Shown: positions 1 to 64,000 of the stretch, one piece after another
Layout of the letters: each line of letters opens with the position of its first letter
Numbering within the stretch: position 1 is the stretch's first letter
Source: Phycisphaeraceae bacterium
GTDB taxonomy: Bacteria; Planctomycetota; Phycisphaerae; Phycisphaerales; Phycisphaeraceae
Assembly (NCBI GenBank): GCA_029260715.1
Contig: JAJDCS010000014.1
Location: 124,001-188,000 of the forward strand
DNA length: 64,000 nucleotides
Direction of reading: 5' to 3'
Made by a program: the position numbers and the translations under genes
The notes under the pieces: generated by a model
Databases searched by the model: none
Told to the model about the DNA's origin: nothing
What the model saw: only the letters and a program-made list of their open reading frames with translations

Positions 1-1062
1 CACACGCTCCACGTCCTCGCCGCGTAAGAAGCCGGTGAAGATGACCTTCCTGCTGATGCCGTGGGTCATGGCCAGGTCCATCACCTGGGGCGCCATGTCA
101 CCGGCGCCGGCGACGACGAATTTCACCTTGTCGAACTTTTCGAGCACCTTCTTGGCGGCTTCGATGAAATACTCAGGGCCTTTCTGCATGGTGATGCGCC
201 CGAGGAACAGGACGATCTTGTCGGTCTTTTTGATCGTGGGCGGTGGGGCGGTGTCTGGCTGCTGGGGTTCACGTTTTTTCACGTCGATGCCGTTGTAGAC
301 CACGTCGATCTTGGCTGGGTCGACGCCGTACCGCTTCTGGACAATGGACTTGGTCATAAAGCTGACGGCGACGACGCGCATGGCCGCGTGCATGCCGCGG
401 CGTTCGATGTCGTACACGCCTTGGTGGACGTGCTCGCCGGCGCGGTCGAATTCGGTGGAGTGGACGTGGACGACCAGTGGCTTGCTGGTGGCGGCGGCCA
501 GGGCCATGCCCGCGGGGAAGGTCATCCAGTCGTGGGCGTGGATCACATCGAACCGCACGCCGCGTGACACTTCCAGGCACAGTTGGGCGTAACGGTAAGC
601 CTCTGTGAGGATATCGCCTTCGTACCCGGACCCGGCGCCGCCTGGGCTGCCTGGGATGTGGGTCTCATAAGACACGGTCCCACCGGGCTGGGTGGTGGTC
701 GTCGTCCAGTGGTCGACCTGTTCTGAATGTAACTGACCCCCCGAAGATTGGTAGGGACTATACATCGCCCCGGCCTGCACGGATTTGAAAGTGACGGTTG
801 AGAATTCGCCCGTTTGTTTGGTTTCTTCCAACTGGAAGGTGTTGACCACGCTCGACCCGGGGCGGCCGCCCCCGTCGGCTTGGCGGGACTGGGGCGACAG
901 CAACTGGACGTGGCTGGTGTACTCCGTGCCGGAGCCCTTGGGCAGGACGAAGGTAATCTGCACGCCCAGGCGGCTCAGCGCTTTGGTTAGCCCGTAACAG
1001 GCTGTGCCCAAACCACCTGCGATGTACGGCGGGAACTCCCAGCCGAGCATAAAGACGTGCAT
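1..1062 (-). CDS. GT4-family glycosyltransferase (glycogen synthase-like), C-terminus cut by window edge
   Basis: The reading frame is open from an ATG at 1062 to base 1 (354 codons), so the protein is truncated by the window. It begins MHVFMLGWEFPPYIAGGLG, the N-terminal donor/acceptor loop typical of GT4/GT5 starch and glycogen synthase-like enzymes. Further on are DVIHAHDWMTFPAG, VVHVHSTEFDR and a second Rossmann domain starting KIVLFLGRITMQKGPEYF, the usual GT-B two-domain order. An insertion of about 60 low-complexity residues (Ser, Thr, Gly, Gln) sits between the N-terminal motif and the HDW motif. An AGGGA sequence 8 nt upstream supports the 1062 start over an in-frame ATG at 1071. The sugar donor and product cannot be told; the family commonly uses ADP- or UDP-glucose. 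Confidence 0.9.
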   Translation of the reverse strand, partial: MHVFMLGWEFPPYIAGGLGTACYGLTKALSRLGVQITFVLPKGSGTEYTSHVQLLSPQSRQADGGGRPGSSVVNTFQLEETKQTGEFSTVTFKSVQAGAMYSPYQSSGGQLHSEQVDHWTTTTTQPGGTVSYETHIPGSPGGAGSGYEGDILTEAYRYAQLCLEVSRGVRFDVIHAHDWMTFPAGMALAAATSKPLVVHVHSTEFDRAGEHVHQGVYDIERRGMHAAMRVVAVSFMTKSIVQKRYGVDPAKIDVVYNGIDVKKREPQQPDTAPPPTIKKTDKIVLFLGRITMQKGPEYFIEAAKKVLEKFDKVKFVVAGAGDMAPQVMDLAMTHGISRKVIFTGFLRGEDVERV

Positions 1063-1156
1063 TGCGATCATCCCTGGCGGTAAACGCCCTTAGTGCCAAC
1101 TAGTTAATATCGTACCCGCATTTTGGGTGAAAGAAAAAAAGACTCGGTTGCTGTGG

Positions 1157-2044
1157 TCACACCGATAACCCCGTCACCCGTCGTTGTCGTACAGCTTCGA
1201 ACAGCAACACCGCCGCCGCGACCGAGGCATTGAGCGAGTCTACCGCGCCGCTGAGCATAGGGATAGACACCCGCTCGATTGGATTGGTCACTGCGGTGTT
1301 AAGAGGCGACGCCCGACCCGCTTGCTCACTGGGAGACGACCAAAAGCTATCCAGACCGCGGTCCTCGGCCCCAATCACGATCGCCAAAGGGCCGGTTAGA
1401 GCCGTGTCTGTATAAGCCGTCGGTGCGTCTGGCAGGGCGGCGACCACTCTCACTGCGTGTTGTCGGATAAACGCCAGGGTTTGTTGAGTCGTAGCGGCCA
1501 CAATCGGCAGGGTGAACACCGCGCCGGTGCTGGCACGGATGGCGTTGGGGTTAAAGGCGTCGACGACGCCTTCGCACACGCATAATCCGTTAGCCCCGGC
1601 CGCCTCGGCGCTTCGGGCCATGGCGCCTAGGTTCCCGGGTTTTTGTGTGCCAGCGGCGATAAGCCACAGCCCAGTCTCGTCCCGCCCCTGGCCCAGGCGC
1701 CCGGCGTCAGCCAGGGTCCACGCGGGCTGCTCGAAAACACCCACCACCCCTTCCGGGTTTTCGCGGTAGGCCAATTTGCTTAGTAGCTCCGGGGTCACGG
1801 TGAACCGCTGGGCTGTCGGCTGGCGGTCAATCCGTTCCAGCACGCCGCCACGGTTTGCCCCGAGCACTTCCGGGCACCAGTACAACTCACAGCAAGTCAG
1901 CCCGGCGGTCAGTGCGCGGGTCACCTCGCGTGTGCCCTCGGCGATGAACAGCCCCGTTTGTTGGCGGTGCCGCTGCTGGCGCAGGCGTCGGGCGGCTTTG
2001 ACGCGGGGGTTGTCCGGGCTGGTTAGGTGTACGGGGTCGGTCAC
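1157..2044 (-). CDS. TrmH/SpoU-family RNA 2'-O-ribose methyltransferase
   Basis: Product of 295 residues from a GTG start at 2044. The N-terminal substrate-binding part (LTSPDNPRVKAARRLRQQR, then GLFIAEGTREV) is the standard SpoU leader. The three SPOUT-knot motifs follow: NLGAMARSAEAAGANG (motif 1), LAIVIGAEDRGLD (motif 2) and VSIPMLSGAVDSLNASVAA (motif 3, with the conserved Asn). About 20 extra residues lie between motifs 2 and 3. The frame stays open to an ATG at 2089 and beyond, but homology begins at the GTG, and the longer forms would run into the divergent gene at 2148. There is no Shine-Dalgarno; a TACACT hexamer ends 7 nt upstream, so the mRNA may be leaderless. Target is probably 23S rRNA or tRNA; which one is not visible. 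Confidence 0.9.
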   Translation of the reverse strand: MTDPVHLTSPDNPRVKAARRLRQQRHRQQTGLFIAEGTREVTRALTAGLTCCELYWCPEVLGANRGGVLERIDRQPTAQRFTVTPELLSKLAYRENPEGVVGVFEQPAWTLADAGRLGQGRDETGLWLIAAGTQKPGNLGAMARSAEAAGANGLCVCEGVVDAFNPNAIRASTGAVFTLPIVAATTQQTLAFIRQHAVRVVAALPDAPTAYTDTALTGPLAIVIGAEDRGLDSFWSSPSEQAGRASPLNTAVTNPIERVSIPMLSGAVDSLNASVAAAVLLFEAVRQRRVTGLSV

Positions 2045-2051
2045 GGCAGGG

Positions 2052-2057
2052 AGTGTA
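2052..2057 (-). promoter_or_regulatory. Possible -10 element for a leaderless trmH-family transcript
   Basis: The minus strand reads TACACT, then 7 nt, then the GTG start at 2044. This is the same spacing seen at the cimA leader peptide, hemW and the ABC ATPase. No good -35 hexamer is visible, so this is weak support on its own. Confidence 0.35.
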
Positions 2058-2147
2058 TCGCAATCCGCACGCGCACCGAAAACAGCCATCGCGTGCTTAC
2101 GCGTGCGGGTATGATGCAGCGCCGGAGCATCCGCCGCGCACCGACCC

Positions 2148-3347
2148 ATGCCCCAATCGACCGCTGACAACCCGACCGTGACCGTAGATCAGCTTCAGCA
2201 GTTGATCGACTTGGTGCGGCGTGGCATGGCGGCGGGTGTGCCGATCGTCGACTACGGCGTGGCTCACGGTGGCTTGGGGCACGTGCCGCCGCCACGGCAC
2301 ACGCGCCTGGTGCAGCGGGGCGGGGTGATCGAGCACTACGATCGGGACTTTGTGGTGCGCGCCGCGGCGGGCGTGGCCATGGGGCAACTCCAAGCGACGC
2401 TGCGCGAGACTAACCAGTTTGTGCCGCTCGACGCGGACACGGACGTGACGCTTGGCGAGGTGGTCGGGCACAACGTGTACGGCCCGCTGCGCGTGGGGTA
2501 CGGGGCGGCGCGCGACTTGCTATTGGGTCTGCGATACGTGGACGGCCAGGGCCGCGATATCCACGTGGGCGGTCGCACGGTCAAGAACGTGGCTGGGTAC
2601 GACGTGACGCGGTTCATGGTCGGCAGCCTCGGCGAGTTGGGGCTTGTTTACGAAGTGACACTGCGCACGAGCGCCATCCCGGAGGTGGGGGTAGCGGTGG
2701 AACTGCGCGTGGATTCACTAGCCTCGCTGGATCGTGTGATGACCGACTTGCTGTTGGGCGATGCGTCGCCGGCGTGGGTGGGCGTGCATTGGGGTGGGGG
2801 CGAGCGTGTGGTGCGCTTGGGTTATTTCGGGCTGCCCAGCGGGTGCGACGCGCAGCGGCGGGCGCTGGAGGGGTTTGTCGATCGTGTGGCGGGTATTGCG
2901 TTCTGCGAGTGGCGAGCGTGCTCGTTGGATCAATACTTTGACGAGCAAGCGGTGGTCCGGCGGTGGCGGCGCGAGGCGACGGCGTTGGTGAAGCTGATTG
3001 TTCCGCCCGCGGTGACCGGGGCGGTGTGTGAGGCGATCCGCGATGCGTGGCCGGGCGATTATTCGCCGGTGATGATTGACGCGCTGCCCATGCACGGGTG
3101 CGTGTTCGCGGGGGGGCGGTTCGATGCGCCCGTTGCAGCCAAGCTCGATCAGATTACGGGTGCATTGGCTGCGGAGCACGGGGGTTTGTGCGTTTGGCAC
3201 GCTCGGCCGGAGGGTTGTGAATCGATCGAGCCGTTCGGGCCGGTGCAGTCGGATTGGGCGTTGTTGGGAAAGATCAAGCAGGCCATGGACCCGTACGGGC
3301 TATTCAACCCCGGTCGGTTTCTACGGGGCGAGGGGGTGACGCGATGA
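2148..3347 (+). CDS. glcE: FAD-binding oxidase, glycolate oxidase GlcE-like
   Basis: Product of 399 residues with a PCMH-type FAD-binding domain (residues ~10-190). Visible motifs are TLGEVVGHNVYGPLRVGYG, DLLLGLRYVDGQGRDIHVGG and VKNVAGYDVTRFMVGSLGELG, the pattern of GlcD/GlcE and related alpha-hydroxyacid oxidases; the last is the FAD pyrophosphate loop. The C-terminus has the family ending LLGKIKQAMDPYGLFNPGRF. It overlaps glcF by ATGA, so the two are translationally coupled. GlcE with GlcF usually form a complex with GlcD, oxidising glycolate or lactate and passing electrons to the quinone pool. No glcD is in this window, so the substrate is an inference. Confidence 0.85.
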   Translation: MPQSTADNPTVTVDQLQQLIDLVRRGMAAGVPIVDYGVAHGGLGHVPPPRHTRLVQRGGVIEHYDRDFVVRAAAGVAMGQLQATLRETNQFVPLDADTDVTLGEVVGHNVYGPLRVGYGAARDLLLGLRYVDGQGRDIHVGGRTVKNVAGYDVTRFMVGSLGELGLVYEVTLRTSAIPEVGVAVELRVDSLASLDRVMTDLLLGDASPAWVGVHWGGGERVVRLGYFGLPSGCDAQRRALEGFVDRVAGIAFCEWRACSLDQYFDEQAVVRRWRREATALVKLIVPPAVTGAVCEAIRDAWPGDYSPVMIDALPMHGCVFAGGRFDAPVAAKLDQITGALAAEHGGLCVWHARPEGCESIEPFGPVQSDWALLGKIKQAMDPYGLFNPGRFLRGEGVTR

Positions 3348-4741
3348 GCGACGCGCCGCCTCATGTGCGCACTGTGAGCGGGCTAGGCGAGCAGGCGGGT
3401 GATGATGCGCAGTTGGCGCGGCCGCTTCCGGTGCTCAAGCTCGACGCGAGCACGTACGGGCGCACGCAGGATTGTGTGCAGTGCGGGCTGTGTTTGCCGG
3501 CGTGCCCGACGTACACCGAGACGGGGCTGGAGGCTGACTCGCCACGCGGGCGCATCCGGCTGATCAAGGGGTTGGCTGACGGGCGGATCGGGCCTACGGA
3601 GCAGGTGACGCGTCACTTGGATTTATGCTTGGACTGCCGGGCTTGCGAGACGGCGTGCCCGTCGGGTGTGGTCTACCACGAATTGATCGAAGCGACGCGC
3701 GCGGCGTTGGAGCCAGTGACACGCCGAGTATCGCCATTTGACGCGTTGCGACGTGGTTTTATTTTTTCGGTGTTGCCGTACGCGGATCGGTTGCGGCTGG
3801 CGACGCTGCCGGTGGCGGTGGCGCAGCGGTTGGGGTTGTGGGAGAGGTTGATTCGGCCGCCTGTGAGCCGCGTGATACCGGGCAGGCTGCTAAGCATGAT
3901 GCGCATGCTGCCGGGTCGTGTGCCGTTGCGTGATGCGCCGTTGGCAACCCACTACCCGGCCAAGCACCCGGAGGGGGTCAAGCGGGCGACGGTGGGGCTG
4001 TTTGGCGGGTGTATCGGGTCGGCGTTGTTTCAGGAGGTGAACCGTCAGACGGTGGCGCTGCTGCAGCACGCGGGCTGCGATGTGGTGGTGCCGCGTGGCC
4101 AGGGGTGCTGCGGGGCGATCCATCACCACAGCGGGCGCGTGGCTGAAGCGAAGGAGTTTGCGCGGGCGAATGTCGCGGCGTTTGGGGGTGACGAGGCGAT
4201 GCCGCCGTTGGATTACATTGTGAACAACGTGGCGGGGTGTGGGGCGATGCTCAAGCAGTATGGGCATTTGTTGGGGGGCGAGTCGTCTGACGGTGAGCGC
4301 GTTGAGGGGTTTGTCGGGCGGGTGCGTGATATTAGCGAGTTGTTGGTTGAGCTTGATTTGCCTGCCCCGGCGCACGCGGTGTCGCCCGGCCACCGTGTGG
4401 TGACGTACCACGACGCTTGCCACCTGGCGCATGCGCAGCGGGTCATGACCGCGCCGCGGCGGTTGTTGAGCCGGGTCAAGGGGCTGGAGGTGATCGACTT
4501 GCCCGAGTCGGACACCTGCTGCGGTGCGGCGGGTACGTACAGCCTGACGCAGCCTGGCATGGCGGCGGCGTTGGGCGGGCGGAAGATCGGGCGTATTCAG
4601 GAGACGGGGGCGCGGGTGTGCGTGACGGGCAACCCCGGCTGTGCGATGCAGATCCAGGGGCACGCCGTGCGGCTGGGGGTTGATTTGGAGGTGGTCCACA
4701 CGGTTACGCTGCTGCACGAGGCGTATTTCGGGCGGCGTTGA
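3344..4741 (+). CDS. glcF: Glycolate oxidase iron-sulfur subunit GlcF-like
   Basis: Product of 465 residues; start ATG 3344 overlaps the glcE stop (ATGA) and has an AGGGGG site upstream. Two ferredoxin-like 4Fe-4S motifs lie near the N-terminus (CVQCGLCLPACPTY and CLDCRACETACPSG). Two CCG domains follow, with GQGCCGAIHHHSG and SDTCCGAAGTYS as their cores, each preceded by a GC or DACH element. This is the standard GlcF/LutA/HdrB-like architecture, carrying electrons from the flavin subunit to the membrane. Length matches GlcF of other bacteria (roughly 400-460 residues). Confidence 0.88.
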   Translation: MSDAPPHVRTVSGLGEQAGDDAQLARPLPVLKLDASTYGRTQDCVQCGLCLPACPTYTETGLEADSPRGRIRLIKGLADGRIGPTEQVTRHLDLCLDCRACETACPSGVVYHELIEATRAALEPVTRRVSPFDALRRGFIFSVLPYADRLRLATLPVAVAQRLGLWERLIRPPVSRVIPGRLLSMMRMLPGRVPLRDAPLATHYPAKHPEGVKRATVGLFGGCIGSALFQEVNRQTVALLQHAGCDVVVPRGQGCCGAIHHHSGRVAEAKEFARANVAAFGGDEAMPPLDYIVNNVAGCGAMLKQYGHLLGGESSDGERVEGFVGRVRDISELLVELDLPAPAHAVSPGHRVVTYHDACHLAHAQRVMTAPRRLLSRVKGLEVIDLPESDTCCGAAGTYSLTQPGMAAALGGRKIGRIQETGARVCVTGNPGCAMQIQGHAVRLGVDLEVVHTVTLLHEAYFGRR

Positions 4742-4767
4742 AATGTTCGCTTGTGCTCGTGCACGGC

Positions 4768-4773
4768 TACAAT
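4768..4773 (+). promoter_or_regulatory. Possible -10 box for a leaderless hemW transcript
   Basis: TACAAT lies exactly 7 nt before the hemW ATG at 4781, which would place the transcription start on or next to the A of the start codon. There is no Shine-Dalgarno sequence in front of hemW. No clear -35 is present. Confidence 0.4.
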
Positions 4774-4780
4774 CCCGGGC

Positions 4781-6034
4781 ATGGGAACCGCTTCATTGCC
4801 TGTTATTAGTGATCAACGCGGTGTCGACAGCGTTGACGGCTGGGGTGCGGGCGGGTTGGCGTCGCAGGGGCCGCCGTTGCCGCTTCGGGGTAAGCCCCGG
4901 ATTGATGGGCTGTACATCCACACGCCGTTTTGCTTCCACAAGTGTCACTACTGTGATTTTTACAGCATCGCCGAGCCGGCGGGGGACGGTGTCAGTCAGT
5001 CTGATCGGCAAGGCGTGTTCACAGAGCGCTTGATTGGCGAGTTGAAGCTCCGCGCCGGGCAGGTGGGGCTTGCGCCGCGCACGATTTTTGTTGGAGGGGG
5101 CACGCCAACGCTGCTGCGGGTTGAGTTGTGGCGTAATTTGCTGGGGGCGCTGGAGGAGACCGGGTGTTTGGGGCGCGTTGAGGAGTTTACGGTGGAGGCG
5201 AACCCGGAGACGGTGTCGCTTGAACTGATGGGCGTGCTCAAGGCTGGCGGGGTGAACCGGGTAAGCGTGGGGGCCCAGTCGTTTGATACGGGGTTGCTCA
5301 AGACGCTAGAGCGATGGCACGACCCGGTGAGCGTGCCCAAGGCGGTAGGCGCGGTGCGCGGGGCGGGGATCGACAATATCAACCTCGATTTGATTTTCGC
5401 GATCCCCGGTCAGACGTTGGCGATGCTCGACGCGGACTTAGACGCGGTGTTGGCGTTGGAGCCGGACCACCTGAGTTGCTACGGCTTGACGTACGAGCCG
5501 AACACGCCGATGACCGCGCGCCTGCGTCGCGGTGAGTTTCGCAGCGCGGACGAGGCGGTAGAGAGGCGGATGTACGGGCGTGTGATCGAGCGCCTCGCGG
5601 GCGCGGGGTACGAGCACTACGAGGTGAGCAACTGGGCTCGCCCCGGGCGGCAGTGCCGCCACAATATGGCTTACTGGGAAAACAGACATTGGCTGGGCAT
5701 CGGCCCGTCGGCGGCGAGCCACATGGACGGTTATCGGTGGAAGAACCTGGCGCATTTGGGGCGGTACATTGCAGACGCCGTAGAGCCGCCCACAGCCGAC
5801 CACGAGCACCTGCCGCCGGACCGCCGGGTGGGTGAGTTGCTCATGTTGCAACTGCGTTTGCTTCGGGGCGTTGGGCGCGGTTGGTTAGACAAGCACCTGT
5901 CGGCTGACGACGCTCGCCATGCCACGATTACGCATCTCGTCGAGATTGAAATGTTGCAGTGGACGCCTACGCACCTGCGGCTGACGCGGGAAGGGCTGTT
6001 TGTGGCGGACGCGGTGATCGCTGAATTGCTCTGA
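4781..6034 (+). CDS. hemW: HemW-type radical SAM protein (coproporphyrinogen oxidase-like)
   Basis: Product of 417 residues from ATG 4781; an in-frame TTG at 4751 is less likely. After a ~45-residue N-terminal tail comes YIHTPFCFHKCHYCDFYS, the CxxxCxxC cluster site of HemW/HemN-like proteins, without the extra cysteine of true HemN. Next are FVGGGTPTLL, FTVEANPETV, NRVSVGAQSF and NLDLIFAIPGQT, the SAM-binding elements in the usual order, and a C-terminal HemN domain with HYEVSNWARPG. HemW is known as a haem chaperone rather than a coproporphyrinogen oxidase. That role would fit the haem-rich oxidase cluster downstream, although the genes are not linked in one operon. Confidence 0.88.
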   Translation: MGTASLPVISDQRGVDSVDGWGAGGLASQGPPLPLRGKPRIDGLYIHTPFCFHKCHYCDFYSIAEPAGDGVSQSDRQGVFTERLIGELKLRAGQVGLAPRTIFVGGGTPTLLRVELWRNLLGALEETGCLGRVEEFTVEANPETVSLELMGVLKAGGVNRVSVGAQSFDTGLLKTLERWHDPVSVPKAVGAVRGAGIDNINLDLIFAIPGQTLAMLDADLDAVLALEPDHLSCYGLTYEPNTPMTARLRRGEFRSADEAVERRMYGRVIERLAGAGYEHYEVSNWARPGRQCRHNMAYWENRHWLGIGPSAASHMDGYRWKNLAHLGRYIADAVEPPTADHEHLPPDRRVGELLMLQLRLLRGVGRGWLDKHLSADDARHATITHLVEIEMLQWTPTHLRLTREGLFVADAVIAELL

Positions 6035-6066
6035 GGTGATACGGATTGGGAGTCGTTTTGAGTCGG

Positions 6067-6123
6067 CGTGTGAGACAGAAGAGACCGCTCCCTGATCCGC
6101 CTGAGGCGGACGGCTCGTAGCGG
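6067..6123. repeat. Dispersed palindromic repeat, copy 1
   Basis: Carries the shared core AGAAGAGACCGCT, CCTGATCCGCCTGAGGCGGA, CGGCTCGT. The centre TCCGCC-TGA-GGCGGA is a perfect 6 bp inverted repeat. It sits between the converging hemW and TPR genes. Near-identical copies are at 48863, 51595 and 52209, all in the same orientation; this copy most resembles the one at 52209 (both preceded by GAGACAGAAG). Confidence 0.85.
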
Positions 6124-6150
6124 GCGACCTGTTATTAATGCAGAGGTGTA

Positions 6151-7593
6151 TTAAGGGCGGGTGCGTTTACTCTTGTATCGCAGGAGGGTGGTGTAGCGTA
6201 GCCATGTCAGGCGGTGGCGCAGGCGTTTGAAGTCTCGGTTTTGGGGTTCGATCCGGCGTGCCCGGTCAAGCCAGTAAGCGGCGCGGCCCCACTGGGCCAG
6301 TTGCAGGTGGGCTTCGATCATGTATTGCAAGGCGGCGATGTAGGGATGTTTGTGGCGTAGCGCGCCTGGCGTTGTGGAGGCGGCGGGTTTTTCGGCCTGC
6401 GACGGCGTGGTGAGTTTTGCGTAGCCCCAGTTGCCCAGATGTATCGCCCCGCGGCAGTAGCGGACGCCGGCTTGGAAGTTGTCGCCCAGGATCAACGCCA
6501 CGCCTTGGTAGAGCAACGCGTAGGCGCGTTGCTGGTCGGTCGGGTCGGGGTGGTCGTCGTCGGTTGGTTTCTTAATCAGCGGGGCCAGGGCGTGTATGGC
6601 TTCTTTGAGCAGGCGCATCTCGATGAGCATGCGTGCCAGTTCGAGTGACTGCCCCGGTGTGTGGCCTTGACGCTGGGTCTCTGACAGCAGATATTTCTTG
6701 GCCAGGGTGGTCTGCTTCCGCCGCCACGCGACTTTGGCCAGGCCCAGGTGCACGCCCGGCCGATCCGGCGCCAGGCGCGCTGCCATTTCCAGCTCCGTCA
6801 CCGCCGCGTCGAGCCGGCCGGCGAGCAGGGACAATTCACCCAGGTGCAAATAGGCGTCGGTGGCGGTGGGGTCCATCTCCAACACGCGGGAGAATTTCTC
6901 GCGTGCTTGGGTGCGTCGGCCCATCTCGGTCAGCAGGTGGCCCAGTTGCAGCAATGTGTCGGTGTCGCCGGGGTCTTCGCGTAGCTGGAGGATGTAGTAG
7001 TGGTTGGCCCGTTCAAGTTGGCCCTTCTGCCAGTAGGCGCGCGCGAGGTTGGCGTGCGCGTCGGGGTAGTGGGGGTCCAGGTGCAGGGTGTGCTGCCAGC
7101 ACCAGACGGCGCGGTCGAGTTGATCTCGCACGACCAGGCTGCGGGCCAAGTGGTCGTAGCACTGGGGGCAGCGGTCGTTGACCTGCTGGGCGAGGTAGAA
7201 CATCAACTCGGCTTGCTCGTGTTCGCCGATCTGGGCGTACGCGGCGATGCGGTAGCAATAAGAAGACTCGTTGTCGGGCTCGAGCTGTTCGAGCGCTTCG
7301 AGGGTGGTGATGGCGTCGTGGGCGCGGTCGCTACGGATCTGCGCGGCGGCCATGTGGGTGAGCACCTCCGCGTCGTCGCCGCGGAGGGTGAGCACCTGGC
7401 GGTAGCTGTCGATGGCTTCGTCGTAGCGGTGGAGCGCTTCGAGGGTTAGCCCCATGCCGAAGTGCCACTCGCTCTGCTGAGGGTTGACGGCCAGTGCCTG
7501 CTTGAGTTCGTCCAGCGCTTTGGTCCACTGGCCGGACTCGTAGAACCGGTAGGCTTTCTCCGCGTGGTGTTCGGCGTTGTTCCAGGGGTTCAT
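6151..7593 (-). CDS. Tetratricopeptide-repeat protein
   Basis: Product of 480 residues, soluble, with no signal peptide. At least eight TPR units can be followed, for example KAYRFYESGQWTKALDELKQ, GMGLTLEALHRYDEAIDSYR, HLARSLVVRDQLDRAVWCW and NLARAYWQKGQLERANHYY. A C-terminal basic segment ends in KSKRTRP. A CPQC pair near residue 165 is within one repeat. ATG 7593 is preferred because GGGTGAG lies just upstream; an in-frame TTG 18 nt earlier is the alternative. It is divergent from the HEAT-repeat lipoprotein. TPR proteins act as interaction scaffolds; no partner can be named from the sequence. Confidence 0.85.
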   Translation of the reverse strand: MNPWNNAEHHAEKAYRFYESGQWTKALDELKQALAVNPQQSEWHFGMGLTLEALHRYDEAIDSYRQVLTLRGDDAEVLTHMAAAQIRSDRAHDAITTLEALEQLEPDNESSYCYRIAAYAQIGEHEQAELMFYLAQQVNDRCPQCYDHLARSLVVRDQLDRAVWCWQHTLHLDPHYPDAHANLARAYWQKGQLERANHYYILQLREDPGDTDTLLQLGHLLTEMGRRTQAREKFSRVLEMDPTATDAYLHLGELSLLAGRLDAAVTELEMAARLAPDRPGVHLGLAKVAWRRKQTTLAKKYLLSETQRQGHTPGQSLELARMLIEMRLLKEAIHALAPLIKKPTDDDHPDPTDQQRAYALLYQGVALILGDNFQAGVRYCRGAIHLGNWGYAKLTTPSQAEKPAASTTPGALRHKHPYIAALQYMIEAHLQLAQWGRAAYWLDRARRIEPQNRDFKRLRHRLTWLRYTTLLRYKSKRTRP

Positions 7594-7909
7594 CAGTCTC
7601 ACCCAAGTCAAAGGTTATCGGGTCTACTTTATCAGATCGGCACGTTTAACCAACCGGGTGTGAGCAAGGGGTGTATCGGCAGGGGGTGGGGTCGGAGAAT
7701 AAATTCACAGGCAAGCAGCGATAATCAGTGGAGAGGCGGGCCGTGGGCGTTTAAGATAAGGGTCGAGGCAGGCTAAACGGAGCGGTTAGCCACAATTGCT
7801 TTCTTGTGCCCGGTTCGGGCGTTAGTCGGTTTTTCAGATGCGTCAAAGCCACTGTTTTAATGATCGTCTACCCCGATTGCGGTGGGGGCTGGGGTGCGTT
7901 AAGCGGGCA
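7594..7909. other. Divergent intergenic region between TPR and HEAT genes
   Basis: About 316 bp that must hold promoters for both divergent genes. No convincing -35/-10 pair was found. A small hairpin GCCCG-GTT-CGGGC lies near 7808-7820 without a T tract directly after it. An in-frame extension of the HEAT gene to 7838 is possible but would put 24 non-hydrophobic residues before the signal peptide. Confidence 0.4.
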
Positions 7910-10300
7910 ATGCTTGGCGGGGCTTGGGGTATCCGTGCGTGGTCGTTGTCCGGATGGGCAGCGGCGGTTGTGTGGGTTGGCTTGGTGTTCGTGTCGGCTT
8001 GCTCGCTGCCGCCGGCGGATTTGGCGGAGTCGGCCACGGGGCGGGCGCGGTCACAGATCGACCCTCAGAAGGCCCGTGCGGCGGAGACGGAGATGATGGC
8101 TCAGGTGCTGGCGGACCCCGCGATGGAGATGGTCCGTCGTCAGCAGGCTGCCGCGAGGCTGGTCGGGTTGGGGGACACCCAGGCCCAGCAGTGGTTGGCA
8201 GGCCGTCTCAACACGGATCAAGACCCGACCACGCTGCGCCTGATCCTCAGGGCGTTGCTGTCGAGCGATAAGACACCCGCTGGGGCGTGCGCCCAGCCGC
8301 TGTGGGCGCTGTTGGAGCACGGGGACGAGTTTGTGCGGTACCACGCGGCTTTGGTGCTGGGGCGATACCAGCAGCCGGACATGATCAAGCGATTGATCAC
8401 CGCGGCGGAGGATGACAAAGCCGCTGTGCCGATCCGGGTCGGCGCCATCACCGCGTTAAGCAGCCACACCGGGCAGGAAGTGGTCGCGGTGCTGATTGAG
8501 CGTATCGACCCCCGTCAACCGTCCGCGATTCAGCAAGCGGCGATGGCCGCGCTCACGCAGCTAACCGGTATCCGGGGCAACACCCACGATCAGTGGCTGC
8601 AATGGTGGAAGCAGCACCGCAAACTGCCACAAGAACAGTGGCACCGGTCGTTGCTGACGAGCCTGTCGCAGCAGAACACCCGCCTGGCTGTCGAGTCCAG
8701 GTACATGAGCGATCAACTGATCGATCTACAGCGGCAGCTATACCGGACAACGCCGCAACCGGATCGGCCGGACTTGTTGATCAAAATGCTGGCCGACCCG
8801 TACGACCTGATCCGGCGTTTGGCGGTTGAGCTTTGCGAGCAGCGGTTGATCGACAACCAGCCGATCGCTGAACCGCTGCGGGCGGCGTTGCTGCGGCGGC
8901 TGGAGGACCCCCTGGCTGGCAGCCGCCGACGCGTGGCGTTATTGATGCGCGACCTAGCGGACGAGAACGCGGCTGACGCTGTGGCCGCGTTGGTTGACTC
9001 GGGAAGCGAGCAAGACACCGAGGTTTTGCGCGCATACCTGCAATTGTTAGCGAGGCTGCCCCGGGCGTCGGCGGTGCCCCATGCGCTGGTGTGGCTGGGC
9101 AACGCCGACCGTGGCCTGACGATCGAGGCCGCCGGCGCGCTGGCAGCGGCGGCAAAACAGGGGATGCTCGGCGCGGATCAAGCCAAAGACTCCGCGAAGT
9201 GGGCGAGGAAGCTGGTGCGCGATCAGCCCACGCCCGACCCGGCATTGATCGAATTGCTGGGGCGGGTGGGTGGTGACGACGATTGGGTGTGGATCGGGCA
9301 GTTGCTTTCCAGCGGCGCGGACGCCGTGAAGCGTGTGGCCGCGGAGGCGTGGGCCGATTCGCACCAGCCCTTGGGTGTGCTGATGCAACACGCAGCCGAC
9401 CCGGTGATCCTGCCGGTGGCGATCGCCGCGGCGCGGCGCCGGGGCTTTGAGCCCGAGACGTTCGACGCGCTGATCGCCCACAAGCCCGAGCAAGAGCAGG
9501 TCGCCCAGTCGTGGCGGTTGGCGATCGAGGCGGTGGCGGGGCGGGTGCCGCCGGCGGTTGTGGTGGATGCGGACAGGCGGCTGGGGCAATTGGGTGAGCC
9601 GGCCGGGTGGCGCGCCCAGGTGCTGTCAGCGGCGATCGACCGCATGGACGCGGGGCAAGGCCGGGCACACAACGGCACGACCAACGGCAGCTCGCAGCAG
9701 CCCGCGGAAGGGCAAGACACCGCCAAGCAACCGACCCAAGCCGAAGTGAGCGTGTTGATCGACTTGCTGCTGGCCCGTGCGAGTCAACGCGTCGCCGGGG
9801 GTGAGTTGGGCCAGGCGCAGGCGGACTACCAGTGGTTGAGTGATCTGAATCCGTTCATGTCGCCGACGCAGCGAGGCCAGCGCGATCTGGGCCTGCTTCG
9901 CATGAGGCTTACCACGGCTACCAACGACGACGTGGAGCAGGCGTTGGCGCTGGCGCAGCGGCTGCTGGGCACCGGCGGCGACGATACCGGTGTCGCGGTC
10001 GCACCCGTTATGCAAGCGAAAGTCCTTGACGCGTTTCTCAGTTCAACGGATCGTTTGTCGTCAACGGGCCAGGTGGAGTTAGCTAGATCAATGCTGGGCA
10101 GGTTGGCTGTCTTGATCGGCTCGGCGTTGCCGGGTGAGTTGGAGACGCGGTTGGCGGAGCTGGATCAACAGATTGATTTAAAAGCCGGCAAGAATCCCGC
10201 CGGTAAGCGGGGCAATACAGACGAGCCCACCGGCTCGACGCCGCCACCCCGGACGCCTACGATCTCAGAACCAGGCGGCGATCAGCAGCCACAACCTTGA
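7910..10300 (+). CDS. HEAT-repeat lipoprotein
   Basis: Product of 796 residues from ATG 7910. The N-terminus has a lipoprotein signal: hydrophobic AAAVVWVGLVFVSAC with cleavage before the Cys at about residue 31, followed by SLPPADLAES, so it is likely anchored to a membrane facing the periplasm. The rest is helical HEAT/PBS-type repeats, for example QQAAARLVGLGDTQAQQWLAG, VRYHAALVLGRY, LIRRLAVELCEQRLID and RRVALLMRDLADENAADAVAAL. Near residues 590-620 there is a Gln/Thr-rich linker, then a helical tail ending in a Pro/Thr-rich segment. No catalytic motif is visible; it is probably a scaffold. leuD follows after 44 nt with its own strong Shine-Dalgarno. Confidence 0.75.
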   Translation: MLGGAWGIRAWSLSGWAAAVVWVGLVFVSACSLPPADLAESATGRARSQIDPQKARAAETEMMAQVLADPAMEMVRRQQAAARLVGLGDTQAQQWLAGRLNTDQDPTTLRLILRALLSSDKTPAGACAQPLWALLEHGDEFVRYHAALVLGRYQQPDMIKRLITAAEDDKAAVPIRVGAITALSSHTGQEVVAVLIERIDPRQPSAIQQAAMAALTQLTGIRGNTHDQWLQWWKQHRKLPQEQWHRSLLTSLSQQNTRLAVESRYMSDQLIDLQRQLYRTTPQPDRPDLLIKMLADPYDLIRRLAVELCEQRLIDNQPIAEPLRAALLRRLEDPLAGSRRRVALLMRDLADENAADAVAALVDSGSEQDTEVLRAYLQLLARLPRASAVPHALVWLGNADRGLTIEAAGALAAAAKQGMLGADQAKDSAKWARKLVRDQPTPDPALIELLGRVGGDDDWVWIGQLLSSGADAVKRVAAEAWADSHQPLGVLMQHAADPVILPVAIAAARRRGFEPETFDALIAHKPEQEQVAQSWRLAIEAVAGRVPPAVVVDADRRLGQLGEPAGWRAQVLSAAIDRMDAGQGRAHNGTTNGSSQQPAEGQDTAKQPTQAEVSVLIDLLLARASQRVAGGELGQAQADYQWLSDLNPFMSPTQRGQRDLGLLRMRLTTATNDDVEQALALAQRLLGTGGDDTGVAVAPVMQAKVLDAFLSSTDRLSSTGQVELARSMLGRLAVLIGSALPGELETRLAELDQQIDLKAGKNPAGKRGNTDEPTGSTPPPRTPTISEPGGDQQPQP

Positions 10301-10344
10301 CCGCGTGCGGTGAGCGTAGCGGTTTATCCCAAGGAGCCCACACG

Positions 10345-10908
10345 ATGCCAGCCGTGATCAAAGGCAAAGCGTTCGTCCTCGGCGACGATATCGACACGGA
10401 CCAGATCATCCCGGCCCAGTACCTGTCGTACAACCCGGCCGACCCCGAAGAGCGGAAATACTTCGGCATGTACGCGATGGTCGGCGTGCCGGCGGCACAG
10501 TCGGGCCTACCCAAGGGAGACATGCGGTTCGTGCCCGAGGGGCAGTTCACATCACCCTACACGATCGTGATCGGCGGGCGGAACTTCGGCTGCGGCTCGT
10601 CGCGCGAGCACGCGCCGCTGGCGCTGGCCGAGGCGGGCGCCAAGGCGGTCGTCGCGGAGTTCTACGCACGGATCTTCTACCGCAACTGCGTCAACGGCGG
10701 GTACGTGTTGCCTTGCCAGTGCCCCAAGCGGTTGGTCGACGAAATTTCCACCGGCGACGAGTGTGAACTGGATATTGAAGCCAACACACTGACCAACCAC
10801 AGCACGGGCAAGCAATACCCCCTGGACCCGTTGGGCGACGCCAAGCCGATCATCGACGCGGGGGGTATTTTCGATTACGCAGCCAAAGCGGGCATGCTCA
10901 AAACATAA
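10345..10908 (+). CDS. leuD: 3-isopropylmalate dehydratase small subunit
   Basis: Product of 187 residues; AAGGAG 8 nt upstream of ATG 10345 fixes the start. Swivel-domain motifs are GDDIDTDQIIPAQYL at the N-terminus and GGRNFGCGSSREHAP in the middle, the substrate-recognition loop of the LeuD/aconitase small-subunit family. The length matches the short, archaeal-like LeuD type. It pairs with LeuC (not in this window) to isomerise isopropylmalate and, in organisms with CimA, citramalate to beta-methylmalate. cimA lies 2 kb downstream on the other strand, so this subunit may serve both leucine and isoleucine synthesis (inference). Confidence 0.9.
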   Translation: MPAVIKGKAFVLGDDIDTDQIIPAQYLSYNPADPEERKYFGMYAMVGVPAAQSGLPKGDMRFVPEGQFTSPYTIVIGGRNFGCGSSREHAPLALAEAGAKAVVAEFYARIFYRNCVNGGYVLPCQCPKRLVDEISTGDECELDIEANTLTNHSTGKQYPLDPLGDAKPIIDAGGIFDYAAKAGMLKT

Positions 10909-10927
10909 AGGGATGGATGACTCACTC

Positions 10928-11497
10928 ATGGATAGCAGCTACCTCAAAGCCAAGCACGAAGCGGGCAAACCCTACCAGGCGTACGTCGCCGCCGGCACCG
11001 CCCAGCAGCAAGAAAACTGGCAGCGCATCTACGAGCAGGCGAAGCTCACCGACGCCCAGCGCAGCCTGATCGGGTCGTTTGTGCGTCGTGTGAATATCAT
11101 CGCGATGTCCGGGGTTTGGTGTGGCGACTGCTCCCAGCAGTGCCCGGCGATCCAGCGGATCGCCGAGGCCAACCCCGAGGCGATCGACCTGCGGTGGCTT
11201 GAGCGCGACGACCACAAAGACCTGCAGCAGCTCGTGCGCATCAACGCGGGCGACCGCGTGCCGGTGCTGATTTTCTGCGCCGAGGATTACGAGCCGGTCG
11301 GGTGGTACGGGGACCGGACGCTGTCGCGCTACCGCGCGTTGGCCCAGAAGCAGCTTGGACCAAGCTGCCCATTGCCCGGGGCGCCGGTCAGCGACGACGA
11401 CCTGGCTGCCACGCTTCAGGACTGGCTCGATCAGATCGAGCGCGTGCACCTGCTGCTTCGGCTAAGCGGGCGTTTGCGTCAGAAGCACGGCGATTGA
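10928..11497 (+). CDS. Thioredoxin-like protein with WCGDC active site
   Basis: Product of 189 residues from ATG 10928, or 194 if the in-frame ATG at 10913 is used; GGATG about 12 nt upstream favours the later start. A thioredoxin fold is visible: beta strand VNIIAMSGVWCGDCSQQCP with a CxxC pair, DLRWLERDDHKDL, and GDRVPVLIF with the cis-proline. There is no signal peptide, so it should be cytoplasmic. The ~55-residue helical N-terminal extension and WCGDC site resemble the thioredoxin-family group often annotated as thiol reductase thioredoxin. It follows leuD by 19 nt and is likely co-transcribed. Substrate unknown. Confidence 0.75.
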   Translation: MDSSYLKAKHEAGKPYQAYVAAGTAQQQENWQRIYEQAKLTDAQRSLIGSFVRRVNIIAMSGVWCGDCSQQCPAIQRIAEANPEAIDLRWLERDDHKDLQQLVRINAGDRVPVLIFCAEDYEPVGWYGDRTLSRYRALAQKQLGPSCPLPGAPVSDDDLAATLQDWLDQIERVHLLLRLSGRLRQKHGD

Positions 11498-11538
11498 CCG
11501 CTTCAGCCCGGCAAGCCTTTCAACACGCCGCCCCGCCA

Positions 11539-12600
11539 TCAAGAAGAGGGGAAGAAATAGCTGAAATTGATAAACGTGATCGCGGTGAGAGAGCTGAACA
11601 GGAGGGTGGCTACGATGGCCTCGGTGCCGCCGCCGAAGAAGATCAGGACCAAACACAGCGCCGTCAACGCCGCGAAGACCCACCGCAGTATGACCCGCAT
11701 CGGGGGCCACTTGAATTTGTCTTTGTCCGCATCCCCTAGTTGTTGGAAATTGTTTTGATACAGCGAACGCTTGATGGCCAGCGATTTGTCGGCGTCTCCC
11801 TGTGGGGCCAGGAATTGAATCGTGATGTAGTTCCCTTGGCCCGACGCCAGGACCGGTATGCCCAGGGCCGCGAACTGGCTCTGTGCCAGGAAGCTGAAAT
11901 ACTGGCTGGCCCCGGTGCCGGGGCCGTTTTTCAATGAGCTCTCGCCCGACGCGTTGCTCTCAAGCTGCGCCGCGACATCGTCGAACAGGTTCCCTCTGGA
12001 ATCGAGCACGCTCAGCAAACCGATCCTGTCAGCCATCTCAAGATCGTCGATCAGTTGGTCCGCCTCATCCTCCAGCAAGAGCGTGGGTATGTTGTCGTCT
12101 AGTAGGTCGCCTTCATCTTCTTTCTCTTTGTCATCTTTGTCGCGTTCTTCAATTTTTTTGAACCCCGCGTCTTTGTCTGACAGATCGAACCAGCCCTCCA
12201 CGCTTTTTTTTGACTGGCGATTTTGTTGCTGGGTTTCTTGGTCGCCGTCGGGTTGATTGAGCAGGTCGGTTTCGCTGGCCAGGGGTTCGCCCGTGATCAG
12301 AGAGTTGTCGGTAAACGGCTTATTGGTCTTCTCGGCGTTGATCCTTAGGAAATAAACAATCCTGCCCACCGGGGGCGAGAGGAACACGCCGCTTTCGATT
12401 ACGGCGGTTTCCAGCACGATTTGCACGGACGAGGGGCGCGCCGGTTCTGTTTCCTCTGGAAGCGGAGTTAACGGTTCCGTGTAGGTAGGTGCGGGCTCTA
12501 GCCGCATGGGGGATAGCGCCCCTAGAGCCGCCGCGTGGGCCGTGCATAGTATCACCGCTGCGATCCACCGCCGGCAAGAGCATGGCGTTGCAGGCTTCAT
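11539..12600 (-). CDS. Unknown secreted/membrane protein with acidic middle and C-terminal membrane anchor
   Basis: Product of 353 residues; GAGGGAAC about 7 nt upstream supports ATG 12600. A signal peptide is likely (RRWIAAVILCTAHAAALGA). Residues ~100-215 are rich in Asp, Glu, Lys and Gln and look disordered (KDDKEKEDEGDLLDD). The end holds two hydrophobic helices, VILRWVFAALTALCLVLIFF and IVATLLFSSLTAITFINF, separated by only a few residues. No known family was recognised. The topology suggests an extracytoplasmic N-terminal region tethered by a C-terminal hairpin. It is convergent with the thioredoxin gene. Confidence 0.65.
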   Translation of the reverse strand: MKPATPCSCRRWIAAVILCTAHAAALGALSPMRLEPAPTYTEPLTPLPEETEPARPSSVQIVLETAVIESGVFLSPPVGRIVYFLRINAEKTNKPFTDNSLITGEPLASETDLLNQPDGDQETQQQNRQSKKSVEGWFDLSDKDAGFKKIEERDKDDKEKEDEGDLLDDNIPTLLLEDEADQLIDDLEMADRIGLLSVLDSRGNLFDDVAAQLESNASGESSLKNGPGTGASQYFSFLAQSQFAALGIPVLASGQGNYITIQFLAPQGDADKSLAIKRSLYQNNFQQLGDADKDKFKWPPMRVILRWVFAALTALCLVLIFFGGGTEAIVATLLFSSLTAITFINFSYFFPSS

Positions 12601-12783
12601 CCGGTTCCCTCAACTAATAGTCTATGTCGCCATTTATCCGGATTAAAGCACAAGGCGATGTGACCCCCGCGCGCGTCTTTCCCCTGTTGAGTGCGCCACA
12701 CCGGTGCTCTAGAGGTTGATTGTGAATGGCAAGCGTAACATGGCATAGATGCAGCCGCTGCCGGCTAAGGCCGAACACACAAG

Positions 12784-12857
12784 TACGCCCGGGAGGAGTC
12801 GAACCCCCAACCTTCTGATCCGTAGTCAGATGCTCTATCCAATTGAGCTACGGGCGC
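12784..12857 (-). tRNA. tRNA-Arg (anticodon ACG)
   Basis: Minus strand folds as a full cloverleaf: acceptor GCGCCCG/CGGGCGT, D-arm GCTCAATTGGATAGAGC, anticodon stem TCTGA/TCAGA around loop CTACGGA (anticodon ACG), and T-arm GGGGGTTCGACTCCTCC. The discriminator base is A, and CCA is not encoded. The first acceptor pair is G-U. Confidence 0.95.
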
Positions 12858-13045
12858 GCCACAGACTTCAATTATCACAAAATCAAGCCACAAAATATCG
12901 GCTGACCTTACACCGCGACTATAACGCTGATGCGATAACCGAGCAACCACGCGGCACTAAGCGAGCCTGTGCTCGGTGATATTAGCGGGGCCGCTTTCGA
13001 TTTTTTGCCGTTTGGTTTGTCTTTTGAGGACAAGTGCTGATTTGT

Positions 13046-14692
13046 TCAAGGGCTTGGATCAACGCCCGATTCGATCAGGTGGTACGCCAGCGCGTCGGTG
13101 ATCGCTTCCCAGGAGGCGTCGACGATGTTCTCGTTGACGCCCACGGTGGCGAAGTGATTGGTGGGTGCGTTCGTGGCGGGAGCGGGGTCATTGCTGGGCG
13201 GGTGGGGCTGTACGGCGAACTGGGAGACCACGCGGACCTTGGCCGCCGACTCGGCTGTAGGGTTCACGACGCGCACGTTGTAGTCGTATAGGTGTACGTC
13301 TGCGAGTTGGGGGTAGGTTTCCTTGAGGCACTTGCGTAGCGCCGCGTCGAGCGCGTTGACGGGCCCGTCGCCTTCGGCCACGCGGTGCTCGGTGTGCCCG
13401 TCCACGTGCAATTTGACCGTGGCTTCGGTCACGGGGGGCTGGTCATCTCGCTTGAGGATTACGCACCGGTAGTGGTCCAGCCGCCAGAAGCGGGGGCGGG
13501 TGCCCTGCAGTTGGTGTAGCAGCAACTCGAAGCTGGCTGTGGCGGCTTCGAATTGATACCCCTGGTGCTCCAACTCTTGGATACGCTCCAGCAGTTTCCG
13601 CTGGAGGTCTTTGTTGTCCATGATGTCGAATTTTTTACCGATGGTGGCGGCGATGTTGCTGGCGCCGCTTAGCTCGCTGACCAGCACACGCCGCTCGTTG
13701 CCCACGCGCTGTGGGTCGATGTGCTCATAGCTGCGCGCGGACCGCTGCACGGCGTGGACGTGCATACCGCCTTTGTGCGCGAAAGCGGCCGACCCGACGA
13801 ACGGCTGGTTGGGGATCAGGTTGAGGTTGCCCGTGGCGTAGACGAATCGGCTGGCCTCGGTCAGGCGCCCCAGTGAGTCGCCTTGGAGGCAGTCGTAGCT
13901 CATTTTTAGGCGCAGGTTGGCGGCGATGGTGGTCAGGTCCGCGTTGCCGCAGCGCTCGCCGATGCCGTTGATCGTGCCCTGGGCTTGGATGCAGCCCGCC
14001 TCGATCGCCGCCAGTGTGTTGGCCACGGCCAGGCCGCAGTCGTTGTGGGTGTGGATGCCCAGCTTGCCTTTGGCTTGGTCGCCGAGTTCGGCAGTGATTC
14101 GGTTGACCGCTTGGGTGACCCATGCCGGGAGCGACCCGCCGTTGGTGTCGCACAGCACAAGCCTGGCTGCGCCGCCTTCCAACGCCGCTTGGAGCGTTTG
14201 CAGGGCGTACTGGGGGTTGTCCTGGTAGCCGTCGAAAAAATGCTCGGCGTCGTAAAAGACCTCGTGCCCCGCGTCGCGGCAGAAGGCCACCGATTGGCGG
14301 ATCATGTCCAGGTTTTCTTCGCGGCTGACGCACAGCACGCCGTCCACGTGCAGGTCCCACGACTTGCCGACGATGGTGATCACCGGTGTCTGAGCGCCGA
14401 TCAGCGCGCGCATGCCGGGGTCTTGCGGGGGGGGGGTCCCCTTGCGGCGGGTCATGCCGAATGCGCACAGGCGAGCGTGTTTGAGGTTTAGTTTGGCTGC
14501 CTCGGCGAAGAACGCCTGGTCTTTGGGGTTGGACAGGGGGTACCCGCCTTCGATGAAGTCAACGCCCAGGGCGTCTAGCCGCTGGGCGATGGCGATTTTG
14601 TCTTTCAGGCTAAACGCCACGCCCTGGCCCTGCGTGCCGTCGCGCAGCGTGGTGTCGTAGATTTCGATGCGTTTGGGGGCTGGTTCGGTCAT
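13046..14692 (-). CDS. cimA: (R)-citramalate synthase
   Basis: Product of 548 residues. The catalytic TIM barrel opens with IEIYDTTLRDGTQGQGVAFS and then FIEGGYPLSNPKDQAFF, a signature that separates citramalate synthase from isopropylmalate synthase; HTHNDCGLAVANTLAAIEAG carries the metal-binding His pair and NGIGERCGNADL follows. The C-terminal regulatory LeuA-dimer domain starts near residue 400. It condenses pyruvate with acetyl-CoA as the first step of threonine-independent isoleucine synthesis. ATG 14692 is chosen over GTG 14722 because homology begins there; neither has a Shine-Dalgarno. A leader peptide, competing hairpins and a terminator sit upstream, so expression is probably set by isoleucine supply. 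Confidence 0.92.
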   Translation of the reverse strand: MTEPAPKRIEIYDTTLRDGTQGQGVAFSLKDKIAIAQRLDALGVDFIEGGYPLSNPKDQAFFAEAAKLNLKHARLCAFGMTRRKGTPPPQDPGMRALIGAQTPVITIVGKSWDLHVDGVLCVSREENLDMIRQSVAFCRDAGHEVFYDAEHFFDGYQDNPQYALQTLQAALEGGAARLVLCDTNGGSLPAWVTQAVNRITAELGDQAKGKLGIHTHNDCGLAVANTLAAIEAGCIQAQGTINGIGERCGNADLTTIAANLRLKMSYDCLQGDSLGRLTEASRFVYATGNLNLIPNQPFVGSAAFAHKGGMHVHAVQRSARSYEHIDPQRVGNERRVLVSELSGASNIAATIGKKFDIMDNKDLQRKLLERIQELEHQGYQFEAATASFELLLHQLQGTRPRFWRLDHYRCVILKRDDQPPVTEATVKLHVDGHTEHRVAEGDGPVNALDAALRKCLKETYPQLADVHLYDYNVRVVNPTAESAAKVRVVSQFAVQPHPPSNDPAPATNAPTNHFATVGVNENIVDASWEAITDALAYHLIESGVDPSP

Positions 14693-14762
14693 GGTCGGTG
14701 TGGTTTGGCGTGTCGGTGGCACGCGGGTGTATCACTTTCTTGAGTCGTTCTAAAACATCCCA

Positions 14763-14792
14763 TAAAAACAAAACCCTGCCAAGCGGCAGGGT
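14763..14792 (-). terminator. Intrinsic terminator (attenuator) upstream of cimA
   Basis: On the minus strand, ACCCTGCC-GCTT-GGCAGGGT forms a perfect 8 bp stem with a 4 nt loop, followed directly by TTTGTTTTTAT. It lies about 70 nt before the cimA start and 31 nt after the leader-peptide stop, so it can only stop transcripts begun further upstream, as an attenuator would. Confidence 0.88.
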
Positions 14793-14841
14793 CTGGGTCC
14801 GTAATGACGCACCAACAGAAGCCCTACCGCCTTGCAAGCGG
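14764..14841 (-). promoter_or_regulatory. Isoleucine attenuator: competing hairpins upstream of cimA
   Basis: Four segments can be assigned on the minus strand. Segment 1 is CCGCTT (14841-14836); segment 2 is AGGCGGTAGGG (14832-14822), which includes the leader stop codon; segment 3 is CCCTGCCGCTT (14791-14781); segment 4 is GGCAGGGT (14780-14773). Segments 2 and 3 pair over 11 consecutive positions (nine Watson-Crick, two G-U), which would block the 3-4 terminator; segments 1 and 2 pair over 6 positions. A ribosome that reaches the stop codon covers segment 2 and frees the terminator; one stalled at Ile codons leaves 2-3 free to pair. This is the classic attenuation layout. Confidence 0.82.
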
Positions 14842-14901
14842 TGTGGGGATCGTTTGCCGGGCAATAATAATGGCGAAGATGGTTCGGCGGAGTTCAGCCA
14901 T
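14824..14901 (-). CDS. Isoleucine-rich leader peptide of the cimA attenuator
   Basis: A 25-codon frame from ATG 14901 to TAG 14824. It contains the run TIFAIIIARQTIP: five of 25 residues are isoleucine, three of them consecutive ATT codons, with no valine and two leucines. There is no Shine-Dalgarno; a consensus TATAAT ends 7 nt upstream, so the message would begin at or next to the ATG. The stop codon overlaps the antiterminator segment, as expected for a translated attenuator. The frame stays open further upstream, but that part would lie before the promoter. Confidence 0.8.
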   Translation of the reverse strand: MAELRRTIFAIIIARQTIPTPLARR

Positions 14902-14908
14902 GGCCACA

Positions 14909-14914
14909 ATTATA
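14909..14914 (-). promoter_or_regulatory. -10 box of the cimA leader promoter
   Basis: Perfect TATAAT on the minus strand, 7 nt before the leader-peptide ATG. The -35 region at the usual distance is weak (TGCAAC with an 18 nt spacer). Placement predicts a leaderless leader-peptide mRNA. Confidence 0.65.
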
Positions 14915-15250
14915 GGCGGGTGGTTGGGGCGCGTTGCAGCGTTCGACAAAAAATCGTACAAAGCCGTCATACGTTCCGGGGTGTTGTCTGCGACGGTGTT
15001 GGTCGTGGACACGCCAAGGGCCAGCCGGCTTGGCACCGAGGCCGGCTTATCGGGCCCTTTCAACCGGATGGATAGCAAGGACGGCGAATCCAAAAAGTGT
15101 TCTTATTACTAGCGGTTGTGCGATCAATGGGGTATGGGTTCGGCGAGCGGCTCGCCCGCTTATCGGGCCGACGTAAAAATGGGTTTCTTTTATCTCTCTT
15201 AGGCCTGGCCGAAGGATCGGTCCGCCCCTTAGCCTAAAAGCGAGCGTCAT
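14915..15250. other. Intergenic region between the cimA leader and the octahaem cytochrome gene
   Basis: About 335 bp without a supported gene. It holds two 16 nt near-copies, GCCGGCTTATCGGGCC at 15041 and GCCCGCTTATCGGGCC at 15154, each able to form a small hairpin. Also present are a GGCGAG-CGG-CTCGCC hairpin near 15143 and the inverted pair TTAGGC/GCCTAA at about 15199-15238, just before the cytochrome start. The promoter of the respiratory operon must be here, but no clear -35/-10 pair was found. Confidence 0.45.
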
Positions 15251-18200
15251 ATGCCCGTATCGACCGACACCTTACGCGATCAAAACAAGCTCCATCTTAT
15301 ATTCGCCGTCTCAGCGGTAGTGCTGCTGGTGTCGATGGTGTGGCTGGTGTGGGCGGACTACAGCCGTGTGTGGCGGCATTACCAGCGGGACGCGCGTCAC
15401 TGGGAAACAGCCATGACGGTCGACGCCGGGCAGCGCGCGTTGACCGCCGACGATCAACGCCAACTTAAATCGTTCGAGCAGGAGATTGACACGCTGGCCG
15501 CGGCCTTGCCCCACGAGCGGATCGCCGAATTGGAGGCGAAGCTGGCCGCTACCCAGAGCCACCGCGATCGGCTGACACTGCCCGCGGCCACCGTCAAGGG
15601 CGAGATCGGCCCCAAGACACAGGAACTGGAGCGGGCCCAGCTGGCGGGGTCGGACCAGGTCGGGCGAATCGAAGCAGCATTGGAGCGGCTCAACGAGAAC
15701 TACGGCGCGAAAGAGCGGGAATTGGTCGCGCTGGACATGACGATCGCCGGGTACGAGCAAGAGCTTGTCGATCTGCGGGCCCAGCAAGTTGAAATCAACA
15801 GGCAGATCGCCAACCTCACACGAGCCAAGGACGCCGCGGCTGAGAAATTGACCAAGATCGACCCGCAGGGCCTAGCCAAAGTCAGCGACAGGGTCCGTAA
15901 CGCCCCCTTGCTGGATTGGTTCAACCCGACCGAGAAGGTCCAGCAGGTGGTGGTGCCGTCCGTGCGCATCGATTTGAATTTCTTAACGGTTGAAACGATC
16001 GACCGTTGCACCACCTGCCACGTGAATATCGACAACCCCGCTTATGACGAGGACAACCTGCTGCTGTTCGCCGAGCGCCAGGCTGCTTCTTACGAGGGCC
16101 AAGACGTGGACGCCATCGACCAGCCCGTGGTGCTGCGGAGCTTCTGGGACCGGGCGGCCGAGTTGGCGGGGCTGGGGGCGAAGCTTGAAAAGTTCCGTGC
16201 CCAGGCGTTTGAATCGGTCAACGAGCTGCGCCAAGACGCGGGTATGGGGGCGTTGGAATCGGTCCTAAAGATCAAGCAAGAGCTAGACCGGATCGCCCAG
16301 CACGAGCCGGGCGACGACGGTGTGTCCCGCAAGCGGTGGTACGCGCCGGTGGCTCAATACACGGGCAGGGTCAAGCAACTGCTGCGTGAATCGCTGGGGG
16401 AGGACGAGTTCAAAAAGCTGCGGAGCTTGTACCGTTACGAGTTAGTCGATTACTACAACCGCCACCGCTCGAGTGACAGCCTGCCCACACTCAGCGCCAA
16501 CCCCGTGTTGCTGGCCCACCCGAAGCTGGGCCTATACGCCAATGCCGAATCGTCTCACCCGATGAAGACGATGGGCTGCACGGTCTGCCACGAGGGTTCG
16601 GGTCAGGAGACGGGTTTTGTCCACGCGGCCCACACCCCGCGCGACGCCTGGGTCGATGCCCGCAGCGGCGCGCCCGTGCCACGGTTCTTGATGGATCGCC
16701 ACGGCGACGGCCATGCGGGGATGGTTCAAGCGGCGTACCAGCCTAAGCAAGGGTTTTCTTTGGACGGCGCCACGGTGGCGTATGCGTCGGGTGTGCGCGA
16801 GGGCGATGGTCACGGTCAAGACGGTCACAGCCAAACGGCCCGGTCCACCCACGCCGACGTGAAGCTCACCGACCCGCACAACCCCGCGCCGTTTGCGCCT
16901 TCGCAGGAGACACACGGCCACACGGCTGCGTACAAGAGCGTCGGGCACGAAGCGGGCGAGCTTACGGCTGTGCCGCAGGCTGAATTTTGGGCCGACCGTT
17001 ACGGCTGGCACGCGGTGCACTACATGGAGTGGGAAAAACCCATGCACGCGCTGGATTACGTCGAGTCCAGTTGCAACAAGTGCCACACCGAGGTGTTTGA
17101 TATCGACCAAGCAGCGCCCACGCTGTTCAAGGGGCGGCTGCTATTCTCGCAACTGGGCTGTGTGAACTGCCACGCGGTGGAGTCGTTGAACGACGACCTG
17201 GACATCAAGAAGATCGGCCCGAACCTGGCGCACTTGAAGCACAAGCTTTCCAAGCCTATGGCCGCGTCGTGGATATGGTCGCCCAAGGCGTTCCGGCCGA
17301 CGGCGAAGATGCCCCATTACTTCATGCTTGAAAACAATTCGTCGCCCGTCGACATCCAGCGCACGCGCACGGAAGTCGCAGCGATGACGCACTACCTGTA
17401 CACGTCCAAGCCCGCCAAGACCACCCCCGCGTACAAGCCCGAGCCTCAGCCGGACGGTGTAGAGGGTGACGCCGCCGCGGGCCGCAAGCTTTTCAACAGC
17501 GTGGGCTGCTTGTCGTGTCACACGAATATCTCCGAGCAGGGTCAGAAATGGGCCGCCGACGACATGGTCGCTCGTCAGGGCATGGACCGTGAAAAAGCGG
17601 AGCACGCGTACGAGTCGATGAGCTACAACCAGCAGCGGTGGTACATCACCGAGCACCTGCCGCAGAAGGTTTCGCTGATCGGGCCTGACCTGTCGGACAT
17701 CGGCACCAAGCTCACCGCCGGTCGCGACACCGCCACCGCCCGGGAGGAAGCGGCGGGGTGGCTGTACGACTGGCTGAGCAACCCGCGCCACTATTCCAGC
17801 TACACGATCATGCCCAGCTTCCGCCTGTCGCAGCAGGAGGCGGCCGATATGGCGGCTTACCTGCTGTCGCTGACCCGCCCGGATTACGAGGCTCAGGACT
17901 TCTTGGCCATGGGTGATAGCGACAAGAAGATGCTCGCCGAACTTGTCGCGCAGCTCAAAGCGGCTGGCAGCACCGTTGAGTTGGCCCGCAAGGAAGCGGC
18001 GAGGATGAAACACGACGAGCAGTTGGCGTATTTGGGCAAGAAGATGATCGCCCACTACGGCTGCAACGGGTGTCACCTGATCAATGGGTTTGAGACGGCC
18101 GCGTCGGCGTGCGCGAACCTCGACGATTGGGGCCTGAAGGACCCGCACAAGTTGGATTTTGGATACTTCGACCACGCGTTCGATGCCGACCGGGAGCACC

Positions 18201-20668
18201 CGATTGCGGCGTGGAAGGTTGATCACGAGGGTCTGGAGGCCGACGCGCCGCAGGTAACTTACAGCGACAAAAAAATCCACAACGTCTCGCTGAATTGGGA
18301 GCACATGCCGGCGCTGGACCGCCGCCCCTGGCTGTACCACAAGCTGCACAACCCACGTGTCTACGACCGCGGGCGCACGGCGTTTGAAGGGGCCTTGGAC
18401 CCAAGCCACGGCTTTGACGCGGCGGATTCGGACGTGGGCAAGCCCTACGACAAGCTGAAGATGCCCAAGTTCTTCCTGGCTGACGACCAGGTGCGGGCGT
18501 TGATCACTTTCGTCACCAGCATCCGCAAGCCGCTGGTCGACCCGACCATGCAGCAGTCGGTCATGGGCGAGGCGCGCATGCGTCTGGCACGCGGGCGGCA
18601 GGTCGCCACGTTGTACAACTGTTACGGGTGTCACAACGTTGAGCACAACGAGCCCCGCATCTGGGATTCGTTTGACGTGTACAACCCGGACGGCGGGTTC
18701 AATTATGAAAACCTGAACAACGCTCCGCCGCGGCTGATCGGCCAAGGCGCCAAGACGCAGCCGCAGTGGCTGTACCACTTCTTGCACAACATCGAGCCGC
18801 TGCGTCCGTGGCTGAAGGTGCGTATGCCCAGCTTCCCGTTGGATGCGCCCGACACCACTGCGCTGGTGGATTACTTTGCCGGCGCCAGCCAAGAGATCAC
18901 CCGACGCATGGCCGGGCCCACCGCCGCTGTCGAGCAGGCCATCGAGAACAGGGCCAAGATGTACTTGGAGAGCGTGGACGGCCTGTCCAAGGAAGACGTG
19001 GCGAAGAAGCTGAACAAGATGGCGACGCCACAGCGGGTGGCCTACCTCCAGCAGCACAACAAGCCCTACTACTGGTTCCAAGACCCGGCCTTGGCTCAGG
19101 CGGTTGAGCGGATCAAGGCCTTCGCGATCGAGGTCGATCTTGTCCGGCCCTCCGACCTCGACCCGCTGCACACGCCGCTGTCCGAGCGCGCTACCAAGTG
19201 GGCCAAGGTGCTAGGGGAGACCCGTTTTTCGGAAGCGATCAACGACATCGCATACCCATTTGTGCCGACGCCCGCGTTCCAGGGCGATGCGCAGTGGTTC
19301 GCTCGTGGTGAGAAGCTGTTTAAAGAGCTGCGCTGCTACCAGTGCCACGCTTTGGGTGATGAACAGACCCTCCAATCTCTGTGGGAGTTGGACAACCCCG
19401 CGGAGGAGGCAGACGCCGCCGCCGAGGCAGACGACAGTGAAGAAGAAGACGACTACGGCTACGGCGACGAGGAGGAAGATGATTACGGTTACGGCGATGA
19501 AGAAGAGGCCGAGGCCGCGCCGACGGGCCCTGTCTACACCGCGCCGAACCTGTCGCTGACGGCCAGACGGTTGCAGTGGCAGTGGGTCGATAGCTGGCTC
19601 CAAGAGCCGGCGACGATCCAGCCGGGCACGAAGATGCCCCAGTGGTTCCCGGGCGGACAATCGGCGTTCAACAACTACCCCGGTCAAGCCAAAGACCAGA
19701 TGCACGCGACGTACGGCTACCTTGGCAAAGACCAGCGTAAGCTCTTGCTGGACTTCATGTACGAAGCCGGGCGCACCGGCTATACCCCCGGCGCCGAGCG
19801 GCTGACCGGTGCGGAGTCTGTGGAGGTTGAACTGCCGCCGCTGCCTAAGCCTGAGATGCCCGACGAGGGCGAAGACGGCGAGCCGGGTGAGCAGTCCGCA
19901 GCCGCGACGGACGGTGATGACGGAGGCGCCGCCCAGGCCGCCGCGCCTGTGCCTGTGACGCCGAAAGAAGAGCCCAAGGTCTCTTCGATTACGCTGCACG
20001 ACGCCACTGCGCCTTACGACGGGCAGGGCAAGGGCCGTGTTGTGGGTGTGATTAAGTTTGACGGGAAGCCCCCTCGCCGCAAGCCGATCCGCATGAGCGC
20101 CGACGCCTTCTGCAACAAGGCTCACGATGAGAAAGTGTTCGACCCGTCCACCATTGTGAACGACGACGGCACGGTGCAGAACGCGTTTGTGTACGTCAAG
20201 TCCGGGCTGTCGGGCAGTTTTTCTCCGCCGTCCACGCAGGTGGTGATGGACCAGGTGGGGTGTATGTACCGCCCGCACGTGGTGGGCGTGATGGCTGGAC
20301 AGCCGCTTTTGATCCTCAACAGCGACAACACGCTGCACAACGTGAAGATGAATAGCTCCAGCAACGGCTCGTTCAATGAGGGCATGCCGGTGCAAGGCAT
20401 GCAGATCCAAAAAACGCTGTCGAAGCAGGAAATGGGCATCTCATTCAAGTGCGACGTGCACCCGTGGATGGGGGCGTTGTTGTATGTGACGGATCACCCA
20501 TTCTTCGGCGTCAGCGACGTGGAGGGGCGGTTCGAGATCAAGGGCCTACCGCCGGGCACATACACCCTGGAGGTTGTCCACGAAAACAAGAAGATCGCGC
20601 CGGTGACGTTTGATGTAACCGTTCAAGCGGACACGTCTCACCGCGAGGACGCGACCCTAAACGAGTAG
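15251..20668 (+). CDS. Giant membrane-anchored octahaem c-type cytochrome with C-terminal cupredoxin-like domain
   Basis: Product of 1805 residues. One N-terminal membrane helix (~17-36) anchors it outside the cytoplasm; residues ~60-215 are coiled coil. Eight CxxCH haem c sites follow, starting at residues 253, 443, 608, 637, 753, 938, 1124 and 1362. Several are in typical cytochrome c folds with distal Met loops such as KMPHYF, IMPSF, KMPKFF, RMPSF and KMPQWF. Acidic DDYGYGDEEE repeats (~1395-1425) and a Pro/Ala/Asp linker lead to a C-terminal domain (~1590-1805) with NTLHNVK (His1696) and CDVHPWM (Cys1734, His1737, Met1740), the ligand set of a type 1 copper site. The gene opens the cytochrome oxidase operon, so it probably delivers electrons to subunit II, possibly from a bc1 or alternative complex III. 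No Shine-Dalgarno is seen before ATG 15251. Confidence 0.85.
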   Translation: MPVSTDTLRDQNKLHLIFAVSAVVLLVSMVWLVWADYSRVWRHYQRDARHWETAMTVDAGQRALTADDQRQLKSFEQEIDTLAAALPHERIAELEAKLAATQSHRDRLTLPAATVKGEIGPKTQELERAQLAGSDQVGRIEAALERLNENYGAKERELVALDMTIAGYEQELVDLRAQQVEINRQIANLTRAKDAAAEKLTKIDPQGLAKVSDRVRNAPLLDWFNPTEKVQQVVVPSVRIDLNFLTVETIDRCTTCHVNIDNPAYDEDNLLLFAERQAASYEGQDVDAIDQPVVLRSFWDRAAELAGLGAKLEKFRAQAFESVNELRQDAGMGALESVLKIKQELDRIAQHEPGDDGVSRKRWYAPVAQYTGRVKQLLRESLGEDEFKKLRSLYRYELVDYYNRHRSSDSLPTLSANPVLLAHPKLGLYANAESSHPMKTMGCTVCHEGSGQETGFVHAAHTPRDAWVDARSGAPVPRFLMDRHGDGHAGMVQAAYQPKQGFSLDGATVAYASGVREGDGHGQDGHSQTARSTHADVKLTDPHNPAPFAPSQETHGHTAAYKSVGHEAGELTAVPQAEFWADRYGWHAVHYMEWEKPMHALDYVESSCNKCHTEVFDIDQAAPTLFKGRLLFSQLGCVNCHAVESLNDDLDIKKIGPNLAHLKHKLSKPMAASWIWSPKAFRPTAKMPHYFMLENNSSPVDIQRTRTEVAAMTHYLYTSKPAKTTPAYKPEPQPDGVEGDAAAGRKLFNSVGCLSCHTNISEQGQKWAADDMVARQGMDREKAEHAYESMSYNQQRWYITEHLPQKVSLIGPDLSDIGTKLTAGRDTATAREEAAGWLYDWLSNPRHYSSYTIMPSFRLSQQEAADMAAYLLSLTRPDYEAQDFLAMGDSDKKMLAELVAQLKAAGSTVELARKEAARMKHDEQLAYLGKKMIAHYGCNGCHLINGFETAASACANLDDWGLKDPHKLDFGYFDHAFDADREHPIAAWKVDHEGLEADAPQVTYSDKKIHNVSLNWEHMPALDRRPWLYHKLHNPRVYDRGRTAFEGALDPSHGFDAADSDVGKPYDKLKMPKFFLADDQVRALITFVTSIRKPLVDPTMQQSVMGEARMRLARGRQVATLYNCYGCHNVEHNEPRIWDSFDVYNPDGGFNYENLNNAPPRLIGQGAKTQPQWLYHFLHNIEPLRPWLKVRMPSFPLDAPDTTALVDYFAGASQEITRRMAGPTAAVEQAIENRAKMYLESVDGLSKEDVAKKLNKMATPQRVAYLQQHNKPYYWFQDPALAQAVERIKAFAIEVDLVRPSDLDPLHTPLSERATKWAKVLGETRFSEAINDIAYPFVPTPAFQGDAQWFARGEKLFKELRCYQCHALGDEQTLQSLWELDNPAEEADAAAEADDSEEEDDYGYGDEEEDDYGYGDEEEAEAAPTGPVYTAPNLSLTARRLQWQWVDSWLQEPATIQPGTKMPQWFPGGQSAFNNYPGQAKDQMHATYGYLGKDQRKLLLDFMYEAGRTGYTPGAERLTGAESVEVELPPLPKPEMPDEGEDGEPGEQSAAATDGDDGGAAQAAAPVPVTPKEEPKVSSITLHDATAPYDGQGKGRVVGVIKFDGKPPRRKPIRMSADAFCNKAHDEKVFDPSTIVNDDGTVQNAFVYVKSGLSGSFSPPSTQVVMDQVGCMYRPHVVGVMAGQPLLILNSDNTLHNVKMNSSSNGSFNEGMPVQGMQIQKTLSKQEMGISFKCDVHPWMGALLYVTDHPFFGVSDVEGRFEIKGLPPGTYTLEVVHENKKIAPVTFDVTVQADTSHREDATLNE

Positions 20669-20675
20669 CAAGTCG

Positions 20676-20705
20676 TTGTTTGTTTTGAAGTTGAGAGTGT
20701 ATAAC
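20676..20705 (+). promoter_or_regulatory. Possible promoter within the respiratory cluster
   Basis: TTGTTT, 18 nt, TATAAC in an AT-richer 212 bp gap between the octahaem cytochrome and the free cupredoxin gene. A second candidate TACAAT lies near 20772. Either would let the oxidase genes be expressed apart from the giant cytochrome. Confidence 0.3.
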
Positions 20706-20880
20706 GGATGTCTGGGGTCTAAATTAATCAAGGTTTCACCGGTCGGTTTACCGATCTAATTCAAAATCACTACAATCGCTAATCTCAACGGACAGCAGTC
20801 AAAAGTCATGGAAGACACCGATTCCATCTTCTTAATCCAACGATACGAACGGACCTTCCCTTTTTGAAAGGTGTGACGGG

Positions 20881-21615
20881 ATGATGAAAGCATTGTTTAC
20901 GCGGCGGATCGCGGTGGTGGTTTGCGGGTTGTGGGGGGTGGCCGGTTTGTCGCTGCCCGCGGTTGTGATGGGCGGCACGATCAAGGGTGTGGTCAAGTTT
21001 GACGGTCGGCAGGCCAAGCGCAAGCCCATCCGGATGTCCGCCGACGCCTACTGCGACGGCGCTCACAGCGATAAAGCGCTCGACGAGCGGTACGTGTTCG
21101 GCGACAACGACACGCTCCAGAACGTGTTTGTTTGGGTCAGCAAGGGCGCCTCAGCGAAGGCCGCATCGGGCAAAGCCAAGGTCGACCAGGTCGGCTGCGT
21201 CTACACCCCGCACGTCAGCGGCGTGGTGGTCAACCAGGAGTTGGACATCGTCAACAGCGACAACACGCTGCACAACGTGAAGATGAACAGTTCGAGTAAC
21301 GGGTCATTCAACGAGGGCATGCCGGTCAAGGGCATGGTGATCACCAAGAAGTTTTCCAAGCCGGAGGCGGGCATCCCGTTCAAGTGCGACGTGCACCCGT
21401 GGATGGGCGCTTTTGTGCATGTGGTCGAGCACCCGTTTTTTGCGGTGAGCGGCAAGGACGGCTCGTTCGCCATCGAGGGGTTGCCAGCGGGGGACTACGA
21501 GCTATCCGTCTGGCACGAGTTTGACAAGTTCGGCCCGGATCAAGAGACCATGAAAGTGTCGGTCGGCGGGTCGGAGACGAAAGAAGTCACGTTTACCTAC
21601 GGCCCGAAGAAATAG
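20881..21615 (+). CDS. Secreted cupredoxin-like protein, paralogue of the octahaem cytochrome C-terminus
   Basis: Product of 244 residues with a signal peptide (VVVCGLWGVAGLSLPAVVMG) and a GAAAGGTG site upstream. The mature part matches the last ~215 residues of the preceding protein almost throughout: GVVKFDGRQAKRKPIRMSAD, VDQVGCVYTPHVSGV, NSDNTLHNVKMNSSSNGSF, FKCDVHPWMGAF and a C-terminal beta domain (GSFAIEGLPAGDYEL). Predicted copper ligands are His131, Cys169, His172 and Met175. It probably carries electrons or helps copper delivery to the CuA site of subunit II, encoded 92 nt downstream. Function is inferred from fold and position only. Confidence 0.78.
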   Translation: MMKALFTRRIAVVVCGLWGVAGLSLPAVVMGGTIKGVVKFDGRQAKRKPIRMSADAYCDGAHSDKALDERYVFGDNDTLQNVFVWVSKGASAKAASGKAKVDQVGCVYTPHVSGVVVNQELDIVNSDNTLHNVKMNSSSNGSFNEGMPVKGMVITKKFSKPEAGIPFKCDVHPWMGAFVHVVEHPFFAVSGKDGSFAIEGLPAGDYELSVWHEFDKFGPDQETMKVSVGGSETKEVTFTYGPKK

Positions 21616-21707
21616 TAAGCGCGTCGTTCGGCCGCGTCGTTTTATGCTTTGTGATTTTTACGGCCCGCCGATTTCGGCCGTGAACACCAAACCAACACCA
21701 CACGCCC

Positions 21708-22649
21708 ATGAAAAACACTCTAAGACGCGACAAGCCGCTGGTGTTTAGCCTCGCCGCTTTGGCCACGGGGCTGTTCACGGCCCACGCCCACGCCCAGGAC
21801 CGCGAGACCACCGGCCGCTTTACGTGGTGGCTGCCCGAGAACGTCTTCCCCGCAGCCGAGCAGATCGACTTGCTATTCAACATTATCCTTTACATGACGT
21901 GCGCGGTGTGCGTCGCGGTGTTCGCGGTGATGCTGGTGTTCTTGTTCAAGTACCGCCACAAGCCGGGCCGCCAGGGCGCGTTTATTTCTGGCAACACCCG
22001 GCTCGAAGTGGTCTGGACGCTGATCCCGACGGTGATTTTGGCGTTGACCGCCGCGTTCAGTCAGGCGACGTGGTCGAGCATCAAACGCCAGCCGGAGATC
22101 TCACCCGGTGAAGATTTCGTATCGTTAGAGATAGTCGGCCGCCAGTTCCAGTGGTTCTTCCACTACCCCGGCGCCGACGGCAAGCTGGGGCCGCGGCGGT
22201 TCGACTTGACCGACCCTCAGAGCAGCGACCCCGATGAGCTGATCGGCCTGGACCGCTCCCACCCCGACGGGCGCGACGACATCATCGCGCCCAACATGTG
22301 CATCCCCGTCAACACAAAAACCATGATCAAGCTCAGCAGCGTGGACGTGCTGCACAGCTTCTTTTTGCCCAATTTTCGGATCAAGCAAGACGCCGTGCCG
22401 GGCCTAAATGGGAACCTATGGATCGAGTCGACCAAGACCAGCGCCCAGGTGATCGGCACAAGCCCCGACGAGCCGGCGATGTTCAGCCACGCCAAACCGT
22501 TTGACATCGTCTGCGCCGAGCTGTGCGGCCAGGGCCACTTTAAGATGCGCGGCAAGCTCTACGTCGTCACCCGCGAACAGTACGAGGCCTTCCTCGAAGA
22601 AGAAGCCTCCTACCTGGACCTTGGAGAGGATGAGGATGAGGGCTATTAG
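21708..22649 (+). CDS. coxB: Cytochrome c oxidase subunit II
   Basis: Product of 313 residues: signal or first helix (VFSLAALATGLFTAHAHA), two membrane helices (~50-75 and ~95-115) with the LEVVWTLIPTVIL motif, then the CuA domain. CuA ligands are visible as VDVLHSFF (His216) and CAELCGQGHFKM (Cys269, Cys273, His277, Met280). EIVGRQFQWFFHYPG is the conserved aromatic electron-entry strand. There is an insertion of ~35 residues between that strand and the first Cu ligand. There is no fused cytochrome c domain, unlike caa3 oxidases, which fits the separate giant cytochrome upstream. The acidic C-terminal tail (LDLGEDEDEGY) is unusual. Confidence 0.95.
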   Translation: MKNTLRRDKPLVFSLAALATGLFTAHAHAQDRETTGRFTWWLPENVFPAAEQIDLLFNIILYMTCAVCVAVFAVMLVFLFKYRHKPGRQGAFISGNTRLEVVWTLIPTVILALTAAFSQATWSSIKRQPEISPGEDFVSLEIVGRQFQWFFHYPGADGKLGPRRFDLTDPQSSDPDELIGLDRSHPDGRDDIIAPNMCIPVNTKTMIKLSSVDVLHSFFLPNFRIKQDAVPGLNGNLWIESTKTSAQVIGTSPDEPAMFSHAKPFDIVCAELCGQGHFKMRGKLYVVTREQYEAFLEEEASYLDLGEDEDEGY

Positions 22650-22727
22650 GTTTTGTCGCGACGCATTGGTTTTCGTTCATAATTTTTTCCCGTTCACCCC
22701 AAGCCACGGCCTGCAGGACCAACACCC

Positions 22728-25352
22728 ATGAGCACGCATGAAGGTCACGGTGAGCACCACGGACCGAGCAACTTCTTTACCAAGTACCTGTTCTCAACCG
22801 ACCACAAGGTGATCGGCTTGCAGTTCATGTTCACGTCGCTGCTGTTCGTCATTATCGGCGGGCTGCTGGCGTTGGGCGTGCGCTACCAGATCGCCTGGCC
22901 CAACCAGAACGTGCCGTACGCCTGGATGCTGCCGGGCAAGATGACCAGCAAGGCGCCAGAAGCGAACGCCGCGTTGTGGAAGGTCGGCTATCAAGTCGAG
23001 CTTAAGGCAGACCTCGAAGCCGATGGCCAGACCCTGGCGGCGAATTCCATGGTCAAGCTCACCGGTTTCCCTCAGGGGTTGGCGGTGACGCTGCCGGTGG
23101 GCACGATCGTTCGCGGCGACGCGGGCAAGACGCGCATACTCGACGCGCCGATTGACGCATTTATCGACCCCATGCTGGCCATGGCCGACTACAACTATGC
23201 CAAGCAAGACGTGCGCACGGTCCGTGGGGCGCAGGTGACCGTCCCGGCAAGCGATGGCCAACCCGAGCGTCAGTTGACGCTGATGGGTGTCGAAGAGCTT
23301 GTGGTCGATTCCACCGGTCGTGCCCGCTCCCAGACCAAAGACGGGCCGATCCTGCTGCCTGTGCGAGCGGCCGACACGCCTGTGTCGCTGTCCGCAGCCG
23401 GCGCTGAGGTCGTCGCGACCGCCGACAAAGTAACCTATTACAAAGAGGCGCTGACAAGCGACGCGTACTTGCAGCTATTCACCATGCATGCGTCGATCAT
23501 GATCTTTTTCGTGATCATTCCGATGCTCGTTGGCGGGTTCGGCAACTTCGTGGTGCCACTGATGGTGGGCGCCCGTGACATGGCCTTCCCAAAGCTGAAC
23601 ATGCTGTCGTTCTGGATCGCTATGCCCGCGGGCGTGGCCATGGTTGTCAGCTTCTGGACGCCCGGCGGCCCTGCCGGCGGTGGGTGGACGATGTACCCGC
23701 CTTTGTCCGAGGCGATCTACACCCCGAATATCGGCGGCACGCTGTGGGTCGCGGGGGTGCTCTTGGTCGGGTTTAGCTCGGTCGTGGGCGCGTTGAACTA
23801 CATCACCACAATCATCAACATGCGCGCGCCTGGCATGACCATGTTCCGCATGCCCCTGACGGTATGGGCCGTGTTGATCACGTCGGTGCTGGCCCTGTTC
23901 GCCACGCCGGTGCTCACCTCGGCGATGGTCATGCTGCTGTTGGACCGCACCATTGGCACGCACTTTTTCATCGCCGCTCACGGCGGCCAGCCGCTGCTGT
24001 GGCAGCACCTGTTCTGGTTCTACTCCCACCCGGCGGTGTACATCATGATCCTCCCGGCCATGGGCGTGACCAGCGATATCCTCGCCTGCTACGCGCGCAA
24101 GCCGATCTTCGGGTACAAGCCGATGATCTACGCCATGGCCGCGATCACCGGCTTGGGCTTCATTGTCTGGGGCCACCACATGTTCCAGTCGGGCATGAAC
24201 CCGACGTTGGGCACGACGTTCATGGCCTCGACGATCATGATCTCCGTGCCGTCGGCCATCAAAACGTTTAACTGGCTGGGCACGCTCTGGGGCGGCAACA
24301 TCCGCTTCACCCCGGCCATGCTCAACGCCCTGGGGTTTGTCAGCATGTTCGTGATCGGCGGCTTGAGCGGCATCTTCATGGCTAGCGCCCCGGTCGACAT
24401 CCCCCTGCACGACACGTACTTCATTGTGGCGCACATCCACTATGTCTTATTCGGCGGGTCGATGTTCGCCATCTTCGCGGGCATCTACCACTGGTTCCCC
24501 AAGATGTTCGGCAGGCAGATGAACCAGCGGTGGGGCGTGATCCACTTCATCATGACGATCATCGCGTTCAACGGGACGTTCTTTGTGATGCACATCTTCG
24601 GCATCGGCGGCGGCCCGCGTCGGTACGCGTCTTATATGGAGTACCCCACGCTGATACACCTTCAGCCGATGAACGTGTTGATGACCGTCTCGGCGATGAT
24701 GCTGGGCATGGCCCAGTTGCCGTTCTTCTACAACTTTTTTGTGAGCCTGCCGCGCAAACTGGGGCGGGCGATGGTGGCCTGTTTTATAGTGGCGCTGGGT
24801 GTTCCGGCCGTCGTGGGGCTAAGCTTCTGGGCAAACTACGATGTGGAGGCGGCTAACTTCGGCGCTGCCTTGGGCGGTGCCCTTGGCAAGGGCGTGGTTT
24901 TCTCGGTTGTGGCGACGCTGGTCGTATTCGGAATCTGGGCGGTCGGTGGGGCGGTCCGCTTGACGGGCCTGCTGGGGCGGCTGTTGCACATTGTCTGGCT
25001 GCCGGCGTTCCTGGCACCGATGATCCTCAAGCACGACCCGTACATGTGGATCGGCATGCCGGGCTTGTACGGCCAACGCTGGCTGCTGCTGGCGTTGACG
25101 GCGCTGCCGGGGTTGGCGTACCTGGTAATCGCGAAGCCCAAGGATGAGTTCGGCTATGTGATTGACGACAACCCGGTACACGCCAACTCGCTGGAATGGG
25201 CCACGACGTCGCCGCCGCCGCACCTGAATTTCGACCACATCCCCACGGTTTATCGCGGGCCTTATGAATACAGCTCGCCCGTGGTCGAAGAAGACTACCT
25301 CACCCAGGTACACGTATTGCCCGCTGGCGTGGTGGAGCCCAGCGGTCATTAA
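22728..25352 (+). CDS. coxA: Cytochrome c oxidase subunit I, A2-type, with large inserted domain
   Basis: Product of 874 residues, far longer than the ~530-600 usual. Haem a ligands are His254 and His571, haem a3 His569, and CuB His434, His483 and His484. The D-channel glutamate is replaced: the motif reads YSHPAVY (432-438), the mark of A2-type oxidases, where Tyr takes over from Glu. About 185 residues (~60-245) without membrane helices are inserted between helices 1 and 2, on the outer side; these include VELKADLEADGQTL and QVTVPASDGQPERQL. After helix 12, about four more hydrophobic segments follow, then a soluble tail. It forms the proton-pumping core with CoxB and CoxC. Confidence 0.95.
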   Translation: MSTHEGHGEHHGPSNFFTKYLFSTDHKVIGLQFMFTSLLFVIIGGLLALGVRYQIAWPNQNVPYAWMLPGKMTSKAPEANAALWKVGYQVELKADLEADGQTLAANSMVKLTGFPQGLAVTLPVGTIVRGDAGKTRILDAPIDAFIDPMLAMADYNYAKQDVRTVRGAQVTVPASDGQPERQLTLMGVEELVVDSTGRARSQTKDGPILLPVRAADTPVSLSAAGAEVVATADKVTYYKEALTSDAYLQLFTMHASIMIFFVIIPMLVGGFGNFVVPLMVGARDMAFPKLNMLSFWIAMPAGVAMVVSFWTPGGPAGGGWTMYPPLSEAIYTPNIGGTLWVAGVLLVGFSSVVGALNYITTIINMRAPGMTMFRMPLTVWAVLITSVLALFATPVLTSAMVMLLLDRTIGTHFFIAAHGGQPLLWQHLFWFYSHPAVYIMILPAMGVTSDILACYARKPIFGYKPMIYAMAAITGLGFIVWGHHMFQSGMNPTLGTTFMASTIMISVPSAIKTFNWLGTLWGGNIRFTPAMLNALGFVSMFVIGGLSGIFMASAPVDIPLHDTYFIVAHIHYVLFGGSMFAIFAGIYHWFPKMFGRQMNQRWGVIHFIMTIIAFNGTFFVMHIFGIGGGPRRYASYMEYPTLIHLQPMNVLMTVSAMMLGMAQLPFFYNFFVSLPRKLGRAMVACFIVALGVPAVVGLSFWANYDVEAANFGAALGGALGKGVVFSVVATLVVFGIWAVGGAVRLTGLLGRLLHIVWLPAFLAPMILKHDPYMWIGMPGLYGQRWLLLALTALPGLAYLVIAKPKDEFGYVIDDNPVHANSLEWATTSPPPHLNFDHIPTVYRGPYEYSSPVVEEDYLTQVHVLPAGVVEPSGH

Positions 25353-25437
25353 GGAAACGACGCGCGTGACGATTTAACACGGCGGGTTATCAACCGCTAG
25401 ATCGAACAGCCGCCACCGTTTGAACCGAGTCCAGGGA

Positions 25438-26610
25438 ATGAGTCCACAGCAAACACACGACCCTGAACGATCACCGGCTGACTGGCGTCAAGCCGTGGGT
25501 ACGCCCGATGCGTACCACGACGCGGATCACCCCTTCCGCTATTCCTCTTGGCTGCACGCGTTCGCCATTGTGCTGGTGATCGCGACGTTCGCGTTGATCA
25601 CGCTGGGGGGCACGGTCACCAGCAAGGGCGTGGGCTTGTCCGTGCCCGATTGGCCGACGACGTACGGTGAGAACATGTTCCTGTTCCCGCCCTCGAAGTG
25701 GAAGGGCGGTGTTTTTTGGGAGCACACACACCGGCTGCTTGGCGCGGCGGTGGGGCTGCTGACCATCGGGATGGCGGCTTGGCTGTGGCGGGTCCAGCGT
25801 TCGCGCCGTTGGCTGGGAAAGCTGGGCGTCGCGGCTGTGGTTTTAGTGGTTGTGCAAGGGGTGATGGGGGGGCTGCGTGTCACGGAGATGTCGCCGGCGC
25901 TTGGCGTGTTGCACGGCGTGACGGCTCAGTTGTTTTTGGGTGTGACGGTCGTGATCGCCGGTGCCACCAGCCGGTGGTGGCACGAAGCCGTGGCGTACAC
26001 CACCGAGCAGCGACACGACTACGGCTTCCACACGCGGTTTAGCCGTAAGCTCCGCTACGCGTCGCTGGCGTTGCTGGGCGTGTTGCTTATTCAGCTTGTG
26101 CTGGGCGCGTCCATGCGTCACAGCGGCTCTCGTTTGGCCATCCCCGACTTCCCCGCTGCTTACGGCGGAGTGATCCCACCACTAACCACGCAGGGCCTCC
26201 AAGACGCGATCGACGCCCAACCCTACGAGCGGCACACGCAGTATTTTTCGCCCTTGCAGGTCGGCGTTCACTTCGCCCATCGCTTGTGGGCGGTGGGTGT
26301 GGTTGCGGCCGCGTGTTGGTTGCTGGCCAGGCTGGCGGTTGAAGCGCCGGGCGACCCCCGGCTGACCGGCCCGATGACCGCGTTGGCGGGGCTGCTGCTG
26401 TTCCAGCTTGCGCTGGGGGCGCTGGTAATCTGGAGCGGGTCAACCACGTTGAACAACGACATCGCCACGACGCACCAGGCCACGGGCGCGGCGATTTTTG
26501 CTACGGCTACGCTGTTGGCGCTTCGCGTGCACGTGATGCCGCCGTTACACCGCAAGTATTTTTACGCCTCGTCGCGCACCGCCGTCTCATGGAAGGGAGC
26601 GTCCGCATGA
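25438..26610 (+). CDS. ctaA: Haem A synthase
   Basis: Product of 390 residues with eight membrane helices in two four-helix bundles. The four conserved His are visible in EHTHRLLGA, VLHGVTAQL, HFAHRLWAVG and TTHQATGAA. GGTVTSKGVGLSVPDWPTTYG is the typical first-loop motif. The matching loop of the second bundle (SRLAIPDFPAAYG) is followed by a ~35-residue insertion. The enzyme oxidises the C8 methyl of haem O to make haem A for the oxidase. ATG 25438 is preferred to an in-frame TTG at 25420. The stop overlaps ctaB by ATGA. Confidence 0.92.
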   Translation: MSPQQTHDPERSPADWRQAVGTPDAYHDADHPFRYSSWLHAFAIVLVIATFALITLGGTVTSKGVGLSVPDWPTTYGENMFLFPPSKWKGGVFWEHTHRLLGAAVGLLTIGMAAWLWRVQRSRRWLGKLGVAAVVLVVVQGVMGGLRVTEMSPALGVLHGVTAQLFLGVTVVIAGATSRWWHEAVAYTTEQRHDYGFHTRFSRKLRYASLALLGVLLIQLVLGASMRHSGSRLAIPDFPAAYGGVIPPLTTQGLQDAIDAQPYERHTQYFSPLQVGVHFAHRLWAVGVVAAACWLLARLAVEAPGDPRLTGPMTALAGLLLFQLALGALVIWSGSTTLNNDIATTHQATGAAIFATATLLALRVHVMPPLHRKYFYASSRTAVSWKGASA

Positions 26611-27551
26611 CACAACTCACCAGCCGCATCACCAACGCCTTGCTGCCCCGCCACCTGTCCAATCAGGCCGGCGCCGCAACGCGGCTGTCCGACTTAGCGG
26701 CGCTGACCAAGCTGCGGTTGTCTTCGATGGTCGTGCTCACGGGCGGCATCGGTTTCGCCATCGGCGCCAAGCGGGTGGGGCTAAACGGTTGGCCTTGGGT
26801 TGACATGATCGCCACGCTCGGCGGGCTGACGCTGTCGTGCATGGGGGCGATTGTCTTTAACCAGGTCTACGAACGCCGCACCGACGCGCTGATGAGCCGT
26901 ACGCAAGACCGCCCGTTGCCCGCCGGGCGCATGACCCTGGCCCAGGCGGTGCTGTGGGGCATCGCGCTGTGCGGGGCGGGCACGCTGCTATTGGTAATCG
27001 GCTCCAACCAACTGACCGTCTTGCTGAACCTGTTCACCATCGGCAGCTACGCATTGGTGTACACCCCGATGAAGCGGCTGACGAGTTTGTCCACGGTGAT
27101 CGGCGCTGTGCCGGGCGCTTTGCCGCCGGTCATGGGGTACACCGCGGTGACGGGCGCCTGGGGCCCCGAGGCGTGGTTGCTGTTTGGCATCTTGTTTTTG
27201 TGGCAGTTGCCGCACTTCCTGGCCATCGCCTGGCTCTACCGCGACCAATACGCCCGCGCCGGTATGGCCATGCTGCCTGTCATCGACCCCACCGGCGCCA
27301 GCACGTTCCGGCAGATCTTCTTGGGCTGCCTGGCGTTGATCCCGCTGAGCCTGCTGCCGACTATGTGGGGCGTTACCGGGTTGGTTTACTTTTACACCGT
27401 GTTGGCGGCGGGTGTGGCGTTTCTGGCGTTCGGGCTTGCGTTGATCGTCACGCGCTCGCCGCGTTGCGCCCGGGCGATGTTCTTGGCGTCGCTTGTGTAC
27501 CTGCCGCTGGTCTACGCGCTGATGCTGATCGACTACGCCCCGGCGGGTTGA
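26607..27551 (+). CDS. ctaB: Protohaem IX farnesyltransferase (haem O synthase)
   Basis: Product of 314 residues, UbiA-type polytopic prenyltransferase. The first prenyl-diphosphate motif is NQVYERRTDALMSRTQDRPL, a variant of the usual NDYxDRxxDxxMxRTxxRPL. The second region WLYRDQYARAGMAMLP is the conserved haem O synthase form of (Y)xxD(Y)xxxGxxMLP. ATG 26607 overlaps the ctaA stop and has GGGAG upstream. It supplies haem O to CtaA, so the two steps are translationally coupled. Confidence 0.93.
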   Translation: MTQLTSRITNALLPRHLSNQAGAATRLSDLAALTKLRLSSMVVLTGGIGFAIGAKRVGLNGWPWVDMIATLGGLTLSCMGAIVFNQVYERRTDALMSRTQDRPLPAGRMTLAQAVLWGIALCGAGTLLLVIGSNQLTVLLNLFTIGSYALVYTPMKRLTSLSTVIGAVPGALPPVMGYTAVTGAWGPEAWLLFGILFLWQLPHFLAIAWLYRDQYARAGMAMLPVIDPTGASTFRQIFLGCLALIPLSLLPTMWGVTGLVYFYTVLAAGVAFLAFGLALIVTRSPRCARAMFLASLVYLPLVYALMLIDYAPAG

Positions 27552-27634
27552 GGCTGTTTGAGTTTCCCGCTGGTGCGGGTGTTATTTGAAAATCAGTCGG
27601 CCAAGCCGGCTTAACTGAACGAGGAACCACGACC

Positions 27635-28264
27635 ATGTCACACGCGACGGCTCACCACGGCGGCTCGGACGACGGCCCGCTCATGGCCCACGGCTCGGTC
27701 TTGAATTTAGGTATCCCCAACGGCAAAATCGCCATATGGCTGTTCCTGGCCTCGGAGGTCATGTTCTTCACCGGGCTCATCGGCGCCTACATCGTCACGC
27801 GGTTCGGCCAGGCACCGGGTAACTGGCCACAACCGCACATCACGCTCAATGTCCCACTGACCGCTTTTAATACGTTCCTGCTGATCTGCTCAAGCGTCAC
27901 GCTGGTGTGGGGGCTCCAATCCATCCAAGCCGGCGACCGCGCCAAAGGCAACTGGGGGCTTTTCTTGACCACGGTGATCGGTGCGGTTTTCGTCGGTGTG
28001 CAGGCTTACGAGTATTACGAGTTGTGGGGCCACCGCGGCATGCGGCCGGATACTAACATTTTTGGCAGCTGCTTCTACACCATGACCGGTTTCCACGGCC
28101 TGCACGTGGCGGGGGGCGTGATCGCCATGGCCATCGTGACGTGCATGGGCCTGGCCGGGAAGTTCAACCCCAAGTCCTACGCCGCGGTCGAGTTGACCGG
28201 GCTGTATTGGCACTTCGTTGACCTGGTGTGGATTATCTTGTTCGCGATCGTGTACCTGATGTAG
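27635..28264 (+). CDS. ctaE: Cytochrome c oxidase subunit III
   Basis: Product of 209 residues with five membrane helices. Typical elements are KIAIWLFLASEVMFFTGLIG with the conserved Glu, CFYTMTGFHGLHVAGGV, and VELTGLYWHFVDLVWIILF at the end. GAGGA 8 nt upstream supports the start. The short five-helix form lacks the first two helices of mitochondrial subunit III, as in many bacterial quinol and cytochrome oxidases. Confidence 0.93.
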   Translation: MSHATAHHGGSDDGPLMAHGSVLNLGIPNGKIAIWLFLASEVMFFTGLIGAYIVTRFGQAPGNWPQPHITLNVPLTAFNTFLLICSSVTLVWGLQSIQAGDRAKGNWGLFLTTVIGAVFVGVQAYEYYELWGHRGMRPDTNIFGSCFYTMTGFHGLHVAGGVIAMAIVTCMGLAGKFNPKSYAAVELTGLYWHFVDLVWIILFAIVYLM

Positions 28265-28327
28265 ATCAAATAAGCTGGGACAGCCGGTCAAGCACCGCCC
28301 ACCAGCGAGCCGAATGAAGGGATAGCT

Positions 28328-28729
28328 ATGGCAGATAAAAACCACCAGGTCCCGCTGTGGGGATTGTTCTTGGCGTTGTTGGCCCTGACTGCGGCTGAGG
28401 TCGTGCTGTTCGAGGTCTGGTCTCGCAACCAGTGGATGATGCCCAAGTATGCCATGGTCCTGCTGCTGCTGATCTTCACCCTCCCCAAGGCGATGATCGT
28501 GCTGATCTACTTCATGCACTTGAAGTTCGAGCGGCCGTTGGTGGTCATCCTGGCAATCGTGCCGTTTATCATGTGCTTCGTGGCGGTGCTGCCAATACTG
28601 ACTGACATCGTCACGCTCCGCAGCGACTCGTACAACAACGTCGATGGCCTGCGCGAATTCATGCCCGGCAGCGACCACTCAGGCCACGATGAGCACGACG
28701 ACCACGCCGCGGACGACGACGGGTATTAG
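28328..28729 (+). CDS. ctaF: Cytochrome c oxidase subunit IV (prokaryotic type)
   Basis: Product of 133 residues with three membrane helices (~12-30, ~42-62 and ~72-95) and a short cytoplasmic start. The PKAMIVLIYFMHLKFERP motif between helices 2 and 3 is the mark of the COX4/CyoD-like family. The ~25-residue tail is rich in His and Asp (SDHSGHDEHDDHAADDDGY) and could bind metal. GAAGGGA upstream marks the start. It is the last gene of the oxidase cluster, before a terminator. Confidence 0.88.
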   Translation: MADKNHQVPLWGLFLALLALTAAEVVLFEVWSRNQWMMPKYAMVLLLLIFTLPKAMIVLIYFMHLKFERPLVVILAIVPFIMCFVAVLPILTDIVTLRSDSYNNVDGLREFMPGSDHSGHDEHDDHAADDDGY

Positions 28730-28755
28730 CCCAACCCTCACAAAAACCCCAACCC

Positions 28756-28779
28756 AGGCAGGCCCCGGCCTGCCTTTTT
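28756..28779 (+). terminator. Intrinsic terminator of the oxidase cluster
   Basis: AGGCAGGC-CCCG-GCCTGCCT makes an 8 bp perfect stem, directly followed by a run of T. It lies 27 nt after the subunit IV stop and only 18 nt before the ABC ATPase start, so that gene must have its own promoter overlapping the terminator. Confidence 0.85.
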
Positions 28780-28784
28780 GTATA

Positions 28785-28790
28785 TATGAT
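28785..28790 (+). promoter_or_regulatory. Possible -10 box for a leaderless ABC ATPase transcript
   Basis: TATGAT lies exactly 7 nt before ATG 28798. Because an intrinsic terminator ends just upstream, a promoter at this site is required. The -35 position falls inside the terminator stem and is not consensus. Confidence 0.4.
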
Positions 28791-28797
28791 GAGGGGT

Positions 28798-29925
28798 ATG
28801 AGCCCAGTCCAAGAGCCATCCGTGACACAACCCCCGCCCGACACTCACGCCCCGAGTGAGCACACCGGCGACACCCCCGCCCAGCCCTCAGCGGCAGACA
28901 CCGACCAATCCAACGCGGTCGCCGTCGAGCACCTAAGCTTTCAGTTCCCGCCGGGGCGTCCGTCAAGGCGGAAAAAGCACAGCGCGGCGCCCGGGCACGG
29001 CGACGCCCCGGCTGGCGAACCCCCGCGTGCGGTGCTGGCGTTGGACGACGTGAGTTTTCAAGTCCCGCGTGGTGAGGTCTTCGGCGTGCTGGGCCCCAAC
29101 GGCAGCGGCAAGACCACGCTATTTCGGATTCTCTCAACGCTGCTCCGCCCCGCTCAGGGGCGGGTGCGGGTGCTTGGTCACGACCTGGCTGGCGAGCCCC
29201 ACCTGGTGCGCGCACAACTTGGCGTGGTGTTCCAGATGCCCAGTTTGGATATCAAGCTCACCGCGCGTGAGAACATGCTTTGCCAGGGTCGGCTGTACGG
29301 GCTTGGCGGACGGAAGCTACGAGAGAAAGCCGATCATCTGCTGGAGCAAGCCGGGCTGCTCGACCGTGCCGACGCGTTTGTGGAGACGTTTAGCGGGGGC
29401 ATGCGTCGCCGCGTGGAGCTAGCCAAGGCCATGCTGCACGACCCGCCGTTGCTGCTGCTGGATGAGCCCTCGACCGGCCTGGACGTGGGCGCCCAGCGTC
29501 AACTGTGGTCGTATCTATATAAGCTGCGTCAAGAACAAGGCGTGACCATTGCCCTGACCACGCACCTGATGGAAGAGGCCGACCGCTGCGACCGCTTGGC
29601 TTTTCTGGCTGACGGGCGGCTTGTGACGATCGACACGCCCGGCAACCTCAAGGCGCGCATCGGCGGGGACGTGGTCACGGTCGAGCCCAACGAGGCCCAC
29701 GCCGACAGCCTAACGCAAGCGATCGCCGGCCGCTTCGGGCCTTGGGCCAAGGGCGCGTCGCCCACGCTTGTTGATTACCGCATCCGCTTTGAGAAGCCCG
29801 ACGGCGCCAAGCTTGTCCCGGCGCTGATCGCCACATTCCCCGATCAGATCAACAGCGTCACCGTCGGCCGCCCGACGCTCGAAGACGTGTTCATGCACCT
29901 GACGGGCCAGCGGTTGTGGCAGTAG
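28798..29925 (+). CDS. ABC transporter ATP-binding protein (DrrA/NatA-like)
   Basis: Product of 375 residues from ATG 28798; an in-frame ATG at 28786 is less likely. Walker A is GPNGSGKTT, the Q-loop is VFQMPSLD, the signature FSGGMRRRVELAKAM, Walker B LLLLDEPSTGLD and the switch His lies in TTHLMEEADRCD. The first ~45 residues are Pro/Thr/Ala-rich, and a ~35-residue basic linker splits the first beta strands (VEHLSFQFPPG and LALDDVSFQVPRGE). A C-terminal ~75-residue domain of the type seen in exporter ATPases follows. No permease is adjacent: the next gene is convergent. Likely an exporter ATPase whose membrane partner is encoded elsewhere. Confidence 0.88.
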   Translation: MSPVQEPSVTQPPPDTHAPSEHTGDTPAQPSAADTDQSNAVAVEHLSFQFPPGRPSRRKKHSAAPGHGDAPAGEPPRAVLALDDVSFQVPRGEVFGVLGPNGSGKTTLFRILSTLLRPAQGRVRVLGHDLAGEPHLVRAQLGVVFQMPSLDIKLTARENMLCQGRLYGLGGRKLREKADHLLEQAGLLDRADAFVETFSGGMRRRVELAKAMLHDPPLLLLDEPSTGLDVGAQRQLWSYLYKLRQEQGVTIALTTHLMEEADRCDRLAFLADGRLVTIDTPGNLKARIGGDVVTVEPNEAHADSLTQAIAGRFGPWAKGASPTLVDYRIRFEKPDGAKLVPALIATFPDQINSVTVGRPTLEDVFMHLTGQRLWQ

Positions 29926-29979
29926 GTGGTCGCGGGGGTGCTTGATTCAAAAAAGAACGACCGAGCGGGTGTTAGGGTG

Positions 29980-30624
29980 TCACGCCGATTCGTTTGTTTC
30001 GGCAAGCGCTTGCTCTCGGTAGTCGGGCGATAGTTGCAGGATTGTCCGCCTGATTTGATCGGGCTTTAGCTGGGCGTCGGATTGGCCGGCCTCGACGCAG
30101 CTACGCGGCATGCCGTTGACCGCGCACGTCTCGCCCAATTGTGTCAGCACCATGCCGCCCGCTTGGCGCACGGCGCGTGCCCCTTCGGTGCCGTCTCTGC
30201 CGATGCCGCTGAGGATCACCGCCAGCACACCGTCGCCGTACACAGCCGCGCACGACCGGAACAGCTCATCCGCGGACGGTTTGTAGACCAGTTCCTGAGG
30301 CTCTTTGTTGACCTCGATATTGGGGTGGGCCTGTCTTGTCCGGCAGACGCGCATGTGGTGGTGGCCCTTGCCGATGTAGGCGGTGCCGTTCAACACCGGC
30401 ATGGCGTCTTGGGCGTGGACGACGGTCAGCGGGCTGGACAGTTGCAAGCGGTTGGCGAAAGACTCGGTGAACGTTGGCGGCATGTGCTGGGCCACGAAGA
30501 CAGGCAGGGGCAGGTCGGCGGGCAGCCCCTTGAGGATTTCCTCCAACAGCCCCGGCCCACCGGTGCTCGAGCCGATCGCCACGGCTTTGAACCGGCCAAG
30601 CTCTATGGAAGGGATGTCCGACAT
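29980..30624 (-). CDS. Stand-alone CheB-type methylesterase domain protein
   Basis: Product of 214 residues from ATG 30624, with GGAG 6 nt upstream. The catalytic triad motifs are all present: GSSTGGP (Ser), FVAQHMPP (His) and LSGIGRDGTEGA (Asp). The usual N-terminal receiver domain is missing, so it cannot be switched on by CheA phosphorylation in the normal way. No cheR, cheA or chemoreceptor is in the window. In known systems CheB removes methyl groups from, and deamidates, chemoreceptors. Stand-alone forms occur in CheB/CheR fusion and alternative signalling pathways; which applies here is unknown. Confidence 0.88.
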   Translation of the reverse strand: MSDIPSIELGRFKAVAIGSSTGGPGLLEEILKGLPADLPLPVFVAQHMPPTFTESFANRLQLSSPLTVVHAQDAMPVLNGTAYIGKGHHHMRVCRTRQAHPNIEVNKEPQELVYKPSADELFRSCAAVYGDGVLAVILSGIGRDGTEGARAVRQAGGMVLTQLGETCAVNGMPRSCVEAGQSDAQLKPDQIRRTILQLSPDYREQALAETNESA

Positions 30625-30908
30625 CACAGCTCCGTTTGCAACCGAGCACAAGCACACCGTCCACCACGGCGCGCACTAAAACCCACAGCCCAGAGGGTTG
30701 GAGTTGTTATCGGCAATTAACGGGGGTGACTGGATGCGTCTGTAGGGGTGGTAAGAGCTATCAGACGCCACCGACACGGCGCGTCGGCCAACACCGGGTC
30801 TTACAGAAAGCCAAACGTCGATCGTGGCGATCGATAGCGTTACAATACCGGCCCGGTTGGTGGACCGGGGGGGGAACGTCGTTTGACCTTATCATCGGAG
30901 CAGGCGCT

Positions 30909-32972
30909 TTGGATTCGGCGGCATCAGACACAGAACACAGCCCGGCACCGGCTGCGCCCGAGACGCGGGGCGCAGGTCCGTCCGGCGTCAGGGCGGTGAT
31001 GCTGCTGGCGGGCGCGTTGGGTCTTGCGTTTTTATCGGCCTGCCTGCCGCTGCTGGACCGTGAGTCCGGTTTTTTTGTTTTAAAGCGTCTCGATACCAAG
31101 CAGACCGTGGCCACGCTGCCGGATTGGTTCATGGGTGGGCTGGTCGTCGCCGCGATGCTAGGCGGGCTGGGGGTGCTGTGGTCTCTCTTGAAAGACGCTA
31201 GGCTCCACGCCGCGCTGGGGTGGTGCTGGCGGTGGGTGGCGAGTCATTTTTTGTTGAGCCTGTTGCTGGTGGCGGTCATCGTCTGCGGGGCCATGGACGT
31301 TTACGAGTTGCTGTACGACCCGTTTAGCCGCAAGCACGGGCTGCGCCCGTGGATGCTGCGCGAAGATGTGCAGGGGTGGATGATGTTGGCCGCGGTGGTC
31401 CTGGGCGGGTTGGCGTTGTCGGCGGTGTCCGGCCAAGCGCAATGGACGGGCCGTTTGGCGGATCGATTTGATAACAACGTGCGGGGCCGGGGTGTTTATT
31501 GGTGGGTGTTGGCGGCGTTGGTGCCGCTGGCGCTTGGTACGGCGATGGCTGGGGTGGCGCTGGAGGGCATTCCCCATTTCAGCGATTCGCTGACCTACCT
31601 GATGCAGGGCCGCATCTTGCACTCGGGGCGGCTGTGGGTTGAAGCGCCCGAGCACATCGAGCTTTTCCAGCACAGCTTATTCTTCATTGAGACGGACGGG
31701 CGTTTTTACGGGAAATACCCGATCGGCTGGCCGACCATTCTTGGCACATTCGACGCGGGTGGGGTTGGTTTTGCGGCTAACGCGGTGTTGGCTGGGTTGG
31801 CGGCGGTTCTTACGGGGTTGCTGGCTCGCGAATTCGCGTCCCCGCGTGTGGCGGTGTTGGCGGCGCTGCTGTTTGGGGTATCGCCTTGGGTATGGTTCAA
31901 CGGTGCGAACTTCGCGTCGCATGTGTCGGCGGCCTGCGCGGTGACCGGGTTTATGTGGTTGTACCTGTCGGCCAGGCGGACGGATAGTTTCGCGTGCGCT
32001 TTGGGAGCGGGGCTGGTGCTGGGTGCGGCGGTGCTGATCCGCCCGTTTGACGCGGCGATGTTCGCTTTGCCGGTGGCGTTGCTGGTGTTGGTGGATATGG
32101 TGCGTCGCCCCAAGAAGTGGCTGATCCTCGGGCCTGTCATCGCGGTGGGGGCGCTGGTGGGCGTGGGTATTTATCTGTGGGTGAACGCCAACACCACCGG
32201 GGGGGCGTTCAAGAGCCCTTACGCTGAAGAATCGCGTTGGGACAAAGACTGGAACCCTTCGCCGCTGTCGATGCTGGCGAGGCTGGCGTTTCAGTGGGCG
32301 GAGTTGAATAGCCGCGTGCCGGGCTGGGGGATCGGGGGGTTGACGGTGGCGGTGCTGGGCGCGATCGCGGCTGGGCCGGTGTGGCGCACGGCGGGGCTGA
32401 GGTTGCTGGCCGCTTCCACGGTGCTGTTTTTTGTCGGCTGCACCGCGTTTGGGTTTACCAACGTCTGGTGGGGGCCACGCTGGTTGGCGCCTGTGACACC
32501 GTTGCTTGCGGTTTTGGCTGCTCAACTGGTCGACCGTGTGATCGCTCAGCTTATGGCGCCCATGGCTGGGCAGATCAAAGACGCCGGGGCGTCGTGCGCC
32601 GCGCAGCTGGCGGTGTGCGTGATGGCGGCTGGGCTGGTGATTGGCGCCGGGTGCCGGTACGCGGGGCAATTCTATCAGCACGCTGTATCGCCGCCGCACT
32701 TGGTTTCTTCGCAGGCACACCGGGCGGTTGTGGAAGCGGGCATCGACCACGCGGTGGTCGGCCTGCCGCCTGCGGGTGAGTTCGCGCCGCTGGACGCACG
32801 CGCGGGGATGGTCTACATGGGCGTGCCGTTTGAGAGCAACACGGTGGTCTACGTCAGGGCGGTGCCCAACTGGGTCCGATATGCAAACGAGTGTTTTCCC
32901 GGAAGAGCGGTTTATAAAATCCAGCCCGATCCAAACGGCACAAATGGATTGATCATCCGGGCTGTACAATGA
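30909..32972 (+). CDS. Polytopic GT39/ArnT-like glycosyltransferase
   Basis: Product of 687 residues from a TTG start at 30909, chosen because GGAG lies 8 nt upstream; the frame is open to 30636, but that part overlaps the divergent cheB start. About eleven membrane helices. The first periplasmic loop has PHFSDSLTYLMQGRIL with an acidic residue in the GT-C catalytic position, then GRFYGKYPIGWPTILGTF, both typical of PMT/ArnT/RgtA-like transferases that use lipid-phosphate sugars. A ~75-residue soluble C-terminal tail follows. The GT2 gene downstream could supply the polyprenyl-phosphate sugar (inference). Confidence 0.75.
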   Translation: MDSAASDTEHSPAPAAPETRGAGPSGVRAVMLLAGALGLAFLSACLPLLDRESGFFVLKRLDTKQTVATLPDWFMGGLVVAAMLGGLGVLWSLLKDARLHAALGWCWRWVASHFLLSLLLVAVIVCGAMDVYELLYDPFSRKHGLRPWMLREDVQGWMMLAAVVLGGLALSAVSGQAQWTGRLADRFDNNVRGRGVYWWVLAALVPLALGTAMAGVALEGIPHFSDSLTYLMQGRILHSGRLWVEAPEHIELFQHSLFFIETDGRFYGKYPIGWPTILGTFDAGGVGFAANAVLAGLAAVLTGLLAREFASPRVAVLAALLFGVSPWVWFNGANFASHVSAACAVTGFMWLYLSARRTDSFACALGAGLVLGAAVLIRPFDAAMFALPVALLVLVDMVRRPKKWLILGPVIAVGALVGVGIYLWVNANTTGGAFKSPYAEESRWDKDWNPSPLSMLARLAFQWAELNSRVPGWGIGGLTVAVLGAIAAGPVWRTAGLRLLAASTVLFFVGCTAFGFTNVWWGPRWLAPVTPLLAVLAAQLVDRVIAQLMAPMAGQIKDAGASCAAQLAVCVMAAGLVIGAGCRYAGQFYQHAVSPPHLVSSQAHRAVVEAGIDHAVVGLPPAGEFAPLDARAGMVYMGVPFESNTVVYVRAVPNWVRYANECFPGRAVYKIQPDPNGTNGLIIRAVQ

Positions 32973-33048
32973 ACATGGCGGTTGGAGGCGTTAATGACTA
33001 TTCGTCACACACAAACCGCACGATCTTACCGTTTGAGAATATATGTCT

Positions 33049-33076
33049 TTGTATTGGCCGGGCAATCACTTAGAAT
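33049..33076 (+). promoter_or_regulatory. Possible promoter of the GT2 gene
   Basis: TTGTAT, 16 nt, TAGAAT in an AT-rich stretch of the 172 bp gap between the GT39-like and GT2 genes, about 70 nt before the GT2 start. Confidence 0.45.
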
Positions 33077-33144
33077 GGCACGGGAGGCGACGGCCCCGAT
33101 GGTGAGGGGCTGATTTTTAGTCACTTGGATCAAAGGCGGGTTTT

Positions 33145-34401
33145 ATGCGGTTGGCACTGGTCATCCCTGCGTTGAATGAAGAAGAAGCGATCGGCGGCAC
33201 GCTGCGCCGGGCGCTGGCGGCCAGGGAAAAGGTCGTGTCACAAACACCCGTGACGGAGCTGATCATCGTCTTCGTCAACGACGGGTCCACCGACGGCACG
33301 CAAGCGATCGTGGATCAGCCGGAGTTCGACGAGGTGGTGAAGGTCCGGTTCGAGAAGAACCGTGGGTACGGCGCGGCGATCAAAGCAGGGTGGCAAGCGG
33401 TGGACGCGGAGCTCGTCGGGTTCATGGACGCCGACGGCACGTGCGACCCGGACTTCTGCGTGAAGCTGCTGGACCGGCTGTTCGAGACCGAGGCGGACGT
33501 GGTGTTGGCTGGGCGACTCAACCCCGAAAGCGAGATGCCGCTGATCCGCAAGGTGGGCAACATTTTATTCGCACGGCTGCTGGGGTTGGTCTCTGGCAAA
33601 GACCTGACCGACTCGGCGTCGGGCTTCCGCATTGTGCGTCGGTCGAGCATGAAGCTGGTCAGCCCACTTCCCGATGGTCTTCACTTTACGCCAGCGATGA
33701 GCGCGATCTGTTTGCTGGACCCGCGGCTGCGGATCGAAGAAGTGCCCATGCCCTACAAGGAGCGTATCGGGCGCAGCAAGCTGAGCGTGATCAAAGACGG
33801 GCTGCGGTTCTTGTTTGTGATCTTGTTTTCCGCCTGCTGCTATTCGCCGATCAAGACGATGCTCGGCGCGTCGGTGTTGGCCGGTGCGGCGTGGGTGTGG
33901 CTGGCGATGGTGTTTGGCGGCTCGGCCAGGGCCATGACGGTGTTCGGGTTCACCGGGGTGATGATGGTCCTGCTGCTGGTAGGCAGCGGTGTGATCGTAC
34001 ACCAGTTGAATTTTCTGTTGATCGGCCCGCGTCGGCACGTGGGCGCGGTGGAGCGGAAGCTGCAGTGGCTTTTGGAATTCAAGCGGCTGATCGGGTACGG
34101 CGGGGCGGTGGCGCTTTTGGGGACGCTGGGGCTGCTGGGGTACGGCGCGTTGGCCCAGGGGCAGACCGTGGGCGGGCTGATTGTGATGATGGCGTTCATG
34201 CTCGTGGCGCTGGCTGGCGGTGCGATGATGATCGGCGGGGTGATCATGCGCGTGGTCTGGGCGGTGGGGGAGAAGCAGAAAGCCTTGATCCAAGACGAAT
34301 ACCCGGCCCACACCCAGCAAGCGGGGTCGGAAGCTGCGTCACAGCAAACAAATGAAGAAGCAGGGGGCGGGCCGGTGTCCGTCTTCGGGGCCCCGCACTG
34401 A
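33145..34401 (+). CDS. GT2-family polyprenyl-phosphate glycosyltransferase
   Basis: Product of 418 residues with AAAGGCGGG upstream. The catalytic GT-A domain (~1-230) has LALVIPALNEEEAIGGTL, IIVFVNDGSTDGT, FEKNRGYGAAIKAGW and the metal-binding DADGTCDP. LTDSASGFRIVRRSSM is the acceptor-site motif of DPM1/GtrB-like enzymes. Four membrane helices follow (~230-380), then a Gln/Glu-rich tail. Such proteins load a sugar onto polyprenyl phosphate for use outside the cell, in keeping with the GT39-like gene upstream. Sugar identity is not visible. Confidence 0.88.
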   Translation: MRLALVIPALNEEEAIGGTLRRALAAREKVVSQTPVTELIIVFVNDGSTDGTQAIVDQPEFDEVVKVRFEKNRGYGAAIKAGWQAVDAELVGFMDADGTCDPDFCVKLLDRLFETEADVVLAGRLNPESEMPLIRKVGNILFARLLGLVSGKDLTDSASGFRIVRRSSMKLVSPLPDGLHFTPAMSAICLLDPRLRIEEVPMPYKERIGRSKLSVIKDGLRFLFVILFSACCYSPIKTMLGASVLAGAAWVWLAMVFGGSARAMTVFGFTGVMMVLLLVGSGVIVHQLNFLLIGPRRHVGAVERKLQWLLEFKRLIGYGGAVALLGTLGLLGYGALAQGQTVGGLIVMMAFMLVALAGGAMMIGGVIMRVVWAVGEKQKALIQDEYPAHTQQAGSEAASQQTNEEAGGGPVSVFGAPH

Positions 34402-34501
34402 CACGGTTTATTTAATGGGTGCCGGGCTGGGATGGCGGCAGGGTGGCGGACGGAAAGGCAATCTAAAGATCAGAGCCACCCAACAAGGGGAGCAGTGAAC
34501 G

Positions 34502-36292
34502 ATGCATATTCTCGGATTTGACTGTTACGGCCACGACTCCGCCGCGGCCATTGTGCGCGACGGCGAGATGCTGGGGCTTGTCGAGGAAGAAAGGTTCCTG
34601 CGTAAGAAACACGTGGCCGACTTCCCCAAGCACTCGATCCAGTGGTGCTGCGACATCGCGGGCATCAAGCCCAGCGAACTGGACCACATTGTTTATTACT
34701 GGGACCCCAAGCTGGCGCGTATGGAGCGGGTCAAGCACTTGCTGAAGTATTTCCCCAAGAGTCTGGGGCTGATCAAGAGTCGCGGCGATAAAGAAGTAAA
34801 CATGCGCCGCCTGCCGAAGCTGCTGGCCAGCGAGTTCGGCATCACCAGCCGTACGAAGATCCACTACGCCCAGCACCACCTGTGCCACGCGGCGAGCTCG
34901 TTTTTGACGAGCCCTTTTGAGGAGTCGGCCATCCTCACGATCGACGCGGCCGGCGAGTGGGATTGCACATGGATGGGCGTGGGCAAGGGGCTGGACATGA
35001 CCTGCCTCAAGCGCCAGCACTTCCCCAACTCGCTTGGGCTGGTTTACGGCGCGGTGACGGAGTTCCTGGGGTTCAAGTTCGCTTCGGGCGAGGGCAAGGT
35101 CATGGGCCTGGCCCCCTACGGCGACCCCGACCGGTACATCGATATCTTCCGCGACGTCATCAAGACCAAGCCCGACGGCGGGTACGAGGTGGACCTGTCG
35201 TATTTTACTTTTCACTACTTGGGCAGGCCCAACTGGTTTACGCAGAAGTTCTACGACGCTTTGGGGCCGCCTCGCCACCCCGACGAGAAAGAATTCACCC
35301 AGCACTACATGGACATAAGCGCGGCGCTGCAGCGTCGGACCGAAGAGGTCGGCCTGCACATGGCCAAGTGGCTGCGCGAGAAGACCGGCATTAATAAGGT
35401 TTGCTTGGCCGGGGGTGTGTGTCTAAATTCTGTTATGAACGGGCGCATCTTGCTCGAAGGTGTGTTTGATGAAGTAATCGTCCAGCCCGCTGCCAACGAT
35501 GCGGGCACCGCGATCGGCGGTTGCTACTGGCTGTGGAACACAGTGATGCGGCAGCCTCGGACGTATGTCTTTGATCACGCGTACTTTGGGCCTTGGATGG
35601 AAGACAGCGACTACGAGGCGGCCATCAAAAAGCTGATCACGCCGGACGTCCAAGTCGATCACAAGAAGGTGGACGACGCCCCGGCTCAGGCGGCGCGTAT
35701 GCTGGCGGACGGGAAGATCATCGCGTGGTTCCAAGGGCGCATGGAGATGGGCCCCCGCGCTTTGGGCAACCGCTCGATCCTGGCTGACCCCCGCTCCAAC
35801 GAGGTGAAAGACCTGCTCAACGCCCGGGTCAAGTTCCGCGAGGGGTTCCGCCCATTCGCGCCAAGCGTGCTAGAAGACAAGACCGGGGAATGGTTTAATT
35901 CAAATTACCCTTCGCCTTATATGATTTTGGTGTATGATGTACTCGAAGAGAAGAGACAACTGGTGCCCGCTATTACCCACGTGGACGGGACAGGGAGGGT
36001 GCAGAGCGTCAGCAAAAAGCATAATCCTAGATATTACAAGCTGATACAGGAATTTGAAAAAATTACCGGTGTGTCGATGGTGCTCAACACCAGCTTTAAT
36101 ATCAGAGGCGAGCCGATTGTGCATCGCCCCGAGCAGGCGATCGAGTGCTTCCTTAAAACCGGTATGGATGCCCTATTTTTAGGGGACTACGTGCTGACCA
36201 AGCGGACCGAGTCGGCGGCGAAGGCATTGACCCAGGAGCAGCTCGTGGCTGCCCACGCCAATGCGGCGGCGATGGACAACGACCTGCCGTGA
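34502..36292 (+). CDS. NodU/CmcH-family carbamoyltransferase
   Basis: Product of 596 residues with AAGGGGAG before ATG 34502. The N-terminal ASKHA/Kae1-like domain (~1-350) has ILGFDCYGHDSAAAIV, HYAQHHLCHAASSFLTSPF (metal-binding His residues) and LTIDAAGEWDCTW. The C-terminal part has VCLAGGVCLNSVMNGRI, QGRMEMGPRALGNRSILADP and MVLNTSFNIRGEPIV, which match the carbamoyl-adenylate channel and acceptor site of TobZ-like enzymes. The reaction moves carbamoyl phosphate onto a hydroxyl of a sugar or secondary metabolite. Its neighbours are glycosyltransferases, so a surface glycan or glycolipid is the likely acceptor. Confidence 0.92.
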   Translation: MHILGFDCYGHDSAAAIVRDGEMLGLVEEERFLRKKHVADFPKHSIQWCCDIAGIKPSELDHIVYYWDPKLARMERVKHLLKYFPKSLGLIKSRGDKEVNMRRLPKLLASEFGITSRTKIHYAQHHLCHAASSFLTSPFEESAILTIDAAGEWDCTWMGVGKGLDMTCLKRQHFPNSLGLVYGAVTEFLGFKFASGEGKVMGLAPYGDPDRYIDIFRDVIKTKPDGGYEVDLSYFTFHYLGRPNWFTQKFYDALGPPRHPDEKEFTQHYMDISAALQRRTEEVGLHMAKWLREKTGINKVCLAGGVCLNSVMNGRILLEGVFDEVIVQPAANDAGTAIGGCYWLWNTVMRQPRTYVFDHAYFGPWMEDSDYEAAIKKLITPDVQVDHKKVDDAPAQAARMLADGKIIAWFQGRMEMGPRALGNRSILADPRSNEVKDLLNARVKFREGFRPFAPSVLEDKTGEWFNSNYPSPYMILVYDVLEEKRQLVPAITHVDGTGRVQSVSKKHNPRYYKLIQEFEKITGVSMVLNTSFNIRGEPIVHRPEQAIECFLKTGMDALFLGDYVLTKRTESAAKALTQEQLVAAHANAAAMDNDLP

Positions 36293-36342
36293 TAAAATAA
36301 GATTGATATGGGCCTAATGGACTTTGAGTTATCATCGAGGCT

Positions 36343-36348
36343 TATAAT
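36343..36348 (+). promoter_or_regulatory. Possible -10 box before the radical SAM gene
   Basis: TATAAT in an AT-rich stretch, 82 nt before the radical SAM start. The region 17 nt upstream is not a good -35. Confidence 0.35.
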
Positions 36349-36430
36349 TGTAAAACCTGATCGGGTTCAACCATTTCGAGCACGGGGAATCGCCGGAATG
36401 ATCCGGCTTTAGTGTGAGGGAGTTTTAGAT

Positions 36431-38050
36431 ATGTCTGATGTACTGATTGTCAATCCGCCGTCGCCGGATGGTCACATTTATATCCGCGACATGTGCCGCT
36501 GGGGCCGCAAGAGCCGCGAGAAGATGATCTGGCCCCAGAGTTCGCTGGCGTATATCGCCGCGATGGTGCCCGACGACATGACCGTTCGCATCATCGACGC
36601 GATTGCCGAGGAGATGAGCCCCGACGCGTTCTTTGAGGAGATCCGCAAGGAGAACCCCAAGTTCTACGTGTCGTACATCACCGGCACGACGTTCGCCATG
36701 GACGCCAAAGGCGTGCAGAAGGCCAAAGAGATCGGCGCCGCGACCATCGCCGTGGGCACGCACGTGTCAGCGGTGCCCCAGAACACGATCGAGCTGGTGC
36801 CGGAGCTGGACTTCGTCATCCGCCACGAGCCCGAGATGACCTTCCGCGACATCGTCGACCATGTGCGCGCCGGCAAGGACATGCAAGACGTCACCGGCAT
36901 CGCCATGCGTGGCCCCGACGGCAAGTCCATGCTCACCGCCGACCGCCCGCTCATGGAGAGCCTCGACGAACTGCCCATCCCCAAGCAGCACCTGCTGCCG
37001 TTAGATAAATACAAGATGCCCTTCCTGGGTAAGCGTTACGTCTGGGTCTTGACCAACCGCGGCTGCCCGTATTCGTGCACGTACTGCTTCGAGGGCGTCG
37101 TGTGGGGCAAGAGCGTGCGCTACCGCTCAGCCGAGTCGATCTACAAAGAACTGGAATACCTGGCCGAGCATGACGTGCACAACGTGTTGTTCCTCGCCGA
37201 CCTGTTCACCTATGACAAGAAGGGTGTCGAGGCGCTGTGCGACCTAATCATTGAGCGTGGCCTAAAAATCCGCTGGACCTGCAACAGCCGCGTGGACACG
37301 CTCGACGAGAAGCAATTGATCAAGATGAAGAAAGCCGGGTGCTGGCTGATCGCGTTCGGCATCGAGTCCGGCTCGCAGAAGATCCTCGACAACGTCAAGA
37401 AAGACGCCAAGGTCGAAGACGCCACCCGCACGATCAACCTGTGCAACAAGCACGGGATCAAGACGTGGGGCTACTTCATCATCGGCCTACCCGGCGAGAA
37501 CAAGCAGACCGTGCGCGAGACCATCAACTTCTCAAAGAGCATCCCGCTGGACATTGCGCTGTTCCACGTGGCCATGCCCTACGCCGGCACCGAGTTCTAC
37601 TTCCAGTCCGTGGCCAACGGCTGGCTCAACACCACCGACTGGAAGCACTTCGACATGAACGATTCGTCCGTGGTGGGCTACGACGACTTCACCAGCGAGG
37701 AGATCCTCAAGGCCACCAAGCAGGCATTCCGCGAGTTCTACATGCGGCCTAGCCAGGCGTGGCGCTTGTTCAAGATGATGGCTGGCACCGGCGACTTCGG
37801 CATGATCTGGGGCGTGGCGAAGAACTTCCTGAGCTGGATCTACTCCAAGAAGGAAGACCGCGTGATCCCCAAGTCGCTCGAAGGCGCGCCGCAGTTGACC
37901 GAGAACATCAACCCCGAGGACGCTCGCAAGGCCCTGCACTCGCTGCCCGTGATCGAGGCCCCGCGCACCGACGCCTCGACCGCCAAGCCGCGTCACAAGG
38001 GCGTCAAAGAGGCCGCCAAACGTGCCAACGAAACCACCGCGACACACTGA
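36431..38050 (+). CDS. B12-binding-type radical SAM protein
   Basis: Product of 539 residues. Residues 1-150 form a Rossmann-like B12-binding type domain (VLIVNPPSPDG, AIAVGTH-like AATIAVGTHVSAVP, FVIRHEPEMTF), but the DxHxxG cobalamin motif is absent. The radical SAM cluster is CPYSCTYC (Cys212, 216 and 219), followed by FLADLFTYDKKGV, WLIAFGIESGSQKIL and YFIIGLPGENKQT, which are the usual strands. A ~130-residue helical C-terminal part ends in a Lys/Ala-rich tail. This architecture is shared by methyltransferases and by cyclisation, ring-contraction and lipid-modifying enzymes, so the reaction cannot be named. The position after a carbamoyltransferase suggests a role in modifying the same glycan or lipid. 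Confidence 0.85.
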   Translation: MSDVLIVNPPSPDGHIYIRDMCRWGRKSREKMIWPQSSLAYIAAMVPDDMTVRIIDAIAEEMSPDAFFEEIRKENPKFYVSYITGTTFAMDAKGVQKAKEIGAATIAVGTHVSAVPQNTIELVPELDFVIRHEPEMTFRDIVDHVRAGKDMQDVTGIAMRGPDGKSMLTADRPLMESLDELPIPKQHLLPLDKYKMPFLGKRYVWVLTNRGCPYSCTYCFEGVVWGKSVRYRSAESIYKELEYLAEHDVHNVLFLADLFTYDKKGVEALCDLIIERGLKIRWTCNSRVDTLDEKQLIKMKKAGCWLIAFGIESGSQKILDNVKKDAKVEDATRTINLCNKHGIKTWGYFIIGLPGENKQTVRETINFSKSIPLDIALFHVAMPYAGTEFYFQSVANGWLNTTDWKHFDMNDSSVVGYDDFTSEEILKATKQAFREFYMRPSQAWRLFKMMAGTGDFGMIWGVAKNFLSWIYSKKEDRVIPKSLEGAPQLTENINPEDARKALHSLPVIEAPRTDASTAKPRHKGVKEAAKRANETTATH

Positions 38051-38104
38051 CCGCGACGCACGCCAAACAACCCCAGCCCGGCACACACGGGCTGTTAAAA
38101 TACA

Positions 38105-38137
38105 AGCCTGCGGCCAACCAGCCGCGGGCTTTTTTTG
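38105..38137 (+). terminator. Intrinsic terminator after the radical SAM gene
   Basis: AGCCTGCGGC-CAACCA-GCCGCGGGCT forms a 10 bp stem with one G-U pair, followed by TTTTTTT. A smaller hairpin, CAGCCCG/CGGGCTG, lies just before it at about 38073-38094. Confidence 0.88.
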
Positions 38138-38290
38138 TGGTTTGACGCGTGGAGGTGGGTTGGGGGAGGGGGCGTGACGGGGTTAGGGATTTGAGTCGCT
38201 GGGCTGCGGTCGAGTATAATGACGGGAGTATGTGATACACAGGTCGTGGCGACGATCGTGCTGTATAGGCGTATAGCATCGCCGTGTTTT

Positions 38291-38363
<73 letters not shown>

Positions 38364-38532
38364 TTTTCATTTCCCGGCTCTCGATCACTGCACATTACAC
38401 ATGACAATTTTGCCGCTCACTGGGATGGGCGGTATCGCTTGTTCACACAGAAGCTTTGTCGGCAAAGGGCGTCTGGATTTTCTCGATTTCAACGGAAACA
38501 AGCTTTGGGGGCGCGATGGGACGGGAGATATT

Positions 38533-39090
38533 TTATTCGTGCTCGTCTTCGGTGTGCGCTGGCGGCAGGTGATTGGCATTGATAGGGCTGTCGGCGTTGA
38601 GGTTGTTCGGGCTGGTGGGCACGCCCACGCCGTGGCGGTAGACCATGGCCCCACCGTGGTGGGATGTGACGCCGGTGTATGCCGCCGTGCCGAAACCAGC
38701 CAGCAAAGCCAGAGCCAGCGATGCTGTTCGCACGCGGTTTCGTCTGCTGGCGGATACCGCGGCGATCGCGCCGGTGAGCATGAGGAACAGCCACACACGC
38801 TCGCCCATCTCTTCGTGTTTTTCAAGGTGTTCCAGGGCCTCTTGGGTCATGACGGCTGGGTCCAGGCGGTCCATCGCTTCTTCGCCCGCCTCCGCGGCGG
38901 TCCAGGCGGCCAACCCCCCAAGAACGTAAAGACCCACGCAGCACCAGCGTAGCGCCCTGGACCGGCCCCGGGTGATCATCATGGCCGCTAGCCCAAACAC
39001 CCCCAGCAGGCTTACCGCGATCGGCAGGTGGATCATCATCGCGTGCTTCTGCTGCGGGTCGGCGAGGGATTGGAAGATGTCTTCTAACAT
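38533..39090 (-). CDS. DUF2231-like membrane protein
   Basis: Product of 185 residues with four membrane helices. The start DPQQKHAMMIHLPIAVSLLGV is the (H)xxxxHxPIA motif of the DUF2231 family, and HHGGAMVYRHGVGV near the end of helix 4 is its second conserved element; both His sets are thought to bind haem. The central loop is acidic (EEAMDRLDPAVMTQEALEH). The C-terminal tail is soluble. AAAAGG lies close to the ATG. The gene is convergent with tRNA-Gly and divergent from a small unknown gene. Family assignment is by pattern only. Confidence 0.68.
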   Translation of the reverse strand: MLEDIFQSLADPQQKHAMMIHLPIAVSLLGVFGLAAMMITRGRSRALRWCCVGLYVLGGLAAWTAAEAGEEAMDRLDPAVMTQEALEHLEKHEEMGERVWLFLMLTGAIAAVSASRRNRVRTASLALALLAGFGTAAYTGVTSHHGGAMVYRHGVGVPTSPNNLNADSPINANHLPPAHTEDEHE

Positions 39091-39307
39091 GCCTTTTAGC
39101 GTAGCGGAGGGTTAAATAAAAAACAAAATAGGGCTTGGGGCAAAGACGCTAACCACCGACAAAACACCTGTTCCGGCGACGCGTGCCGTTACAAACGTTA
39201 CACATTAACGCCAACGGTCAGTAAATTTGTGTCTGAAACTAGATTGCCCATCCGCTCCGTCTATCCTTCCTTTAGTACAAAACCTTTGGAGTCTAAGGGA
39301 GAACTTC

Positions 39308-39535
39308 ATGACTTGGCCTAACGACCTTCCCCAACCGTCGGCCTACAAGATCCAGCCTGTTGACGACCTCACGGACAACGGCGAACCGCTCGACGCCCTG
39401 TTCAGCCACGACGAGATGTTGGTGTACGTCCACACACCGATCGTCAAGCGGTATCTAGACAAAATGCTTGAAGACCTTGCACGGGCTTCCGAGTCCGTCG
39501 CGGTCCAAGAGCCGGCTGGGCGAGACGACCGCTGA
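39308..39535 (+). CDS. Small acidic protein of unknown function
   Basis: Product of 75 residues from ATG 39308, with AGGGAG 7 nt upstream. It starts MTWPNDLPQPSAYKIQPVDD and ends in an amphipathic helix, YLDKMLEDLARASESVAV. No known motif and no membrane segment. The strong Shine-Dalgarno and the good match to local codon use support a real gene. Confidence 0.6.
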   Translation: MTWPNDLPQPSAYKIQPVDDLTDNGEPLDALFSHDEMLVYVHTPIVKRYLDKMLEDLARASESVAVQEPAGRDDR

Positions 39536-39545
39536 AAAATCCTAA

Positions 39546-39619
39546 TATCCGCGGGAGGGCTCGAACCTCCAACCTTCGGCTTCGGAGGCCGACGCTCTAT
39601 CCAATTGAGCTACGCGGAC
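39546..39619 (-). tRNA. tRNA-Arg (anticodon CCG)
   Basis: Minus strand: acceptor GTCCGCG/CGCGGAT, D-arm GCTCAATTGGATAGAGC, anticodon stem TCGGC/GCCGA around CTCCGAA (anticodon CCG), T-arm GGAGGTTCGAGCCCTCC. Discriminator base A; CCA not encoded. The D-arm is identical to that of tRNA-Arg(ACG) at 12784. Confidence 0.95.
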
Positions 39620-39725
39620 AAACCACAACGGCGTCATTTTACACCACTTGCCCTTGGGTTTCAGGGCATCGGGCAGGTGAGTAACCGGCGGTTGGCTGAT
39701 CGGGGGGTGGCGGGCGGGCCGCGGG

Positions 39726-39980
39726 TCAATCCGGGCGTACGTTTCTGGACTGGAGGTCGAACCAGAACTTGCTGGGGTCGTAGACAAATTTGAGTTGGCG
39801 TTTATCGAAGGCCTCGAACCACTGGCCCCAGTCCATCAGGTCCAACGCCTCGGGCTCCGCGTATGGCGAGCCGCCGACGCGGATGCGGTCGGGCTGACCG
39901 GGCACACACCCCGGCCAGTAACTGTTGGCTTCGCACCAGAGGCGGATCTGTTCGTGGTTCACGGTTTCGTAAACGGTCAT
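39726..39980 (-). CDS. Small protein of unknown function
   Basis: Product of 84 residues, soluble, rich in Trp, Tyr and Phe (LWCEANSYWPGC, LMDWGQWFEAF, FVYDPSKFWFDLQ). No motif recognised. There is no clear Shine-Dalgarno before ATG 39980. The aromatic-rich globular composition argues for a real protein. It sits between tRNA-Arg(CCG) and another small unknown gene on the same strand. Confidence 0.55.
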   Translation of the reverse strand: MTVYETVNHEQIRLWCEANSYWPGCVPGQPDRIRVGGSPYAEPEALDLMDWGQWFEAFDKRQLKFVYDPSKFWFDLQSRNVRPD

Positions 39981-40035
39981 GTTCGGTAGCGACTCGCTTT
40001 TTGCTCTGCCCGCGCGGTCCGGCGTGCGTGGGTGG

Positions 40036-40362
40036 TCAGGCGTTGGCCTGCTTGGTCCGTTCCATGTCTAAGACCCGCACCACCGGATCGAGGTTAACCA
40101 TGAGGCTCGCGTTCTGGTCGGCCTCATTGGCTTGGCTGATCTTCTCGATCACCGGGCTGACTACTTTCTCGGCTTCCTGCCTGCCGATTTTGTCTTTAAA
40201 CACAAGAAATGCATCGTGTGTGCCCCAGTGCTTGATCTGTATATGGAACCTGGTCCTGGCGTCGTTAGTAACTTCCCAGTTGGTCAGGCTCCGTTTGTGC
40301 CAATACTTGCTCAGTTGCCGGACTTTGTCCCTGATAAATTGTTCTGTATTGTGATCGGTCAT
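40036..40362 (-). CDS. Small protein of unknown function
   Basis: Product of 108 residues from ATG 40362; AAGGAG 11 nt upstream selects this start over a longer frame to 40416. It has an alpha-beta pattern: an N-terminal helix (FIRDKVRQLSKYW), strands WEVTNDARTRFHIQIKHWG and AFLVFKDKIG, then a helix EAEKVVSPVIEKISQ. No membrane segment and no known motif. Confidence 0.6.
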   Translation of the reverse strand: MTDHNTEQFIRDKVRQLSKYWHKRSLTNWEVTNDARTRFHIQIKHWGTHDAFLVFKDKIGRQEAEKVVSPVIEKISQANEADQNASLMVNLDPVVRVLDMERTKQANA

Positions 40363-40569
40363 CGGACTTTCTCTCCTTGACAAAGACAGTCTTAGAGACG
40401 CCGCCACCCGGTTCACCCCGTGCGCGGTTCCGTTGCATTTATCGTACCAAATCGGGTCATCAAAGCTAGGGGCTGGTTGAGAACCGCGCAGGCAAACCGC
40501 GACAGGTTTTTCAGGTCAGGCCGTGGGTAGCGGTGGGGGGGGCTGGGGGCTCGGAAGTCGGGCGAGGCG

Positions 40570-42807
40570 TCACGCCAGCTTCTGCACGCCGTCGGGCAGG
40601 TCCATGTATTTCAGCACGGCTTCGTACAATTCCTGGCATTTGAAGAAGAGTTTTTTGCCGCCGTCCGTGGCGCTGGTGATGTACAGTTCGTAGTGTCGCT
40701 GCCAGTTTTCGCGGTCTTTTTCTTCGTTGTAGATCCCCGCTTTCTCCCGGATCTCTTTGCCCCGCTTGCGGTAGTTCCAGCGGACGGTGGCGTAGGCGGC
40801 GACGAGCGTGTCGCTGGTCATCAGGTCCACGCCGGCGCTCTCTTTGCTGGTGTCGTAGCGGAAGTCGGCAATGACCTGGTAGATCAGTTTGGCCAACGCG
40901 CCCGGGCGTATGTTCAGGAAGGGGAACGCCAGCCGCCCGACTTCGGTGCCGCTGCGGGGGTTGAGTGACATGGACCTGTCGCCACATGTTGGGATTAGCA
41001 AGATGTATGGGCTGTGGCGGATGTAAACACGGTTCGCGGGTTTGTTGGCGTGGACCAGGATGTCTTTAAAGACCCTGGGGTCTCGGTTTTCGATCTCGGC
41101 GATTTCAGCCAGGAGTGTCTCGCGGTCGTTCACGGCGCCGGTGCCGGCGGTTGGGTTGTACTTGTCTCGCATGACAAACGGGAAGAAAGGCTCTTTGAGG
41201 TGTGCGCACAGCCGGGCATGCCGCCGCATGCCCTTGGCTTCGCGGCGGGCGATGGATGCGGGCTGGATCGATTCGTCCAATTTGTCGAGCTTGGCCTGTG
41301 CGCCGTTGGCGATCTCCGCTTCGTTCGGTAAGAATTTTTGTTCGATCAGGTCAGCCGACCGCTTCAGGCGGGCCAGCTTGGCTTTGTTGTCTTGGATCTT
41401 CTCAAGGAGTTTTTCTTTTTTCTGTTTTGAGCTGGCCTTGCCCGGGTCGAGCTTGGTGATCTTCTTCTCCAGCTTCTCGATTTTCTGCGTAACACCGTCG
41501 CTCTCTTCGTTGAGCTGGCTCAACACTTGTCCCAAGGCCGACCCTGCGATCCTGCCGTAGATGATCTTCCGCCACATCTTGTCGGTGGTCCACTGGGCGG
41601 AGCCCCTGTTGTTTAGCTCCAAATCTTCGTCGATCGATGAGGTGATCACGCCCCGCGCCGACAGGTCGATGTACTCATCGGGGTACAGCACACAGGTCGC
41701 GTCCACGGCGTGTCCCCAGTCTTCGACCGCCTGCTCGCACTGGCTCATCAACTGCTTGGTCGTCTCGGTCGGTAGCAGAAAGGGAGACTGGAAGATTACC
41801 CCGAACCGCATCAACGCTCTCAGATAAACGCGGTGTTCGGCAGCGGCTTTGCCTGTGGCTAGCAGCACGGCCGCTTCCTCGTAGACGCGCCAGTACGCGT
41901 TCACCAGCACGGGCTGGACCGATTGGAGCTCCCGCCGCTCGGCGGATTGCAGGTAGGTCAACAGCTGCACCTCGTCGCGCAGGGTCAGCTCGCGTTCGTC
42001 TGGGTCGGCTTTGCGTGAGCGGCCCTGCTCGGCTTCGGAGAGCGTGTCACGCACGGCGGCAAGTTTTTCTTTGGTGAATTCGCTGAACCGCTCCAACGCC
42101 AGGCTATACACCGCCCACCCGTAAAGCGGCGACGGGTCACAGCCATGGCTTTCCAATAGCTTGTACAGGGGTTCCTCGGCCACACACGCCGCCGCGGCTT
42201 GGAGCATTTCGTCGGTCAGCGCGTTTCGCTCTTGCAGCAAACCAAGTTGCTTGCAGCCAAGCTCCAATATCTCAATGATCAGCGTGGGCTCGGCCACTGC
42301 TTCTGGCGCGGGTGGGGCGTCTTCAGATGGCTGAGGCTGGGTGTCTTGGGCGGTGTCTTTCTTGCTGTCGGGTTCGTCACCTTCCTCGTCATCTTCTTGG
42401 TCGTCGTCGTCGTCGTCATCCAAGTCGTCATCGTCATCATCGTCGTCCAGGTCATCGTCTTCCAATTCGTCGTCGGGCGGGTCTTCGTCGGGTGTCTGGG
42501 CGGCCACATTTTTCTTTTTTTCTTTTTCGATATGGCTGGCGAGCTTCTGTAGCATCGCGTCTACTTTTTCGCTGTCGGGTATCCGCTGCAACTCGCGGGA
42601 TTGACGGGAGAGCTCGGAATCCACGGCGTCGGGTAGCTCCGCGTGGTTCTGGCGGACCTGCTGACGCGTGTGCTCAAGCCGTTCGACCTGCACAAGCCGC
42701 TGGAGCCGCTGACGGACGAGCTTCGTTAATTCTTTAGGGATCACGAGGGGAGCGGTCGTGTCGCTTGAGGCGGGTTGATCTTGGTTTGGCGCAGCCTGCT
42801 GGGTCAC
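40570..42807 (-). CDS. Large acidic, coiled-coil cytoplasmic protein of unknown function
   Basis: Product of 745 residues from GTG 42807, with GGGAG about 10 nt upstream. There is no signal peptide and no membrane helix. Residues ~20-95 are helical (VRQRLQRLVQVERLEH), ~110-150 an Asp/Glu run (LDDDDDDDDLDDDDDDD), and ~175-430 a helical domain with several Trp and Tyr. Residues ~430-520 form a Lys/Glu/Leu coiled coil (QKIEKLEKKITKLDPGKASS). The last ~200 residues look globular (YIRHSPYILLIPTCGDRS, RLAFPFLNIRPGALAKLIYQ). No known family was recognised. The globular end and mixed composition suggest a real structural or regulatory protein. Confidence 0.7.
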   Translation of the reverse strand: MTQQAAPNQDQPASSDTTAPLVIPKELTKLVRQRLQRLVQVERLEHTRQQVRQNHAELPDAVDSELSRQSRELQRIPDSEKVDAMLQKLASHIEKEKKKNVAAQTPDEDPPDDELEDDDLDDDDDDDDLDDDDDDDQEDDEEGDEPDSKKDTAQDTQPQPSEDAPPAPEAVAEPTLIIEILELGCKQLGLLQERNALTDEMLQAAAACVAEEPLYKLLESHGCDPSPLYGWAVYSLALERFSEFTKEKLAAVRDTLSEAEQGRSRKADPDERELTLRDEVQLLTYLQSAERRELQSVQPVLVNAYWRVYEEAAVLLATGKAAAEHRVYLRALMRFGVIFQSPFLLPTETTKQLMSQCEQAVEDWGHAVDATCVLYPDEYIDLSARGVITSSIDEDLELNNRGSAQWTTDKMWRKIIYGRIAGSALGQVLSQLNEESDGVTQKIEKLEKKITKLDPGKASSKQKKEKLLEKIQDNKAKLARLKRSADLIEQKFLPNEAEIANGAQAKLDKLDESIQPASIARREAKGMRRHARLCAHLKEPFFPFVMRDKYNPTAGTGAVNDRETLLAEIAEIENRDPRVFKDILVHANKPANRVYIRHSPYILLIPTCGDRSMSLNPRSGTEVGRLAFPFLNIRPGALAKLIYQVIADFRYDTSKESAGVDLMTSDTLVAAYATVRWNYRKRGKEIREKAGIYNEEKDRENWQRHYELYITSATDGGKKLFFKCQELYEAVLKYMDLPDGVQKLA
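42401..42472. repeat. GTC/ATC trinucleotide tract encoding a poly-Asp stretch
   Basis: Imperfect run of TCG, TCA and TCC triplets that reads as Asp and Glu codons inside the 745-residue protein. Mixed GAC/GAT codon use suggests selection on the protein rather than a fresh slippage repeat. Confidence 0.7.
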
Positions 42808-43020
42808 GTACCACTACTCCCTACCATTGGGCCCATCAACGCGTTGTAGCGGCGTTTTTATAGGACCGGCGGCCTCAACTTGAGCAACAACCCGCATTAA
42901 TCATCGGGCGGGTAAGCCGGGCGGTTGAGCGGGGTTTGGGCTGATGGATTAGCCGAGGCGAGGCGTGTATGCCAGCGTGTCGCGGCTGGTTATGGGGCGG
43001 TACAGATCATCGAACATTGG

Positions 43021-44319
43021 TTACGTGATTTTGGCTACCAAGATCGTCTGGTCGTCGTGGGGCGGGTGCCCGTCGGTGAAGCCGTTGAGGGCTTCGAGCA
43101 CGGTGTCGATCAGCCCCGACGCGTCGATCGTGCAGTTCTCCAGCGTGGCGTCGAGCCGGTCGGTGCCGAACATTTGGCGATGGGGGTTGAACGCCTCGGT
43201 GACGCCGTCGGTGTAGAAGACGATCTGATCACCGGGTTGCAGCTCCAGCGTGGCCTGGTCGTACTTTTCATCAGCCACAATGCCCAGCGGCAGACCCACC
43301 ACCTGGTTGACTGGGAACAACGACCCGTCTTGGCAGCGTTTGAGCCGCGGTGGGTTGTGTCCGGCGCAGGCATAGGTGAGCCGGCGCGTGGCCGGGTCGT
43401 AGACACCGAAAAACGCCGTGACAAAACGGCCGGTGTCTTTCGTGTACCTCTGGGTCAGGTGGTGGTTGACGTGTTCAAGCATTTGCGACGGGCATGCTTC
43501 GCAGGTGTGGTTGGTGTGCGCCAGGGCGTGGGTGACGGCCATGAGGACAGCCGCGGGGCTGCCGTGCCCACTGACGTCTGCGATCATGACCCCCCAGCAC
43601 CCGTCGGCCAGCGGGAAGAAATCGTAGTAATCACCCCCGGATCGGGCGGCGGGCTGGTAGTGCACGGCCAGGTTCATGGTGGGGATGTCGGGCAAGGCTG
43701 TGGGCAGCAGCGACCGCTGCAACTCACCGATCAACTTCATCTCCTGGTCCACGGTTTCGTATGCTTGTTTGAGTTGGCCTGATAGCACCAGTGTCTGCGT
43801 GGCCCGTCCGAAGAGGTTACTTGTCCACACCTGCTCGGCGAATCGTTCGCGTTCGAAGGCGTGAGGCCGGGTGCGCATGATCAGGACCATATTCAGCGCC
43901 ACGCCCTGATCGAACACGGGGATGGCCATCACCGAGCACATGCTGTTTAGAAAATCAGCCCCGGGGTCGCCCTCCGCGACCTGTAGGTCGTCGATGATCC
44001 GTGGTTCATCGCCGTACAGCAATTCGCCCATCAGCCCGCCTTCGAATACCGGCAGTTCGTCTTGCTGTTCCCATGGGTTGCGGTCCAGGCCCCAGGTGGA
44101 ACTGCGTGTGACACGGTACTTGGGTGCCGGTAGCCCGCGTCGGCTGATCGCCACGATCCGGTCCACCGGCAGGATATCTCTGATGCGTTGGCCATACACG
44201 AGTACCATTTCCTGTGGGTCGGTCTGCCGGCTCATCTCGCGCATCATGTCGGTGATGTACGACACGCGCTGCTGCCAGTCGGCGGTTGCTTGATCGGTGT
44301 TGTTGGTGGTGCTGCCCAT
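43021..44319 (-). CDS. GAF-SpoIIE (RsbU-like) PP2C serine phosphatase
   Basis: Product of 432 residues from ATG 44319 (or 436 from ATG 44331). Residues ~15-190 form a GAF-like sensor domain; a coiled-coil linker (LKQAYETVDQEMKLIGELQ) leads to the SpoIIE/PP2C domain (~200-430). Metal-binding and core motifs are SGGDYYDFFPL, GVMIADVSGHGSPAAVLMA, LTYACAGHNPP, IVFYTDGVTEAFN and HPPHDDQTILVAK. Such phosphatases dephosphorylate STAS antagonists in partner-switching pathways. A STAS protein lies in this window at 61673, but a link between the two is only a guess. TATAAT lies 14 nt before ATG 44319. Confidence 0.9.
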   Translation of the reverse strand: MGSTTNNTDQATADWQQRVSYITDMMREMSRQTDPQEMVLVYGQRIRDILPVDRIVAISRRGLPAPKYRVTRSSTWGLDRNPWEQQDELPVFEGGLMGELLYGDEPRIIDDLQVAEGDPGADFLNSMCSVMAIPVFDQGVALNMVLIMRTRPHAFERERFAEQVWTSNLFGRATQTLVLSGQLKQAYETVDQEMKLIGELQRSLLPTALPDIPTMNLAVHYQPAARSGGDYYDFFPLADGCWGVMIADVSGHGSPAAVLMAVTHALAHTNHTCEACPSQMLEHVNHHLTQRYTKDTGRFVTAFFGVYDPATRRLTYACAGHNPPRLKRCQDGSLFPVNQVVGLPLGIVADEKYDQATLELQPGDQIVFYTDGVTEAFNPHRQMFGTDRLDATLENCTIDASGLIDTVLEALNGFTDGHPPHDDQTILVAKIT

Positions 44320-44447
44320 GTGACGTGTCATTGATTATAACCACCCGTAAGCCCGGTTTTCTTCCACGGATATGGGTTTTTAAGGCGATACCGGCGGGCA
44401 CAATCATGAGGCGTAGCCCGAGCAATAGACGATGCCTCGCCAATCAT

Positions 44448-45176
44448 TCACAGCGGCGACCGCTTGGGCACGCCCGGCAGGCGGGGGTATGTCTTGGGCG
44501 TGGGGCGTTCTTTTATAAGGCTCACAATCACCGTGTTGGGGTCGCGGTCTTGAGGGTAGGCGTCGACCACTTGCAACTCACCCGCACCGAGCGTGGCCAT
44601 GGCGTCGGCGGCTTCGTCGAGTTCCTGTTGCGCCTCAGAGCCTTTGAGCGTCAGCACGCGCCCGCCCACACGCACCAGCGGCAGCATGTACTCCAGTCCA
44701 CGATTGAGCGGGCCTACGCCGCGCGCGACGGCTGCGTCGTATGCCTGGCGGTGTTTCGCCTGTTGACCGACCGTCTCGGCGCGGTCGTTCACCACGTGAA
44801 CCGATGTTAACTCTAGTGTCGCGACGCACTGTTCAAGGAACCGCGCTTTTTTGCCCGTGGCTTCGAGCAGGGTGACTTTGAGTCCCGGCATGGCCATGGC
44901 GATCGGTATGCCCGGCACGCCGGGGCCGCTGCCCACGTCAATGAGCTTCGCGCCTTCGGGCAGGTCCACCAAGCCGGCCACGAGGGTTAGGCTGTCGAGG
45001 ATTAGGCGTTGCCATGCTTGGTCGCGGTCGCGCACGGCAGTGAGGTTAAACTTTTCGTTGGTGGTCAGCACCAGGTCCAGGTAGCGTGCAAGCCGGTCGG
45101 GCAGCGAAGCCGGCGCGACTATTTCCAACTCGGCCAGGCCGTCTCGCACAAAAATGGGGATCGCGTCTTGAGCCAT
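44448..45176 (-). CDS. rsmG: 16S rRNA (guanine527-N7)-methyltransferase
   Basis: Product of 242 residues. Motifs are NLTAVRDRDQAWQRLILDS at the N-terminus, the SAM site LIDVGSGPGVPGIPIAM, VTLLEATGKKARFLEQCV and VARGVGPLNRGLEYMLPLV; this order is specific to RsmG/GidB. It methylates G527 in the 530 loop of 16S rRNA. The C-terminal ~15 residues are basic and extend past the usual end. It follows rodA by 30 nt on the same strand and may be co-transcribed. Confidence 0.93.
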   Translation of the reverse strand: MAQDAIPIFVRDGLAELEIVAPASLPDRLARYLDLVLTTNEKFNLTAVRDRDQAWQRLILDSLTLVAGLVDLPEGAKLIDVGSGPGVPGIPIAMAMPGLKVTLLEATGKKARFLEQCVATLELTSVHVVNDRAETVGQQAKHRQAYDAAVARGVGPLNRGLEYMLPLVRVGGRVLTLKGSEAQQELDEAADAMATLGAGELQVVDAYPQDRDPNTVIVSLIKERPTPKTYPRLPGVPKRSPL

Positions 45177-45206
45177 GGGTTGCTTGCGTTTCAGAGAGAT
45201 GGTTGG

Positions 45207-46406
45207 TTAAGACGTGGCCACCCTGCCCCGGTCAAACTCAAACGCGGGGCGGGTGACGATGGCAGGGCGGCGCGAAGCGAAGTTGATCACCAGCCCGATC
45301 ATGGCGTACGTCGCCGCCAGGCTTGACCCGCCGTACGACACGAACGGCAGCGTGATGCCCGTCACCGGCAGCAGGCCGAGTGTGATCCCTATATTGATCA
45401 TGGCCTGCGTAAACAACAGCCCGGCGAAGCCGACCGTGGCCAGGCGTGTGAACGGGTCTTTGAGGCTGGCGGCCGTCATCACCAGCGATACCGTCAACAG
45501 CAGGTACAGCCCCAGCGTGGCGGCGCCGCCGACGAAGCCCCAGCGGTTGACGATAACCGAGAAGATCATGTCGTTGTGTGCGTGCGGCAGGCGGTTGAAC
45601 CGCATAATCGTGGTCGACCGCTCGTCGCCGTAGCCGTGCAGGCCGCCCGAGCCCACCAGCGTCATGGCTTTGTCCTGCTGGTAGCCGATGCTGTCGGTGT
45701 ACCGGCTCTCGCCCTCGGCGCGGCTGATCATGGCGACGATGCGCTGGCGCTGGTGGGGCTTGAGCACCTGCATCGAATCGGGCAGGGCGTAGATCACCGC
45801 CACGTTAAGCGCCGCGACGACCAGCGCGATGGCCACCAGCGCCGAGATGTGCCCCAGCCTCGCGCCCGCGGCTACGAGCATCACCAACAGCGCCGGGGCG
45901 AACAGCACAGCCGTGCCCAGGTCCGGCTCGACGAGGATCAGCCCCATGGGCACCATCATGAGCGCAAAGGGGACGAGCAGGCCGCCGAGTGTTCGGTGGC
46001 TGGCGCGGTAACGCAGGTACAACGCCACCGCCAACACAAAGACAATCTTCGCCAGCTCCGATGGCTGGAACATCATGAAGTGCAGGTTCATCCAGCAGGT
46101 GGCGCCGTTGCGCACCGGCACAAGGGATCGCGGCATGAAGGGAAGGATTAACAGCAGCAGCAGCAGCAGTGTGACCACGGCCATGGGCGCTACTGCTTTG
46201 GCGATCACACGCGGGTGCGGCAGCAGACACGCCCCCGCCACCACCAGCGAGATGCACAGCCACCGCGTCTGGACCGCTGCGTATACGGGGTAGCCCGTTC
46301 CGATCGCGGCGATCCCGATTGCCGTTAACCCCACCGCCGCTAAAAGTGCGCACCATGCCGCCTGGGGGCGGGCGAGTTGGCGGATTTGATCGGGTAAGTA
46401 AATCAC
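45207..46406 (-). CDS. rodA: RodA-type SEDS peptidoglycan glycosyltransferase
   Basis: Product of 399 residues from GTG 46406, which overlaps the mrdA stop (GTGA) and has GGAGGGG upstream. About ten membrane helices. SEDS motifs are FQPSELAKIVFVLAVALYL, LILVEPDLGTAVLFAP with the catalytic-site Asp, and LPFVSYGGSSLAATYAMIGLV at the end. RodA polymerises glycan strands with a class B PBP, here coupled translationally to its partner gene, which supports elongasome function. The insert RFNRLPHAHNDMIFSVIVNRWG is the standard RodA/FtsW loop with the Glu replaced by Asp. Confidence 0.92.
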   Translation of the reverse strand: MIYLPDQIRQLARPQAAWCALLAAVGLTAIGIAAIGTGYPVYAAVQTRWLCISLVVAGACLLPHPRVIAKAVAPMAVVTLLLLLLLILPFMPRSLVPVRNGATCWMNLHFMMFQPSELAKIVFVLAVALYLRYRASHRTLGGLLVPFALMMVPMGLILVEPDLGTAVLFAPALLVMLVAAGARLGHISALVAIALVVAALNVAVIYALPDSMQVLKPHQRQRIVAMISRAEGESRYTDSIGYQQDKAMTLVGSGGLHGYGDERSTTIMRFNRLPHAHNDMIFSVIVNRWGFVGGAATLGLYLLLTVSLVMTAASLKDPFTRLATVGFAGLLFTQAMINIGITLGLLPVTGITLPFVSYGGSSLAATYAMIGLVINFASRRPAIVTRPAFEFDRGRVATS

Positions 46407-48703
46407 AGATACCCCTCCGCTCGCAAGGCGTGGAGGATCTGGTTGGCGATCGGCCCGGCCACGGCGCCGCCGCTGCCCGCGTACTCCACCACCACCGCCA
46501 TGACGAAGTCCGCCCTCGGCGAGCCGGGCCGCTTCACCAGGCAGACCACCCACGCGTGGTCGCCGCGGCGGACGATGGGGTCAATCTTACGGTCGTACCG
46601 CCCGTCGTTGTTCGCGTCGATCCACAGGGACACGCCCTGGGCCGTGCCGCTTTTGCCGTATAGCTCGACGCCGGGGATGTTGAAGATCGGCTCTTGGTGC
46701 AGCGCGGCGATGCCGTGGGCGGTGCCGTAGCTGCGGTTGATCGCTTTTTCCATGCCCCGCATGGCCTGTTGGACGCCGGCCGGGTCCCAGTTCAGGTCCG
46801 TGCCGGTCTGCGATTCGGGCTGATCGCCGACCATGATAAAGCTGGGGCTGATCGCGTACCCGCCACGCGCCAACGCCGCGTAGCTGCCAGCCGCTTGCAG
46901 GGGCGTCCAGCGCACTGGCCCTTGGCCGATGGCCATGAAGATCGCGTCGGCGGCGCTAAAGCCGTTGGCGTACGGCTGGTCGGCTTTGCTTAAGTCGGGC
47001 AGGTCGCCGCGGACTTCTTGAAGGCCGCACCCGGTTGTGTGGCCAAGTCCCAGCCGGTCGTACCACTCGACCAACCGCCTGGCACCCAGGCGCCGGCCAA
47101 GCGTGTAGAAAAAGATGTTGCAGCTACGGGCGATCGCCGCGTCTCCTGTCAGCGGCCCGTGCGTGGCGTTGAAGTGTTTGAAGATCCAGCAGCGGTACCG
47201 GTCGGTGAAGTCCGGGTCGAGGTGGCCGTGGCATTCGATCGTTTGCCCATAACCGATTTTCCCATCGCTGATCGCCGCGGCCAGCACCAGCGGCTTGACG
47301 ATCGACCCTGGTTGGTATGCCCTGGCCACCGGGCGGTTCATGAACGGCTGATTCAACTTGTCTTGCCATACCGAATCGGGCGATTCTCTTAGCTGCCGCC
47401 TGCTGAATCCCGGCATACTCACCGCGGCTAACACCTGGCTTTGCGTCACGTCCAGCACCACGGCTGCGCCGCAGAGCGGGTCTCCGATTTGTGGGTGTAG
47501 CGGGTTGGATGGCGGGTTGGGGCTGTGCCACGGTTGAACTTTCATCAAGCCGAAGCCGGGGTCCATCAATGCCTGGATGCGCGCCTGAAGCTGGATATCC
47601 ACCGTCAGGACGGCGTCGTGTCCGCCCACCGGCTCCAATCGCTGTTCTTCTTGGGTGTCTAGCTGTTGGACGACCTGCCCGCGCGTGCCGCGCAGCCAGT
47701 CTTCTTGCTCTTTTTCAATGCCCCAGTGCCCGGCCCGGTCGCCCGGCAGGTAGCCGCCCAGGTCGGTGCTGGGTTGGCCGCTTTCGTCGGTCACGCGGTA
47801 TGGTCGGCGTTCGGCGTCTTCTTTCCACACCCGGCGCATCGCTCCGATAAAGTGCGCCCCCACGCCTTCGACGGCAGTCTCTAGCGGTGTGTCCCGGCGC
47901 AGCGGGCTGGGCAGCGTTGAGCGGTCCGTTACCACGGTCATGGTTTCGAGCGGGTAGTGGCGGTGTTTGGAGGGTTGCACGTCGACGTGCGGCCATACGG
48001 TGCCTTCCGGCTGTTGAGCGGCGTCGGCCAGCAACTGGCGCACGCGGATCAGCGTGCGCCGGTCCAGGTCCGTCAGCAGCGCGTGGGCGGCCACCTGTTC
48101 GCCGATCGGCTGGGCCACGTCGGCCAACGTCACCGTTTCATCCTCATCATCTTCCAACCGCCGCCTCAGCCGACGGTCCCAGACGGCGCTTGCGATTTGG
48201 TTAACCCGGCGGACGATGGTCGCCTTTCGTTGCTCCAATTCTTCACGGCTGATCCCGCCTAATTCGCACAGCGACCGCCAGAGTTCTTCTTCCTGAGCCT
48301 CGAACGGCTGCTGATACGAGGCGGTGAGTTCGGCTCGCTCGTGCTCGTCGATCTGTGCCCACAGTTCTTTGTTGGCCCGGTACGCCGCGAGTCGGCCTTG
48401 GCGGTACGCCCACTCACCGGTGATGACGGGGTATGCCACGCAGACGTCGTAGCTGGGGCGGTCCATGGCGAGCACGCGCATCTGCCTGTCGAGTATGCGT
48501 CCGCGCGCGGTGGGTATGAGCTTGCGCTGGACCATGGCGGATTCGGCGCGTCCGCGCCAGTAGGCGCCTTGCGCGACGGTGAGGCGTGCCATCTGCAGGG
48601 TGAGTATTGTGGTTACACCCGCGGCGCAGACGACAAGGAGCCACAGCCTGCGGTGGAACATGCTGGGTACGGCTTGTCGGAGCCACGATTGGGCGTGGGG
48701 CAC
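46403..48703 (-). CDS. mrdA: Penicillin-binding protein 2 (class B transpeptidase)
   Basis: Product of 766 residues from GTG 48703, preceded by CAGGAA; an ATG at 48661 is the alternative. One N-terminal membrane helix (LWLLVVCAAGVTTILTLQMA), then the pedestal domain with ARGRILDRQMRVLAMDRPSYDV. That part is ~200 residues longer than usual and contains two charged helical insertions. Transpeptidase motifs are SIVK (Ser467 and Lys470), SCN in ARSCNIFFYTLG, and KSGTAQG near the C-terminus. It cross-links lateral wall peptidoglycan with RodA. mreB, mreC and mreD are not next to it in the window. A wall-synthesis pair is of interest if the host is a planctomycete. Confidence 0.92.
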   Translation of the reverse strand: MPHAQSWLRQAVPSMFHRRLWLLVVCAAGVTTILTLQMARLTVAQGAYWRGRAESAMVQRKLIPTARGRILDRQMRVLAMDRPSYDVCVAYPVITGEWAYRQGRLAAYRANKELWAQIDEHERAELTASYQQPFEAQEEELWRSLCELGGISREELEQRKATIVRRVNQIASAVWDRRLRRRLEDDEDETVTLADVAQPIGEQVAAHALLTDLDRRTLIRVRQLLADAAQQPEGTVWPHVDVQPSKHRHYPLETMTVVTDRSTLPSPLRRDTPLETAVEGVGAHFIGAMRRVWKEDAERRPYRVTDESGQPSTDLGGYLPGDRAGHWGIEKEQEDWLRGTRGQVVQQLDTQEEQRLEPVGGHDAVLTVDIQLQARIQALMDPGFGLMKVQPWHSPNPPSNPLHPQIGDPLCGAAVVLDVTQSQVLAAVSMPGFSRRQLRESPDSVWQDKLNQPFMNRPVARAYQPGSIVKPLVLAAAISDGKIGYGQTIECHGHLDPDFTDRYRCWIFKHFNATHGPLTGDAAIARSCNIFFYTLGRRLGARRLVEWYDRLGLGHTTGCGLQEVRGDLPDLSKADQPYANGFSAADAIFMAIGQGPVRWTPLQAAGSYAALARGGYAISPSFIMVGDQPESQTGTDLNWDPAGVQQAMRGMEKAINRSYGTAHGIAALHQEPIFNIPGVELYGKSGTAQGVSLWIDANNDGRYDRKIDPIVRRGDHAWVVCLVKRPGSPRADFVMAVVVEYAGSGGAVAGPIANQILHALRAEGYL

Positions 48704-48862
48704 GGGTCGGGTTCCTGTGGTTTGCGCGTGATCAACGGGCAAGCGGCGGCGCTTTGTGGCGCGTCACGTGTATCGGCTTGATTATAAGCCATGGTCGCGC
48801 GGGGCGGGGGCCGGATTAAACATTATTAATGTTGGTCTGAAAAATGTTGAGTCGATGCGCAT

Positions 48863-48914
48863 GCGAGAAGAGACCGCTTCCTTATCCGCCTGAGGCGGAC
48901 GGCTCGTGGCGGAC
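48863..48914. repeat. Dispersed palindromic repeat, copy 2
   Basis: Core AGAAGAGACCGCTTCCTTAT, then CCGCCTGAGGCGGACGGCTC. It lies between mrdA and atpC. It resembles copy 3 (51595) more than copies 1 and 4: both have TTCCTTATCC and are preceded by GTCGATGC. Confidence 0.85.
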
Positions 48915-48959
48915 GGTGCTTGATGTACGAAGGAAAAATTGGCTAAGAGATTAAAAGCG

Positions 48960-49361
48960 TTATGACTTGGCTAGTTGCAGCTTGGTGCGTGCTTTGGCCA
49001 GGTCACGCTGGGCGTGGTCGAATTCTTCGTCGGAGTGGGGGACGCGGGCCTGAGCTTCTTTGAGGGCGGCCTGGGCTTCCTCGCGGTTGAGCTTGTCGGC
49101 TTCGGTGGCCTCGTTGGCCAGCAGGGTCAGGCGGTTGTCGTTCATTTGGACGAACCCGCCGCCGATGTAGTACCACCGGCTGGCCCCGCCGCCGACCGGG
49201 TCGAGGCGCAGCGCGCCGACGCCTAACTTCGCCACCAGGGGTGCCCGATGCGGTGCCACGCCCATCAGCCCATCGTGAGCCGGCACCGACACATACGTCA
49301 CCTGCTCGTCGAGGACCTGGCGAGCGGGCGTGACAATCGTGCATTGGAAGGATTGGGCCAT
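48960..49361 (-). CDS. atpC: ATP synthase epsilon subunit
   Basis: Product of 133 residues. The beta-sandwich domain has FQCTIVTPARQVLDEQVTYV, PAHDGLMGVAPHRAPLVAKL and YYIGGGFVQMNDNRLTLLA, all standard for F1 epsilon. The C-terminal helical hairpin (NREEAQAALKEAQARV) follows. Normally atpC ends the atp operon after atpD; here no other ATP synthase gene is within 15 kb, and the gene upstream on the same strand encodes a pseudopilin. A perfect hairpin at 49534 may separate the two transcripts. Confidence 0.9.
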   Translation of the reverse strand: MAQSFQCTIVTPARQVLDEQVTYVSVPAHDGLMGVAPHRAPLVAKLGVGALRLDPVGGGASRWYYIGGGFVQMNDNRLTLLANEATEADKLNREEAQAALKEAQARVPHSDEEFDHAQRDLAKARTKLQLAKS

Positions 49362-49533
49362 GGCTGTTCCATCCGTGGCGGGCGGTGCCCGCCCTACAAA
49401 TCAGACACGGATCATAGATTGAGGGGGTAGCGCTGACAACCCGGCCGGTAGGGGGTGCCACCACCCGGCCGAAGGCCGCGTGGTGCGACTCGCCACGGGC
49501 CATTTATTCCCAATCAGAATCCATATTACACGC

Positions 49534-49558
49534 ATTACACAGTCTTCGACTGTGTAAT
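49534..49558. repeat. Perfect 11 bp inverted repeat between a gspK-like gene and atpC
   Basis: ATTACACAGTC-TTC-GACTGTGTAAT is a perfect hairpin with a 3 nt loop, 23 nt after the gspK-like stop in the direction of transcription. No T tract follows on either strand. It may be a T-less terminator or a mobile hairpin element. Nearby, GGGCGGTGCCCGCCCTAC (49379-49396) is another palindrome-rich motif. Confidence 0.7.
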
Positions 49559-49580
49559 GGCACCCAGGCTGAGGAGAGAC

Positions 49581-50540
49581 TCACTGAACCTCCTGCCGCC
49601 ACGTGCCCGCGACGGGCGTCATTGGTGGAGACGTGATGTACTTACCATAGATGTAGTGGTTCAAGCTCGTACTTGCACTGAAAGTCCAGGTTGACCCTGC
49701 GTTATAGGTTACGAGTAGCCCACTCCCACTGCTGCCTTTCTGGGCCTTACAAGCAGTGCCACCTTGATCCCATTCGAGCACGAGGCACAGCCCTTCTGAA
49801 GGTGATAGGCCCGTCACGGTGCTGTATGTAAACTCCAGCCAAGTAGCTGAGGCAAGAGACGTCTCGTACATCAGCATTTCTTCGAGGACCGTTGTGGTGG
49901 GGACGTTGCTACCGTCGGCCTTGCGGAGTTGAACCTTAGTGACACCGTCGGATCCGTTTCCATGCTTGACTGCGTGGACCTGCACACGTGTCACCGACCA
50001 CGATGTCGCGCCAGCAGGCAGGGTAGGCTTAAAGTATTGTCCCGCCCACTCCGCGGACTCGATAAAGGCTTGACCTCCACCACCTGAGATGTCGCTGCTA
50101 AAAAGCACCTCAGCGCTCTCGGTTGAGCCGCCCCCGCTGGGTTGCGCCATCTCCACGCTGTAGATTCGCACGGCGTTGTTGACGGTGGCTTTGCCGTACA
50201 GTCGCACCGGCTGGGTGGGATCGTTGGCCAAGTTGCCGTCGATCTCGTCCACAAATTTGTAGGTCACCACGGCCTCGCCCCAGGTGTAGTCGGCCGTCCA
50301 GGTGTCGTTTGTGTGGGTCGCGCGCCAGCCGGGTGCGGTCATGGCCTTATACAAGCCCAGGTCAACCATGGATTGCGCGTAGTAGCCGGCTTTGGCCGCG
50401 TCTAGGTCCGCGTTAGAGATGCGCGTTTGGATACGCCCCACCGTCATCGCAGACAAACCCACCACCGCCACAAATACCGATGTCATCAACACGAGCACGT
50501 ACACACTGCCGCGGCAACGGCAGCGTGCCTTGCTGTTCAT
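49581..50540 (-). CDS. GspK/PilX-like pseudopilin with beta module, tandem copy A
   Basis: Product of 319 residues from ATG 50540. The start MNSKARCRCRGSVYVLVL is a prepilin-like leader ending in Gly, then a hydrophobic helix (SVYVLVLMTSVFVAVVG) without Glu at +5, as in GspK/PilX. Residues ~45-150 match copy B almost exactly (AAKAGYYAQSMVDLGLYKAM, TNDTWTADYTWGEAVVTYKF). The last ~150 residues form a beta-rich module (SWSVTRVQVHA, VTKVQLRKADGSNVPTT, GLSPSEGLCLVLEWDQGG) also found in copy B and in the GspJ-like protein. It is the last gene of the secretion operon. Confidence 0.75.
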   Translation of the reverse strand: MNSKARCRCRGSVYVLVLMTSVFVAVVGLSAMTVGRIQTRISNADLDAAKAGYYAQSMVDLGLYKAMTAPGWRATHTNDTWTADYTWGEAVVTYKFVDEIDGNLANDPTQPVRLYGKATVNNAVRIYSVEMAQPSGGGSTESAEVLFSSDISGGGGQAFIESAEWAGQYFKPTLPAGATSWSVTRVQVHAVKHGNGSDGVTKVQLRKADGSNVPTTTVLEEMLMYETSLASATWLEFTYSTVTGLSPSEGLCLVLEWDQGGTACKAQKGSSGSGLLVTYNAGSTWTFSASTSLNHYIYGKYITSPPMTPVAGTWRQEVQ

Positions 50541-50598
50541 AGTTCGGCGCGGTTCGGTCGGCTGTCGCCGTAGAAATTTTTTTCTTATTGGCTGCAAC

Positions 50599-51573
50599 TC
50601 ATTGCACTTCCTGCCGCCAGGTGCCCGCGACGGGGGCCAAGGGCGGGCTGGCGATGTAGGTGCCGTACACCCTGTAAAGTAACGCTTGAGCCCCGATGGT
50701 GAACCATGCCGCCTCTTTGCCGCTTGTCGAAACGTATCCCCCCGGGGGGGTCGCGGACCAATCCAATTCAACTTGTGCGGCCTTGCTGCCTTGTGACCAC
50801 TCAAGGACCAAGCAAAGATGATCGGCGGGGGTAAGACTCGACACGTTGCTAAACGTGAATTCCCGCCAAGTGGGCGTGGCGGTCAAAGCGGTTTCGTTCA
50901 TCGTGAATGCTTCGAGCACCGTGGTTGTGGGCAGACCGCTTGCGTCAGCCGTACGCAGCTGAACCTTCGTCACGCCGTCTGTCGTGCTGCCTGTTGAACT
51001 ACGGGCTTTGAACTGGACGCGCGTCACCTTCCAACTGGTCGCGTTGGCTGGCAGCGTCGGCTCAATATACTGCCCGTGCCAGTACCATTCTTGGATGTTC
51101 TGCAAGCCGGCGTTGGGCGTCGCCGGGTCCCAGCTATTTAGAAGCATTTCGGGGCTTTCCGTGGCCCCGCCGGGTTGTAGGAGCTTGACGCTGTAGATGC
51201 GCACGGTGTTGTTGACGGTGGTTTTGCCGTAAAGGCGCACGGGCTGTGTGGGGTCGTTGGCTAGATCACCGTCGATTTCATCGACAAATTTGTAGGTGAC
51301 GATCGCCTCGCCCCAGGTGTAGTCGGGTGTCCAGGTGTCGTTTGTGTGGGTGGTGCGCCAGCCGGGTGTGGTCATGGCTTTGTACAGGCCCAGGTCGACC
51401 ATGGACTGTGCGTAGTACCCGGCTTTGGCGGCGTCTTGGCTGGCGTTGGCGGTGCGGGTTTGGATGCGCCCTGCTGTCATCGCCGACAACCCCACAACGG
51501 CGACAAACACGGACACCATCAACACGAGGACATACGCGCTGCCGCGACAACGGTCGTGTGTCTTGCGTTTCAT
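50599..51573 (-). CDS. GspK/PilX-like pseudopilin with beta module, tandem copy B
   Basis: Product of 324 residues; ATG 51573 or 51579. The leader MKRKTHDRCRG precedes SAYVLVLMVSVFVAVVGLSA. The N-terminal ~130 residues are close to identical with copy A (AAKAGYYAQSMVDLGLYKAM, DPTQPVRLYGKTTVNNTV), then the two diverge and come together again in the beta module (SWKVTRVQFKARSS, VTKVQLRTADASGLPTTT, LTPADHLCLVLEWSQGS). Both end in APVAGTWRQEVQ or nearly so. A recent tandem duplication is the simplest reading. The frame is open up to 51687 through repeat copy 3, which more likely lies before the start. Confidence 0.75.
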   Translation of the reverse strand: MKRKTHDRCRGSAYVLVLMVSVFVAVVGLSAMTAGRIQTRTANASQDAAKAGYYAQSMVDLGLYKAMTTPGWRTTHTNDTWTPDYTWGEAIVTYKFVDEIDGDLANDPTQPVRLYGKTTVNNTVRIYSVKLLQPGGATESPEMLLNSWDPATPNAGLQNIQEWYWHGQYIEPTLPANATSWKVTRVQFKARSSTGSTTDGVTKVQLRTADASGLPTTTVLEAFTMNETALTATPTWREFTFSNVSSLTPADHLCLVLEWSQGSKAAQVELDWSATPPGGYVSTSGKEAAWFTIGAQALLYRVYGTYIASPPLAPVAGTWRQEVQ

Positions 51574-51594
51574 ACGCATCTGGATTAATTCGAA

Positions 51595-51656
51595 GTCGAT
51601 GCAAGCGCGAGAAGAGACCGCTTCCTTATCCGCCTGAGGCGGACGGCTCGTAGCGG
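51595..51656. repeat. Dispersed palindromic repeat, copy 3
   Basis: GTCGATGCAAGCGCGAGAAG, AGACCGCTTCCTTATCCGCC, TGAGGCGGACGGCTCGTAGC. It fills most of the gap between gspI and the gspK-like copy B, just before the latter's start. Confidence 0.85.
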
Positions 51657-51700
51657 TCGGCTGTGTATGAGTCCAGATACGTATCATTGCTCAGTAAGGC

Positions 51701-52309
51701 TCAATTTGCACTCGACGGGTTGCTCCATCCCGAGGTGCGTAGCGATGTGAGGGTCACCAACACCCGATCGCCGTGCTTCACCATGACGCGTATACGCTTG
51801 ATCCCCGATTCACTGCCCGACACGAGGCTGAAGTCATTGGCGTTTAGCCACACGACTTCCACTTCGCGCTGATAAATATCCATGCTGGGTATGGCTGTGC
51901 CGTCTTGGCGTTCGGGTGGGTTGGCCGACCAGCCGTTGTAGTCGTCCACGTCGTCCCACAAGTCGCGTCGGGTGGCGCTCTCGCCGGTCTCTCGGCCGAA
52001 CGTGGGTGCGGCGACCGGCTCCTCGTAAGCCTGGAGAACGATTTCGTCCATTAGGTCCTGGGCCAGCAGCAGTGCGACGCTGCGCTGGGCGTTGGCCAAC
52101 TGTGTTTTTTGTGACGAGCCCACGGTGTTCATCGCTGTGACGATCATGAGCCCGACGACGAAGACGCAGATGACCGCCTCGACAAGGCTGAAGCCGTGTG
52201 TGCGGCGGTGTGCGAGACAGAAGAGACCGCTCCCTGATCCGCCTGAGGCGGACGGCTCGTCGTGGGGGTCTGTTGTGATCAACCATGAGATCGCTTTACA
52301 GAGCTTCAT
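51701..52309 (-). CDS. gspI: GspI-like pseudopilin with repeat-expanded leader
   Basis: Product of 202 residues from ATG 52309, with GGGAGG 9 nt upstream; it overlaps gspJ by ATGA. The prepilin site is RRTHG, cleaved before FSLVEAVICVFVVGLMIVTA, with Glu at +5. The leader is 39 residues, several times the usual length, and its middle (DEPSASGGSGSGLFCLA) is encoded by copy 4 of the dispersed repeat. The helix continues into ANAQRSVALLLAQDLMDEIV, typical of GspI/PilV, followed by a beta domain (REVEVVWLNANDFSL, GIKRIRVMVKHGDRVLVTLT). GspI forms the tip complex with GspJ and GspK. Confidence 0.82.
   Translation of the reverse strand: MKLCKAISWLITTDPHDEPSASGGSGSGLFCLAHRRTHGFSLVEAVICVFVVGLMIVTAMNTVGSSQKTQLANAQRSVALLLAQDLMDEIVLQAYEEPVAAPTFGRETGESATRRDLWDDVDDYNGWSANPPERQDGTAIPSMDIYQREVEVVWLNANDFSLVSGSESGIKRIRVMVKHGDRVLVTLTSLRTSGWSNPSSAN
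52209..52262. repeat. Dispersed palindromic repeat, copy 4, inside gspI
   Basis: GTGCGAGACAGAAGAGACCG, CTCCCTGATCCGCCTGAGGC, GGACGGCTCGT. It is in frame in the gspI leader-peptide coding region and closest to copy 1. No other copy in the window lies in a supported coding sequence. Confidence 0.85.
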
Positions 52310-53979
52310 GAGCCGGCGCCTCCCACTCGGATGCGAACGTGGTCGAACTCGGCCCCGTCGCCGACTCGCCGAAGCTGTATAAACTCGTCGTTGTTGCCTG
52401 TATATCGGGGGTAGGAGAACGTGCCGCTTTCTTGGCCGTTGATTTTGATGTGGACGGTGTCCGCGCCCGGGTCGACCAGCAGGGTCAGATCGACAAACCC
52501 GCTGGGCAAGCCGGTCTGTGTGTACAGGGTTTGGAACGAAAATGTGTTGGGCTTGGTTTGCACCGTCAAGGTCTGTGTGTTGTCGGCTTCGAGCTTGATG
52601 TGCGCGTAGATCGCGCCGTGCGTGGTGCCGGTGCGGTCGATGTTCATCCAGACGCCCGCGCCGTCGGTGCCGGACGTGGTGTCGCGAAAACGGACGTCTA
52701 GTGCGGTGACTTCCAAAAATTTATTGACGGGATTGGTATTCATCGCCCGGTCGATCCGCCAGACCCCGCCGGCGAGTGTGGCGGGCACGAAGGCTCCGGC
52801 GTCGTTCATGGCCCAGTCGGGGGTAGTGTCTTGATCGATATCAATAGCCGTTGGGTCGCCGCTGAAGTCGGCTTCCCACACGGTGGTGAGCACTTCGGGT
52901 AGGTTCGCCGTTCGGGCCGACGTTTCAATGGGCAAGGCGGTGTCGGCGTCGCCTGCTTCGAGGGCGAGGCGCACCGAGGTGAGGTGCTGGCGTGTGACCG
53001 CTTGGTCGGGGCCCGGCTGGGTGATCGTGCCATAGACGTAGTACTGCAAGGCCTTACTGCCGTTGTGCGTCCAGGTGACGCCCGCGTCGTCCGTGATTAG
53101 AAGCCCCGAGCCGCCGGCAGAGTCAAGCTGAACCTGCGTATTCAAGGGCGGCAAATTGTCCCGGATGACTAGGCAGACGCGCTCGCTGGGAGACAGGCCG
53201 TTCACGTTGGAAAAATTAAATTGTTGCCAGGAAAAAGTATTGAACAATAAAAGGTGTAGAAACAAGACCTGCTCAAGCACAACGCCGGTGGGGTGGTTGC
53301 TGGCGTCGGCGGGGCGGATCTGCACCAGCATGGTCCCGGCCAGCGGCAGTATGCCGGCGTTTCTCATCCTGAACGTCACGCGTTTGACGCTCCAGCTTAG
53401 GGTGTCGGGCGGGAGGGTCGGGTCGATGTACTGCCCGGGCCAGTCGTTGCCGTCCACGATCTCGGTCGCCGCGGTGACGAGCGGGTCGTGGCTGACCAGC
53501 AGTTGCTCGGCACCCTCGACTGGCGGGCCGGGGTAAGTTTCGGTGGCAGATGTAAACGCATAACTCAAATCAAATTGCTGTACATTGTCGAGGATCGGCT
53601 CGGCTGCGGCGTTGTTGGTTTGCCGTGTCAGCGGGTCGCTGGCTGTGCCGGACCAAGCGTATCGCACGGTTTCGGGCAGGCCGTCGCTGTTGCGGTCCGC
53701 CAGCGCGAACGCGACCGCGTTGGCCGATCGTTCCGTGATATAGACAGCGGTCCTCAATTCTTGGGCGATCTGTTGGGCTGTTTGACTGGTTTGGGTGATC
53801 GCCTCATTGGGGCTTTGATTAGTGGGGATCGCTTTGCTGGCTAGGTAGATCGTGGACCCCATCGCCAGCATGAGCACGGACATGATGGCCATCGCCGCGA
53901 CGACTTCGACCAGCGTGGCGCCTGCTCTGTGAGCGGGGACGCCGGTTGGGCGGCTCTGGATGGGTGTACGCTCCATCAT
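52306..53979 (-). CDS. gspJ: GspJ-like pseudopilin with two extra beta domains
   Basis: Product of 557 residues, against ~200 usual for GspJ. The leader ends in AHRAG, then ATLVEVVAAMAIMSVLMLAM with Glu at +5, and SQTAQQIAQELRTAVYITE is the GspJ/PilW helix. Residues ~175-335 form the beta module shared with both gspK-like products (SWSVKRVTFRMRN, TMLVQIRPADASNHPTG, GLSPSERVCLVI, GGSGLLITDDAGVTWTHNG). Residues ~365-557 look like a LamG/concanavalin-type jelly roll (VWEADFSGDPTAIDID, GAIYAHIKLEADNTQTL, DTVHIKINGQESGTFSY). It overlaps gspH by ATGA. The extra domains suggest a large tip structure that may bind a ligand. Confidence 0.8.
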   Translation of the reverse strand: MMERTPIQSRPTGVPAHRAGATLVEVVAAMAIMSVLMLAMGSTIYLASKAIPTNQSPNEAITQTSQTAQQIAQELRTAVYITERSANAVAFALADRNSDGLPETVRYAWSGTASDPLTRQTNNAAAEPILDNVQQFDLSYAFTSATETYPGPPVEGAEQLLVSHDPLVTAATEIVDGNDWPGQYIDPTLPPDTLSWSVKRVTFRMRNAGILPLAGTMLVQIRPADASNHPTGVVLEQVLFLHLLLFNTFSWQQFNFSNVNGLSPSERVCLVIRDNLPPLNTQVQLDSAGGSGLLITDDAGVTWTHNGSKALQYYVYGTITQPGPDQAVTRQHLTSVRLALEAGDADTALPIETSARTANLPEVLTTVWEADFSGDPTAIDIDQDTTPDWAMNDAGAFVPATLAGGVWRIDRAMNTNPVNKFLEVTALDVRFRDTTSGTDGAGVWMNIDRTGTTHGAIYAHIKLEADNTQTLTVQTKPNTFSFQTLYTQTGLPSGFVDLTLLVDPGADTVHIKINGQESGTFSYPRYTGNNDEFIQLRRVGDGAEFDHVRIRVGGAGS

Positions 53980-54449
53980 GGGATACTCACCCTCCCCGTG
54001 TCCGCGTCTACGACGATTTTGCGTTGCTCGGTGCCGGCTTGGACGACCACCGCGCCGTCTGAGTCTGGCGTGCCGTAGCCGTCGAAGATGACAACCGCGT
54101 CGCCGCCGAAGTCTGCTGAGATGATCCGGGCTTGGTAGGGGTCGGCTTTGAGGTCGACGTCGTAGTTGGCGGTCTGCTCGTCTAGGCTTGATACGTTCTG
54201 AAGCTGGTACGTGTGGGCGCCGGTATTAAAGCTGACCTGGCGTGAGGCGCTTGCTTGGCGTGCGGCTTGCTGGGCCAGTTGCAGGTCGGCGGCGACGCGT
54301 CTCGACGCGGCGACACAGCGATATCTCATCAGCGAGTTGGTGTACCGGGGCACCGCGATCGCGGCGAAGACCGCCATGATGGCCGCCACAAGCACGACCT
54401 CAACCAGGCTGAACCCGGCCAAGCCATGCGCGTGACGCGGGCGTGTCAT
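53976..54449 (-). CDS. gspH: GspH/FimT-like pseudopilin
   Basis: Product of 157 residues from ATG 54449, chosen because GAGGG lies 5 nt upstream; GTG 54461 is the alternative. Prepilin site HGLAG then FSLVEVVLVAAIMAVFAA with Glu at +5. AASRRVAADLQLAQQAARQASA is the GspH/FimT signature helix, followed by a beta domain (RQVSFNTGAHTYQL, AVVVQAGTEQRKIVVD). It is a minor pseudopilin, usually placed between major pilin and tip. Confidence 0.85.
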   Translation of the reverse strand: MTRPRHAHGLAGFSLVEVVLVAAIMAVFAAIAVPRYTNSLMRYRCVAASRRVAADLQLAQQAARQASASRQVSFNTGAHTYQLQNVSSLDEQTANYDVDLKADPYQARIISADFGGDAVVIFDGYGTPDSDGAVVVQAGTEQRKIVVDADTGRVSIP

Positions 54450-54469
54450 CTCTGCCCTCACAGGCTGAA

Positions 54470-54979
54470 TCAGTATGTGTTGTAAGCCGTGCCGTCGTCG
54501 TCCACGTCAGTGCCAACAAGGTTGGCGCGGAGCTCAAGCGTGGCTGTGTTGAACCACCACCCGTCGGTGGCGGCGCCCTGTGGCGGGACATCGGCGGCGA
54601 CAGTCGTCACGTGGATGCCCCTCTCGCCTTTCTTTGCACCCACCGGCTGTGGGGGGATCTCTTTGAGGTACGGCCCAAAGACAATGCCCGAGCCGGAGTT
54701 CTTTGTGGCGCTGAAGCTGGCGCCCGTGGCGTTCGAGAACTGCGTGAGCTGGTTCACGATGTTAGCGTCCGGGTATTTGCCGTCGTGCTCGGCGGCGTAC
54801 AACTCGATCGAGTTGCGAAGCACCGACAAGTCACTGCGCAGGGCGCTGCCGCCCGCGGTGCGTGCCCCGCGGCTTAGCCTCGGGATTGCGATCGCGGCGA
54901 TCACACCCATAATCACAATGACGATGACCAGCTCAACCAAGCTGAAGGCGAGCCGGCGGGTACGGTGATTCTGTGCCAT
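54470..54979 (-). CDS. gspG: GspG-like major pseudopilin, second copy
   Basis: Product of 169 residues from ATG 54979, which has a strong GGGAGG site. The leader MAQNHRTRRLA ends in Ala rather than the usual Gly before FSLVELVIVIVIMGVIAAIA (Glu at +5). SVLRNSIELYAAEHDGKYPD is the GspG calcium-loop-type start of the globular domain. It is a clear paralogue of the pseudopilin gene at 55189 (shared LYAAEHDG, GPYL and GGWW/DGWW motifs). A 209 bp gap with an inverted repeat lies before it, so it may have its own promoter. Confidence 0.82.
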   Translation of the reverse strand: MAQNHRTRRLAFSLVELVIVIVIMGVIAAIAIPRLSRGARTAGGSALRSDLSVLRNSIELYAAEHDGKYPDANIVNQLTQFSNATGASFSATKNSGSGIVFGPYLKEIPPQPVGAKKGERGIHVTTVAADVPPQGAATDGWWFNTATLELRANLVGTDVDDDGTAYNTY

Positions 54980-55068
54980 TGATAAAACCTCCCTAGTAGG
55001 CAACTGACCTCGGATACGAAACCGTGGCCTGTAATTGTTGATCGGTCTGGCAGCGGTTGGCCTTAACA

Positions 55069-55090
55069 ATTTGTAACATTCGCTACAAAT
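55069..55090. promoter_or_regulatory. Inverted repeat between the two gspG-like genes
   Basis: ATTTGTA-8 nt-TACAAAT, a 7 bp perfect inverted repeat in the only AT-rich part of the operon, about 90 nt upstream of the second gspG. It could be an operator or a weak hairpin; no T tract follows. Confidence 0.4.
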
Positions 55091-55188
55091 ATCTGGGCGG
55101 TCGGAGGGGCGGGATCGCTGGTATTTTGAGTTATCGGAATGTGAAGGCCAAGCCGCGGTAATTGACGTGCGGGTTCAGGCACATCGGC

Positions 55189-55728
55189 TTACGGCCCGAC
55201 GGGCATCTTCTCGCGGATCATGGCGTCCATCAGGTCGGCGTCCGCCGCGTCGGGTGGGCGCAAGATCACGCGGAACTGGTGGGTCTTGGCGTTGTACCAC
55301 CACCCGCCGGTAGCTGCGGACGCGGGGGGCGCGTCGCCGGCGTTCATGGCGACGTACATCTGGTTGTCTTCTTTATTGGCCCCGACCATGATCGGCGGCA
55401 TCTCGCTGAGATACGGGCCGTAGACAACTTTGTTGGCTGAATCCTTGGCCGGTTTGATCGTCGTGCCGGTAATGTCGGTGTATTGGGTCAGTTGGTCGGC
55501 GATATTGGCGTCGGGGTAGACGCCATCGTGCTCGGCGGCGTAGAGCTCGACGGCCTGCTTGATACGGGCGATGTTGTTCTTGGTGGCGGTCAGGCCGGAG
55601 GTGCGGACGCTGTGGCTCATGCGGTAGGCCGCGACGGACGCGATCACCCCGATAATCACCACGACAATCACCAACTCAATGAGTGAAAAGCCATGATCGC
55701 TGGGGTGTGCCCTTCGGCGCCACGACAT
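55189..55728 (-). CDS. gspG: GspG-like major pseudopilin, first copy
   Basis: Product of 179 residues. Leader MSWRRRAHPSDHG, then FSLIELVIVVVIIGVIASVA with Gly at -1 and Glu at +5. NIARIKQAVELYAAEHDGVYPD starts the globular part; GGWWYNAKTHQFRVIL is a C-terminal strand shared with the paralogue at 54470. Two GspG-like genes in one operon suggest either a mixed pilus or two main subunits. Confidence 0.85.
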   Translation of the reverse strand: MSWRRRAHPSDHGFSLIELVIVVVIIGVIASVAAYRMSHSVRTSGLTATKNNIARIKQAVELYAAEHDGVYPDANIADQLTQYTDITGTTIKPAKDSANKVVYGPYLSEMPPIMVGANKEDNQMYVAMNAGDAPPASAATGGWWYNAKTHQFRVILRPPDAADADLMDAMIREKMPVGP

Positions 55729-55791
55729 GATGATTCAACCCTGGATAGCAGGCGGCGGGTAGGGGAGACTCGAACGCGCCCCTAGGATGGC

Positions 55792-56361
55792 CTATTCCGC
55801 GCCAGGATTCAAGCTCAGCTCGGCTCGCATCCCGTCGCGGGCTTCAAACGTCGCGGATTGCTTGTCGATCGATACCAGCTTGAACCCGTCGATGGCCTGG
55901 CCGACCCGCAGCATCTGGTTGTCGATCAAGGCATAGCCCGCGCCGTCTTTGGTCATCACAGCGTTGAGCTTGTGCTGGGTTTCAAAGGCCTCGATCTTAA
56001 GCCTGGGGTCTGCCGTGGCGATCCGGGTGGGCGCGACGGGCGCGACCTCCGGCTCGGGTTTAGCGAACCAAACATCGGAGGGGGAGAACATATCAACGGT
56101 CCGGCCCAGGGATGCCCGCTTGGTCGCCGCGACGGTCGTTAGCCGGTGGCTGATGAACGGCTGGTGGAGCTGGATCTTGGTATCGGTGAATTGAGGAACC
56201 GGTGCGTCGCGGCCGGTAAAGGCGCTATCCGTCAGCGACTGGGCCGACGCCTGGCTCGGCGAGGTGTGCTCCGACTCGAGGATCACCCGGTCGATCGTTA
56301 GCCCCGCCAACGCCACACCCAGCACGCCCGCATAGATCTTTTGTTCTTTGGTCAGTTTCAT
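55792..56361 (-). CDS. GspC/PilP-like inner-membrane protein
   Basis: Product of 189 residues: one N-terminal membrane helix (IYAGVLGVALAGLTIDRVIL), a ~70-residue disordered periplasmic linker, then a small C-terminal beta domain (LNAVMTKDGAGYALIDNQML, VGQAIDGFKLVSIDKQSATF) with the VGxxIxGxxLxxI pattern of the GspC homology region and PilP. In known systems this domain contacts the secretin. No secretin gene is in the window. Assignment rests on pattern and position after pilO. Confidence 0.65.
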   Translation of the reverse strand: MKLTKEQKIYAGVLGVALAGLTIDRVILESEHTSPSQASAQSLTDSAFTGRDAPVPQFTDTKIQLHQPFISHRLTTVAATKRASLGRTVDMFSPSDVWFAKPEPEVAPVAPTRIATADPRLKIEAFETQHKLNAVMTKDGAGYALIDNQMLRVGQAIDGFKLVSIDKQSATFEARDGMRAELSLNPGAE

Positions 56362-56418
56362 CTCTGCCTAAAACAAAAGATATAACCGGGCGGGAGGCAA
56401 GCCCGGGCGTGGGATAAT

Positions 56419-57000
56419 TTACATTGGGCCCTTGGCGTCTTTGGCGGTTGTGTGCCACAGCAGGTCTAGCTCGATTGTGACGGTCGGGTTTGGCGTGTTG
56501 GTTTTAGCGGTTAAGCCGAATGACCGGACGCGGGTGTCCAAGAAGTTTTTGTGTAGCTGGTGCAGGAAGTAGACGCAGGTGGGGTACGCCCCAGCCCCGG
56601 TGATGCGGATCGGGATCGACCGGAAGTAGGTGCCCTCCATGACCTCGCCGGGCTGGACCTCGTGTATCTCAAGGCCGTTGGCGGTGGCCAGCCGCGTCAG
56701 CTTCGCCAAGTGATTATTCAGTTGTGCGGCCGGTTGGAGGCGGAAGCCGGTCTCGTCGAGCGACTGGCGCACGCTCTTGAGCTTCTGCCCGACCCGCCTT
56801 TGCGATTGGACCAGCTCGGCGACAGTATGTTTGTGGCGGCGCAGGTCGCTGGTCTGTGTCTGGGTTTTGGCGTATAGCTGGACGACCGGCGCGGCGCCCA
56901 CCCAATAAACCAACGCGGTAACCAGCAGGCACACGGCGATGCCCGCGCCGTCGATTGTCCAGCGGTCGGCTTGTTTCGATTGGGCTTTGCCGTTCTTCAT
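56419..57000 (-). CDS. pilO: PilO/GspM-like inner-membrane assembly protein
   Basis: Product of 193 residues from ATG 57000, which overlaps the pilN stop (ATGA). One membrane helix (IAVCLLVTALVYWVGAAP), a coiled coil (~50-95) and a ferredoxin-like domain with SIPIRITGAGAYPTCVYFLHQL, the PilO signature. It pairs with PilN to link the PilM-bound platform to the periplasmic parts. Confidence 0.8.
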   Translation of the reverse strand: MKNGKAQSKQADRWTIDGAGIAVCLLVTALVYWVGAAPVVQLYAKTQTQTSDLRRHKHTVAELVQSQRRVGQKLKSVRQSLDETGFRLQPAAQLNNHLAKLTRLATANGLEIHEVQPGEVMEGTYFRSIPIRITGAGAYPTCVYFLHQLHKNFLDTRVRSFGLTAKTNTPNPTVTIELDLLWHTTAKDAKGPM

Positions 57001-57620
57001 GAGCCGGTGTCCTGTTTGTCGCGCAGCGTACACTGCACACGGAACGCGATGGCTTTGTCGCCGAGAAACGGCTCGAGGTTGGCGTCGTCGAGTTTCACGG
57101 TGTTGAAAAGCCCCGTTTGTTCGAGCCGTAGCGTGAACTCCGACACCACGGCCTGCGTCCGGCCCATGCCCTTGATGTCCAGGCGGAACCCGCTGGCCGG
57201 TGGGGGGGTCTGGTCGTCGGGTGTGGCTTGCGAGCCGCCGGGCTTGTCGGGCCGGATCGTCTCAACGCGGCACTGGCGCAGCACGATGTCCTGGTCCATG
57301 GTCGTGCCCAGCAGCCGCAGCAGCATGCTCCAGTCCGGGTTGTCGATCAGCGTGTGGTTGGCTTTGAGCATCAGGACCGCTTCGTCAAGCTGCGATTGGA
57401 TCGCCGCAATTGAGCCTTGAAGCGTGTCGATTTTCCCCTGGACCTGGATCAAGACGGGTTCGAGGCCGGGGTCTCGGAGGTTCCACGCCACGCGCACCAC
57501 CCCGCACGCGGCCAGCAGCAGCGCGACGTAAACCGACCCGCCTTTGGCCCACCTCACCGCGCGCGCACGCCGCCACTTGGCTGCTTGTCGGTAAGGCGGG
57601 ATGAGGTTCACGCTGATCAT
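56997..57620 (-). CDS. pilN: PilN-like inner-membrane assembly protein
   Basis: Product of 207 residues. It begins MISVNLIPPYRQAAKWRR, which matches the NLLP motif by which PilN binds PilM, then a membrane helix (SVYVALLLAACGVVRVAW), coiled coil (~55-100) and a periplasmic domain with FRLDIKGMGRTQAVVSEFTL. The pilM stop is only 2 nt before its start, and AGGG lies upstream. Confidence 0.82.
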   Translation of the reverse strand: MISVNLIPPYRQAAKWRRARAVRWAKGGSVYVALLLAACGVVRVAWNLRDPGLEPVLIQVQGKIDTLQGSIAAIQSQLDEAVLMLKANHTLIDNPDWSMLLRLLGTTMDQDIVLRQCRVETIRPDKPGGSQATPDDQTPPPASGFRLDIKGMGRTQAVVSEFTLRLEQTGLFNTVKLDDANLEPFLGDKAIAFRVQCTLRDKQDTGS

Positions 57621-57622
57621 GG

Positions 57623-58684
57623 TCAGCCCTGTGTGTGCTGCGCTAAGCCAAGCGCCTTGGTGAATAAAGTCGATCCGCCGGGTTCTGATAGGTGGGTGTC
57701 ACACGCCGCCAACACGTTGAGCGACGCCTGGTGGAGCGTGACACCCGCCGCCTTCTCTACTTCCTGTACCAGCCATGGCTTCATCGCCCCGCCGCCGGTT
57801 AGGGCCACGCCCTGTGTCGCGGCGTTGGGGTAGCGGTGGGCGGCGTAGGACAGCGACCGGTTCAACTCCTGGGTCACGGTCTCGGCGTAGGAACCGGTGG
57901 CGCTGGTCCACGACAGCGCCTGCCCGTTGCCCTTTTCAAGCGGGCTGTCGCCCGCGTCGACCCCGTGGTGGCTCAGCAGCCGGCCCACCACCGCCTCGTC
58001 GAGACCGGTTCGCTTGGTGATCTGCTGGTGGAGCAGCTCGATGCCCGCTTCGGGGATCACACGCTCGTAGATGACATTGCCTTGGTGCATGATCACCGCG
58101 TGTGCCGCGTGCCACCCCAAGTCCAGCACGCCTGAGAGCCCGTCGTTATCCGCCCACAAAGGCTGACACACCCGCGCCAGCGTGCAGCTTGCGGTTTCAA
58201 GCGCGACTACGTTCAGCCCCGCCGGCTCGATCGCGTCTAGCAATTTCTCCGCTTGGTCATGTGGGCAGGCGGTGGCCATCACGCCCGTGGTGTCGCTCCC
58301 ACGCGCCGCTTGGGGCAGCGCCCAGCACGCCATCTGGAACGAGTCCGGCTCGCGCTTGTACAGCCGGGCCATCTCCATCCGGGCGATCTGGTCAATCGGG
58401 GCGGACTCCGATCGCACCGGCAGGTCTAAGATGCTTGTAATTAGAAAGTCATTGGGCACAGCCAGCACCGCGTCATTCCCGATGAAACCCTGCCGATCCA
58501 ACAGGTCCATGAGCACGGCGATCTCTTCGTAGCCGATCGGCACGCCGGGTGTGGCCCTGGGCATCGCCGCCGCCGCGGACACACGCCACGCGTCGCCCGT
58601 CCGGTGCGCCTGGACCGCCTTGATGTAGCGTGTGCCTACATCCAGGCCGATCGGTGTCAGGGTTGATTGGGTCCGCCGATTCAT
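57623..58684 (-). CDS. pilM: PilM-like actin-fold protein
   Basis: Product of 353 residues. Phosphate-binding loop GLDVGTRYIKAVQ, then VLAVPNDFLITSILDLP, DQIARMEMARLYKREPDSF and the second nucleotide-site motifs LSGVLDLGWHAAHAVI and GVALTGGGAMKPWL. It is the cytoplasmic ASKHA-fold partner of PilN and corresponds to the cytoplasmic half of GspL. GGAGG precedes the start by ~10 nt. Confidence 0.88.
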   Translation of the reverse strand: MNRRTQSTLTPIGLDVGTRYIKAVQAHRTGDAWRVSAAAAMPRATPGVPIGYEEIAVLMDLLDRQGFIGNDAVLAVPNDFLITSILDLPVRSESAPIDQIARMEMARLYKREPDSFQMACWALPQAARGSDTTGVMATACPHDQAEKLLDAIEPAGLNVVALETASCTLARVCQPLWADNDGLSGVLDLGWHAAHAVIMHQGNVIYERVIPEAGIELLHQQITKRTGLDEAVVGRLLSHHGVDAGDSPLEKGNGQALSWTSATGSYAETVTQELNRSLSYAAHRYPNAATQGVALTGGGAMKPWLVQEVEKAAGVTLHQASLNVLAACDTHLSEPGGSTLFTKALGLAQHTQG

Positions 58685-58692
58685 TACCGGGT

Positions 58693-59916
58693 CTAACCTC
58701 CAACAGCCGTCATCTCAAACAACGGCAGGAACATGCTCATCGCCATGAAGCCCACGACCAGGCCCATGATGATCAGGATCAGGGGCTCTAGAATGCTCGT
58801 CAGCGAGCGGACCACCACATCGTTTTCTTCGTCCATAAAGTCGGCGATGGTCAGCAAGGAAGCGGCCATCTGCCCGCTTTTTTCGCCGCTGCGCATCGCC
58901 TCGCACACGGTCGAGGAGATCAAGGGGTTGCCGGCGAATGCCGAGCTGACCGGCTCGCCGCGTGTGACCGCGTCTTGGGCTTTGGTCATTAGGTCCGCAT
59001 AATGGTGGTTGCGCAGCGAGTGGCGGATCAGCTCCAGCACGTCAACCAGCGGCAGGTGGCTGTCGAGCAGGACACCCAGCAGCCGCGCCACCCTCGCCGT
59101 CATGAAGTTGCGAACCAATTTCCCAAATTGAGGGAGGTACAGCACCACGGTGTCGACCGTCCTGCGCCCGTGCGTCGAGCCCCACCACGCCCGAAGCCCC
59201 ACCGCCCCCGCCCCCGCCGACGCCAAGACAATCATCCAGTGCGCCCGCATCGCCCGGCTGACCGCCAGAAGCATCTGCGTGGAAGGCGGAAGCGCCACGT
59301 CCAAGGTTTCAAACAAGTCCTCAAACCGTGGCAGCACAAACAACACCATCAGCAACATGACCGACCCCGCCACGGTAATCAGCAGGCCAGGGTAAACCAA
59401 CGCGCCGACGATCGCGTTGCGTATCTGCACCTGCTTGCGGGTCAACACCGCCAGGCGCTCGAGCATGGGCGTCATCTTGCCCGACATCTCACCGGCCCCG
59501 ATCAGGCTGCAGTAAACCGGGTCAAATTGCTTAGGGTATAGGCGTAACGCCTCGGAGAGCGGCTGGCCCTCTTCGACTTGCTTGCGCACGTCCGCGATCA
59601 CGCCCCGCCATCGCGCGTCCCCGGCTTGGCCCTCGACCGACTCTAACGCATCGACGATCGGTGTCCCCGTCGACAAAAGCAACTGGAGGTGACGGGTGAA
59701 CGCCATGACATTTTTCTTGTTCCCGCGTCCGCCGCCTCGCTGTGCCGTCGGTTTTGCGGCGCTTGGTTTGTCTTGCTCAGCCGGCGCCTCGTTAATGCTT
59801 GTGACAAACAACCCCTCGTGGCGCAGCCTCTCGACCGCATCGACGGAGCTGTCGGCCTCGATCGTGTTGGCCACGGTCTTGCCGGATCTGTCACAAGCTT
59901 GGTACGCCAGCTTCAT
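58693..59916 (-). CDS. gspF: GspF/PilC inner-membrane platform protein
   Basis: Product of 407 residues; ATG 59916 overlaps the gspE stop (ATGA). Two GspF domains with FTRHLQLLLSTGTPIVDALE (~75) and RVARLLGVLLDSHLPLVDVL (~275) at their starts, three membrane helices (~170-200, ~220-245 and ~375-400), and MIGAGEMSGK-like LIGAGEMSGKMTPMLERLA between. The first ~65 residues form the extra cytoplasmic N-terminal domain (YQACDRSGKTVANTIEAD), common in PilC and many GspF. Confidence 0.93.
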   Translation of the reverse strand: MKLAYQACDRSGKTVANTIEADSSVDAVERLRHEGLFVTSINEAPAEQDKPSAAKPTAQRGGGRGNKKNVMAFTRHLQLLLSTGTPIVDALESVEGQAGDARWRGVIADVRKQVEEGQPLSEALRLYPKQFDPVYCSLIGAGEMSGKMTPMLERLAVLTRKQVQIRNAIVGALVYPGLLITVAGSVMLLMVLFVLPRFEDLFETLDVALPPSTQMLLAVSRAMRAHWMIVLASAGAGAVGLRAWWGSTHGRRTVDTVVLYLPQFGKLVRNFMTARVARLLGVLLDSHLPLVDVLELIRHSLRNHHYADLMTKAQDAVTRGEPVSSAFAGNPLISSTVCEAMRSGEKSGQMAASLLTIADFMDEENDVVVRSLTSILEPLILIIMGLVVGFMAMSMFLPLFEMTAVGG

Positions 59917-61676
59917 GCCGCGCCTTTCTCTTCAACGTCCTTGGCCGAGGCCGCGTCCAGGTCCTCGTCGCCGCTATTGGTGACGCGCATGACCTCTTCG
60001 AGGCTGGTCTTGCCAGCTTGAGCGACCAACACGCCTTCGTCGCTGAGCGTGAGCCACCCTTGGCGGCGCATGCTGTCACGGATCTCATGCGACGGTGTGC
60101 CCAGATGCACCATGCGTCGCAGGTCGCCTAAGACTTCCATAATCTCGTAGATGCCGATGCGCCCGCGGAAGCCCGTGTTGTGGCACTGGGCGCAGCCGAC
60201 GCCTTTGCGGAATGACTTGCCCGCTCGGTCGGCGATCCCCGCGTCTCGCAGCACGTGTTCGTCGGGGTAGTACTTCGTGGCGCAGTTGGGGCAGATGGTC
60301 CTGGCAAGCCGCTGGGCCACCACCCCGATCAACGCGCTGGACAGCAGGTACGACTCGACGTTCATGTCCAGCAGCCTCGCCACCGCGCCGGGCGCGTCGT
60401 TGGTGTGCAGCGTGGCTAGCACCAGGTGCCCCGTCAGCGCCGCCTGCACCGCGACGCGGGCCGTCTCCTCGTCACGGATCTCACCGATCATGATGACGTC
60501 GGGGTCTTGACGCAGGATGGTCCGCAGCGCCTTGGCGAACGTCATGCCGATCGAATCCTGAACCTGGATCTGGTTGATCAGGTCTAGTTGGTACTCCACC
60601 GGGTCTTCCACGGTCAGGATATTCCGCTCGGGGCAACGCAGCAGGTCCAACGCCGAGTAGAGCGTGGTGGTCTTGCCGCTGCCGGTGGGGCCGGTGACCA
60701 GGACCAGCCCGTAGGGGCGTCCGAGCATGCGTGTGAACGTTTTAAGGCTCTCGGTGCGCATGCCCAGGTCTTCCATGCGCACGTGCAGGTTGTTCTTGTC
60801 GAGGATACGCAGCACCACCTTCTCGCCCAGGAGCGTAGGCAGGCTGGAGACGCGTAGGTCAATCTCACGGCCCTCGGCCATGATCCGCACACGCCCGCCC
60901 TGGGGCAGGCGCTTCTCGGCGATGTCCATCTTCCCGATCACTTTCACGCGGGAGATCACCGACGCGTGCAGGCCCGGCGGGGATTTCATCATGTCGCGCA
61001 GCTGCCCGTCGATTCGGTATCGGATGCGCGTGCCTTTCTTGCTGTCGGGTTCGATGTGGATGTCGCTGGCCCCGTCGCGGATGGCTGTGAGTAGCGCGAT
61101 GTTCACCAGGTTGACGATCGGGCTGCCATCGACCATCCGCTCCAACTCGGGGATGGTCTCGTCGTCGGCCGATTGGCTCTCGACCACCTCCACGTCCGAC
61201 TCGACGATCGACGTGAGGAACTCGTTTACGTCCGCGTTGCCGCCCTTGTATTTTTTGATGTATTCAAGGATGTTGGACTTCAGCGCCAACACGGGCCGTA
61301 TCTTTAACCCCGTCAGGTGGGTGAGCCTGTCGATCGTGGGCAGCGACTGCGGTTCGGCCATCGCCACCGTCAGTGTGCCGTGAACGCTGAACATCGGCAT
61401 CGCCTGCAACCGCTGGGCCTCTTCTTCGCCGATCAGTTCAAGCAATTCCGGGTCGATCAGGCCGTGGCGGATGATCGCGCCGGGCATGCCCAGCCGCTTG
61501 GCGAGCGTCTTAACCAGGATGCCGGCGCTGATCACGTTCTGATCAACCAGCAGTTCGCCGAGCATCCGGTCGGTCGACTTCTGCTCGGACAGCGCTTGGG
61601 ACAACTGCTCCTGTGTGATCACACCCTCTTCGAGGAGCACTTCACCGATCCGGATTCTCTTCCCAGATGCGTTCAC
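59913..61676 (-). CDS. gspE: GspE/PilB assembly ATPase
   Basis: Product of 587 residues. MshEN-type N-terminal domain (RIGEVLLEEGVITQEQLSQA, GELLVDQNVIS), which in related ATPases can bind c-di-GMP, then the ATPase core: Walker A GPTGSGKTTTLY (Lys335), the Asp box ERNILTVEDPVEYQL, Walker B MIGEIRDEETARVAVQAALTG and the His box LATLHTNDA. Two CxxC pairs (CPNC, CAQCH) ~40 residues apart give the zinc site of assembly ATPases. It drives pseudopilus or pilus extension. No PilT-type retraction ATPase is in the window, which favours a type II secretion-like system. Confidence 0.95.
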   Translation of the reverse strand: MNASGKRIRIGEVLLEEGVITQEQLSQALSEQKSTDRMLGELLVDQNVISAGILVKTLAKRLGMPGAIIRHGLIDPELLELIGEEEAQRLQAMPMFSVHGTLTVAMAEPQSLPTIDRLTHLTGLKIRPVLALKSNILEYIKKYKGGNADVNEFLTSIVESDVEVVESQSADDETIPELERMVDGSPIVNLVNIALLTAIRDGASDIHIEPDSKKGTRIRYRIDGQLRDMMKSPPGLHASVISRVKVIGKMDIAEKRLPQGGRVRIMAEGREIDLRVSSLPTLLGEKVVLRILDKNNLHVRMEDLGMRTESLKTFTRMLGRPYGLVLVTGPTGSGKTTTLYSALDLLRCPERNILTVEDPVEYQLDLINQIQVQDSIGMTFAKALRTILRQDPDVIMIGEIRDEETARVAVQAALTGHLVLATLHTNDAPGAVARLLDMNVESYLLSSALIGVVAQRLARTICPNCATKYYPDEHVLRDAGIADRAGKSFRKGVGCAQCHNTGFRGRIGIYEIMEVLGDLRRMVHLGTPSHEIRDSMRRQGWLTLSDEGVLVAQAGKTSLEEVMRVTNSGDEDLDAASAKDVEEKGAA

Positions 61677-62008
61677 AGGAAGCTCCTGACCGCGGCGTTC
61701 ACGTCTTCGTAATACTCAAACAACGGGGTGAACCCCGTGAGGTACAGGATTTCCCGGATTGTCTCGTTGGCGTGGCACAGCTTGAGCACCTGCCCGTTCT
61801 GCGACAGCGCCTCGGACACCTCCACCAAAACCTCCACGCCCCGGCTGTCGGCGTACAAAACCGCCGACGCGTCGAGCACCACGCGCCCCCACTGGTTGCC
61901 TACCGATTCGAGCAGTTTCGCCTTGAGCCCCTCGGCGTCATCTCGCGACAACGGCCCCTTGGGCTTGAGGATCGCCACCGCGCCTTTGCGTTGGATTTCG
62001 ATTTCCAT
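61673..62008 (-). CDS. STAS-domain anti-sigma factor antagonist-like protein
   Basis: Product of 111 residues, a single STAS domain: AVAILKPKGPLSRDDAEGLK, RVVLDASAVLYADSRGVEVL with the phosphorylatable Ser55 in the DSxG motif, and LKLCHANETIREILYLTGF. It lies 6 nt after the histidine kinase and overlaps gspE by ATGA, so it is translated with the secretion ATPase. In known pathways such proteins are bound and phosphorylated by an anti-sigma kinase and dephosphorylated by SpoIIE phosphatases like the one at 43021. No anti-sigma kinase is adjacent. Confidence 0.88.
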   Translation of the reverse strand: MEIEIQRKGAVAILKPKGPLSRDDAEGLKAKLLESVGNQWGRVVLDASAVLYADSRGVEVLVEVSEALSQNGQVLKLCHANETIREILYLTGFTPLFEYYEDVNAAVRSFL

Positions 62009-62014
62009 GGCTTC

Positions 62015-63862
62015 TTACGCCGCCTGTGGCCGGATCGGCAGCGACAGAATGAACGTGCTGCCCTGGCCGACTTGAGAGTCCACGGTGATGTCTCCGCCAT
62101 GCAGACGCACCACTTCCCGCGCCAGCGGCAGCCCCAGCCCTGTGCCCGGGATACCCACTAGGCGGTCGTCCTGTGCTCGGTAAAACTTCTCGAAGACATG
62201 CGGCTTGTCCGAGTCGCTGATCCCAAGCCCCGTGTCTCTCACCTCGATCACCAGCCGCTCTTGCTGTTCTTCTACTGAAATCTCGACGCTCCCGCCGCTG
62301 GGTGTGTACTTCACCGCGTTGCCCACGACGTTGTGCACAGCCATCAGCACCTTGTCCCGGTCGCCTTGGATCGTCGGCACCTTCGGCGGCAGGATCAGTG
62401 ACAGCGATACTCCCTTTTCCTTCGCTTGAGGTTCGTAGTCAGCCCGCACCTCCTCCATCAGGGTGTCGAGGATTAGGTCGTCACACCGGAGGTCCATCGA
62501 CCCGGCCTCGATCTCCGCTACCGAGAGCATGTCGTTGACCAAGCGCTCAAGACGCTTGGTCTCCAGGTTGATCACGTTGACCGACCGCGACCGCATCTCC
62601 ACGTCCGTGTCGTCTTCCAGCATGGCCTCGACGTATAGGCGGATATTGGAAAGCGGGTTGCGCAGCTCGTGCGCCACCTGGCTGACAAAGTCGTTACGCG
62701 ATTGTTCAGCCACACGCTGCTGCGTGATGTCTTCGATGATAATAATGACCGACCCCGGGTCCTCTCGACGCACCGGGCGGATGTTGTACCGCAGCACACT
62801 TGACCCCGGCCCGTCGCCGCTGTTCAGCTCGATCACCGACCGCTTGCGTGCGATCTCATCGGCGGCGGCCTTGACGGCTTCGAGCACCTGCTCGTCTTTG
62901 ATCAACTCCGCGACCGGTTGGCCCAGCATGTTTTCCCGTTGCGTGCCCGCGAAGATCGCCGCCGCACCGTTCGCGTAGCGGATGTGCAGGCTCTCCTCGA
63001 TCAGGATCAGCCCTTGTGACATCGTGTCGCAAGCCTCGTCAAGACGGCCGCCCCCGCGCTGCGATTGGCCGGGCACCTCGTTGGCCTGGTCGATGAGCTG
63101 CTTGCCGCGTACCTCTTTGATCTCTTCGAGCAGGCCGCTCCAAGCCGCCGTCTCCGGGCCGAACGCCGCGCTGACACCCAACAATTCCGCGGGCGTGTCG
63201 CTGCCTTTGTAGGCCATCAGCGCCCCTCGGATCGCGCCCATCGCCCGCAGCCGCCGCCACACATAGCCATATAGCAAACTTAACAGCCCCAACGCGCACG
63301 CACCCGTCGTCGCCAGCACCGTGTGCGGCGAAACCCGGTCCGCCACAGCATGGTCAAGCGTGGCGGCGACTTCCAGCACCGCGCTGCCCCGGCCGGGGAC
63401 GGTCAGCGGGTGGCGGATGCGGATCAGCGACGCGTCCACCGATTCGCTTGGGGGCTTGTCGGCCTGGGTCTGCCACTGGGCGGGCAGGCTCTGAGCCTGG
63501 ACCTGATCCGGGTCCAAATCCGCGACGATCTGCCCGTTGGGCAGTGTGACCGTGCACTGCTGGAGGCTGTGCCTGGCTTGCGAATCGGCTACGGACTTTT
63601 GCAGCAGCGACAGGTTGTCCGATAAAAGGGCGCTTTCCGCGACTTGTGCGAGGCTCTGCGTGACGGTGCGCACTTGCTGGGTACGTGCTTCAAACGCCAG
63701 TGTTTTGTCGAGGTGTACCGCCCACCCGTAGGCGACCGCCACGACCACAGCCGTCACACCGAGGCTGGACAAGGCCAGCAGCAGCGGAAACGACCGCCCG
63801 CTGCTTAGCCAACGCGGAACGCCAACCCCCTTGGGAGAGCTTTGTTTATCGGCTTCCTCCAC
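62015..63862 (-). CDS. Membrane sensor histidine kinase with PAS domain
   Basis: Product of 615 residues from GTG 63862, which has AAGGAG 5 nt upstream; the open frame to 63916 is not needed. Two membrane helices (~25-45 and ~200-220) bracket a ~150-residue periplasmic sensor. A PAS domain (LILIEESLHIRYANGAAAIF) follows, then HisKA with VAHELRNPLSNIRLYV (His398) and the catalytic domain with NVVGNAVKYTPSGG, DTGLGI, FEKFYR and GTGLGL. This is the PhoR/ResE-type arrangement. No response regulator is downstream; one may lie past 64000. As first gene of the visible operon it may control the secretion system. Confidence 0.92.
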   Translation of the reverse strand: MEEADKQSSPKGVGVPRWLSSGRSFPLLLALSSLGVTAVVVAVAYGWAVHLDKTLAFEARTQQVRTVTQSLAQVAESALLSDNLSLLQKSVADSQARHSLQQCTVTLPNGQIVADLDPDQVQAQSLPAQWQTQADKPPSESVDASLIRIRHPLTVPGRGSAVLEVAATLDHAVADRVSPHTVLATTGACALGLLSLLYGYVWRRLRAMGAIRGALMAYKGSDTPAELLGVSAAFGPETAAWSGLLEEIKEVRGKQLIDQANEVPGQSQRGGGRLDEACDTMSQGLILIEESLHIRYANGAAAIFAGTQRENMLGQPVAELIKDEQVLEAVKAAADEIARKRSVIELNSGDGPGSSVLRYNIRPVRREDPGSVIIIIEDITQQRVAEQSRNDFVSQVAHELRNPLSNIRLYVEAMLEDDTDVEMRSRSVNVINLETKRLERLVNDMLSVAEIEAGSMDLRCDDLILDTLMEEVRADYEPQAKEKGVSLSLILPPKVPTIQGDRDKVLMAVHNVVGNAVKYTPSGGSVEISVEEQQERLVIEVRDTGLGISDSDKPHVFEKFYRAQDDRLVGIPGTGLGLPLAREVVRLHGGDITVDSQVGQGSTFILSLPIRPQAA

Positions 63863-64000
63863 AGAATCTCCTTGAACCACCCACCGGGCGCAGATCGATA
63901 CCCACCATTTCGTCATCGGCTACTACTTGTGCCGTCTAAATCACGGTTGCCGGTCAGCTAAGCAGACCCGAGCGAATCGAAAACCGGGTGATGGTTATTC

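Follow-up and report, generated by a model that had tools for sequence, protein, structure and literature searches.

A candidate isoleucine-codon attenuator upstream of cimA in Phycisphaerales and a related cassette ahead of ileS, leuA and aspS in Planctomycetota

Upstream of cimA in a Phycisphaeraceae genome (3.32 Mb, 44 contigs) a short isoleucine-rich reading frame is followed by segments that can pair in two ways, which raises the question of whether these parts together constitute a transcription attenuator. The window, i.e. the whole stretch of DNA that was analysed, covers 64,000 nucleotides; all coordinates refer to it and the element lies on its minus strand (folding of the plus strand was uninformative). 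Relatives used for comparison were Phycisphaeraceae and other Planctomycetota. The regulated gene (13046..14692, minus strand, ATG at 14692) encodes a protein of 548 amino acids and is indeed a citramalate synthase gene, as the original prediction had it, scoring 622 bits against TIGR00977 (E 5e-187, curated cut-off 450). The neighbour upstream of cimA (15251-20668, plus strand) is divergent, and the terminator described below therefore does not end an upstream gene. This adjoining 1805-residue frame carries many CxxCH motifs and is multi-haem cytochrome-like.

The predicted leader is present ahead of cimA (14824..14901, minus strand, with TAG as stop codon; MAELRRTIFAIIIARQTIPTPLARR). It comprises 25 codons, five of them for Ile and three of these consecutive, and most cimA regions of Phycisphaerales contain a comparable Ile-rich frame. 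The Ile codons occupy positions 8, 11-13 and 18; the AUU-AUU-AUU run (codons 11-13, 14863..14871) represents the putative control codons and the remaining two are AUC (14878-14880 and 14848-14850). The last base of a -10 promoter element, TATAAT (14909..14914), is positioned 7 nt ahead of the leader ATG (14901), with the same spacing in relatives. The two exclusive pairings that had been proposed are likewise borne out by the sequence. Segment 2, AGGCGGUAGGG (14822..14832), includes the leader stop codon UAG within a nearly invariant GGUAGGG and, as the 5' strand of the antiterminator, can pair over 11 positions, across the stop codon, with segment 3, CCCUGCCGCUU (14781..14791). The segment 3 strand doubles as the 5' arm of an intrinsic terminator (14764..14792), in which an 8-bp stem ACCCUGCC/GGCAGGGU with the loop GCUU (14792-14773) is followed by the U tract UUUGUUUUU. 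Segment 1, CCCCACACCGC (14838..14848), could base-pair with segment 2 in the absence of translation (predicted 1:2 hairpin of -12.0 kcal/mol) and is the weakest-supported of all parts.

Thus, a short frame with clustered codons for the end product (5/25 Ile including an III run, its translation being putative) and an intrinsic terminator between this frame and the first gene are both present, and covariation together with the ribosome occupancy model (moderate for the sequence in the window) points to a terminator-excluding antiterminator that would be exposed on stalling. On comparative and modelling grounds we are confident that the element is a ribosome-mediated transcription attenuator tying cimA expression to charged tRNA-Ile. 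Transcription would begin at the leader AUG or beside it, yielding a leaderless RNA on which the ribosome would initiate. With isoleucine scarce, the ribosome would wait at codons 11-13, the AUU run, and the stop-codon strand, being unoccupied, could pair with the terminator's 5' arm; the antiterminator would then form and RNA polymerase would continue into cimA. With isoleucine plentiful, the ribosome would reach the UAG inside the antiterminator strand and cover that strand, such that the terminator would form and transcription would end before cimA. For cimA we infer transcription start, stalling, termination and isoleucine response from these sequence and folding data. No threonine deaminase of TIGR01127, the one family searched, was found over the cut-off in this genome (best 65 bits, cut-off 379); cimA consequently appears to provide the sole known route into isoleucine synthesis, and control by isoleucine codons alone fits such a position.

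When the 350-base region was shuffled with dinucleotide composition preserved, an Ile-rich frame (at least four Ile in eight codons) with a terminator at most 70 nt from its stop codon appeared in one of 3000 shuffles. The 2:3 pairing by itself is moderately unusual (reached in 6/200 shuffles), and among the 37 loci the corresponding single-sequence tests are also only moderate (mean z -2.7; 18/37 loci at no more than 2/200), for which reason we used covariation between species. The decisive evidence for the arrangement comes from sequence conservation across relatives.

We compared 45 cimA regions of Phycisphaerales, drawn from the same family and a sister family, and 33 contain an Ile-rich leader together with a terminator, against a shuffle expectation of 0.000; relaxed or manual calls raise the count to 37 (examples of leaders are MQPNGTIIIAIISNPPLR, MSHAAAIIIGIAIQTSHR, MNTRIIGIIIIDEHPCW and MTTANASIIAIAIIITYPM). 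The Ile codons and the pairing thus recur across the order, in answer to the check in relatives that the original prediction had proposed. Outside the Ile cluster the leader peptides are not evidently conserved, which suggests that the frame acts in regulation and does not encode a functional peptide. Roughly one relative in five lacks the cimA attenuator, and L004 and L006, which are among the three nearest, belong to this group. In L004 (G032:C34) the TATAAT and ATG are retained ahead of cimA and the Ile codons and terminator are gone, so that it appears to be a decayed attenuator; an intact one (L300) precedes leuA in this genome.

GGUAGGG or a variant is found at the stop codon in nearly every locus, its complement CCCUGCC, in the 5' arm of the terminator, follows at a distance of about 27-43 nt, and the arms change jointly: UGUAGGGC occurs with GCCCUACC and GGUAGGG in L029 and L031, UGGGGCUGG with CCAGCCCCGC in L028, and CGCCUUAGGGC with GCCCUGAGGCG in L045. 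In permutation tests, which ignore shared ancestry, cognate 2:3 duplexes were stronger than non-cognate ones, with 0/5000 permutations for Phycisphaerales cimA (n=37), for leuA (n=28) and for cimA of other Planctomycetota (n=23). For ileS (n=16) the result was not significant (1748/5000), the sequences being too alike to tell. In several other families of Planctomycetota the stop codon is UGA; there it lies within CUGAGG, or a sequence close to it, that pairs with CCUCAGG (L329, L340 and L345, and similarly L332). The constant of the design is a stop codon embedded in the antiterminator, and the stop codon itself differs between families. Conservation and covariation also speak for the proposed match to the logic of classic amino-acid attenuators. 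Gemmata-type cimA leaders (L050, L053, L055 and L063) share an AQGVR stretch, GCGCAGGGAGTGCGC, beside their Ile/Val clusters, and this stretch is a possible extra hairpin or pause element.

That the leader is apparently leaderless, another part of the original prediction, is supported comparatively. A -10-like hexamer ends 6-10 nt ahead of the start codon in 29/37 cimA leaders vs 44/568 other ATGs in like regions (window 4-10 nt), which makes a transcription start at the leader AUG or very near it probable. Shine-Dalgarno-like sequences are present in seven of the 37 leaders, mostly where the -10 element is further away. A scan of the region with the sigma-70 consensus reported no promoter, probably owing to a weak -35 element.

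To model ribosome occupancy we used a simple thermodynamic scheme, in which only the RNA left free by the ribosome footprint is folded. With the ribosome at the control codons of the cimA leaders the median modelled probability of the terminator, P(terminator), was 0.06, and with the ribosome at the stop codon it was 1.00, exceeding 0.9 in 37/37. The sequence in the window gave 0.46 as free RNA, 0.26 when stalled and 0.99 at the stop codon, i.e. the predicted switch has the right direction and a moderate amplitude. Among the loci P(terminator) of the free RNA ranges from 0 to 1, and in L008, L021, L023, L030 and L044 the modelled terminator persists even when the ribosome is stalled.

Isoleucine makes up 27% of the residues in cimA leaders, compared with 3.2% in two genes of the window, and for leuA leaders the corresponding figures for Leu are 28% vs 8.5%. 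Moreover, AUU accounts for 58% of the Ile codons in the leaders vs 8% in cimA of the same loci, and its fraction is higher in the leader than in the locus's own cimA at 37/37 loci. This preference may stem from slower or more charge-sensitive decoding, or from keeping the control region weakly paired; its strength is a testable prediction on how such sensors are tuned.

The same cassette occurs at other genes, a point absent from the original prediction. A search of 61 genomes with the exact stop-codon/terminator pattern gave 27 matches in 22 genomes, and the reversed pattern gave 0 matches in the same genomes. Besides cimA, the matches lie ahead of ileS, with Ile leaders such as MANALRPDPRIIIGIPNLR and MNPLRPIAAIIITVPQPR, and, in one case, ahead of aspS, where the leader is rich in Asn (...GGNGHNNPSPSR). 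We identified ileS and aspS by conserved protein motifs and not by family scan. A covariance model of the stop-codon/terminator part extended the set to further ileS loci (L213-L219), to another aspS (MLTAPTNANRQDHTPQGR) and to leuA, which has Leu leaders (MKTSGTIRLRNDLLLELLGLGLLRVG). The leader codons follow the amino acid of the gene (Ile for cimA and ileS, Leu for leuA, Asn/Asp for aspS), with the switch part nearly constant. The two aspS cassettes (L134 in G021:C4 and L224 in G006:C21) carry Asn/Asp codons (GGNGHNNPSPSR; TNANRQDH). This would suit an AspRS of the non-discriminating kind, which forms Asp-tRNA-Asn as well.

For leuA, a Leu leader plus terminator was present in 28/30 regions at a looser cut-off (three Leu in eight codons), usually with the GGAUAGG/CCCUGUCC version of the core. 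The leuA leader in the genome of the window (L281, MKTTFGTTRLTSLRALLLQGLLG...) is preceded by the promoter TTGACA/TAGGAT at a distance of 7 nt from the leader ATG. The terminator of this leader was recognised on visual inspection and in folding but missed by the automatic test, and a simple fold keeps it in the stalled state. The ileS region of this genome (L307) has no attenuator. Covariance matches weaker than about E 2e-5 (L222, L223, L225 and L227-L231) appear to be ordinary terminators or, once, a tRNA, and L220 (E 5.5e-6) was likewise grouped with the terminator-like or tRNA-like matches. Leader cases within the same weak range are leuA L221 (1.9e-5) and L232 (3.5e-4) and ileS L226 (7.3e-5). 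Omnitrophota matches with ISTSDISISCII were rejected since they resemble the C-terminal end of a protein encoded upstream and not leaders.

In several Phycisphaerales (L151-L168, e.g. L155, L157, L160 and L163) ilvB is preceded by a Val-rich frame, e.g. ...VAAVVVVVVS and ...VAIIAVVVPVAVS; the one in the genome of the window (L156; G000:C34, upstream of 12069, minus strand) reads ...SLVVVRTVHRGRRG. GCGGAAGACCCGCA often lies just past the stop codon of these frames, and there is no obvious intrinsic terminator. They possibly represent a different, Rho-dependent or translational, attenuator.

How else might the arrangement at cimA be explained? An ordinary gene-end terminator could have come to lie beside a chance Ile-rich frame, with the cimA promoter downstream of the terminator. 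Single parts of this kind do arise by chance, given that 0.9 intrinsic-terminator-like sites are expected in shuffles of the region and that at least five Ile in 24 residues of a short frame has a probability of about 0.0009. The divergent orientation of the upstream neighbour, however, leaves no gene to end, and the recurrence of the whole combination in relatives far above the shuffle expectation, together with a matching layout ahead of ileS and leuA, renders this explanation extremely improbable. Isoleucine or a derivative might instead bind the RNA or a protein, as in a riboswitch or a protein-bound attenuator, the frame being incidental. Although the stop/terminator part is very similar between loci, as an aptamer would be, no Rfam family matched; the conserved part consists only of the two competing strands and the U tract, joined by a linker variable in both length and sequence, and codon content tracks gene function, so we assign almost no weight to this reading.

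A further alternative retains the leader frame as sensor and lets stalling act by Rho access, translational coupling or re-initiation, and not by intrinsic termination. The Val-rich ilvB frames of the same genomes, without an obvious intrinsic terminator, indicate that such a Rho-dependent or translational mechanism may exist in this group, and a leader peptide close to a gene can increase its translation through re-initiation (PMC4833913). At cimA, by contrast, conservation and covariation extend to the intrinsic terminator and the strand competing with it, and the distance from the leader stop codon to cimA varies from about 75 to over 270 nt, which is unsuited to re-initiation; we consider this alternative very unlikely.

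We consider ribosome-mediated intrinsic attenuation the preferred reading at cimA, and taking the other genes into account it seems reasonably likely that we are dealing with an undescribed attenuation regulon of Planctomycetota, in which one compact, probably leaderless cassette built around the stop codon stands ahead of cimA, ileS, leuA and aspS with matched codons (Ile, Ile, Leu and Asn/Asp, respectively) and takes the role that the T-box has in Gram-positive bacteria. In a phylum where regulation by RNA has received little study, attenuation would be a recurrent means of controlling branched-chain amino-acid and tRNA-charging genes, with two targets, citramalate synthase and IleRS, for which we found no description of an attenuator. 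A shared cassette with exchangeable sensor codons would make the evolution of attenuators traceable by sequence, and an attenuator of this type implies coupling of transcription and translation in these bacteria.

Ribosome-mediated attenuation has been described mainly in Proteobacteria and Actinobacteria. In the classic enterobacterial attenuators (his, leu, ilvGMEDA and thr) a leader frame rich in regulatory codons precedes a biosynthetic gene, together with an antiterminator and a U-tract terminator that exclude each other. The cimA element shares the codon-rich leader and the exclusive structures and differs in that its antiterminator is centred on the stop codon, its leader is probably leaderless, the targets include cimA and ileS, and the phylum is Planctomycetota. 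A T-box, unlike the cimA element, works without a leader frame and binds uncharged tRNA itself. An Rfam scan of the window region and 14 related loci gave no match above the gathering threshold of any family, including His_leader, Leu_leader, Thr_leader and Trp_leader, and no T-box covariance match. The likeness to T-boxes lies in function: these elements control ileS in Gram-positive bacteria (PMC1262725) as well as ilv/leu genes, so that tRNA charging governs an aminoacyl-tRNA synthetase and branched-chain genes. The ilvB leaders of Corynebacterium (ilvB-II/ilvBNC) resemble the present element in having a uORF with Ile/Leu/Val codons, a terminator (P2) and a competing antiterminator (PMC1262725, PMC10272879, PMC11109978); here the gene is cimA, the codons in Phycisphaerales are Ile only and the sequence is another, and no sharing of the Corynebacterium cassette with leuA and ileS has been reported. 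A leaderless attenuator leader is already known from Sinorhizobium meliloti trpL, whose transcript begins at the AUG of the leader frame (PMC7298713), as is probable here, but it has Trp codons, serves the trp operon and belongs to Alphaproteobacteria. The original prediction regarded a leaderless leader with citramalate synthase as target as an apparently undescribed combination, and in the open-access literature we found neither a paper on cimA with a leader-peptide attenuator nor a description of planctomycete attenuators, which the RNA-discovery papers examined do not mention; we provisionally regard a cimA attenuator in Planctomycetota as novel. The mechanism belongs to a known class, and what is provisionally new is the taxon, the targets, the stop-codon-centred antiterminator and the sharing of one cassette.
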